This document shows positions 1 through 37,284 of a stretch of 37,284 nucleotides of DNA, piece after piece. The DNA comes from Cyclobacteriaceae bacterium (GTDB lineage: Bacteria > Bacteroidota > Bacteroidia > Cytophagales > Cyclobacteriaceae), in contig JAMOMJ010000261.1 in assembly GCA_027067135.1 (NCBI GenBank), positions 1 through 37,284 on the forward strand, given 5' to 3'. Under the pieces are notes generated by a model. It saw only the letters and a program-made list of their open reading frames with translations, did no database searches and had not been told where the DNA came from. Made by a program: the position numbers and the translations under genes. The number at the start of each line of letters is the position of its first letter. The stretch's first letter is position 1.

Positions 1-1
1 A

Positions 2-637
2 ATTGCGAACCCTAATTGCTCAACTATTCAAATGGTGTTGGCACTCGCTCCATTACACCAAGCGTATAAAGTTAAACGAGTGGTGGTTTCTACTTATCAA
101 TCGGTAACTGGTACAGGTAAAGCTGCTGTTGACCAAATGAATAATGAACGCCAAGGGATTAAAGGCGAAATGGTGTACCCATACCCAATTGATAAAAATG
201 TAATTCCTCATATTGATGTATTTATGGAAAATGATTACACCAAAGAGGAAATGAAAATGGTAAATGAAACCAAGAAAATTTTTGGTGATGACTCAGTGTT
301 GGTAACGGCCACTGCCGTTCGTTTACCAGTAGTTGGAGGGCATGCAGAAGCCGTAAATGTGGAATTTGAAAGCGATTTTGAGATTGCTAAAGTGAAGGAG
401 CTGTTAGCTGATACCAGTGGGATTATTGTACAAGACAACCCTGCCAATAACGAATACCCGATGCCGTTATATGCACATGGTAAAGATGAGGTTTTTGTAG
501 GCCGTATTCGTAGAGATGAAACACAGCCAAACACTTTAAATATGTGGATAGTGGCTGATAATCTTAGAAAAGGTGCTGCTACAAATGCAGTTCAAATAGC
601 AGAACACTTAATTGCCAACTTATTGGTTCATGCTTAG
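2..637 (+). CDS. asd: Aspartate-semialdehyde dehydrogenase, C-terminal part (5' end outside window)
   Basis: Catalyses NADPH-dependent reduction of aspartyl-4-phosphate to aspartate semialdehyde, the branch point to lysine/diaminopimelate, threonine and methionine; cytosolic. The frame is already open at base 2 and reads NPNCSTIQ, the catalytic-cysteine motif (Cys codon 17-19). It is followed by the substrate-binding segment VVVSTYQSVTGTG and the RLPVVGGHAEAVNVEFE stretch that carries the conserved Arg and His. About 210 of the family's ~330 residues are visible and the C-terminus looks complete. The apparent ATG at 32 is internal. The stop overlaps the start of the methyltransferase gene by 8 bases, which suggests cotranscription. 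Identity is very secure. Confidence 0.97.
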   Translation: MANPNCSTIQMVLALAPLHQAYKVKRVVVSTYQSVTGTGKAAVDQMNNERQGIKGEMVYPYPIDKNVIPHIDVFMENDYTKEEMKMVNETKKIFGDDSVLVTATAVRLPVVGGHAEAVNVEFESDFEIAKVKELLADTSGIIVQDNPANNEYPMPLYAHGKDEVFVGRIRRDETQPNTLNMWIVADNLRKGAATNAVQIAEHLIANLLVHA

Positions 638-1814
638 TAAACTGCTGCTACCTCAAGTAGTAGAATTTATTAAAGAGCAGGAAAAGAGTACGCTCAAACC
701 CACTGATTTTGATCGTCTTCTGTTTAATAAGTCGAAATATCCTCATATTCCAATGGAATTGGTGGTCGATCAATTGAGAGCACGACAAAAAGCAAAAATA
801 AAGCTTCCACAATGGTTTAATACAGAAGGGGTGATTTTTCCTCCTTTGTTATCGATGGAGCAATGCTCTTCTGAGCTTGCCGCTAAATACAAGTCGAGCC
901 TTGTGCAAGGAGGGTTAGCGATTGATTTAACAGGAGGGGCGGGGGTAGATACTTATTATCTGTCCAAAAAATTTCAACGAGTTATCTATGTTGATTTTAA
1001 TAAAGATTTAGCAGAAATAGCCGCTCATAATTTTAAAATACTAGGAGTAGAAAACATTGAGGTATTTAATGGGAAGAGCGAGGACTTTATCTCTCAATTT
1101 AGTAATAAAGTAGATTTAATTTATATTGACCCCGCTCGTAGAGATCAGCACAAAAAGTTGTTTCTTTTAGAGGATTGTTCCCCTAATATTCTTTCGCTAC
1201 AAGTTGTTTTACTACAAAAAGCGACTAAAGTTATTGTTAAGGCTTCCCCAATGTTAGATATTGCTAAAGGAATTGTACAGCTACAGAATGTTTCAGAAGT
1301 ACAAGTGGTTGGCATAAAAAATGAAGTTAAAGAACTTCTTTTTATTCAAGAGCAAAAAGTTTTTGAGCATATTGCTATCACAAGTATTGATTTGGGTCTC
1401 CATTATAAATTTACTGCAAATTATATATCTAACGTAGAAGTTCCCTTGTCAAGTATTTCTTCTTTTTTGTACGAGCCTAATGCTACTATTTTAAAATCTG
1501 GCAAATCGGACGAGCTAGCAACTAAGTTCAACCTTTCAAAATTGAATAGGAATACAAATCTTTATACTTCATTACAACTGAATAAAAAGTTTTTGGGGCG
1601 AAAGTTTCTGGTTGAAAAGGTGTTAAAATATGATAAAAGAGAAGTTCGATTACACCTAGCATCGAATCAAGCAAATATTGCCATTCGAAATTTTCCTGAT
1701 ACGGCTGAGGTCGTTCGAAAAAGACTTGGACTAAAACAAGGAGGAACAACCTATCTTTTTGGTGTTAGAGACAACAAAAATTTCCCCAAAATTGTAATTT
1801 GTAGTAAAATTTAA
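630..1814 (+). CDS. Class I SAM-dependent methyltransferase with THUMP-like C-terminus
   Basis: Predicted RNA (or RNA-associated) methyltransferase. The SAM-binding motif I, IDLTGGAGVDTYYL, lies around residues 98-111, an acidic VDF follows at ~121-123, and the motif IV position reads YIDPARR at ~165-171, of the DPAR type seen in some tRNA/rRNA methyltransferases. The C-terminal ~70 residues (GGTTYLFGV region) resemble the THUMP-like domain of Bacteroidota proteins of this class. I chose ATG 630, which overlaps asd by 8 bases. An upstream TTG at 612 in the same frame would add six residues but overlap asd further. The substrate cannot be told from sequence. Family assignment is good; function is inference. 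Confidence 0.82.
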   Translation: MLSKLLLPQVVEFIKEQEKSTLKPTDFDRLLFNKSKYPHIPMELVVDQLRARQKAKIKLPQWFNTEGVIFPPLLSMEQCSSELAAKYKSSLVQGGLAIDLTGGAGVDTYYLSKKFQRVIYVDFNKDLAEIAAHNFKILGVENIEVFNGKSEDFISQFSNKVDLIYIDPARRDQHKKLFLLEDCSPNILSLQVVLLQKATKVIVKASPMLDIAKGIVQLQNVSEVQVVGIKNEVKELLFIQEQKVFEHIAITSIDLGLHYKFTANYISNVEVPLSSISSFLYEPNATILKSGKSDELATKFNLSKLNRNTNLYTSLQLNKKFLGRKFLVEKVLKYDKREVRLHLASNQANIAIRNFPDTAEVVRKRLGLKQGGTTYLFGVRDNKNFPKIVICSKI

Positions 1815-1927
1815 CTTGATATTATTCAATTTTCATTGGAGGAGAAGTATTATTGCAAATGGTTACCACTTAAATGCGTTAACCACCTATTAAAGAGGCT
1901 TGTTAAAACTCTTTTTTCTATTTAGTT

Positions 1928-2899
1928 ATGATGATCTACATATTATTTGTGGTCGGCTTCGTTATTTTAATTAAAGGAGCTGATTTGTTGGTTGACGGGG
2001 CTTCCTCTATTGGGAAAAGGCTCAATTTATCTAATATTATTATCGGGCTTACCATTGTTTCTTTTGGTACCTCTTTGCCCGAGCTTTTGGTAAATCTAGT
2101 GGCTAGTTTTAGCGGTAGCTCGCAATTAGCTATTGGTAATGTATTGGGTAGTAATATTGCCAATATATTATTAATTCTAGGTATTGCTGCTATAATAAGG
2201 CCTCTTCCTATTACAAAAAACACCTATTTTAGCGAAATACCCTTTTCGTTAATTGCTACCCTTTTGGTTGGGTTTTTAGCCAATGCAACCATTTTTAATG
2301 AGGCAGATCCAGCCGATGGCTTGCTTATATCTCGATATGATGGGATTGTTCTCCTCTTTTTCTTTTTTATGTTTTTGGCCTATGTGTATGTAGTTGCAAG
2401 GCAAAATAAGGAAGAAATTAGCGAAACTTCTGATATTGTTGTGATGTCAACAGGCAAATCGGTTATTTATATATTAATTGGAATGGTTGGATTGTTTTTT
2501 GGCGGACAGTGGGTGGTAGATGGTGCTATTCATTTAGCAACCATATTTGGTATGAGCCAGTCATTTATAGGGCTAACAATTGTGGCCATAGGTACTTCCT
2601 TGCCAGAACTTGTTACCTCTATTATTGCAGTACGCAAAAACAATACAGACATTGCCGTGGGTAATGCTGTGGGGTCTAATATTTTTAATTTATTATGGAT
2701 TTTAGGGCTTAGTGCCACTATAAAACCCTTGGCTTTTGAAGTGGTGAGTAACTCCGATATTTTTATGATTATTATCGCAAGTACCATGCTTATATTGGCT
2801 GTTATTGTTGGTAAACGAACGATTATTAGCCGATGGGAAGGCTTTTGGTTCTTTTTAGCCTATGTTGGGTATATGGTATTCTTGGTAATAAGAGGCTAA
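1928..2899 (+). CDS. Calcium/sodium antiporter (CaCA family, YrbG-like)
   Basis: Inner-membrane exchanger of 323 residues with the two inverted alpha repeats typical of the family. Repeat 1 (about residues 47-86) and repeat 2 (about 222-260) both contain GTSLPEL followed by a GN-(V/A)-(L/V)-GSN motif. These are the cation-coordinating segments in CaCA exchangers. About ten hydrophobic helices are visible, with a short charged loop at ~158-175 between the two halves. Either of two adjacent ATGs (1928, 1931) could start it. It lies 113 bases after the methyltransferase; that gap holds a weak hairpin followed by a T-run near 1893-1917, so it is probably transcribed separately. The ion pair (Ca2+ versus Na+ or K+) is not proven by sequence. 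Confidence 0.93.
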   Translation: MMIYILFVVGFVILIKGADLLVDGASSIGKRLNLSNIIIGLTIVSFGTSLPELLVNLVASFSGSSQLAIGNVLGSNIANILLILGIAAIIRPLPITKNTYFSEIPFSLIATLLVGFLANATIFNEADPADGLLISRYDGIVLLFFFFMFLAYVYVVARQNKEEISETSDIVVMSTGKSVIYILIGMVGLFFGGQWVVDGAIHLATIFGMSQSFIGLTIVAIGTSLPELVTSIIAVRKNNTDIAVGNAVGSNIFNLLWILGLSATIKPLAFEVVSNSDIFMIIIASTMLILAVIVGKRTIISRWEGFWFFLAYVGYMVFLVIRG

Positions 2900-3034
2900 T
2901 AATTTAGATTATCTTGTTTTTTGCATTTTGATTAAATGTGGACGAACGTGTACCAAAAATTAATAAACATTCTGAGTAAAAAAATACAGCAGAAACACCT
3001 GAATTTTTGCCATAAGAAAATATTCACTACAGGT

Positions 3035-4030
3035 CTAAAATACCTTATACTTCGATTTAGTAAGAATGTCTTTGGCACTTGGGTTGGCCATTAGCTCTTG
3101 CAAACTCACAGAAGGGTTATTTTTCATATAGGTGTTGGTAATATCCCAACCTACCCAAGAGCCTACTCTTCCTGGGCACTTCTCCCCAATTTCTGCAACG
3201 TTGGGTCGTTCATCCATATATTTTTGCTTATCGAAATGATTGGTGTTATACAGCAGTTCGTTATTGAGGAAATGATACCAAATAACATCTTTGTTTTCTT
3301 CTACATCAATAAGCTCTTGGCCACTATACCAAACCAATAAAGAGTCGGGAGCGCAAGGCATCATTTGCTTAGCAAAGTAGAATTTTTTGCCGTAATAAAT
3401 CATATCAGCTAACATGGTTTGGTCACTGGGGTCTTCTTTTAAAAAGTTGTTGGCATATAAAAGCATTACTGCTGGCACAATGTAGGCTTTGTCATAGCGA
3501 GGCAAAATATACTGAGGCACACCCGGAGGTTGATATTTAGCCCCTTTGCCCAAATAATATTCGAGTCCAATAATTATCTGGTCTTTCCCCACATACATTT
3601 CGCTACTGCCGAAACCAGTAATCATCGTTTTTATTTGTGGTGCCACAAAGCTTGGGTAATAATGTTTTATATAGCTGAAGGCTTCTTCAAACTCCTGTTG
3701 CAAATCACTAAAATCTCCATAAGCTGCAATGGTTTCGTTATACAGCGTATCTACATAAGGATTTTTAATTCGTTTGTAAAGTTCCATTGCTAAAATGGAA
3801 TCAGAAGGGTATTGTTGGCGACCTAAAAACTCATCGGCCATCACAGGGTGGGAAGTGATAAAAAACTCTACTTCTTGCACAGAGCTTAAACTGAATAACT
3901 CTTCCTCTAATCGCTCTATATTAACACTTACCTTATCGGCTTCCTCTAGTTCCGGAGCTTCAATACAGTTGCTATCTGGGGTGCAAGCCAAGCCAAAGGC
4001 TAATAGAATTAAGACGGAATAGTTTTTCAT
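3035..4030 (-). CDS. gldB: Gliding motility lipoprotein GldB
   Basis: Lipoprotein of 331 residues of the GldB family, required in flavobacteria for gliding and linked there to the Gld/T9SS machinery. The signal peptide and lipobox (LLAFGLAC, Cys16) place it in the membrane facing the periplasm. The body carries GldB-like segments such as PGVPQYILPRYDKAYIVPAV, WYSGQELIDVEENKDVIW, and a C-terminal PGRVGSWVGWDI. I chose ATG 4030 because it opens directly onto the signal peptide. The same frame stays open to 4183, but that extension reads through a repeat (4146-4226) and degenerate repeat sequence. No gldC follows, unlike in Flavobacterium johnsoniae. Confidence 0.88.
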   Translation of the reverse strand: MKNYSVLILLAFGLACTPDSNCIEAPELEEADKVSVNIERLEEELFSLSSVQEVEFFITSHPVMADEFLGRQQYPSDSILAMELYKRIKNPYVDTLYNETIAAYGDFSDLQQEFEEAFSYIKHYYPSFVAPQIKTMITGFGSSEMYVGKDQIIIGLEYYLGKGAKYQPPGVPQYILPRYDKAYIVPAVMLLYANNFLKEDPSDQTMLADMIYYGKKFYFAKQMMPCAPDSLLVWYSGQELIDVEENKDVIWYHFLNNELLYNTNHFDKQKYMDERPNVAEIGEKCPGRVGSWVGWDITNTYMKNNPSVSLQELMANPSAKDILTKSKYKVF

Positions 4031-4145
4031 AATTCTGTAAAAGTATATTAGAGGAATGTCATTCTGAATTATTTTAGAAACTATGTAAATGTTTAGAAAC
4101 CCTGAAACAAGTTCTGGAATGTTTGAAAAAAGCTTGAAAAGTAGC

Positions 4146-4226
4146 ACGTCATTCTGAACGAAGTGAAGAATCTCTATGATCAATGCATTAAAGATATGAG
4201 ATTCTTCACTTCGTTCAGAATGACGT
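4146..4226. repeat. REP-like inverted repeat, perfect 29-bp arms
   Basis: Arms 4146-4174 and 4198-4226 are exact reverse complements, separated by 23 bases. Each contains CATTCTGAACGAAGTGAAG. The pair sits between the start of gldB and the end of rng, so as RNA it would fold into a very stable hairpin. Degenerate relatives lie next to it: a GTCATTCTGA segment near 4057 and a CCCTGAAACAAGTTCTGG segment near 4101. The perfect identity of the arms argues for recent acquisition or gene conversion. Whether it ends rng transcription or is inert cannot be told. Confidence 0.9.
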
Positions 4227-4258
4227 TAGTGTATTTTAGGCCACTAGTCAAAGTTTTT

Positions 4259-5809
4259 TTACTCCAACTTAATTTCTTCCTTCATCGAATTTAAGAACTG
4301 ATATTCTGTAACTGCTAACGAAGAATCTTCGATAATTTTTACCCACTTACCAAATTTTCTCCACCAGCTAAAACGGATAGAAAAAATACCTTTAGTAAAA
4401 TAGCTATATAAATAAGGGTGAAGCACCAATGATAATCCTTGCTCATTCTGGTTTTCCAGTAAATTTGCGAGTGCATCTTCAATTTGGTCAGAAATATTAA
4501 TGGACGCAGTGATGGTACCTGTACCGTTACACGTTGGGCAACTTTCAGCGGTTTTAATATCTACTTCTGGTCGTACCCTTTGACGGGTAATTTGCATCAA
4601 CCCAAATTTAGAAAGAGGCAAAATGGTGTATTTGGATCGGTCTCCATCCATTTCTTCTTTCATTTTTTGTTGAAGCAACCTTCGGTTTTCAACCCTACGT
4701 AAATCGATAAAATCAACCACGATAATACCGCCCATATCGCGCAGGCGTAGTTGACGTGCTACTTCTGCCGCAGCTTCCAAATTTACTGCAAGGGCAGTAG
4801 CTTCCTGGTCAACCTCACGGTTGCTCTTATTGCCACTATTAACATCAATTACGTGTAGCGCTTCGGTGTGTTCAATTATTAAATAACCACCGCCTTTAAT
4901 GCTTACCGATCGGCCAAACATGAGCTTAATCTGCTTCTCTAACCCAAGTGATTCAAAAAGTTTGACCTTTCCATTATAGTATTTTACAATGCCTTCTTTG
5001 TTGGGGGCAATTTGCCTGATATATGTTTGAATTTCATCAAACATACCCTTATCGTCCACCGTAATTTTATCGAAACTCTCGTTTAAAACGTCTCTTAAAA
5101 TAGAAGAAGTCTTACTGATTTCGCTTACAATTACATCACGTGGTTTAGCGGTTTTTAGCAGTTCCATTCCCGCTTTCCACTTTTGTACCAAAATATCAAG
5201 GTCGGTGTGGAGGTCGGCAACAGATTTACCTTCGGCAACGGTTCTAATAATTACCCCAAAATTTTCGGGCGTAATCGAGTTCATTAAGCGCATTAAGCGT
5301 TTTCGCTCATCGCTATTGCTAATTTTTTTAGATATGCTTACTGCCTTCGAAAAGGGAACAAGCACAATGTATCTTCCTGCTAGTGATAGCTCACAGGAGA
5401 GTCGGGGGCCTTTGGTAGATATAGGTTCTTTTACAACCTGAACAAGGATTTTTTGGTTTCGTGTTAAAACCTCAGAAATTTTACCGTGTTTATTAATGTC
5501 GGGTAAGATTTTGAAACCGCCCAATTCGGGCTTTGCATTTCTACTCTGAACCTGTTTTGTGTACTTGTTTAACGATTGTACTTTAGGTCCTAAATCGAGG
5601 TAATGAAGAAACGCATCTTTTTCGTAACCAACATCAATGAAAGCGGCATTTAATCCCGCAACCACTTTTTTTACAGTTCCTAAGTATATTTCACCTACTG
5701 TAAATTGACGACTGTCGTCTTCTCGATGGTATTCTAATAATCCTTTGTCCTTTAATAAGGCAATCCGACTTCCAGTTTGAGTAGCACTAATTACTAACTC
5801 ATTACTCAA
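4259..5809 (-). CDS. rng: Ribonuclease E/G family endoribonuclease
   Basis: Single-strand endoribonuclease of RNase G size (516 residues), acting in rRNA maturation and mRNA decay. An N-terminal S1-type RNA-binding domain (about residues 36-145, beginning FTVGEIYLGTVKKVV) is followed by the catalytic domain. The latter has DVNSG at 322-326 and VVDFIDLR with Asp366, corresponding to the two Mg2+-binding aspartates of E. coli RNase E. The zinc-link CPTC (Cys424, Cys427) needed for dimerisation is present. There is no long RNase E-like C-terminal scaffold. It lies downstream of the 29-codon basic protein gene in the same direction, with hairpins between them (5849-5910). Confidence 0.96.
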   Translation of the reverse strand: MSNELVISATQTGSRIALLKDKGLLEYHREDDSRQFTVGEIYLGTVKKVVAGLNAAFIDVGYEKDAFLHYLDLGPKVQSLNKYTKQVQSRNAKPELGGFKILPDINKHGKISEVLTRNQKILVQVVKEPISTKGPRLSCELSLAGRYIVLVPFSKAVSISKKISNSDERKRLMRLMNSITPENFGVIIRTVAEGKSVADLHTDLDILVQKWKAGMELLKTAKPRDVIVSEISKTSSILRDVLNESFDKITVDDKGMFDEIQTYIRQIAPNKEGIVKYYNGKVKLFESLGLEKQIKLMFGRSVSIKGGGYLIIEHTEALHVIDVNSGNKSNREVDQEATALAVNLEAAAEVARQLRLRDMGGIIVVDFIDLRRVENRRLLQQKMKEEMDGDRSKYTILPLSKFGLMQITRQRVRPEVDIKTAESCPTCNGTGTITASINISDQIEDALANLLENQNEQGLSLVLHPYLYSYFTKGIFSIRFSWWRKFGKWVKIIEDSSLAVTEYQFLNSMKEEIKLE

Positions 5810-5848
5810 AATAATAGTCGTTTATGTTAATTTTATTAAACCAATAAA

Positions 5849-5910
5849 CGCTCTGCAGTACAGCCCAAAGGGTTAGCTACAGAGCGAATACGTTTGTAGC
5901 AAATTGCTAC
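5849..5910 (-). promoter_or_regulatory. Two hairpins upstream of the RNase G gene
   Basis: A hairpin with 7-bp arms (CGCTCTG 5849-5855, CAGAGCG 5880-5886) has an inner stem around AGCCC/GGGTT. A near-perfect palindrome GTAGCAA-A-TTGCTAC lies at 5896-5910. Both lie between the small basic protein gene and rng, so they would be in the rng leader RNA. Hairpin leaders are used for autoregulation of rne in E. coli. A similar role here is only inference; they could equally be a partial terminator of the upstream gene. Confidence 0.4.
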
Positions 5911-5916
5911 GATACT

Positions 5917-6006
5917 CTACTTCTTCTTATGTCTGTTTTTTCTTAAACGCTTTTTACGTTTGTGAGTAGAAATCTTATGTCTTTTTCTTTTTTTACCGCA
6001 AGGCAT
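5917..6006 (-). CDS. Very small basic protein, mS38 / COX24 C-terminal type
   Basis: A 29-codon gene starting MPCGKKRKRHKISTHKRK and ending RKNRHKKK. More than half the residues are Lys, Arg or His. The pattern matches the short AURKAIP1/COX24 C-terminal domain proteins annotated across Bacteroidota, relatives of the mitochondrial small-subunit protein mS38, so it is probably ribosome-associated. It ends about 110 bases before rng in the same direction, consistent with an RNA-processing/translation cluster. It is too short for usual ORF thresholds, but its composition and position make it convincing. The exact ribosomal role is inference. Confidence 0.85.
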   Translation of the reverse strand: MPCGKKRKRHKISTHKRKKRLRKNRHKKK

Positions 6007-6062
6007 AATTTTGTTGTTTTCTGCTGATGGTTCATCGTGAAACACCAACTGTTGTTTATAAT

Positions 6063-6848
6063 TTATTTAATTTCATTCAGATAATCATCCACATTGGCTT
6101 CTACCTCTGCAGGGATTTCTAATAGTTTCAATCTTTCAAAAAGCATTTTGCCCTCTTTGGTATTGCCTGTTTTTATATTGGCAATGGCCAAATAATACAT
6201 TCCATTTATGTGAGTGCTGTCTGATTGAACCAATTTGCTTAAATACTCAGCAGCTTTTTCAAAATTATTGCCTTGAAAAAAGTGAATACCTAAGTTATAT
6301 AAGGCTTCTTGGTTAGCAGCATCAACAGTTAATATTTCTTGGAGTAATTGAGTAGCTTTATGTGCTTTATTATACGAATAATAAAGGTTGGCCAGAGCCA
6401 ATTTTCCTTTTTCTGATAATGAAATGGGTTCAACTTTCTCTAAACAAGCGATGGCTTTCAAGGCCATTTGCTGTTCTTCTTGTTCTCCAGAAGCGTTTTT
6501 AAATGCTTTATAATACATCAATCCGGCACTTTTCCAATTTTCCTCGTTCGGAAAACGGTTGGCAATCAGCTCTTTATAGCTAGCTGCACTATCGTACTGC
6601 CCTGCTTTAACATAGGAGGACGATAACCGGAGCGCAAAGTTAGAATAATTTTCGGAATTTGTTGATACAAACAAACTGTCTTTTAGCAATTTAATGCTTC
6701 CTATTTCTGGTGTTGCTTGATTAGCAAGGGCAATTTCATGCTCATTGACAGACTCAAAATGTTTATCTACAAACCAATAGGTATCAAAAAATAGAATAAC
6801 GGCAGCAATGCTTGCAGTTATTAGTATCGCTTTAAACCAAATACGCAT
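6063..6848 (-). CDS. Membrane-anchored tetratricopeptide repeat protein
   Basis: A 261-residue protein with an N-terminal hydrophobic anchor (about residues 7-22, ILITASIAAVILFF) and a periplasmic helical body. TPR-type pairs are visible: YNLGIHFFQGNNFEKAAEYL and YYLAIANIKTGNTKEGKMLF at roughly 190-245, with weaker repeats from ~70 onward (ANLYYSYNKAHKATQLL). It probably serves as a protein-protein scaffold. It lies 56 bases upstream of the 29-codon protein in the same direction. Specific partners cannot be inferred. Confidence 0.8.
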   Translation of the reverse strand: MRIWFKAILITASIAAVILFFDTYWFVDKHFESVNEHEIALANQATPEIGSIKLLKDSLFVSTNSENYSNFALRLSSSYVKAGQYDSAASYKELIANRFPNEENWKSAGLMYYKAFKNASGEQEEQQMALKAIACLEKVEPISLSEKGKLALANLYYSYNKAHKATQLLQEILTVDAANQEALYNLGIHFFQGNNFEKAAEYLSKLVQSDSTHINGMYYLAIANIKTGNTKEGKMLFERLKLLEIPAEVEANVDDYLNEIK

Positions 6849-6940
6849 CTAATAGAAAAATTTAGGCTGCAAAGATAGGAGAATTTGAGATTGTGAATAA
6901 TACGTGTTTAGGCTTAGATTGAAACAAGTGATAATGGCAT

Positions 6941-7510
6941 CTATTTCCATACAATATTTTGAGTTGTTGCGGATAAGCTATCCTTATTAGATTTAATTGC
7001 TAATATGGTAAACTCGTGTGTTTTGCTGAGTGGAGGTGTTCCAAACTTTAAATTTATTTCACCAACATCATTTGGAAAAAAATTCATTTCAGATAAAGTT
7101 TTTGAATAAACTGATCCATTTATAGCTCCTGTATTTGATCTGGTTATTGTTTCATATAGTACAATATCATTTAAAAGGCTTCCTGCAGGGTGTTCGCTAT
7201 CCCAATCGTTATTGCTTACTACTTGAATATTAGTGATATAATATTTTCTTCCAAGTTCCCCATTTTCCGTACATTTTTCAATCGCCAAGGATGATGTAAA
7301 AAAACCAATATTTAATTTGGCAACATTTTCAATAAGCGATTCATTTATACTCATCACAAAAGGTTGGTTCGTGATGATTGTCTCGTTTTGATATTCTAAA
7401 GAAATACCTTTAAAATCATAATAAGGATAAGGAACTTCGGGGCAGTTTAAACAGCCAACTAATGTTCCAATTATACTATAAACTAAAATTACGAAGCCTC
7501 CTTTTTTCAC
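6941..7510 (-). CDS. Hypothetical lipoprotein
   Basis: A 189-residue protein I do not recognise. A short positively charged N-terminus (MKKGG), hydrophobic segment and lipobox-like GTLVGC (Cys20) indicate a lipoprotein. The mature part starts LNCPEVPYPYYDFKGI and is rich in short beta-type stretches. It contains EFTILAIKSNKDSLSATT near the C-terminus. No enzymatic motif is seen. It is flanked by ~90 and ~115 bases of non-coding sequence, so it is probably monocistronic. Confidence 0.7.
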   Translation of the reverse strand: MKKGGFVILVYSIIGTLVGCLNCPEVPYPYYDFKGISLEYQNETIITNQPFVMSINESLIENVAKLNIGFFTSSLAIEKCTENGELGRKYYITNIQVVSNNDWDSEHPAGSLLNDIVLYETITRSNTGAINGSVYSKTLSEMNFFPNDVGEINLKFGTPPLSKTHEFTILAIKSNKDSLSATTQNIVWK

Positions 7511-7602
7511 TTTGTTAAAATTTGAGAAGAGTACTAATTAAACGAAATAAATCCTAAGATAATATAAATTCAAGGACAAGCATGTAATACCCTTATGAAC
7601 CA

Positions 7603-7649
7603 GTGTTAAGTCAAAGCTTGGTTCGGCTAAAGTATGCTTGACTTGACAC
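7603..7649. repeat. Inverted repeat spanning the 3' end of the M90 peptidase gene
   Basis: Left arm 7603-7617 (GTGTTAAGTCAAAGC) pairs with 7636-7649 (GCTTGACTTGACAC) with one gap and one mismatch. The right arm lies inside the peptidase coding region and the left arm lies beyond its stop codon, so the last residues (VKSSIL) come from the repeat. On the mRNA it forms a hairpin around the stop codon. No T-run follows, so it is not a classic terminator. Confidence 0.7.
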
Positions 7650-8466
7650 TAGGGCTTTTATCAAACAGCCGCTTAATATCCTGCCTTAGTAAATTAGAGA
7701 GTGTTTTATATAGTTCAGGGCTATAATCGAATAGTTTGTGTGGTTGCTCAAAGTATAGCTCAATGCTTACCGCAAAAAACTCATCTTCGTTTACCGAAGC
7801 ATATTGCCTGTAAATAGTTTCTCCTCCCTGCCCGTCTGGCAGGCGGGCATTTTTAATCTTGCTCATTTCGGCCTTGGCTAAGGCTTGCCATTTCTCCAAT
7901 TCTGCTCTGTCGAAAAAGGCATATTCTTCATTTTGAATTAGGTTTTCGAGCTTTAAGGCATGCGCCATTTCGTGCAGGCCTAAATTCATACCATCAGTGG
8001 GGTTGGCAAAACCCTCTACAAAATGTTGCCAACTAAGTACAATGGATTTGTAACGGGGGTTAACCTCTCCTTTATGATATTGCCGGTTAATGGTGGAGTA
8101 ATAATCATTGGGATAAATAAGTATTTTATCGAAATGCTTGAGCGTAATATCAGGTAGCCCGAAAGTTAGCTGCACTGCCGTGGCAGAAATTAAGGCTTTC
8201 ATTTCATCCGTTACCTCGTCTATATTTCTAGGGATAAATTCCTTGGTGAGAAGAAAATAGTTAACCTTTTGTTCAAATATAACTTTGCTTTTATCGGGCA
8301 GTTTTTGGTAGAACCTGTTATACTTTTCAATAGGCTCTTTATAATGAATGTGAAGTGCTCTTTTTGATCTCCACTTTACTAAAAGCCCGTCTAACCCATA
8401 AAACTTATGAGCCAGAATAACTACTGACACAATTATAAAAACATAAAAAATCACCACGCTGGGCAA
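7627..8466 (-). CDS. M90 (MtfA-like) zinc metallopeptidase, membrane-anchored
   Basis: A 279-residue protein with an N-terminal transmembrane segment (about residues 3-19) and an M90/MtfA-type peptidase domain. The zinc motif HEMAH is at 165-169, preceded by NLGL. A downstream NEDEFFAVSIELYFEQP segment around 226-242 is typical of the family. E. coli MtfA inactivates the Mlc repressor; the substrate here is unknown. No ATG exists near the N-terminus. The first usable start is TTG 8466, directly after the glyS stop and in the same frame, with GTG codons at 8457 and 8454 as alternatives. A GC-rich palindrome (7827-7849) adds ARLPDGQGG at ~207-215, and the 3' end lies in a second repeat. Confidence 0.86.
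   Translation of the reverse strand: MPSVVIFYVFIIVSVVILAHKFYGLDGLLVKWRSKRALHIHYKEPIEKYNRFYQKLPDKSKVIFEQKVNYFLLTKEFIPRNIDEVTDEMKALISATAVQLTFGLPDITLKHFDKILIYPNDYYSTINRQYHKGEVNPRYKSIVLSWQHFVEGFANPTDGMNLGLHEMAHALKLENLIQNEEYAFFDRAELEKWQALAKAEMSKIKNARLPDGQGGETIYRQYASVNEDEFFAVSIELYFEQPHKLFDYSPELYKTLSNLLRQDIKRLFDKSPSVKSSIL
7827..7849. repeat. GC-rich palindromic repeat inserted in frame inside the M90 peptidase gene
   Basis: The stretch CCTGCCCGTCTGGCAGGCGG with its flanks is far richer in G+C than the surrounding gene. It pairs TGCCCG (7829-7834) with CGGGCA (7844-7849). Read on the minus strand it encodes RLPDGQ with neighbours A and GG. Palindromes of this composition are common intergenic repeats in Bacteroidota genomes (from memory). 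Here it is read through without breaking the frame, in a region between the HEMAH helix and the next conserved block where a loop insertion would be tolerated. Confidence 0.7.
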
Positions 8467-10011
8467 TTAGTTTTTACGTAAAAGCTCCGTTAGCGAAGTG
8501 CTTTTTTCAAGCGTTACTCTAACCTCTCCTATAGCTACCCTCACTTGCTCCATACTGTCACGGTCTCGAATGGTTACTGTATTATCTTCCAACGTTTGGT
8601 GGTCAATTGTAACGCAGTATGGTGTGCCAATGGCATCTTGTCTGCGGTAACGCTTGCCAATGGCATCTTTTTCATCGTATTGAGCTGTGAAATCAAATTT
8701 TAACTCATCGATTAGCTCACGTGCTTTTTCGGGCAAACCATCTTTTTTGGTTAATGGCAATACCGCTACTTTAGTTGGTGCTAAAGCAGGAGGAATGTTC
8801 AGTACTATCCGTTCTGACCCATCTTCCAAGGTTTCTTCATTATAAGCTGCTGAAAGCACGGCCAAAAACATTCGATCGAGACCAATAGATGTTTCTACCA
8901 CAAAAGGCACATAGTTTTTGTTTTCTTGCGGATCGAAGAATTGTAATTTTTTACCAGAATGGTTTTCGTGGGCGGTTAAATCAAAATCGGTTCTTGAGTG
9001 AATACCTTCCAGCTCTTTAAATCCCATAGGAAAATCATATTCAATATCGGCCGCAGCATTGGCGTAATGCGCCAAGTTTAAATGATTGTGAAAACGGTAG
9101 CTGTTTTCGCCTAAGCCAAGAGCCTTATGCCATTTCATTCGTTTTTCTTTCCATTTTTCGTACCAGTCGAGTTCATCACCTGGTTTTACAAAAAACTGCA
9201 TTTCCATTTGCTCAAACTCACGCATTCTAAAAATAAACTGGCGGGCAATAATTTCGTTTCTAAAGGCTTTGCCAATTTGGGCAATCCCAAATGGCAGTTT
9301 CATTCTTGCAGATTTTTGCACGTTTAAATAGTTTACAAAAATACCTTGTGCTGTTTCCGGGCGTAAGTAAATGGTGCTGGCCTCTCCGGCAACTGAGCCC
9401 AGCTCAGTAGAAAACATAAGATTAAATTGCCTTACATCAGTCCAGTTTTTAGAACCAGAAACAGGACAGGAAATGTCTAAATCTTCAATAAGTGTTTTAA
9501 AGTCGTCATAGTTTTGGGTGTCAATTGCCTCTTGCATTCGTTTTTCAATACTGGCAATTTTCTCTTTATAGCCAACCACTCTTGGGTTGGTAGAAACAAA
9601 TTCTTCTTTGTTAAAGGCATCACCAAAACGCTTAGCGGCCTTCGCTACTTCTTTGTTTATTTTACCTTCAATTTTGGCAATATGGTCTTCTACCAATACA
9701 TCGGCACGGTATCGTTTTTTAGAATCCTTATTATCAATTAACGGGTCGTTAAAGGCATCTACATGGCCTGAGGCTTTCCAAGTAGTGGGGTGCATAAAAA
9801 TAGCGGAATCAATGCCCACAATATTCTCATTCATTTGCACCATCGATTTCCACCAATATTGCTTAATGTTATTCTTAAGCTCAACCCCATTTTGACCGTA
9901 ATCGTACGTGGCAGCAAGCCCATCGTAAATTTCACTTGAAGGAAAAATAAAGCCGTACTCTTTAGAATGCGAGACGATTTTTTTCAAAAGGTTATCATCA
10001 TTTTTTGCCAT
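8467..10011 (-). CDS. glyQS: Glycyl-tRNA synthetase, dimeric (alpha2) type
   Basis: Class II aminoacyl-tRNA synthetase of 514 residues charging tRNA-Gly. The N-terminal LLKKIVSHSKEYGFIFPSSEIY and YDYGQNGVELKNNIKQYWW blocks are typical. Motif 2 spans about residues 250-275 (FRNEIIARQFIFRMREFEQM), with LRPETAQGIF at 217-226 and motif 3 GLDRMFLAVL before the anticodon-binding domain (from ~400). I chose ATG 10011 (MAKNDD); a TTG at 10020 would add three residues. Single-chain bacterial/eukaryotic-like GlyRS, not the alpha2beta2 form. The stop codon is followed at once, in frame, by the M90 peptidase reading frame. Confidence 0.97.
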   Translation of the reverse strand: MAKNDDNLLKKIVSHSKEYGFIFPSSEIYDGLAATYDYGQNGVELKNNIKQYWWKSMVQMNENIVGIDSAIFMHPTTWKASGHVDAFNDPLIDNKDSKKRYRADVLVEDHIAKIEGKINKEVAKAAKRFGDAFNKEEFVSTNPRVVGYKEKIASIEKRMQEAIDTQNYDDFKTLIEDLDISCPVSGSKNWTDVRQFNLMFSTELGSVAGEASTIYLRPETAQGIFVNYLNVQKSARMKLPFGIAQIGKAFRNEIIARQFIFRMREFEQMEMQFFVKPGDELDWYEKWKEKRMKWHKALGLGENSYRFHNHLNLAHYANAAADIEYDFPMGFKELEGIHSRTDFDLTAHENHSGKKLQFFDPQENKNYVPFVVETSIGLDRMFLAVLSAAYNEETLEDGSERIVLNIPPALAPTKVAVLPLTKKDGLPEKARELIDELKFDFTAQYDEKDAIGKRYRRQDAIGTPYCVTIDHQTLEDNTVTIRDRDSMEQVRVAIGEVRVTLEKSTSLTELLRKN

Positions 10012-10166
10012 AGGCGGCAAAGTTAGTTATTTGTAAAAAGTTATCGGTTATTAGTAGCCAAACTTTAGTGAAACTATGAATCAACTGGAGACTCCTTGAC
10101 AAAAAGTGGAGATATTTTGAAGTTGCAGGGCATATAATTAGTATGTCACCTGCTAACTTAGATTTT

Positions 10167-12092
10167 TTAATATCCAAATTTAAGTGAGACCTCTGCTAAA
10201 CTTTTCTTAGAGCCTACCATCGTTAGTGTATCGCCTGCTCTAAGGCGGGTATAACCGTGGGATATTATTAAATTGCCCCTTCGTTTTACAGATAGGATAA
10301 TAACATCCGCAGGCAACCTTAAATTACGAATAAGTAAACCTTGGATATCGGTATTGAGCACCTGAACATCCACAGTATCCTGATCGCTTTCCATACCAAG
10401 TAGTAAGGAAGCTGCTTGCGGGGAACGCACAAAGTGATCGAGCAGAGAAACAATGGCAGTGGATGGATCTACAATAAGGGCTCCTAAATCGTGAAATTTG
10501 TTAAAGTTATGTCTGTTATTTAACCGAACCACCACATCACTTGTGCCAATATGTTCATAAATGAGGTTACATAAAATTAAATTTTCTTCATCGGTTAACA
10601 TTAACACTACCGCTTCAGAGAGCTTAGTGTCTAGATTATTGAGTGTTTCCAAACTAAGGTCAGAAATATGAAAGATGTCAAGATCTTCGTATTCATCTTT
10701 ATTAATGTCGTGCTTTAAAGTGGCCATTTTAACTTCCCATCCTGATTCGATGAGTTGCCTTGCGAGTGCTACCGACTGAGGTTCGAAGCCGAAAATTATG
10801 GCATCTTTAATACCATCAAAGGCTGGTGTATCTGCTCTGGTATGCCCTTCTTTTACTTTATTAATAGACCATTTAAAGAGTGGAGGCCCTACTATTTGGT
10901 TCACTACAATAACGGCAATTACAATGGTTGAAAACTGAACACCCCACTCAGGGAATGTGTTTGTTACTATTGTTGCAAGGCCGAGACCAACACCTGCTTG
11001 TGTAACATAAGGCATCCAGGCCAAACGCTTAAACAAAGGAGAATCGCCAGAGAGGGCTCCACCTATATATCCTCCTATCATTAATGAAATTAACCGAATA
11101 ATAAATAGCATAAAGGCGATCCCTGCCACTTCCGAAAGCATATCTAATTGCAAGCTGGCTCCTGCTAATAAGAAAAAAGGAACATAAATGTATTTTCCTG
11201 ACCGTTCTAAAATTCTTAGAAACTCTGGCCTGTATTTACTATAGTTGGTAACCCAGAAGCTGGCAATTATACACACTAACAAAGGTTCGATACTAATGCT
11301 GTGCTGGAAAAGGCCAAATGTATAATCATCTAACCAATAATGGAGGGCATACATCAGATAACCTCCTGTTAGGATTATCCATGCTTTATAAATTTGCTTC
11401 CAATTGGTTTGCAGAACTTTCGTAAGAAAAAACCCCAATAGAAAACCTGTAATAATACTTGCAACTAATTCTAATAGGAGAATTCCTGCAAAGCCCAAAC
11501 TAAGTTGCGTGTCTTCAAATAGAGCAATTGAAACCTCTAAACAAAAAGAAAAGAGAAGTATTACAAAGACATCTTTAAGTACAGTAACACCAATAGCCGT
11601 TTGTACAAAGGGCCCTTTTGCACGCATTTCGTTTACAACAGCAATGGCTGAAGCAGGAGACCGAGCCACAAAAATAACAGCAAACAAAGAAGAAGCGGCT
11701 AAACGGAGTGTGACAGAAAACTCCTGCATAAAAGGAATGAAACCAGATAGGAAGAAAACAGCCATTCCACTAATGAAAAAAGTTACTACCAGTTGGCTAA
11801 TGGTCATCCATTTGATACTATCAATACGGCTACGCATTTCACGTAGGTAGAGCTCGGCACTAGCGGCAAAGGCAATATACGCAAGAGCAAAATCATTAAT
11901 AAACCCTAAATGACCTATAGATGAAGCAGTAATTAGATTGATAATAAAAGGGCCGGTTAAAATTCCAGTAATTAACAACCCTGTTATTAAAGGAAGCTTG
12001 ATTTTTCTAAAATAACCCGCAATTTGAGCCGCAGACATGGCGACTACACCAAAACCAATAATTGCTACTAAAATTGCTACATTCTGATTCAT
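10167..12092 (-). CDS. CPA2-family K+/H+ (Kef-type) antiporter with TrkA-N and TrkA-C domains
   Basis: A 641-residue inner-membrane antiporter. Residues ~1-400 hold about 12-13 hydrophobic helices of the Na+/H+ exchanger fold (FVARSPASAIAVV and YVTQAGVGLGLA segments). A Rossmann-like TrkA-N region at ~425-545 begins AIIFGFEPQSVALARQL; its nucleotide-binding loop is degenerate (GFEPQS instead of GxGxxG). A TrkA-C domain closes the protein (~560-641, RLPADVIILSVKRRG and LRAGDTLTMVGS). The domain order is that of KefB/C-like potassium efflux systems. The degenerate loop makes classical NAD(H) gating uncertain. It stands alone, with 135-155-base gaps on either side. Confidence 0.93.
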   Translation of the reverse strand: MNQNVAILVAIIGFGVVAMSAAQIAGYFRKIKLPLITGLLITGILTGPFIINLITASSIGHLGFINDFALAYIAFAASAELYLREMRSRIDSIKWMTISQLVVTFFISGMAVFFLSGFIPFMQEFSVTLRLAASSLFAVIFVARSPASAIAVVNEMRAKGPFVQTAIGVTVLKDVFVILLFSFCLEVSIALFEDTQLSLGFAGILLLELVASIITGFLLGFFLTKVLQTNWKQIYKAWIILTGGYLMYALHYWLDDYTFGLFQHSISIEPLLVCIIASFWVTNYSKYRPEFLRILERSGKYIYVPFFLLAGASLQLDMLSEVAGIAFMLFIIRLISLMIGGYIGGALSGDSPLFKRLAWMPYVTQAGVGLGLATIVTNTFPEWGVQFSTIVIAVIVVNQIVGPPLFKWSINKVKEGHTRADTPAFDGIKDAIIFGFEPQSVALARQLIESGWEVKMATLKHDINKDEYEDLDIFHISDLSLETLNNLDTKLSEAVVLMLTDEENLILCNLIYEHIGTSDVVVRLNNRHNFNKFHDLGALIVDPSTAIVSLLDHFVRSPQAASLLLGMESDQDTVDVQVLNTDIQGLLIRNLRLPADVIILSVKRRGNLIISHGYTRLRAGDTLTMVGSKKSLAEVSLKFGY

Positions 12093-12205
12093 AGAAGGGT
12101 TTTATGACTCTAAACTTTAAGATAGTAAATTTTTGTTAGTTGTTCTTAATAATGCAGATTAGAATACCATTAGAATATTTATAACCCGAGGTTAAATGGC
12201 AATGT

Positions 12206-12235
12206 GGTTATAGCAAATTAGTGTTTGCTATAACC
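12206..12235. repeat. Perfect 12-bp hairpin containing the stop codon of the flavoprotein gene
   Basis: GGTTATAGCAAA (12206-12217) and TTTGCTATAACC (12224-12235) are exact reverse complements around a 6-base loop. The TAG stop of the 12228-13181 gene lies within the right arm. On the minus strand no T-run follows, so it is not a standard intrinsic terminator for that gene. A second small palindrome (TAACC-CGA-GGTTA) lies at about 12182-12194. Confidence 0.65.
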
Positions 12236-13181
12236 CTTTTACAAGATCCGCAATAATTTCCTTTAAAGGTCGAATAGATTTTACCGATTCAATGGCTGGG
12301 CCGGCTACCCATACATTTTGGTAAGTGGCGCTAAAAGCTGCTTTTTCAATCTTTTTCATGCCGTTGTACATAATAAGCATTTTAACATACTTTTTGAGCC
12401 ATTTATTTTTTTTAAGAAGCCACTCTAAAAAGTTTTTCTTGGTACCAACTTGCTGAACATAAGGAGTGTTGATAACTGTAATGGCGGTACCAGAAATTTT
12501 GGTTGATAGAATGATGTCTTTTTCACCATAATCGACCATTGCCTGTTTGTAATCCTGGCCAATGGGAGCTTCATCGCAAGCAATAAAAATGGTGCCTACT
12601 TGTACCCCTGCAGCACCAAGCTTCATAGCCTCTTTTATATCAGCACTTTTTGCAACACCACCAGCGGAAATAATAGGAATGGAACAGTTATTGGTTAATT
12701 CTTTAAGAAGGTCTTCGGGAGATGTTCCTCCACAATGGCCTCCAGCCCGGTTATTAACAGCAACAATTCCATCTGCGCCAAGTTCTTCCACTTTCTTGGC
12801 AAATTTTAAATCAATCACATCGCAAAATACTTTGATGCCGATTTTATGGGCCTGTTCAATTACTTCTCTAGGGCTTCCAAGGGAAGTAATGATATAGTCA
12901 ACCTTTAGTTCGATTAATGTTTTTAGCTGCGATTTATACTTTGGGTTTGATTTGTTAACAATAAGGTTTACACCAAACGGTTTATCACTATGCGCTTTGA
13001 TTTCTGCTATCGCATCTCTCAACTCTTGGTCAGTTCTGTAATTAAGCGCAGGAAAGGCAGCGGTTACACCAGCATCTAACGCAGCTTTAACCATAGCTGT
13101 ATTAGAAATTAAAAACATAGGCGCCACAATAACGGGGTACTGTATGCCTAAGAGTTGATTGAGCGTTTGTGGAGTTTTCAA
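12228..13181 (-). CDS. Nitronate monooxygenase-like FMN protein (NPD/FabK fold)
   Basis: A TIM-barrel FMN enzyme of 317 residues. It begins with the family's LGIQYPVIVAPMF block and has AVNNRAGGHCGGTSP around 142-155, where His149 matches the catalytic histidine of nitronate monooxygenases. IISAGGVAKSADIKEAMKLG and AGVQVGTIFIACDEA (~170-206) form the phosphate-binding end of the barrel. The family oxidises alkyl nitronates or, in FabK relatives, reduces enoyl-ACP; sequence alone does not decide. The N-terminal MKTPQTLNQL start is preceded by an AT-rich leader with no obvious ribosome site, usual in this phylum. The stop codon lies inside a perfect hairpin. Confidence 0.9.
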   Translation of the reverse strand: MKTPQTLNQLLGIQYPVIVAPMFLISNTAMVKAALDAGVTAAFPALNYRTDQELRDAIAEIKAHSDKPFGVNLIVNKSNPKYKSQLKTLIELKVDYIITSLGSPREVIEQAHKIGIKVFCDVIDLKFAKKVEELGADGIVAVNNRAGGHCGGTSPEDLLKELTNNCSIPIISAGGVAKSADIKEAMKLGAAGVQVGTIFIACDEAPIGQDYKQAMVDYGEKDIILSTKISGTAITVINTPYVQQVGTKKNFLEWLLKKNKWLKKYVKMLIMYNGMKKIEKAAFSATYQNVWVAGPAIESVKSIRPLKEIIADLVKGL

Positions 13182-13248
13182 GTAATTGAGGTTAAATAAA
13201 AATAATTTTAAAGATAAGTAGATTTACACGACAGAGCTCATAGATTGA

Positions 13249-14211
13249 TTATTTATCCCTTGACTTAAGCTGCGAAAAGTAGTGAACTAAAGAATTTTGA
13301 TTAGTTGAATTAATTGTTGTGAGTATGGTATTCCCTTTTTGCTCATATCTGGCAATCATGTTCATAACTTCTTCTTTCATGTTAATTTCATCGAAAATAA
13401 CAGATATAGCTTTAACTTTATTCTTGGCTTCATCATTATGAGAGTTATATAAATCGAGCAGAGAACGTTTGTTACCTGATAATTCCAATGCTTTTGTAAT
13501 CAAAATGGATTTCTTTTTATTAATAATGTCGCCCCCAATTTGTTTACCAAAGCCATCACCTCCATACAAATCGAGGAGGTCGTCTTGTAATTGAAAAGCC
13601 AGGCCAAGATTTACACCTATTTCATACAGTTTATCACTTTCTTCGGTTGGTGCGCCTGCTAGAATGGCTCCCATTTCTAAACTAAATCCTAAAAGCACAG
13701 CCGTTTTCTGGCGGATCATTTCTAAATATTCTTCCACAGAAACGGAAGGTAATTTTTCGAAATCCATATCCTTTTGCTGACCTTCGCACACTTCTTGAGC
13801 ACAGGTGTTGAATTTTTTAAGAATGGTCGGGAGCACATCTGCTGGAGCGTTGCTCAGCAAATCATAAGCTTTCACCATCATTACATCGCCTGATAAAATG
13901 GCAATATTGGCATCCCATTTTGTATGCACAGTTTCGTTGCCTCTACGGAGTGGTGCTTCGTCCATTATATCATCATGAACGAGTGTAAAATTGTGAAAAA
14001 CCTCTAAAGCTAAAATAGGTAGCACTACTTTTTCAACATCTTTTTTATACAATCGATAGGCCAACATTGCCAGCATGGGTCGCACTCTTTTACCTCCAAT
14101 ACTAAGGATATATTTTATTGGATCATAAAGAGTTGCAGGGTCTTTGGGGAGGGCAAGTTCTTTGAGACCAGCGTTAATTTTTTCTAAAAGTTGAGTTAGT
14201 TCTTTATTCAT
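13249..14211 (-). CDS. Short/medium-chain isoprenyl diphosphate synthase
   Basis: A 320-residue all-helical trans-prenyltransferase condensing IPP with allylic diphosphates for isoprenoid, quinone or carotenoid precursors. Both aspartate-rich motifs are present: DDIMD at residues 80-84 (followed by EAPLRRGNETVH) and DDLLD at 210-214 in FQLQDDLLDLYGG. GGKRVRPML at ~39-47 is the IPP-binding block. The residue five before the first Asp is Phe75. An aromatic residue there usually limits chain length to FPP/GGPP (established for this family). The GGPP versus FPP choice is inference. The gene begins right next to a repeat that fills the gap to rnr. Confidence 0.93.
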   Translation of the reverse strand: MNKELTQLLEKINAGLKELALPKDPATLYDPIKYILSIGGKRVRPMLAMLAYRLYKKDVEKVVLPILALEVFHNFTLVHDDIMDEAPLRRGNETVHTKWDANIAILSGDVMMVKAYDLLSNAPADVLPTILKKFNTCAQEVCEGQQKDMDFEKLPSVSVEEYLEMIRQKTAVLLGFSLEMGAILAGAPTEESDKLYEIGVNLGLAFQLQDDLLDLYGGDGFGKQIGGDIINKKKSILITKALELSGNKRSLLDLYNSHNDEAKNKVKAISVIFDEINMKEEVMNMIARYEQKGNTILTTINSTNQNSLVHYFSQLKSRDK

Positions 14212-14217
14212 ACGTTA

Positions 14218-14345
14218 GCCACAAAGGCAGAAAGAAACAAAGTTACACAAAGAGGTTGGCCGTAAAGGCGCAGAGACGCAAAGTTTTTTATCGGTATTTA
14301 CTCGAATGCAGCTTTTTGTTTATTTTCTTAGCGTCTTTGCGGTTA
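14218..14345. repeat. Inverted CGCAAAGACGC-type repeat filling the rnr-prenyl synthase gap
   Basis: The gap consists of AAAGGCAGAAAGAAAC-type and CGTAAAGGCGCAGAGACGC (14261-14279) repeats on one side and CTTAGCGTCTTTGCGGTTA (14327-14345) on the other. The two outer pieces are imperfect reverse complements. Such AAAGGCGCAGAGACGCAAAG units are widespread in Bacteroidota intergenic DNA (from memory). The rnr stop codon, TAA read on the minus strand, is the last triplet of the right-hand unit. Confidence 0.75.
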
Positions 14346-16502
14346 ATTTTCTTCCACAAACGCTAAATCAATCGTTCTACGATTTATGTTGGTATCAATT
14401 ACTTCCACTACTACCTTGTCTCCTAAGCTCAGCATCTTCTTATTGCGCTTGCCAATAATGCGATAATTGTCTTCGTCAAACTCGTAAAAATCATCTGTCA
14501 TTTCACTCATTCGAACCATGCCTTCGCATTTGGTTTCGGTAATTTCTACAAAAATACCCCACTCGGTTAACCCAGTAATTACACCGTTGTAAGGTTTGTC
14601 TTCGGCATTTTGCATAAACTCAACCTGCTTATACTTAATGGATGCGCGTTCGGCTTCAGCAGCTCTTTTTTCCATATCAGAACTGTGGAGGCAAAGCTCT
14701 TCATATTCGTCTTCACTTACTGATTTACCACCACTTAAATAGTGCTGCAATAATCGGTGCACCATCATATCGGGGTAACGCCTAATGGGCGAAGTAAAGT
14801 GTGTATAATGTGTAAATGCTAACCCAAAATGGCCGTTTGGCTCAGTGGTATATTTGGCTTTGGCCATAGAGCGAATGGCTAATGATTGAAGCACATTCTC
14901 CTCAGGCTTACCTTCAATTTCTGCTATAAGGTTATTAATGGAATTAGATATCCTATTTCCTTCTACATCTAATTCGTGACCAAAACGTTTGGCAAAGATG
15001 GCAAAGGTGTTGATTTTTTCAGGATCTGGGCTATCATGGGTTCTATACACAAAAGTATTCCTTTCTTTTCCTTTGTGGAGGTCGAACACATATTGGGCTA
15101 CTCGTTTGTTGGCTAGTAGCATAAATTCTTCCACCAGTTTATGTGCATCAACACGCACTTTAGGAACAACCCTTAACGGAGTTCCATCTTCTGTCAGTTC
15201 AAACCGAACTTCGGTAGTTTCAAAATTTATAGCACCTCGTTTCGAGCGTTCTTTTTTAAGCGTTTTAGCCAATCGGTTGAGCCCGTTAAGTTCTTTCGCA
15301 AAATCTCCTTGTTTAGTTACTATGCCTTCTTGTGCTTCTTCATAGGTAAACCTTCTGTCTGAATGTATGACGGTTCTACCAAACCACTCTTTAACAATTT
15401 GTGCATCTTGCGTAAGCTCAAACACAGCCGAAAAGGTGAGTTTATCTTCGTTTGGACGCAAAGAACAAAGTCCGTTCGAAATATGCTCTGGTAGCATCGG
15501 TATCGTTCTATCTACCAAATAAACCGAAGTGGCTCGTTTAACAGCCTCTTCTTCTAAGGCAGTTTTAGGGCGTACATAATGGGTTACATCGGCAATATGA
15601 ATGCCTATTTCCACATTCCCGTTTTTTAAGGGTTTATAAGAAATGGCATCATCAAAGTCTTTGGCATCAAGAGGGTCAATGGTAAAGGTTGTAACAGATC
15701 TAAAATCTTTACGCTTTTTTATTTCATCTGCTGGGAGTTTATCGTTTAGCTGGTTTGCTTCGTTTTCAACTTTGTTGGGAAACTCAAATGGCAAACCAAA
15801 CTCAGCCATAATCGAATGCATTTCTGCCTCATGTTTTCCTGCGGGTCCTAATACCCGAATCACTTCCCCTTCAGGGTTCTGACCATGGCTCGGCCACTTA
15901 TTAATTTTTACAATTACCTTATCCTTGTGGTTGGCATCCATAACCTTGTTTAATGGTATGAATACATCTATGTGGATTTTGCGGTTATCGGGTACGACAA
16001 AGGCATAGCGTGTGGAAAATTCAATTTTGCCCACTAACTCAGATGATTTTCTTGAAATAATCTTTTCTACTTGCCCTTCGGGGCGTTTGCCATGCTTTGT
16101 TGAAAACACCATTATTTCTACGGTGTCGCCATCCATGGCTTGTTTCAGCAAATCGGTCTTCACCCACACATCTCCATGGTCGGAGTTGGTTACAACATAG
16201 GCAAATCGAGCGTTTACGTGGTCAACGATACCTGTTACAGTTTCTGCTTTTTTAAGACTTTTATAGCTATTTCTTAGCTTCTCTACTTTTCCTTCTCGCG
16301 CAAGCATTTCTAAAATCGGTAACACCGAAGCTTTAGAGGATGAATCGCGAATGTTTAATCGTTTGATTAGTTGTTTACTCGAATATGCCTTGCTGATATT
16401 ACAATCTAGGTAATCAAGGACTTTTGCTTTTATTACTTTAGGGTCAAATTTTCGTTTTCCTCCAATTCGAGGAGCCCTTTTTTTGTTTCGTTTTTTACTC
16501 AT
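14343..16502 (-). CDS. rnr: Ribonuclease R (RNB-family 3'-5' exoribonuclease)
   Basis: Processive 3'-5' exoribonuclease of 719 residues that degrades structured RNA. Order: a basic N-terminus (SKKRNKKRAPRIGGKRK) and winged-helix segment (~25-85), two cold-shock-type RNA-binding domains (~88-225), the RNB catalytic domain starting near 265, and an S1 domain (~635-712, YNGVITGLTEWGIFVEI). The catalytic motif TIDPLDAKDFDDAISY (~274-289) carries the clustered metal-binding aspartates. GHFGLAFTHYTHFTSPIRRYPD is the conserved RNB end. Length is normal for RNase R. The stop codon lies in the adjoining repeat, and another repeat lies just upstream of its start. Confidence 0.97.
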   Translation of the reverse strand: MSKKRNKKRAPRIGGKRKFDPKVIKAKVLDYLDCNISKAYSSKQLIKRLNIRDSSSKASVLPILEMLAREGKVEKLRNSYKSLKKAETVTGIVDHVNARFAYVVTNSDHGDVWVKTDLLKQAMDGDTVEIMVFSTKHGKRPEGQVEKIISRKSSELVGKIEFSTRYAFVVPDNRKIHIDVFIPLNKVMDANHKDKVIVKINKWPSHGQNPEGEVIRVLGPAGKHEAEMHSIMAEFGLPFEFPNKVENEANQLNDKLPADEIKKRKDFRSVTTFTIDPLDAKDFDDAISYKPLKNGNVEIGIHIADVTHYVRPKTALEEEAVKRATSVYLVDRTIPMLPEHISNGLCSLRPNEDKLTFSAVFELTQDAQIVKEWFGRTVIHSDRRFTYEEAQEGIVTKQGDFAKELNGLNRLAKTLKKERSKRGAINFETTEVRFELTEDGTPLRVVPKVRVDAHKLVEEFMLLANKRVAQYVFDLHKGKERNTFVYRTHDSPDPEKINTFAIFAKRFGHELDVEGNRISNSINNLIAEIEGKPEENVLQSLAIRSMAKAKYTTEPNGHFGLAFTHYTHFTSPIRRYPDMMVHRLLQHYLSGGKSVSEDEYEELCLHSSDMEKRAAEAERASIKYKQVEFMQNAEDKPYNGVITGLTEWGIFVEITETKCEGMVRMSEMTDDFYEFDEDNYRIIGKRNKKMLSLGDKVVVEVIDTNINRRTIDLAFVEEN

Positions 16503-16532
16503 AATTATTGTTCAAAAATACACAAAACATAT

Positions 16533-16647
16533 CGTCATTCCTGCGAAGGCAGGAATCTGTCTTACTTTGTAAGCGTAGAAGTGTGTGTTGTGTTAAATAT
16601 TAAATTTTCTTCCATTCCTACAGATTCCCACCTACGTGGGAATGACG
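16533..16647. repeat. Paired palindromic (REPIN-like) element
   Basis: Two 28-base arms in inverted orientation, 16533-16560 (CGTCATTCCTGCGAAGGCAG...) and 16620-16647, are separated by 59 bases. Each arm is itself a hairpin: ATTCCTGC-GAAG-GCAGGAAT on the left and ATTCCCAC-CTAC-GTGGGAAT on the right. The arms differ at five positions, four of which are paired changes that keep each small stem intact. The left hairpin core is the same as in the element at 26351-26380. It occupies most of the 191-base gap between rnr and the exonuclease gene. Confidence 0.85.
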
Positions 16648-16693
16648 TAATGGGGGAGAAGGAATGGCATTGTTAACTAGTGATAATGCTAAT

Positions 16694-17416
16694 TTATTCC
16701 ACTATATGGATATTCTTTTCATTTATTAATGGTTGGCCTTTGAGTCGTAATAGCAATTGAGCTGTAACAATTACATCTCTGGCACAGTACTCGGCTATTC
16801 GTTCTAAGCCTTCTTCATTTTCTTCATAATATACTTGGCTTACCTGGCTGCCGTCAATGTCAGATTTACTAGAGGGTATTTCAAAAATGGCAGCTAACAA
16901 ATCAAGTGAAGTGTAATTCTTTCTATCTCCAAATTTCCAAAGCTCCATTGTATCAATATGATTCACTTCCCAAGGCTTTTTAGCAGCCGTGTCTAATAAT
17001 TCTGGGAGTTGGAGGCTATTGACTAATAGCCTTCTAGAGAGATAAGGAAAGTCAAACTCTTTTCCGTTATGACCGCATAGATACGTGGTTTTAGGATTAA
17101 ACTTACTAAGAACTTCAATAAATTTTTCTAAAAGTTCTTTTTCATTATCGCTGGAGATAGCCCGAACTCTAAAATGCCACTCCTCTTTTTGGTACACATA
17201 AAACCCAATGGCAACAACAATTATTTGCCCAAATTCTGCGTAAATACCAGCTCTTTCATGGTACATTTCATCAGGAGTAATTTCGTCTGGGTTTCTTAAT
17301 GTAAACGCTTTTCTATCCCATTGCTTTTGCAATCGTTCTGATAACTCATCATAAGAAGCGGTACTTCTAATGGTTTCAATATCAATAACTAAGATTTCAG
17401 AAAGAGAATAATTCAT
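16694..17416 (-). CDS. DnaQ-fold 3'-5' exonuclease (PolB-associated exonuclease type)
   Basis: A 240-residue predicted 3'-5' exonuclease of the ribonuclease H-like superfamily, matching the 'predicted 3'-5' exonuclease related to the PolB exonuclease domain' group. Exo I reads VIDIETIRS with Asp12 and Glu14. Exo II is YLCGHNGKEFDFPYLSRR around 92-110, and Exo III includes YCARDVIVTAQLLLRL near 212-227. The long insert between Exo I and II (YAEFGQIIVVAIGFY) is typical. It probably acts in DNA or RNA end trimming; no polymerase domain is attached. It is separated from the HicBA pair by 42 bases. Confidence 0.85.
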   Translation of the reverse strand: MNYSLSEILVIDIETIRSTASYDELSERLQKQWDRKAFTLRNPDEITPDEMYHERAGIYAEFGQIIVVAIGFYVYQKEEWHFRVRAISSDNEKELLEKFIEVLSKFNPKTTYLCGHNGKEFDFPYLSRRLLVNSLQLPELLDTAAKKPWEVNHIDTMELWKFGDRKNYTSLDLLAAIFEIPSSKSDIDGSQVSQVYYEENEEGLERIAEYCARDVIVTAQLLLRLKGQPLINEKNIHIVE

Positions 17417-17458
17417 ACGTACAATATATGAATAATTAAGTTGTAATCAAATGGATTA

Positions 17459-17689
17459 TTACTTGCCCAATAAGTTGATAAACTCTTCTGGAGTAATATC
17501 AATTTGCCTAAGGATTGCTCTTATTAGCGATCGACCTATATCTCTGCCTTTATGGTGAGGCAAGGTTGTGTATCTGCCATCAGGGTGTCGATAAAAAACA
17601 TGACTACCTTTCTGCCTTTGAACCTTGAAGCCTAAAGAAAGAAGAAGCTTTTCAAATGTTTTAGAATCAACTAAAGGAAGTTTACTCAT
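17459..17689 (-). CDS. hicA: HicA-family mRNA interferase toxin
   Basis: A 76-residue toxin with the double-stranded-RNA-binding-like HicA fold. GFKVQRQKGSHVFYRHPDG contains the catalytic His30 in the G-S-H motif, and TTLPHHKGRDIGRSLIRAIL forms the second half. HicA cleaves mRNA in a ribosome-independent way and is neutralised by HicB. Its ATG overlaps the hicB stop by four bases (ATGA arrangement), so the two are translationally coupled. The order antitoxin-toxin is reversed relative to the classic E. coli hicAB but common elsewhere. Confidence 0.93.
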   Translation of the reverse strand: MSKLPLVDSKTFEKLLLSLGFKVQRQKGSHVFYRHPDGRYTTLPHHKGRDIGRSLIRAILRQIDITPEEFINLLGK

Positions 17690-17916
17690 ACGGCTACAGA
17701 TATTTGTTGGAAACCAACAAACTCTGCAAGGCTTTTAATCTCTTCAGGTTCAAGCTCTTCGAGGCAAAGTTCAACAACTTCTTTTAAATTTTGATGTAGT
17801 TCATCTAATGTTTCAGCCTGAGAGTGGGCTCCAGGAAGATTTGGAACTGTACCAACATAAAGTCCAGTGTCTTTGTCTTTTTCAATCTGTGCTGTAAATT
17901 GATAATTCGATTTCAT
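17686..17916 (-). CDS. hicB: HicB-family antitoxin
   Basis: A 76-residue antitoxin. The degenerate RNase H-like HicB core is visible as YQFTAQIEKDKDTGLYVGTV, then PNLPGAHSQAETLDEL and a helix NLKEVVELCLEEL. The usual C-terminal helix-turn-helix or ribbon-helix-helix DNA-binding domain is absent; the protein ends about 25 residues after the core helix. If it represses its own promoter it must do so indirectly or with a partner. It is first in the operon, with a good -7 element (TATATTTG) 17 bases upstream. Confidence 0.93.
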   Translation of the reverse strand: MKSNYQFTAQIEKDKDTGLYVGTVPNLPGAHSQAETLDELHQNLKEVVELCLEELEPEEIKSLAEFVGFQQISVAV

Positions 17917-17923
17917 TGTTTTC

Positions 17924-17949
17924 GATTATAATCAAATATAATCAATCAA
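17924..17949 (-). promoter_or_regulatory. Probable hicBA promoter -7 element and overlapping repeat operator
   Basis: On the minus strand TATATTTG (plus 17933-17940) matches the Bacteroidota -7 consensus TAnnTTTG exactly. Around it are a perfect 10-base palindrome GATTATAATC (17924-17933) and two direct copies of ATAATCAA at 17928-17935 and 17938-17945, spaced 10 bases (one helical turn). A third partial copy, AATCAA, follows at 17944-17949. A clear -33 TTTG at the usual spacing is not seen. Repeats over a promoter are typical of autoregulated toxin-antitoxin operons. Confidence 0.55.
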
Positions 17950-18117
17950 AAGGAGTTTACTAACCTATCCGTGCAAAACACCTTGGGAATCAAGCTCTTT
18001 TATAAAAGCAACATTTTCTGTCTGAATGCTATCAGGAACAAACGTGAATTTTTTATCGAACAGCTTTTCATTTGCAAAATAGCTTACCCAATATTCATTA
18101 AATACCTAATATCCGCA

Positions 18118-18197
18118 AGACCTGACAGGTTTTTGTTGATAATCACTAAGTTATAGCCATTTTCGGATCACTTAATTGGGTGAAACCTGTCAGGTCT
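18118..18197. repeat. Inverted repeat with 15-bp perfect arms (ACCTGACAGGT type)
   Basis: AGACCTGACAGGTTT (18118-18132) and AAACCTGTCAGGTCT (18183-18197) are exact reverse complements 50 bases apart, and each arm contains the palindromic core ACCTGACAGGT. The right arm and most of the spacer are coding for the last 16 residues and stop of the neighbouring gene. It belongs to a common Bacteroidota intergenic repeat type (from memory). Confidence 0.85.
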
Positions 18198-18511
18198 AAT
18201 CGGCTACAAATCAGAAGATTACAAATATGGTTGCGGATTTTAGGAAATAAGTGAAACACTTCTTCGGTAATCACTTCTATTTGCTGGGTTGAATTAGCTT
18301 TGATTTTATCAAACTTATGCCTAAGGATTGAGGTTTCTTCTACTTTTTCTCCCTTTTTATTATAACCTTTGGAGGCTACGATTATATTTTCTAATTCGTA
18401 ATCATTGGAATTTATCAAATGCACCGTCCAGTAATTATCAACCTTAGAGTTATCTAGTTTAATGGCAATGGTAACGCCTTCAACAGCAGGTTTTTCAATG
18501 TCTTTTTTCAT
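18146..18511 (-). CDS. Conserved small protein of unknown function, downstream of lipB
   Basis: A 121-residue protein. The first ~100 residues (KDIEKPAVEGVTIAI..., LINSNDYELENIIVASKGYNKKG) resemble a small Bacteroidota-specific family sometimes mislabelled as a phenylalanyl-tRNA synthetase subunit; no catalytic motif is visible. Its start ATG shares one base with the lipB stop (TAATG), so it is translationally coupled to lipB. The last 16 residues (from DLTGFT) and the stop codon are encoded by an inverted repeat, so the natural C-terminus has probably been replaced. Function unknown. Confidence 0.75.
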   Translation of the reverse strand: MKKDIEKPAVEGVTIAIKLDNSKVDNYWTVHLINSNDYELENIIVASKGYNKKGEKVEETSILRHKFDKIKANSTQQIEVITEEVFHLFPKIRNHICNLLICSRLDLTGFTQLSDPKMAIT

Positions 18512-19269
18512 TAAACAATTTCCTCCATTCCCATTAATTTAATCAAATGGCCTTTTAACTTGCTCTGCACTTCTTGCATATCAACTTCTTTGCCCAACTC
18601 TTGGGCAATGGAAGTAACAGCCTTATCGTCTATACCACAAGGGATGATGTTGCCAAAGTAACTAAGATCTGTGTTTACATTTAGTGCGAGGCCATGCATG
18701 GTTACCCAACGACTGGTTTTTACGCCAATTGCACATATTTTACGTGGCTTCCATAAAACTCCTTGCTCTTCTTGCTTGTCAAAATCAATCCAAACGCCTG
18801 TAAATTTCTTTACTCGACCCGCTTTTATGCCATAATCAGCCAAGGTAAGGATAACTGACTCCTCTAATAATCGAAGGTATTTATCAATATCTGTAAAGAA
18901 ATTATCAAGGTCGATTATAGGATAGCACACCAATTGGCCTGGGCCGTGATAGGTAATATCTCCTCCACGATTTATTTTGTAATAAGTAGCTTTCTTTTCT
19001 TTTAAGCCTTGCTTGTTTAATAAGAGGTTAGATTCATCTCCACTTTTACCTAAGGTATAAACGTGAGGGTGCTCTACAAACAAAATCCGATTTGGTGTGA
19101 TTTTTTGCTCTGTTTCGGGCAAATCGCGATTAGCTAATTTTAAATCTACTACAGACTTAAATACAGACTCTTGGTAATCCCAAGCTTCTTGGTAGTCTCT
19201 AAGTCCTAAATTTTGGACTTCTACTGTATGATTTTGGTTGGCGTTCAAGTGGTAAAGATACAACGTCAT
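18511..19269 (-). CDS. lipB: Lipoyl(octanoyl) transferase
   Basis: Transfers octanoate from octanoyl-ACP to the lipoyl domains of 2-oxoacid dehydrogenases and GcvH; cytosolic, 252 residues. Hallmarks: RGGDITYHGPGQLVCYPI (~101-118), the lysine in CAIGVK (Lys184) followed by TMHGLALNV, and the catalytic Cys211 in NIIPCGI. Homologous sequence begins only at about VQNLGLRDYQEAW (~18-30). The first ~12 residues (MTLYLYHLN...) look like an extension, and their ATG lies inside a mobile-type repeat (19262-19352). TTG codons 3 and 8 are possible alternative starts. Confidence 0.95.
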   Translation of the reverse strand: MTLYLYHLNANQNHTVEVQNLGLRDYQEAWDYQESVFKSVVDLKLANRDLPETEQKITPNRILFVEHPHVYTLGKSGDESNLLLNKQGLKEKKATYYKINRGGDITYHGPGQLVCYPIIDLDNFFTDIDKYLRLLEESVILTLADYGIKAGRVKKFTGVWIDFDKQEEQGVLWKPRKICAIGVKTSRWVTMHGLALNVNTDLSYFGNIIPCGIDDKAVTSIAQELGKEVDMQEVQSKLKGHLIKLMGMEEIV

Positions 19270-19352
19270 TGCGAGTTCCTTTTTAGGAATGAAGCAATCT
19301 GTGTGTTAATCTTAACAGGTTGCTTCGGTCGTTTCTCCCTCGCAATGACGTT
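19262..19352. repeat. CGTCATTGCGAG-type inverted repeat filling the htpG-lipB gap
   Basis: Terminal arms AACGTCATTGCGAG (19262-19275) and CTCGCAATGACGTT (19339-19352) are perfect 14-bp reverse complements. Inner segments GAAGCAATCT (19291-19300) and AGGTTGCTTC (19318-19327) also pair, with one G-T pair. It is the familiar CGTCATTGCGAG...GAAGCAATC repeat found in many bacterial genomes (from memory). It covers virtually the whole 92-base gap. The lipB ATG (19267-19269) lies inside its left arm. Confidence 0.9.
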
Positions 19353-19361
19353 ATTTAATGA

Positions 19362-21269
19362 TTATTTTTTGGCTTTACCAGCCATTAGCTCAACACTGCG
19401 TTCAATAAAGTCGGTTAAATCTTTGCCAGAAAGCATATTTTGAGATAACATCCCTAAATCAAATGCTTGCTTCGCAATTTTAATTTGGTCGGCTTCTTTT
19501 TTAGCTGCAAGCACTTTACCAATTACAGAGTGGTTTGCGTTTACCGAAACATTATATGAATCTGGCATTCCGCCCATCATATTAAAGCCACCACCACCAG
19601 TTTCGGCCATGTCTTTCATTCTGCGCATAAACTCACTCATCGTAATTACAACAGGCATTTCATCTACCGATTGTGATTCCAAGGCCACTTGCATATTCGT
19701 GTTATTAATGGCTTTCTCGAATATGGCTTTCACCTTTTCTTCTTCTTCTTTAGAAAGCACACTAGCAATTTCTTCGTCTTTAGCAATCAGTTTATCAACT
19801 GTATCAGCATCCACTCGTTTAAGCTGCGTGCCTTCTAGTTTTTGCTCTAAGAAATTGATAAAATGACTGTCAATCATACTATCAAACTCAAGCACATCAT
19901 AACCTTTTTTAGTGGCAGACTGAATAAAAGCATGTTGCTTTGAAGCATCGTTTGTGTATAGATAAACCAGGTTTTTATCCTTATCTGTTTGAGTGTCTTT
20001 TACCTTGTCTTTATACTCATCTAACGTAAAAAACTTACCCTCTAAGTTTTTAAGCAACCCAAAGGATTTTGCTTTTTCATAAAACTTGTCTTCGCTAAGC
20101 ATTCCGTATTTTACAAAAATGCCGATGTCGTCCCATTTTGCTTCGTAGGCTTCACGGTCGTTTTTAAATAAGCTAGCAAGCTTATCTGCTACTTTTTTAG
20201 TGATGTGAGAGTTGATTTTCTTTACATTTCCATCTGCTTGCAAGTAACTTCTACTTACGTTTAGTGGAATGTCTGGAGAATCGAGCACACCATGTAATAA
20301 TTGCAAGAATTCAGGCACAATGTCTTTTACCTCATCGGTAATAAACACTTGCTTAGAGAATAATTGGATCTTGTTCTTCTGAATTTCAAAATCCTTTTTA
20401 ACCTTAGGGAAATAGAGAACACCCGTTAAGTTGAATGGATAATCTACGTTGAGGTGAATCCAGAAAAGAGGATCTTCCGAAAATGGATATAAGCTTTTGT
20501 AGAAAGAAATATAATCTTCATCCTTTAATTCAGATGGAGCTTTAGTCCATAATGGATTAGGATCGTTGATGATATTATCCTTTTTTACAGATTTATATTT
20601 AGGCTTGCCATCCTTGTCTTTGCCGTCTTCAACCTGCTCTTCTTTAGTTCCAAATTTAATTTCAACTGGCAAAAATTTACAGTATTTATCAAGGATACCT
20701 TGAATTCTACTTTCCTCTAAAAACTCTTCAGAGTCCTTTGCAAGGTGAAGAATAATTTCGGTACCAATGTATTTCTTTTTGCTTGGTGCAATTTCGTAAG
20801 AGGTTGAACCATCACAAGTCCATTTGGCAGCTTTAGCTCCTTCCTGATACGATAAACTATTAATTTCCACATTATCAGCCACCATAAAAGCGGAGTAAAA
20901 GCCCATTCCAAACATACCTATAATCTGCTCTTCATCGCCTTTGCCTTTGTACTTTTCAACAAACTCCTCAGCTCCAGAAAAAGCAATTTGATTGATATAC
21001 TTTTTAATTTCTTCGGCTGTCATCCCAATACCGCTATCGGTAATGGTAATGGTCTTTTTCTTTTTGTTAAAAGCCACTTCAACCCTAGGGTTAGAGTTTA
21101 CTTCTGTTTTTACTTCGCCTAGTGCAGAAAGCCTCTTAAGCTTTTGAGTAGCATCAACGGCATTTGAAACTAATTCACGTAAAAATATTTCGTGATCTGA
21201 ATAGAGAAATTTCTTAATGATTGGAAAAATATTCTCGGTGTGTATGGATATACTTCCTTGTTCCTTCAT
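19362..21269 (-). CDS. htpG: Molecular chaperone HtpG (Hsp90)
   Basis: ATP-dependent Hsp90 chaperone of 635 residues, cytosolic. The GHKL ATPase domain has FLRELVSNAVDA (~29-40, catalytic Glu32), TITDSGIGM (~75-83) and GMFGMGFYSAFMVAD (~118-132). The middle domain includes GVLDSPDIPLNVSRSYLQ with the conserved catalytic-loop Arg. A dimerisation domain ends the protein; GGGFNMMGGMPDS near 560-575 is a Gly/Met-rich loop. The stop is ten bases from a repeat that separates it from lipB. A 402-base upstream region holds a possible operator (21362-21376). Confidence 0.97.
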   Translation of the reverse strand: MKEQGSISIHTENIFPIIKKFLYSDHEIFLRELVSNAVDATQKLKRLSALGEVKTEVNSNPRVEVAFNKKKKTITITDSGIGMTAEEIKKYINQIAFSGAEEFVEKYKGKGDEEQIIGMFGMGFYSAFMVADNVEINSLSYQEGAKAAKWTCDGSTSYEIAPSKKKYIGTEIILHLAKDSEEFLEESRIQGILDKYCKFLPVEIKFGTKEEQVEDGKDKDGKPKYKSVKKDNIINDPNPLWTKAPSELKDEDYISFYKSLYPFSEDPLFWIHLNVDYPFNLTGVLYFPKVKKDFEIQKNKIQLFSKQVFITDEVKDIVPEFLQLLHGVLDSPDIPLNVSRSYLQADGNVKKINSHITKKVADKLASLFKNDREAYEAKWDDIGIFVKYGMLSEDKFYEKAKSFGLLKNLEGKFFTLDEYKDKVKDTQTDKDKNLVYLYTNDASKQHAFIQSATKKGYDVLEFDSMIDSHFINFLEQKLEGTQLKRVDADTVDKLIAKDEEIASVLSKEEEEKVKAIFEKAINNTNMQVALESQSVDEMPVVITMSEFMRRMKDMAETGGGGFNMMGGMPDSYNVSVNANHSVIGKVLAAKKEADQIKIAKQAFDLGMLSQNMLSGKDLTDFIERSVELMAGKAKK

Positions 21270-21361
21270 AATTATTTATTTTTTTGAGTGTGAGCACTCT
21301 TTATTTTAACTTTAGCCGCGGTAAGACAAATTCTATTCCAAGGAATAATATTGCTGATGTT

Positions 21362-21376
21362 GTGACATTCTGTCAC
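21362..21376. promoter_or_regulatory. Candidate heat-shock operator GTGAC-N5-GTCAC upstream of htpG
   Basis: A perfect inverted repeat with 5-base arms (GTGAC 21362-21366, GTCAC 21372-21376) lies 93-107 bases upstream of the htpG start. Its size and symmetry fit a dimeric regulator site. No regulator is identified, and the short arms could occur by chance. Confidence 0.35.
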
Positions 21377-21491
21377 TTTACACTAGCAAAAGGGCATAAA
21401 AAAGATGTTTTGGTTAAAAAAGCTTTAAGATACTATCATTCAGGCTTGTAATAGATTTACCTTGCGGATTTAAGGGATACTATTTCGGCTA

Positions 21492-21575
21492 CTATCTTTT
21501 CAACCACCTTTGGTTTTTCTCTGATCCCGTACAAGATACACTTGCCACCGCCAACAGGACTAATATTTTTTTCAA
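21492..21575 (-). CDS. Doubtful tiny lipoprotein-like ORF (27 codons)
   Basis: From a TTG start this reads KKILVLLAVASVSCTGSEK and stops after 27 residues: a textbook lipoprotein signal peptide and lipobox with almost no mature part. It could be a tiny lipoprotein, the 5' stub of a lost lipoprotein gene, or chance. A second minus-strand frame (to 21457) is open for ~44 codons without ATG and contains SPVGGGKCILYGIREKP, so the coding frame, if any, is unclear. Confidence 0.25.
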   Translation of the reverse strand: MKKILVLLAVASVSCTGSEKNQRWLKR

Positions 21576-21672
21576 TTCTCTCGTTTTTATGTTTCTATAA
21601 ATGAACTAGTTAAAACAGAGATATAGTTGATAATTATATACATTTACTTATTCAAGATAATCGTTTGCATTT

Positions 21673-22809
21673 ATGGAAAATCAATCTGCTCTATTTCAAC
21701 TGGATTCAAGTGTAACCTATTTAAATGGAGCTTACATGTCTCCTCTTTTAACCTCGCTTGCAAAGATTGGAGAGAGGCAAGTAAGAGCCAAACTAACTCC
21801 TTATAAAATAGGCGCAGACAATTTTTTTGAGAACGTAAAAGCTGTTAAACAAGAGTTTTCCAGATTAATAAACTCAGTAGAACCTGATCGAATTGCCATC
21901 ATTCCATCAGTCTCTTATGGTTTAGCCAATGTGGCTAAAAATGTAGATGTAAGTGATAAAGAAATTTTGGTGGTTTCCGAACAATTTCCAAGCAATATAT
22001 ACCCTTGGAAGGAACTTGAGAAATCTCAAAACGCAAAACTTATTACCATTTCGCCTCCTGACTCCTTAGAAAATAGAGGGGAAATCTGGAATGAAAGAAT
22101 CTTAGCAGCCATTAACTCCAACACGGGAATGGTGGCTATAGCGCATACACATTGGGCAGATGGCACGTTGTTTAATTTGAAAAAGATAAGAAAAAAAACC
22201 AAAGAAATAGGTGCATTACTTATTATTGATGGTACGCAATCCGTAGGTGCTTACCCTTTTGATGTGCAAGAAATAGAGCCTGATGCATTAATTTGTGCAG
22301 GGTATAAGTGGCTTATGGGGCCGTATGGAATAGGCGTTGCGTATTACGGCCCTGCTTTTGATAATGGTACACCCATTGAGCAAAATTGGATTAACCGAAA
22401 AGATAGCGAAAATTTTGCCGCCTTGATTAATTACGAAGATAATTATCAGGCAGGAGCTATGCGGTATTCGGTTGGTGAGCAAAGTAATTTTATTTTATTG
22501 CCAATGATGCTGGAGGCCATTAGGCAACTCAATGCTTGGGGGGTGAATAGCATTCAGCAGTATTGTAAAAGCATTACCGAACAACCTCTTGCCTTGCTCA
22601 AAACGAAGGGCTATTGGGTAGAAGAGTTAGATTTTAGAGGGTCTCATTTATTTGGTATTCGTAAAGAGGGGATGAATGTTGAGCTCATTAAAGAAGAACT
22701 TGAAAAACATCATATTTTTGTATCCATAAGAGGAACTTCTATTCGAGTTTCTCCAAATGTGTATAATACAGAGGCAGATATGATGAAATTGGTAAACATT
22801 TTAAACTAG
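21673..22809 (+). CDS. Class V PLP-dependent aminotransferase / cysteine desulfurase-like enzyme
   Basis: A 378-residue fold-type I PLP enzyme. Cofactor-contact residues: IIDGTQSVGAYPFD gives Asp186 and Gln189, and CAGYKWLMGPYG gives the Schiff-base Lys212. HTHWADG around 158-164 is the usual substrate/PLP loop. A mobile-loop cysteine of true IscS/SufS desulfurases is not evident, so an aminotransferase or lyase role (isopenicillin-epimerase-like or kynureninase-like branch) is as likely. It is followed after six bases by the YCII-like gene and is probably the first gene of an operon running to the response regulator. Confidence 0.85.
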   Translation: MENQSALFQLDSSVTYLNGAYMSPLLTSLAKIGERQVRAKLTPYKIGADNFFENVKAVKQEFSRLINSVEPDRIAIIPSVSYGLANVAKNVDVSDKEILVVSEQFPSNIYPWKELEKSQNAKLITISPPDSLENRGEIWNERILAAINSNTGMVAIAHTHWADGTLFNLKKIRKKTKEIGALLIIDGTQSVGAYPFDVQEIEPDALICAGYKWLMGPYGIGVAYYGPAFDNGTPIEQNWINRKDSENFAALINYEDNYQAGAMRYSVGEQSNFILLPMMLEAIRQLNAWGVNSIQQYCKSITEQPLALLKTKGYWVEELDFRGSHLFGIRKEGMNVELIKEELEKHHIFVSIRGTSIRVSPNVYNTEADMMKLVNILN

Positions 22810-22815
22810 AGAGGT

Positions 22816-23475
22816 ATGAAAAAGCTATTTGTTTTACTTATTTCTTTGCTTTCATTAAGCAATTTATATGGGCAGGAGTTCGATCGGGTGTTTGTGTTCT
22901 TAAACAAGAACCCCAATAAGGCTGTACTGCCCCAAGACTCTGTTGATGTATTAATGGAAGGGCATTTTAAGAATATGGGAGACCTGGGAATCCAAGGTAA
23001 ATTGATAAATGCAGGCCCATTTGAAGGTGGTGGAGGCTTATTTGTGATGAACTCTCCATCGGTTGATACGGTAAATCAATGGCTCCAAACCGACCCTGCG
23101 GTAAGAGCTAATAGATGGAATATTGAAATGTATCCGTTTACTACCACGGTTGGTGGTTCCTGTGTGGTTGGGGCGGCCTATGAAATGGGAATGTATTCGT
23201 TTGTGAGGTATGCACCCAGCAACGAAATTGCAAACTATAAATCGAATGCGAATGAAGCCAAAGAGGTTTCTACGAAGGAATTAATAGCAAGTTTAAACGA
23301 AACGGGAGACCTAATTATGGCAGGTTATTTTGCCAGCAATGAAGGAGGCGTTTTAGTACTAAAAGATGATTCTAGCTTAGAGAAAATTAAGTCGAGTGCA
23401 GCGGCAAATACAGGAGCTATTACATTTGAGTTTAAAGAATTATGGATTGCAAAAGGCTCCTTTTGTGAAGAGTAA
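22816..23475 (+). CDS. Exported protein with two YCII-like domains
   Basis: A 219-residue protein with a Sec signal peptide (MKKLFVLLISLLSLSNLYGQ). The mature N-terminal half is a clear YCII-type ferredoxin-like domain: EGHFKNMGDLGIQGKLINAG, then FEGGGGLFVM and a WLQTDPAVRANRW helix, including the conserved His. The C-terminal half repeats the pattern (LIASLNETGDLIMAGYF, NEGGVLVLKDDSSLEKI) but lacks the histidine, so it looks like a degenerate duplicate. YCII proteins are usually cytosolic single domains; an exported tandem form is unusual. It lies between the PLP enzyme and phosphoesterase genes with gaps of ten bases or less. Confidence 0.75.
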   Translation: MKKLFVLLISLLSLSNLYGQEFDRVFVFLNKNPNKAVLPQDSVDVLMEGHFKNMGDLGIQGKLINAGPFEGGGGLFVMNSPSVDTVNQWLQTDPAVRANRWNIEMYPFTTTVGGSCVVGAAYEMGMYSFVRYAPSNEIANYKSNANEAKEVSTKELIASLNETGDLIMAGYFASNEGGVLVLKDDSSLEKIKSSAAANTGAITFEFKELWIAKGSFCEE

Positions 23476-23484
23476 TTGCAGAAC

Positions 23485-24366
23485 ATGAAAACAATTTATT
23501 CAATAATTTTCCTTCTTGTAGCCAATTGGGCTCAAGCCCAATCTTTAAAAATTGGCATTGTGGCCGACTGCCAATTTTGCGATTGCGATTACAGCGAACG
23601 ATGGAATAATGATTACCGACAAGGGTCACCCCGCCTGCAAGAAGCGGTAGGTAAATTCAACACAAACGAGGTCGAGTTAGTATTTCATTTAGGGGATTTT
23701 ATAGACCGTGATTTTAGCAGTTTTGCTACCGTAAAACCAATCATGAATGGCTTAAAAATGCCTCACTATTTTGCGCTTGGCAATCACGATTTTTCGGTGG
23801 CAGATAGCCTTAAAGGGCAGGTTTTAGAAGCTCTTGACATGACAACGTCTTATTACACCATTGAAAAAGACCCCTGGTTGTTTATTGTGCTAGATGGAAC
23901 GGATATAAGCCCTTATAGTTCAATGGATTCTTCCAAAATAGCCTTTGCCAATGCACAAATGGAGAAGTATAAAAATGAGGGTCGGCCTCAAGCAAAGCCG
24001 TGGAACGGAGCGCTTGGGAAAGAGCAATTAAGATGGCTAGAGGCTCAACTTAATGACGCAGATAAACGAAAGCTAAATGCTATTGTGTTGGCACATTTCC
24101 CGGTGCTCCCATTGGCTGCTCTAAACCTATGGAACGATGTGGAAGTGGTACAAATTCTGGAACAACATAAAAGCGTAAAGGCTTATTTTAATGGGCATCA
24201 CCATCCTGGGAATTATGCAGAAAAAGAAGGTATTCATTATGTAACTTTTCAAGGAATGGTACTGGGTAAAGATGATACAGCCTATGCCATAATTACATTG
24301 GATAAAAAGGAAATTACCATAGAGGGCGTTGGCTGTGAGCCGTTTCGTACATTAAGAGTAAAGTAA
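23485..24366 (+). CDS. Exported ADPRM-like metallophosphoesterase
   Basis: A 293-residue calcineurin-fold phosphoesterase with a signal peptide (MKTIYSIIFLLVANWAQAQ). Metal ligands: VADCQF (Asp28, Gln30), HLGDFIDRD (Asp71), LGNHD (Asn100, His101, Asp102), LAHFPVLP and NGHHHPG. The VADxQ start in place of DxH, the EQLRWLEAQL block, and the GHHHPG-NYAE order followed by GIHYVTFQG resemble the Mn2+-dependent ADP-ribose/CDP-alcohol diphosphatase (ADPRM) family. The export signal implies periplasmic or extracellular nucleotide-type substrates. I chose ATG 23485; a TTG at 23476 is in frame. Confidence 0.82.
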   Translation: MKTIYSIIFLLVANWAQAQSLKIGIVADCQFCDCDYSERWNNDYRQGSPRLQEAVGKFNTNEVELVFHLGDFIDRDFSSFATVKPIMNGLKMPHYFALGNHDFSVADSLKGQVLEALDMTTSYYTIEKDPWLFIVLDGTDISPYSSMDSSKIAFANAQMEKYKNEGRPQAKPWNGALGKEQLRWLEAQLNDADKRKLNAIVLAHFPVLPLAALNLWNDVEVVQILEQHKSVKAYFNGHHHPGNYAEKEGIHYVTFQGMVLGKDDTAYAIITLDKKEITIEGVGCEPFRTLRVK

Positions 24367-24412
24367 ACCCTTTGGGTTAAATGGCCGTTAGTTGAAAAGT
24401 TAACTGCCTAAT

Positions 24413-25588
24413 GTGAACTACTTTTTCAAGATATTATTCCCTAGCTGCTTAGTTGCTTGCCTGTTTTTGCAAAACAGAACAACTGAAGCTTCTCCAATAA
24501 ACCCTCCGCAGTTAAATAGGGTCTGGCTAGATGGGCAACCTTATCGTTGTGATACAGCGATGTCAGCCATCTCAAGGATTTCATTGCCTTATGGCAATAA
24601 TTTTTTTACAGTAGAGTTTATTTCTATTTCCTATAGAAATCAGCACAAACTACAGTATGGGCATAAGCTTGTTGGTATCGATTCAAGTTGGGTGTTTTCG
24701 GGGAATCAACGAAGAGCTAGTTATGCAAATTTAGGCCCTGGCACATACCCCCTCAAGATGAAAGTAAGTTCTGATGGGCTCAATTGGATTGAAAGTGCAC
24801 AAGAAATTAATGTAGTGGTTACCCCTCCTTTTTGGGCAGTTTGGTGGTATCATATTTTGCTTATCGCATTTATATTTTTATTGCTTGCGGTAATTTATAA
24901 AGTGCGGGTAAACGCAGCCATTAAACAGGTGTTAGAAATAGCAGAGATAAGAAAGAAAGAGGCAGAATCTCTTCGTGTGATGATGGCGCAAGATTTTCAT
25001 GATGAAATGGGGAATAAGTTGGCTAGCATTATTGTGCTAGTAAGCACGCTTCAGTTACTAATAAAAGATAAAAATAAAGAGGTACAAAAAGCACTCTCCA
25101 GAATTGAAGTTTCCTCTAAACAATTATTCGATGGTACAAAATCTTTTATATGGTCTATTAACCCTAAAAGCGACCAAATAAGTGAGATAACAAGCTATAT
25201 TAACAATTTTGGGTCAGAACTTTTTGAGCATACACCGATTGAATTTTTGGTGGTTGATAACTTTACAGAAAGAGACAAACAGGTGAGTTTGCCTGTTGGT
25301 TTTAGCAGGCAATTATTCTTTATTTTAAAAGAAGCGATGACCAATGCATTGGTACACTCTAAAGCAAAAAACATTAAGCTTATATACGATGTGGATAAAA
25401 CAAAAAACGGTTTTGCTATTTCGGTAGAAGATGATGGTAAAGGAGTGAGTTCGGAGCAACTAGCCTCTTCGCGAGGGCTAAATAATATGAAGAGCAGAGC
25501 AATTAAGATTAATTATAATTTATCATTCTATCATAACCCTGACGGGGGGTTTGGCGTAAGAATAGAAGGAGAATTCCCTAAAAGATAG
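24413..25588 (+). CDS. Sensor histidine kinase with Y_Y_Y domain but no beta-propeller
   Basis: A 391-residue membrane kinase. A signal/anchor (about 1-25) is followed by a periplasmic Y_Y_Y-type immunoglobulin-like domain (~50-137; YRNQHKLQYGHKLVGID, SYANLGPGTYPLKMKVSSDG). Then come one transmembrane helix (~146-163), a HisKA_3-type dimerisation helix with His196 in AQDFHDEMGNKLASI, and a HATPase domain (Asn311 in LKEAMTNALVHS; DDGKG 340-344; SRGLNNMKSRA). Related Bacteroidota sensors carry long N-terminal propellers; this one has only the Y_Y_Y module. The response regulator gene follows within about 60 bases. It probably controls the adjacent transport locus, by proximity only. Confidence 0.9.
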   Translation: MNYFFKILFPSCLVACLFLQNRTTEASPINPPQLNRVWLDGQPYRCDTAMSAISRISLPYGNNFFTVEFISISYRNQHKLQYGHKLVGIDSSWVFSGNQRRASYANLGPGTYPLKMKVSSDGLNWIESAQEINVVVTPPFWAVWWYHILLIAFIFLLLAVIYKVRVNAAIKQVLEIAEIRKKEAESLRVMMAQDFHDEMGNKLASIIVLVSTLQLLIKDKNKEVQKALSRIEVSSKQLFDGTKSFIWSINPKSDQISEITSYINNFGSELFEHTPIEFLVVDNFTERDKQVSLPVGFSRQLFFILKEAMTNALVHSKAKNIKLIYDVDKTKNGFAISVEDDGKGVSSEQLASSRGLNNMKSRAIKINYNLSFYHNPDGGFGVRIEGEFPKR

Positions 25589-25649
25589 GGTTGTAATACA
25601 TACTTAAACTAACATAATTTTGGAAAGTCAATATAAAAAACTCAACAAC

Positions 25650-26279
25650 ATGCTTGACTTTAGAACTCGAATTGTCATAATAGAAGACAATGAAGCCGTT
25701 AAAGATGGCTATGCTTTAATACTCGGAAGCAATAGTGAATATAATGTGGTGAATACCTACACGTCTGCGGAAGGCGCAATAAAAAATCTTAGAAAAGATA
25801 ACCCCGATGTAATTTTTACCGATTTAGACCTTCCAGGAATGGACGGTATAACTGGTATTAAAAAAATTAAAAAGCTAGATCCTAAAACTAAAATTATTGT
25901 AATAACGGTTCACGAAGACAGCACTAAGGTTTTTGATGCTTTGGTGGCAGGAGCCAATGGCTATATAACCAAAAGCTCTAATCATGTTGAACTGCTTCAA
26001 GCGGTAGAACAAATAATGAACGATGGAGCACCTATGAGCCCGCATGTGGCAAAAATGGTAGTAAGCTCATTTCAACGAAGCACAGATACTCCACTATCGA
26101 ATCGAGAAACGGAGATACTAAGTTTGTTATCTACAGGTAAGACGTATAGAATTGCTGCGGATGAACTCCATATTGGTATGGAAACCGTGAAGAGCCACGT
26201 AAAGAATATCTACTCCAAGCTTCATGCAAAGACGAAATCAGAAGCTCTTGAAATTGCAAGAAGAGACAATCTTATTTAG
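25650..26279 (+). CDS. NarL/FixJ-type response regulator
   Basis: A 209-residue regulator with a receiver domain (IVIIEDNEAVKDGYAL at 8-23, phospho-acceptor Asp58 in FTDLDLPGMDG, ITVHEDS with Thr and His, and the switch Lys in NGYITKSS) and a C-terminal LuxR-type helix-turn-helix (LSNRETEILSLLSTGKTYRI, METVKSHVKNIYSKL). I chose ATG 25650. An upstream TTG at 25620 would add ten residues that do not belong to the receiver fold. It is the cognate partner of the preceding kinase. A REP-derived hairpin with a T-run ends the unit 70 bases downstream. Confidence 0.94.
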   Translation: MLDFRTRIVIIEDNEAVKDGYALILGSNSEYNVVNTYTSAEGAIKNLRKDNPDVIFTDLDLPGMDGITGIKKIKKLDPKTKIIVITVHEDSTKVFDALVAGANGYITKSSNHVELLQAVEQIMNDGAPMSPHVAKMVVSSFQRSTDTPLSNRETEILSLLSTGKTYRIAADELHIGMETVKSHVKNIYSKLHAKTKSEALEIARRDNLI

Positions 26280-26705
26280 CTCTAAAGTTATGCGCATAAT
26301 CTGAGTTTCCTTACTTCGAAAAGTGAGAAATAAAATAGTTCTTATCAGTCACGCCATTCCTGCATAGGCAGGAATGGCGTTGTTTTTTACTAATAACGAA
26401 GGCCTTTTACCGCTTATCCCAAACCCATACCTATCTTGGGCTCCCCCATATTGATAACCCTTTTATAGTTACCGAACATTCTAAGGTTGGTTTATAAAAC
26501 GGGCTTTTCCTCCCTATTTATTAGCCATTTATTTCAATTATCAAAATTTCTATAGCCAATCTGCAACCTTTTAACTCAAAGAACCAGCCCATATTTGGCG
26601 CACATGTGGGGGAGTATAGAAGTTAAGTGATGACCAATTTTGAGATGTGGACGAGTTATACCTTGTCTGCACTTTAAATCTATTGTTCAACTTAATATTT
26701 ATTGT
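26280..26705. other. Intergenic region upstream of susC
   Basis: This 426-base gap begins with the hairpin terminator at 26351-26388. The rest is AT-rich with no ORF I can support. A weak promoter candidate for susC has TTTTG at 26638-26642 and TATACCTTG at 26657-26665, only partly matching TAnnTTTG. A 5' untranslated leader of ~40 bases would follow. Confidence 0.5.
26351..26388 (+). terminator. REP-derived hairpin acting as probable terminator after the response regulator gene
   Basis: ACGCCATTCCTGC (26351-26363) pairs perfectly with GCAGGAATGGCGT (26368-26380) around a 4-base ATAG loop, followed by TGTTTTTT. The stem core ATTCCTGC/GCAGGAAT is the same as in the repeat at 16533-16560. This suggests a mobile-type palindrome serving as an intrinsic terminator. 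Confidence 0.75.
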
Positions 26706-29700
26706 ATGAAAAAAATTCTACAATTATTTGCGCTGGCAGGAGTCTTGTTTTCAAGTTCTTTGTTGTATGCGCAAGATCGAACCGTTTCTGGTAACGTCAC
26801 ATCCTCCGATGATGGCAGCCCTATTCCAGGAGCAAATGTGTTGATAAAGGGCACAACCAACGGAACAGTTACCGATTTAGATGGTAATTACAAACTAACT
26901 GTTTCGGGTAATGTTACTACCCTTGTAATTAGTTTTATTGGGTATGAATCTCAAGAAGTTGAGATTGGAACAAGGTCTGTAATTGATGTTGCACTAAATA
27001 CAGATTTAACCGAACTAAGCGAAGTTATAGTTACCGCTGTTGGCATTGAAAGAGAGGCCAAAGCGTTAGGTTATTCTGTGGCTAAAGTTGGGGGAGATGA
27101 TCTTCAACAAAAATCGGAGCCAGATCCTCTTAGAGCTTTACAAGGTAAAATAGCAGGAGTTAACATTCAAGGCTCAAGTGGAGCCGCAGGTTCTGCTACT
27201 CGAATTACCATTAGAGGTAACTCTTCATTATTAGGCAATAACCAGCCACTTTTTGTGGTAGATGGTGTACCCTATAATAACAGTGTGAACAATGGCACCA
27301 ATCAATTAGTTGGTGGAGGTGCTTATGGGTCAAGAATTTCGGATTTAGATCCTAATAACATTGAATCTATGACGGTTTTAAAAGGAGCAGCAGCTGCATC
27401 ATTATATGGTTCAAGAGCAGCAAATGGTGTTATCTTAATAACCACCAAATCGGGTAGTGGGGTAGCGTCTAAAAAAGGCTTAGAAATTGGCATTAGTTCA
27501 TCATACTCTATTGAGCAAGTAGCTAATTTGCCAGAATATCAAAATACTTATGGAACAGGTACTAATTTTGGATATCAACAGGTAAATGGTTCTTGGGGAG
27601 CCCCTTTTGTGGGTACACAACCTTATGCAAGTGTTACTACCATTCCACATTGGTATGATGGGGTTATTGGGTTTGAAGACTTATGGGGTACAACTGTGCC
27701 TTACCAAGCATACCCAAATAATGTGAAAGACTTTTTTGATACTGGTAGTATTTGGGATAACTCAGTGAGTATTTCTGGTGGAAATGAGAAGTCTGTTGTA
27801 ACTGCTGTGGTGTCTGATTTAAGACAAGACAGTTATATTCCGGGATCTAAATTTGATAGAACTTCGGTAAGTGTTGGTGGTAAAACGGAGCTAGATAATG
27901 GCTTAATTATTAATTCAAACTTAACGTACAGTAACGCATTTCAGCACACATTTGCTGGCGGTGCGAATAATGCAATTGGTAATGCCTCTGCATTTGCAAG
28001 AACATTATACTTAGGTAGAAACTGGGATTTGCAGGGTACTCCTTACATTAACCCGCTTAATAATTCTAACGCCTTCTTTGTAGGTACAGGTCAAGCAGAT
28101 AATCCATTATGGTCGGTTGAAAACGCTGGTGTTGAATCTACAACTAATCGCTGGGTAGGTAGCTTAGGTTTAGGGTATGAAATAAACGAGTGGCTTTCTG
28201 TAAACTATAAGTTTGGGTTTAACGGGTATTCACAATCACAATCACAATGGTTTAGACCAGGTGGCAGAGCTGCTGCAGGCGTAGGTCAAATTACCAATAC
28301 GTTTACAACTTTTGGTGAAATTGAATCAAATTTCTTGGTAAGTTTTTCTAAAGACCTATCAGAATCTTTAAGCCTTAGAGCAATTGCAGGGCATAACTTA
28401 AACCAAAGAACAGTTAATACTGAGATTGTGCAAGGTTCTAATTATGTAATATTTGATAATGATAATATCAATAATACTAATTTTTTAATTCCATTTGGTG
28501 GTGGCTTTAGCCAACGAAGGTTAATTGGAGTTTTTGGAGATGTTACTTTAGGGTATAACGATTATCTTTTCTTAAACCTTACAGGTAGAAACGATTGGTC
28601 GTCAACCCTTCCACAAGGAGCAAATAGTTTCTTTTACCCATCTGCTAGTTTGTCATTTATTTTTACAGATGTAGTAGATATTGCACCTTCGATTTTATCG
28701 TATGGTAAAGTAAGAGCTAGTTTTTCTGAAGTAGGTAATGATACAGCGCCCTACCAACTGGCACCAGTTTATATTGTAAATGCCAATGGTATTGCTAGTC
28801 CTAGCCCAGATGCAACCACTATGCCTTTTAACGGTACACCAGGTTCAACATTATCTAATATTGAACGCGACCCGAACTTAAAACCAGAGATTACACAAGA
28901 AGTTGAAATTGGGTTAGATCTTAAATTACTGAATAATAGAATTGGCGTAGATGCCTCTGTTTATTCAAGAAAGTCTAGAGATCAAATTATTCCAATTACA
29001 CTTCCAAACTCATCTGGGTTTACTTCCTTTTTTACCAATGCAGGAGTTGTATCTAATAAAGGTGTAGAAGTAGGCTTAGATATTACCCCTTTTGATTTGC
29101 AAAATGGGTTTAAGTGGAATATTTATGGAACATTTACCTTAAATAGAAACGTTGTTGAAAGTTTAAACTTGGAAGGAACAGACGAGCTTGTTCTTAGAAA
29201 TACGTTTGCAGGGTCTGTTCAAGCAATCCATAAGGTGGGGCAACCGTATGGCTTAATTAAAGGAACAGTTTCTGCAAGAGATGATGAGGGAAATTTGCTT
29301 ATAGACCCTTCTAATGGTCAGTTAATTAGCGATATCACACCTCGATTTATTGGAGACCCTAACCCAGATTATATTATTGGTTTAACCAATACTTTTTCTT
29401 GGAAAGGAATTTCGCTTAATGCAGTATTCGATTGGAAACAAGGAGGCGATATGTACTCAGTAACTAACCTATCCTTATTAGGCAGGGGAGTAACAACGGA
29501 TACCGAAGATCGAGAAGTAAACGTAATTATTCCTGGCGTATATGGCGACCCTAACACGGCCGAACCAATCAGAGATGAAAATGGCAATAAAACAGTAAAT
29601 CAAACAGCGATTGAAGTTAATAGTGCCTATTTCGGTAATTCATTTGCTATGAATGGGCAAGACGAGTGGAGCATATGGGATGCTACTGTATTTAGATTAA

Positions 29701-29936
29701 GAGAAGTAAGTTTAGGATACACCTTACCTGCTTCTTTATTAAGTAAAACTCCATTTGGGTCTGCTTCCATTTCTATTACAGGTCGTAACCTATGGTATAA
29801 AGCGCCCAACTTTCCTCCAGGGTCAAATTTTGATCCAGAAACGAGCCAGTTTGGTAACTCAAATGCGCAAGGGTTTGAATTTACGTCTGCACCATCGGTT
29901 AAGCGATATGGTGTTAACCTGAGGTTTACATTTTAA
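26706..29936 (+). CDS. SusC/RagA-family TonB-dependent outer-membrane transporter
   Basis: Outer-membrane transporter of 1076 residues. Signal peptide (1-22, ending LLYAQ), then a carboxypeptidase-regulatory-like domain (~25-100, GSPIPGANVLIKGTTNGTVTD), a TonB-box region LSEVIVTAVG (~104-113), and the plug with SusC-specific LQGKIAGVNIQ (~145-155) and TRITIRGNSSLLGNNQPLFV. The DPNNIESMTVLKGAAAASLY (~215-234) and ANGVILITTKSG motifs follow, then a large beta-barrel ending in ...VNLRFTF. I chose ATG 26706 because it opens the signal peptide; the frame extends upstream to 26640. It imports a substrate captured by the downstream SusD partner. With no carbohydrate enzymes nearby, the substrate cannot be named. 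Confidence 0.95.
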   Translation: MKKILQLFALAGVLFSSSLLYAQDRTVSGNVTSSDDGSPIPGANVLIKGTTNGTVTDLDGNYKLTVSGNVTTLVISFIGYESQEVEIGTRSVIDVALNTDLTELSEVIVTAVGIEREAKALGYSVAKVGGDDLQQKSEPDPLRALQGKIAGVNIQGSSGAAGSATRITIRGNSSLLGNNQPLFVVDGVPYNNSVNNGTNQLVGGGAYGSRISDLDPNNIESMTVLKGAAAASLYGSRAANGVILITTKSGSGVASKKGLEIGISSSYSIEQVANLPEYQNTYGTGTNFGYQQVNGSWGAPFVGTQPYASVTTIPHWYDGVIGFEDLWGTTVPYQAYPNNVKDFFDTGSIWDNSVSISGGNEKSVVTAVVSDLRQDSYIPGSKFDRTSVSVGGKTELDNGLIINSNLTYSNAFQHTFAGGANNAIGNASAFARTLYLGRNWDLQGTPYINPLNNSNAFFVGTGQADNPLWSVENAGVESTTNRWVGSLGLGYEINEWLSVNYKFGFNGYSQSQSQWFRPGGRAAAGVGQITNTFTTFGEIESNFLVSFSKDLSESLSLRAIAGHNLNQRTVNTEIVQGSNYVIFDNDNINNTNFLIPFGGGFSQRRLIGVFGDVTLGYNDYLFLNLTGRNDWSSTLPQGANSFFYPSASLSFIFTDVVDIAPSILSYGKVRASFSEVGNDTAPYQLAPVYIVNANGIASPSPDATTMPFNGTPGSTLSNIERDPNLKPEITQEVEIGLDLKLLNNRIGVDASVYSRKSRDQIIPITLPNSSGFTSFFTNAGVVSNKGVEVGLDITPFDLQNGFKWNIYGTFTLNRNVVESLNLEGTDELVLRNTFAGSVQAIHKVGQPYGLIKGTVSARDDEGNLLIDPSNGQLISDITPRFIGDPNPDYIIGLTNTFSWKGISLNAVFDWKQGGDMYSVTNLSLLGRGVTTDTEDREVNVIIPGVYGDPNTAEPIRDENGNKTVNQTAIEVNSAYFGNSFAMNGQDEWSIWDATVFRLREVSLGYTLPASLLSKTPFGSASISITGRNLWYKAPNFPPGSNFDPETSQFGNSNAQGFEFTSAPSVKRYGVNLRFTF

Positions 29937-29959
29937 TCCTATCACTTAAATTGAAAACA

Positions 29960-31606
29960 ATGAAAAAAACAATAAACAAAGCACTATTGATAATTGCTGT
30001 TATGGCAACTATCACTGGGTGTAAAGATTATCTGGATATAAACACAGATCCTAATAATCCATCGATCGTTTCAATTAACCAACTTTTACCAGCGGTGCTC
30101 ACCAACGTGGCGTTTTCTACAGGAAATGCAGGTGGATTAAATGGGCATGTAGCTACAGTTATGCACCAAACGGTACAAAGAGGTGGGCTAAATGATTATA
30201 ATGTACAATCCAATGATTTTAATATTGGTGTAACTTGGAACTCGCTATACTCAGGTGCACTCACAGATATTAGACAAATTATTGCCCTTGGAACAGAAAG
30301 TGAAGACTGGCATTATGTAGGTATTGCACAAATTAATAAGGCCTATATTTATTCTGTAATAGTAGATGTTTGGGGCGATGTGCCTTATTTTGATGCCAAT
30401 TTAGGATCCGAGAATCCTTTTCCTGGGTATGATGGCGGAGCCGATATTTATGCAGATCTTCAATTATTATTAGATGAAGGAATAGCCAATTTGGCTAAAT
30501 CGTCAAACTTAAGCCCTTCTACAGATGATTTTGTATATGGAGGAGACTTAAATAAATGGAGAAAATTAGGAAAATCTCTAAAATTCAAATTGTATGCACA
30601 AACTAGATTGGTTGCTAATGTATCGTCAGAGTTAAATGCATTATTAGCAGAAAATGATATGATTGCAAATGCAGATCAAGATTTTGAGTTTGCGTATGGA
30701 ACGAGCCAATCACCAGAAAATAGAAACCCTGGATATGTGCAAGAATGGGCTCCTGGAGGTTCAAATTATTACATTAGCCCTTATTTCTTTGAAGTAATGC
30801 GTAGTATAGATACGTTTGGCCATGGAGGATTAAATGTTGGACCTACAGACCCAAGGGTTCCTTATTATTTCTTTAATCAACTTCCATCTACAGCAGGTGA
30901 TTCGGATGCCCAAAATCCTTGTTCTTATTGCCCATCTACATCCGGTAATGGCTTTTTATCCATCTATGCTTTTTCGTTTAACATTGATCCTAATGAAGGG
31001 TTCGATCAGAGTTCTTCACAATCAGTACTTGGTTTATACCCTGTTGGAGGAAAGTATGACGATGGTGCTGGAGGTTTAGCTTCGTTAAATTCATCCTTAG
31101 CAGGTCAAGTAAATGGAACAGGTACAGTTGCACAGCGAATGTTGCCAAGTTTTGAGATAATGTACCTACGCGCTGAACTTGCTTTAGCAGGTGTTACATC
31201 AGAAGACCCAAGAGCAATGTTAGTAAATGCAATGGATGCCTCGTTTGCTAAGGTAAATGAAGTAGCTAATAATGCAGGGGCACCATTAATAGATGGCGCA
31301 GCAATAACTACTTATCAAAATGCTGTGTTAGCAATGTACGATGGTGGATCTGCTGATTTACAAATGGAAATTATAATGACGCAAAAATGGATTGCCTCTT
31401 TTGGAAATGCATTAAGTATTTATAATGATTACAGAAGAACGGGCTACCCAAGATTGCACGATGGTAATACAGATGCATTGTCGATTACTGTACAGGGTCG
31501 TTCGTTTCCAGTTTCTTTTCCATATACCAATGGAGAAATTACAACTAACCCAAATGCTCCCGCACAACGTGTGATAGCTACTGATAAAGTATTTTGGGAT
31601 AACTAA
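29960..31606 (+). CDS. SusD/RagB-family substrate-binding lipoprotein (SusD-like_2 type)
   Basis: Surface lipoprotein of 548 residues that forms the lid over the SusC barrel. Signal and lipobox (AVMATITGC, Cys21) are followed by KDYLDINTDPNNPS, the typical start of the SusD-like_2 group. Helical TPR-like stretches appear in the first half (AQINKAYIYSVIVDVWGDVPY; KWRKLGKSLKFKLYAQTRL), and the C-terminal YLRAELALAG and IIMTQKWIASFGNALSIYND blocks are characteristic. I used ATG 29960; a TTG three codons upstream is in frame. It lies 23 bases after susC. The SusD-like_2 subgroup often goes with non-polysaccharide loci, which fits the lack of glycosidases (inference). Confidence 0.94.
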   Translation: MKKTINKALLIIAVMATITGCKDYLDINTDPNNPSIVSINQLLPAVLTNVAFSTGNAGGLNGHVATVMHQTVQRGGLNDYNVQSNDFNIGVTWNSLYSGALTDIRQIIALGTESEDWHYVGIAQINKAYIYSVIVDVWGDVPYFDANLGSENPFPGYDGGADIYADLQLLLDEGIANLAKSSNLSPSTDDFVYGGDLNKWRKLGKSLKFKLYAQTRLVANVSSELNALLAENDMIANADQDFEFAYGTSQSPENRNPGYVQEWAPGGSNYYISPYFFEVMRSIDTFGHGGLNVGPTDPRVPYYFFNQLPSTAGDSDAQNPCSYCPSTSGNGFLSIYAFSFNIDPNEGFDQSSSQSVLGLYPVGGKYDDGAGGLASLNSSLAGQVNGTGTVAQRMLPSFEIMYLRAELALAGVTSEDPRAMLVNAMDASFAKVNEVANNAGAPLIDGAAITTYQNAVLAMYDGGSADLQMEIIMTQKWIASFGNALSIYNDYRRTGYPRLHDGNTDALSITVQGRSFPVSFPYTNGEITTNPNAPAQRVIATDKVFWDN

Positions 31607-31619
31607 TAAATAGAGAAAT

Positions 31620-32510
31620 ATGAAAAATATATTAAATTTTATAGTCGCCCTAGGTGTTGTGTTTGTATTGAATTCTTGTAGAGATGAAGAGTCAATTCGA
31701 ATCCCTGATTTAGGAGATAAAGGCCCTAATGTTAGGGTAGTAATAGATCCGAGTTTTGGATTTATCGATTTTGAAAACCTTTCGGGATCAAAAGCAAAAT
31801 ATGATTTGTACTCTGTTAGCACCAACTTAAACATAGTTGAGCTCCGAGTTTTTATGACATCAGCTAGTGGTATGACCGATACTGTTACCATGAGAACTTA
31901 TACTCAGGCAGAAATAAGTGCAGCTGGAGGTCAAATTTTAGGAGAAGAGATTTCTGTACAAGAAATGGTAGATGCTCTTGGAGTAGATTTAGCAGACATT
32001 GTTGGTGGAGATAATTTTACCTTATTAAATAGAACAACTATGGCAAATGGTACGGTGTACCCAGCCACAACCGTTCAAGGTAATTCTAATGTTACACCAA
32101 ATATTACAGGAGCTTCGGCTACTACAAGTTTCTTTAGTGCTTATGTATATTTTGTTGGTTGCCCTTCAACCCAAGCAGATTTTGTTGGAGAGTACTCAAG
32201 CGAAATTATTGCTGGAAACTATTTTGGCGGCCAAACAAGTGATGTAACTATTGCTTTTAAAGGACCAGAGCCTTTTAGGTATGTAATTTCAGATATTAGT
32301 GCCTTGGCTTATGCTCCTTTTGGTGGTACAGCTTATCCTGGCGATTTCTATGATATCTGTGGCGTGCCTCAAATGCTGCCAACGCAAACGTTTGGTAATA
32401 CTGTAGATACTGGTGGAGGAACATGGGACGCTGAAAGTGGTGTGCTTACGCTTAACGTGTTTGAGCAGTTTAATGGGCTTTCTTGGACAATTCAATTCAC
32501 TAGAAAATAA
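31620..32510 (+). CDS. SusCD-associated lipoprotein, family unknown
   Basis: A 296-residue lipoprotein (signal MKNILNFIVALGVVFVLNSC, Cys20) whose mature end RDEES is acidic, as in Bacteroidota surface-export signals. The body is beta-rich. A central TMRTYTQAEISAAGG...VQEMVDALGVDLADI segment resembles repeats of lipoproteins encoded downstream of SusD. The C-terminal third (VGEYSSEI... to FEQFNGLSWTIQFTRK) looks like a small beta-sandwich. It follows susD by 13 bases and is followed within 8 bases by another lipoprotein gene. Probably an accessory surface binding protein in the SusE/F position; no direct homology to SusE or SusF seen. Confidence 0.8.
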   Translation: MKNILNFIVALGVVFVLNSCRDEESIRIPDLGDKGPNVRVVIDPSFGFIDFENLSGSKAKYDLYSVSTNLNIVELRVFMTSASGMTDTVTMRTYTQAEISAAGGQILGEEISVQEMVDALGVDLADIVGGDNFTLLNRTTMANGTVYPATTVQGNSNVTPNITGASATTSFFSAYVYFVGCPSTQADFVGEYSSEIIAGNYFGGQTSDVTIAFKGPEPFRYVISDISALAYAPFGGTAYPGDFYDICGVPQMLPTQTFGNTVDTGGGTWDAESGVLTLNVFEQFNGLSWTIQFTRK

Positions 32511-32518
32511 AGCGAAAT

Positions 32519-33340
32519 ATGAAAAATTATAAAACGATTTATATAGCACTTTTCTTAGGATTGACTCTAAGTTCGTGCTTTACAGATTTTGAAGATGCTA
32601 ATCCCACAAGGCCATTAGATGGCCCTGCTGGAATTGCAGCGAACCCTACTGGGGATGGCTTAATTGCTGGCCCTGGGAGAGACGGAAACACGTTTACATG
32701 GGTGCCAGTAAATGGAAAACTTACGTTTGTTATTGAAATAACGGATGCTCCTGGGTTAATTAAGGATGTAGATGTAGTATTATCTAACTCTGTGCAGCCA
32801 GAAGATCTGGGCACAGTAGAAGTGAGCTTAGGAAGTGCCGAAAATCAATTAGTAGGCACGGTAACTGTAACTTATATGGCTAAAGATGTTGTAGGAGAGG
32901 AGAATATTTCAATTATTGTAAATGATGGGCAAGACCCAGCCAAATCCACAACCTTCAACTACCCTGCAATTAAGATTACAGATGTAAGCACGTGCTTATC
33001 TAAGCAAAACTTAATTGGTTTTTACAATGCAGTTTCGAACGGGTTTGATTCGGAAAATGGTGTTGACTACACTAATCTTGAAGCTACAATTGAGCTATAC
33101 TTCCTTTCGTTTAACGATCCGGGATTATATAGATTTTCAGATGGATCGTTTGGACTGTATGGTTTACAAGGTTATGCAGGAAATTTTATTAATGTAGAAA
33201 TTTGTGATGATAAAGTTGTGAATGCAAACGAAGAATTTGCAGATAGCTATTCTGGTACTATCAGTGCAGAAGGAGTAATAACAATTACTTGGAGTAATAC
33301 GTATGGCGACTCTGGGGTAACGGTTATGACTCCCCTCTAA
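32519..33340 (+). CDS. SusCD-associated lipoprotein, family unknown
   Basis: A 273-residue lipoprotein (signal MKNYKTIYIALFLGLTLSSC, Cys20; mature start FTDFED, acidic). An N-terminal beta-sandwich-like part (LTFVIEITDAPGLIKDVDVV; LVGTVTVTYMAKDVVGEENI) is followed by a C-terminal module beginning TCLSKQNLIGFYNAVSNGFD that ends TISAEGVITITWSNTYGDSG. The last module has the same general layout as the end of the preceding lipoprotein and of the relic at 33625-34371. It is the last gene of the operon; a strong terminator follows 26 bases later. Confidence 0.8.
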   Translation: MKNYKTIYIALFLGLTLSSCFTDFEDANPTRPLDGPAGIAANPTGDGLIAGPGRDGNTFTWVPVNGKLTFVIEITDAPGLIKDVDVVLSNSVQPEDLGTVEVSLGSAENQLVGTVTVTYMAKDVVGEENISIIVNDGQDPAKSTTFNYPAIKITDVSTCLSKQNLIGFYNAVSNGFDSENGVDYTNLEATIELYFLSFNDPGLYRFSDGSFGLYGLQGYAGNFINVEICDDKVVNANEEFADSYSGTISAEGVITITWSNTYGDSGVTVMTPL

Positions 33341-33366
33341 TAATTCCTTATTCTAACTAAATAAGC

Positions 33367-33401
33367 AAAGGCTGGCGAAAATATATCGCCAGCCTTTTTA
33401 G
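33367..33401 (+). terminator. Intrinsic terminator of the SusCD operon
   Basis: AAAGGCTGGCGA (33367-33378) pairs perfectly with TCGCCAGCCTTT (33386-33397) around a 7-base loop, and the descending arm runs into TTTTTAG. It is 26 bases after the last lipoprotein stop codon. Confidence 0.92.
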
Positions 33402-33615
33402 TTTATTCAGCAAGAATGGCTACTGAAAATACAGCAACAGATTGGGCAAAAGCAGAAAGTTATGCTTCAAAAGGAATTGATTTTGATCCTGTTAGTGCTG
33501 ATGCCAGGTTGGCTACTGATTTCTTACATGTAGCAGGTCAGAACTTTAGGCCAGAGCGGGGTTTATATCAAAACTCTAATTATAGGGTAAGAAGGTATGA
33601 TGATACACATAGCTT
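33401..33615 (+). pseudogene. Relic of a second SusD-family gene (5', internal and 3' deletions)
   Basis: In the frame of an ATG at 33416 the sequence reads YSARMATENTATDWAKAESY, then ASKGIDFDP joined directly to VSADARLATDFLHV and NFRPERGLYQNSNYRVRRYDD. Both halves match SusD homologues of the class with 'AARxxAxMPRT..EN..VDW' and 'RPERGxYHxSNYRxxRYD' segments, but in those proteins roughly 60-80 residues lie between them. There is no signal peptide, start or C-terminal part. The relic begins within a few bases of the terminator and ends in a junction at about 33604-33630. Clearly non-functional. Confidence 0.8.
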
Positions 33616-33624
33616 TGCCGGTAA

Positions 33625-34371
33625 TATGTATTTGAAGGTACCGGAGCATCAGTTACAACTAACATTGAAATACTCCATAATGTTGTTTCTGGTGCAGCAA
33701 TAGATGTTACGTTTACCGCTACATCTAAATCAACTGCAAAACTAGGAACACATTTTAACGTTCCGGGAGCTACAGTACAGGGTGAGTCTTTTACCATATC
33801 AGTACCTACAGATACAGTACGGGGGGTTTTTACTATTGAAACCATATCCAATACTGTTGAAGGCAGTGACTTATTGATGTCATTTGAGATAACAAGTGTT
33901 AGTGGAGGTGTTCAAGGGGGGCAGCCTCTAGGCGACAGCTTTGAAATAACCATATTAGATGATGATTGTCCTTATGGTTTCGATAATTTTGTAGGAACAG
34001 CATCTGTTATAGAAAATGGTTCAGTTGGGCCATATAATGTAACTACAACAGAGGTTGCTCCTAATACACTTAACCTTGATAACTTTTGGGATTCAGGAAT
34101 ATCAATGGATATAATATTAGTTCCTTGCGATGGATCAGTTATAATAAATGCATCTACACCTGCCTTTGGCGACCCTGATGGTACTGTTGTTGGTACTGGA
34201 ACTTGGGATGATGTAAATAATATAATTGTAATGGATGTTACAATTACTTTTCCCGCATTTAATTTTCAGAGGGATGAGCAACATGTTTATACATTCCAAA
34301 AAGGGAGGATTATCTCAGGGAAATCGCTTTTAAAAAGTGCATTTAAAAGCAAAAAATACAATATTTTATAG
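33625..34371 (+). pseudogene. C-terminal part of a SusCD-associated lipoprotein gene, 5' end missing, 3' end in IS
   Basis: After a stop at 33622-33624 the frame is open without a plausible start: YVFEGTGASVTTNIEI, then a Calx-beta/FN3-like sandwich (GAAIDVTFTATSKSTAKLG, GDSFEITILDDDCP). A C-terminal module of the kind seen in the two intact lipoproteins follows (FVGTASVIENGS, VVGTGTWDDVNNIIVMDVTI). Signal peptide and lipobox are missing. The frame runs into the left end of the IS (from 34316), which supplies the last ~18 residues and stop. It is a fragment of a gene that once followed a second SusD. Confidence 0.78.
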
Positions 34372-35544
34372 TAAATTACAGTACGGTCAAAAAAAATGAC
34401 CTATACCAAAAGAGCTGTAAAAAAGTGCCCAGTTTTCAAGAAAAATTTTTCAGGTTTGCCAGATCCTCATAGGGGTCAATAAAGGAAATTACTTCTACCC
34501 CTTAGAAGAAATTCTATTTCTGACTATATCAGCTATAATTAGCGGTATGGATAATTGGACAGCAATTTCTAATTTCGGTAGATTAAAAACAGATTGGCTA
34601 CGGATTTATTTTCCATTTGAACACGGAATGCCCTCTCACGATGTTTTAGGTAAAGTATTTGCACAAATAGACTCCAATAAATTTAGTGCCTGCTTTAGTA
34701 AGTGGATTAATGAACTTTCAGAAATCACTAAAGGAGAAGTAGTTGCTATTGATGGCAAGACCATATGTAAATCAAACGATAAGCGTCTAAATAAGCGTCC
34801 ATTTCATGTTGTGTCAGCTTATGCTACCGAAAACAGAGTGTGTCTTGGACAGCAGTGTGTTGATGAGAAAAGCAATGAAATTATTGCAATACCTCAATTA
34901 TTAGACCTGTTGGTCGTTAAAGATTGCATTATCACAATAGATGCCATGGGGTGTCAAAAGAATATAGCAAAAAAGATTAGAGAAAAGCAAGCAGATTATG
35001 TTCTCATGGTAAAGGGCAATCAAAAGACTTTAAAAAACGATATTGTAGCTATTTTCGATTTAAATAAAGCGGTAAAGTATTCAAAAAAGCAGGATATTGG
35101 ACATGGAAGAATAGAAACTAGAATTTGCGAAGCAACAGAAGTAATAGCCTCAATAAAAGGAAAAAATAACTGGGAATCCATTAAGAGTGTCGTGAAAATT
35201 CGTTCTGAAAGAATTGACAAACAAAGTAAAAGAAGCTCAACAGAAACCCGTTACTACATAAGTTCATTACCCGCTGATGCAAATCAGCTTAATGATATAA
35301 TACGAAAACATTGGAAGGTGGAAAATAATCTTCACTGGGTTTTAGATGTGGTTTTTAAAGAAGACCAATCATTGAAAAAGAAAGGTCAGCCGGCTTTAAA
35401 CTATAATATTATGACTAAAGCAGCCCTAACTTTAATAGAGCAAGAAGATTCAATCAAAAAATTAAAAATTATTAAAAGGCAGTCGGCAGCGCTAGATGAT
35501 AATTACCGTACCAAAGTACTCAAAATCTAAAAGCGATTTCCCTG
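34316..35544 (+). mobile_element. ISAs1-family insertion sequence
   Basis: A 1229-base element bounded by perfect 17-bp inverted repeats: CAGGGAAATCGCTTTTA at 34316-34332 and its reverse complement at 35528-35544. It carries a single DDE transposase gene of the ISAs1 family. The left flank (AGGATTATCT) and right flank (CTGCTCAACC) show no target duplication. They belong to different genes, a lipoprotein fragment and a group II intron RT. This points to recombination between two IS copies or an adjacent deletion rather than simple insertion. The transposase gene has a frameshift near its start. Confidence 0.93.
34396..35530 (+). pseudogene. ISAs1-family DDE transposase, frameshifted near the N-terminus
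   Basis: A first segment from ATG 34396 ends FSGLPDPHRGQ at a stop (34480-34482). The continuation KGNYFYPLEEILFLTISAI lies in the +1 frame, and from ATG 34547 the frame is intact for 327 codons. Joined, they give the usual ISAs1 N-terminus (DPR...HPLEEIL...ISAVISG). The DDE residues are visible in VVAIDGKTI, IITIDAMGC and HWKVENNLHWVLDVVF. The C-terminus is complete, and its stop codon lies in the right inverted repeat. Dropping one G from the GGGG run at 34472-34475 would restore the frame. It is probably inactive unless the shift is an error or a programmed slip. Confidence 0.85.
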
Positions 35545-36680
35545 CTGCTCAACCCAGGAAGTATTTATATCCGATATGGAATAGGTTGGCTAGCGGCAGT
35601 TATTTCCCAAAACCTGTGCGTGAAGTTGAAATACCCAAAACAGATGGGAGAAAGCGAAAGCTGGGCATCCCCACGGTACAAGACCGAACAGCCCAAATGG
35701 TAATAAGGGAAGAGCTTGAAGCAAAAGTGGATAAGCATTTTAGCAAGAGTTCTTTTGGTTATCGCCCCAATAAATCAGCCCACCAAGCCATAAAGCAATG
35801 CAGGGAAAACTGTATGAAGATGGACTGGGCGATTGATTTGGACATCAAGAGTTTTTTTGATGAGATAGACCACGATTTGATGATGAAGTCATTGAGTGCC
35901 TTTACCCAAGAGCGGCATATTCACTTGTACGTAAAACGATGGCTGGAAGCACCAGTACAGAAGAAAGATGGTAGTATTCATAAGAGAGACAAAGGAACAC
36001 CGCAAGGAGGGGTTATAAGTCCATTATTGGCAAACATCTTTTTGCACTTTGTTTTCGATAAGTGGATAGAGAAGTACCACCCGGAAGTAAAGTTTGAACG
36101 TTATGCCGATGATATTATTATTCATTGTCAGAATTTCAAACAAGCGATGCGAACATTGGAAGCGGTGAAAGCTAGATTTAAGCAATGTAAAATGCAGCTT
36201 AAAGAAGGCAAGAGCAATATAGTTTATTGCAAACGCAACCAAAAGAAGCATCCACCCTTTAAGGTTCATTATGTAACATTCGATTTTCTCGGATTTACCT
36301 TTAAACCAAGAATGGTAAAAGGTTACTTTGGGCACTTTCATTTGGGCTTTACACCATCCATTAGTCGAAAGAGTCAGAAACGGATAAATCAGATTCTGTT
36401 TAAGTTAAGAATCCATCGTATGGTTCACTTGCGCCTGCCCGATTTGGCAAGGATAATAGCGGACAAGGTACGGGGTTGGATTTACTACTATGGCAGAGTT
36501 CGGATGAGTGAACTACATTATGTGTTCAGGTTTTTGAATAAGCGACTTGCAAAATGGGTAAGCAACAAGTATCGGAGGTTTAGGAATAAGCACTGGTTTT
36601 TTGCCTACAAATGGTTGCAGGAAACTGCCAAGCAGTATCCTAATATGTTTGTGCATTGGCAAAAGGGCTTTATGCCTTAG
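35544..36680 (+). pseudogene. Group II intron reverse transcriptase/maturase, N-terminally truncated
   Basis: About 378 residues remain: AQPRKYLYPIWNRLASGSYF, PKPVREVEIPK, LGIPTVQDRTAQMVI, SFGYRPNKSAHQAI, DLDIKSFFDEIDHDLM, GTPQGGVISPLLANIFL, the catalytic RYADDIIIH (YADD at 36102-36113), FDFLGFTF, and a maturase X-domain ending FVHWQKGFMP. No C-terminal endonuclease domain follows, so it belongs to an En-minus lineage. Compared with full-length relatives about 45 N-terminal residues (RT0 region) are missing, exactly at the IS right end. The in-frame ATG at 35496 lies inside the IS transposase gene and is not a natural start. Any product would be a fusion lacking RT0. Confidence 0.85.
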
Positions 36681-36790
36681 AACCGCCAAAAAGGCGGTCA
36701 GACTTGTTAAGAAGAGCCGTATGATGTGAGAGCATCACGTACGGTTCTGTGAGAGGTTTAGGGGTGAAACTCCCCCTTTACCTACTCGAC
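35545..36790 (+). mobile_element. 5'-truncated group II intron
   Basis: It comprises the RT/maturase fragment, a small hairpin (CCGCC-AAAAA-GGCGG, 36683-36697) from the end of domain IV, and intact domains V and VI. Ribozyme domains I-III, the EBS sequences and the 5' exon are all absent: the sequence left of 35545 is the IS. The 3' boundary is placed at 36790 (...CTACTCGAC), from the usual end of such introns. It cannot splice in cis. Confidence 0.85.
36714..36790 (+). ncRNA. Group II intron domains V and VI (3' splice region)
   Basis: Domain V is 34 bases (36714-36747): GAGCCGTATGATGTGA at the 5' side pairs with TCACGTACGGTTC at the 3' side, with GAGA-type tetraloop and an internal bulge, the canonical catalytic hairpin. 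Domain VI (36748-36790) is TGTGAGAGGTTTAGGGG, then a TGAAAC loop, CCCCC and the 3' arm. An adenosine seven bases from the end (36784), or at 36780, could be the branch point. The 3' end is AC, as expected. Confidence 0.88.
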
Positions 36791-37284
36791 TTTCTTCTTT
36801 TTCTATTCTGACGAAGGAAGAATCTTCTAAGGTTTGATGAGAGTGTAGAGCTGTGTTGTAGAGGATTCTTCTCCGCTAAATAGCGGATCAGAATAAAAAG
36901 CGAAAGGCAGGCTGTTTTGTTATTAGCAGACATAAGGGCTTAATTCTGCCAGCTTCCTTAGTTCATCGTATCTCAGTATCCTTTTCTATTCTGACGCAGG
37001 AAGGATTTTCTAAGGCTTGATGAGAATGTAGAGCTGTGTTGTAGAGGATTCTTCGGCTTATGGCCTCAGAATGAAAAGCGAAAGGCAGGCTGTTTTGTTA
37101 TTAGCAGACATAATGGCTTAATTCTGCCAGCTTCCTTAGTTCATCGCATCTCAGTATCCTTTTCTATTCTGACGAAGGAAGGATTTTCTAAGGTTTGATG
37201 AGAGTGTAGAGCTGTGTTGTAGAGGATTCTTCTCCGCTAAATAGCGGATCAGAATAAAAAGCGAAAGGCAGGCTGTTTTGTTAT
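36791..37284. repeat. Tandem array of ~180-bp hairpin-bearing units (2.7 copies, cut by window end)
   Basis: Units start at about 36801, 36984 and 37162 with TTCTATTCTGACG; spacings are 183 and 178 bases. Copies are ~93-95% alike. Within each, ATTCTGACGAAGGAAG...TTCTA near the start pairs with TAGAGGATTCTTC...CAGAAT about 50 bases later. The main variable spot is a small inserted stem: TCCGCT-AAAT-AGCGGA in copies 1 and 3, GGC-TTAT-GGCC in copy 2. A second part with GGCAG...CTGCC is nearly invariant. No ORF is present. The first unit begins within ten bases of the group II intron 3' end. The unit's core resembles the REP element at 4146-4226 (ATTCTGA-CGAAG-GAAGAATC). Confidence 0.85.

Follow-up and report, generated by a model that had tools for sequence, protein, structure and literature searches.

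On balance, we favor the reading that an exported PLP–YCII unit gained, in one genus of Cyclobacteriaceae, an ADPRM-branch phosphoesterase that has lost its catalytic arginine and has shifted in specificity. The genes lie in a 37,284-nucleotide stretch of DNA (the window), whose contig is C261 of a draft genome (3.47 Mb, 81% complete). Three consecutive genes, here designated PLP, YC, and PE, are all on the + strand, to which every window coordinate below refers. PLP (21673..22809) encodes a predicted cytosolic class-V PLP-dependent enzyme (Aminotran_5, Pfam PF00266, E 2.5e-28), and orthologs with 50–57% identity adjoin YC in other genera. YC (22816..23475) encodes a tandem-YCII protein of 219 amino acids, predicted to be exported and to form a single-chain dimeric α+β barrel. 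PE (23485..24366) encodes a predicted exported ADPRM-branch dimetal phosphoesterase (Metallophos, E 6.3e-16) of 293 amino acids when counted from the ATG at 23485, which we used instead of the mechanical ORF start, a TTG at 23476. The intergenic gaps are 6 bases (PLP–YC) and 9 bases (YC–PE), in agreement with the preliminary description, which placed the genes ten bases or less apart behind a PLP enzyme. Identification of PLP as a cysteine desulfurase was rejected because the curated cutoffs are far above the scores (84.9 bits versus 475.1 for the NCBIfam SufS model). A two-component gene pair is located 3' of PE in the window (24413–26279), whereas a BhcB-like PALP dehydratase is found downstream of PE in the two other genus members (G003 and G004); the two-component genes were not included in the PLP–YC–PE unit because they are missing behind PE in these two genomes. 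The PALP enzyme in G004 (L055:4728-5669; a fragment in G003) is near BhcB (β-hydroxyaspartate dehydratase), with 451.8 bits against a cutoff of 550. A neighboring PE sequence, 71% identical to that of the window, lies in the same gene order.

YC and PE are both probably exported. By a simple hydrophobicity rule used to judge signal-like N-termini, YC scored 2.9 and PE 2.8, compared with about 1.0 for the cytosolic PLP control, bearing out the signal peptides noticed earlier. The putative signal peptide of YC spans about residues 1–20 (22816..22875), with a K-rich n-region, a hydrophobic core, and a YGQ cleavage-like site (MKKLFVLLISLLSLSNLYG/QE). That of PE spans about residues 1–18 (23485..23538), with likely cleavage at AQA/QS (MKTIYSIIFLLVANWAQA/QS). 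The same rule detected signal-like N-termini in all 27 tandem YC sequences and in 35 of 45 scanned DxQ-type PE sequences (a set that includes some duplicates of one locus), and several PE homologs are lipoprotein-like at the N-terminus. YCII homologs from a phylum scan with an exported query also had signal-like N-termini (22 of the 22 examined, a count that omits four loci without a motif match), and exported YCII proteins appear to be common in the phylum Bacteroidota. The preliminary description had considered the export of both proteins noteworthy; their export is probable, but for YCII proteins it is not unusual in this phylum. We found no paper on exported ADPRM-like enzymes in Bacteroidetes.

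Pfam YCII (PF03795) was found only in domain 1 of YC, with 26.9 bits against a gathering cutoff of 24. Because a phmmer search against the PDB gave only chance matches and a profile search only a weak match to 1mwq (E 0.14), a fold search was needed. The AlphaFold2 model of YC (27-row alignment, pLDDT 90) is a two-domain barrel of the ferredoxin-like dimeric α+β type typical of YCII, and the Foldseek matches were HemQ and chlorite dismutase-like proteins (TM about 0.5) and, for one domain, YciI HI0828 (1mwq). YC thus shares with chlorite dismutase and coproheme decarboxylase HemQ the arrangement of two ferredoxin-like domains in one chain, but the identity is only about 10%. With HI0828 it shares the domain fold, the family histidine, and a domain 1 above the Pfam cutoff. 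YC differs from HI0828 in having two domains in one chain, probable export, a likely disulfide, no counterpart of the HI0828 aspartate loop, and a second domain without the histidine.

The kept family histidine of domain 1, His50 (22963..22965), is His in 26/27 sequences and corresponds in the alignment to the conserved histidine of HI0828. Its domain 2 counterpart is absent: Thr153 (23272..23274) occupies a site that is His in 21/27 aligned tandem sequences, confirming that YC is a tandem-YCII protein whose second domain has lost the family histidine. This site is T, I, and T in the three genus members and Q, T, and T in L075–L077, where the loss was separate. Domain 2 also departs from the family at Ala169 (mostly Glu) and Ala195 (nearly constant Pro). 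It is constrained within the genus (dN 0.16 versus dS 1.65), suggesting that it is retained as a structural half of the barrel. The sole cysteines of the mature window protein, Cys116 (23161..23163) and Cys217 (23464..23466), are both present in 25/27 sequences and both absent in the other two, a pattern that fits a probable periplasmic disulfide. Because the two double losses occur in one genus, they were counted as one event, and we did not accept the covariation as strong evidence of a disulfide. In another genome (G147, L038/L089), an in-frame stop or a change of frame interrupts the tandem YC gene, a probable pseudogene, while the adjoining PLP gene is intact.

PE matched zebrafish ADPRM (2nxf) best in sequence (E 1.8e-17), profile (E 3.9e-47), and fold (E 2.7e-24) searches. 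The AlphaFold2 model of PE (pLDDT 92.6) is closest to 2nxf among solved structures in Foldseek (TM 0.83), with a purple acid phosphatase next (E 7.9e-13). The active site was read from the alignment with 2nxf. The ADPRM-type DxQ metal motif, Asp28-Cys-Gln30 (23566..23574), aligns with Asp13/Gln15 of 2nxf and is a D[V/I]Q-type first motif with Gln as a metal ligand and Cys instead of V/I in the middle. The dimetal motif DX[H/X]-GDXX[D/X]-GNH[D/E]-[G/X]H-GHX[H/X] is complete (Asp28, Gly70-Asp71, Gly99-Asn100-His101-Asp102, His204, and Gly237-His238-x-His240). All predicted metal ligands (Asp28, Gln30, Asp71, Asn100, His204, His238, and His240) and His101 of the GNH motif are intact. The sequence and the predicted structure support the placement of PE in the ADPRM branch rather than in another metallophosphoesterase branch, as had been suggested at the outset. 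In addition to these features, PE shares with human, rat, and zebrafish ADPRM an aromatic residue at the Phe210 position (Trp173 in PE). It differs from them in its probable export, the Cys in the first motif, a shortened s2s3 loop, specificity positions (Phe37 and Cys253) that are unrecognizable in the alignment, and the residue at the position of Arg43.

Arg43 of human ADPRM, located in the s2s3 element, is described as invariant in the family and is needed for the hydrolysis of ADP-ribose and CDP-alcohols; the R43A mutation causes an about 10,000-fold loss of activity on diphosphate substrates and a 200-fold loss on 2',3'-cAMP (PMC4334965). In PE, the corresponding residue (Arg31 in the zebrafish enzyme) is Asn42 (23608..23610), and Asn is also present in both other genus members. 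The loss makes a nucleotide-diphosphate substrate less likely for PE. The nearby Arg39 or Arg45 of the window PE could replace Arg43, although both other genus members have Gln in place of Arg39 and one has Lys in place of Arg45. Every member of the clade comprising the genus and Saprospiraceae lacks the arginine (N, S, or A at this position), whereas it is kept in most other DxQ-type PE relatives within the family and is missing in four distant phylum members. In one family of the phylum (f35, L118–L137), the PE relatives, which form a separate clade, almost uniformly have DxH for DxQ and no Arg43.

We surveyed 149 genomes of the family (E at or below about 1e-118 for PLP and about 1e-43 for PE) and found tandem YC in 29, a close PLP in 61, and PE in 30. 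YC and PE occur together in only four genomes, compared with 5.8 expected by chance (p 0.44), with the reservation that draft genomes may conceal distant gene copies in such counts. Three of these genomes, all from one genus (G000, G003, and G004), are the only ones in which the two genes are adjacent; in the fourth, they are unlinked. No YC was located beside PE in other genera among the PE loci examined, and the phylum scan did not reveal any YC–PE linkage. PLP is present in 22 of the 29 YC genomes (Fisher p 3.6e-5), lying within 1.7 kb of YC in 14 of the 29. The orders PLP–YC, PLP–EamA–YC, and EamA–YC recur across genera, and an EamA transporter adjoins YC in some genomes with or without PLP. 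Since YC–PE adjacency is confined to the three genus genomes and other PE loci have no YC, the pair is genus-specific, while PLP–YC is the more widespread unit. The pair and the histidine loss in this genus each reflect few independent events, in three genomes.

In the PE tree, the genus is united with Saprospiraceae (support 100/90), and the other Cyclobacteriaceae copies are placed apart. This position suggests horizontal transfer, and PE was probably acquired with the involvement of Saprospiraceae-like bacteria. The closest proteins outside the genus, the Saprospiraceae multidomain proteins L050, L051, and L053, are 39–45% identical to PE and also Arg-less but are distinguished by their length (about 645 amino acids), an extra C-terminal region, and a dockerin-like end. 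In L051:3786-5735, the long C-terminal region ends in a repeat that appears dockerin-like by eye (DMNLDGDINGADK), and Pfam gave no match there. Comparison of the genus members shows purifying selection on PLP, YC, and PE alike (dN 0.13–0.21 versus dS 1.7 or saturated), and gene order and constraint on PE persist in the three genomes down to 58% identity. Elsewhere in the PE tree, one clade (L086, L087, L099, L106, and L184–L186) has PE adjoining or joined to a longer ORF that includes a carbohydrate esterase of the SASA type (the Pfam identification of SASA is from L086 only), often near gyrase/topoisomerase genes. At L083, L084, L179, and L183 (and L180), the neighborhood of PE includes a DAO-type FAD oxidoreductase and a distant paralog of the class-V PLP enzyme. 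This paralog has about 20% identity to the PLP of the window and, in L083 and L084, an exported-looking N-terminus.

We propose a model based on gene order, linkage, homology, and residue losses. The conserved unit would consist of the class-V PLP enzyme followed by the exported tandem-YCII protein, often with an added EamA-type transporter in other genera. YC would be located in the periplasm as a single-chain dimer whose two YCII domains are probably secured by one disulfide; in this genus, it would work with the single His site of domain 1, domain 2 having turned structural. YC would most likely perform acid/base chemistry, as an isomerase or a lyase does, on a small metabolite tied to the PLP enzyme, a tie supported by the linkage of the two genes. 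PE would have been inserted directly behind YC in this genus only, probably by horizontal transfer with Saprospiraceae-like bacteria. Its clade keeps the whole predicted dimetal centre but has lost the arginine that contacts pyrophosphate. Because of this residue loss and the tree, we infer a shifted specificity: PE would cleave some extracytoplasmic phosphoester, a monoester or a cyclic or simple diester, and would not be an efficient ADP-ribose or CDP-alcohol diphosphatase. A broader version, which we offer tentatively, is that the genus and Saprospiraceae enzymes form an exported Arg-less subfamily of the ADPRM branch with a new substrate, coupled in the genus to a one-site tandem YCII protein.

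The preliminary description had proposed that YC and PE may constitute a dedicated pathway outside the cytoplasm that acts on nucleotide-linked metabolites, with ADP-ribose, CDP-alcohols, and cyclic ADP-ribose as candidates. The probable export of both proteins, their 9-base spacing, the order kept in three genus members, and the ADPRM-type metal ligands of PE are compatible with such a pathway. However, the pair is unlinked in relatives outside the genus, where the two genes do not co-occur above chance, an outcome set beforehand as counting against the proposal. PE also has no equivalent of Arg43, whose mutation to Ala is costly in the human enzyme (PMC4334965), and no nucleotide-related genes recur beside YC in the loci examined. 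The pathway is not supported as stated, and we regard it as improbable. It is somewhat less doubtful, although still clearly disfavored, that PE is a passenger, acquired and inserted behind the transcribed PLP–YC unit without sharing a function with it. The probable horizontal origin of PE and the variation of the downstream genes even inside the genus fit this explanation, whereas the kept order and sequence constraint of PE in three genomes indicate that PE is useful to the cell, and the decay of the second YC domain occurs in the same genus. Finally, the missing arginine might mean that PE is an ADPRM relative with little or no catalytic activity, whose ligand is bound but not cleaved; this appears very unlikely, as the predicted metal-ligand positions and His101 are all intact and PE is under purifying selection.

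The gain of an Arg-less phosphoesterase by the PLP–YCII unit, the reading we prefer, corrects a plausible operon story, in that the lasting partners of YC are the PLP enzyme and the transporter, not PE. We found no function assigned to the exported YCII group that is widespread in Bacteroidota. The Arg-less secreted ADPRM branch would provide natural enzymes for testing the role published for Arg43.
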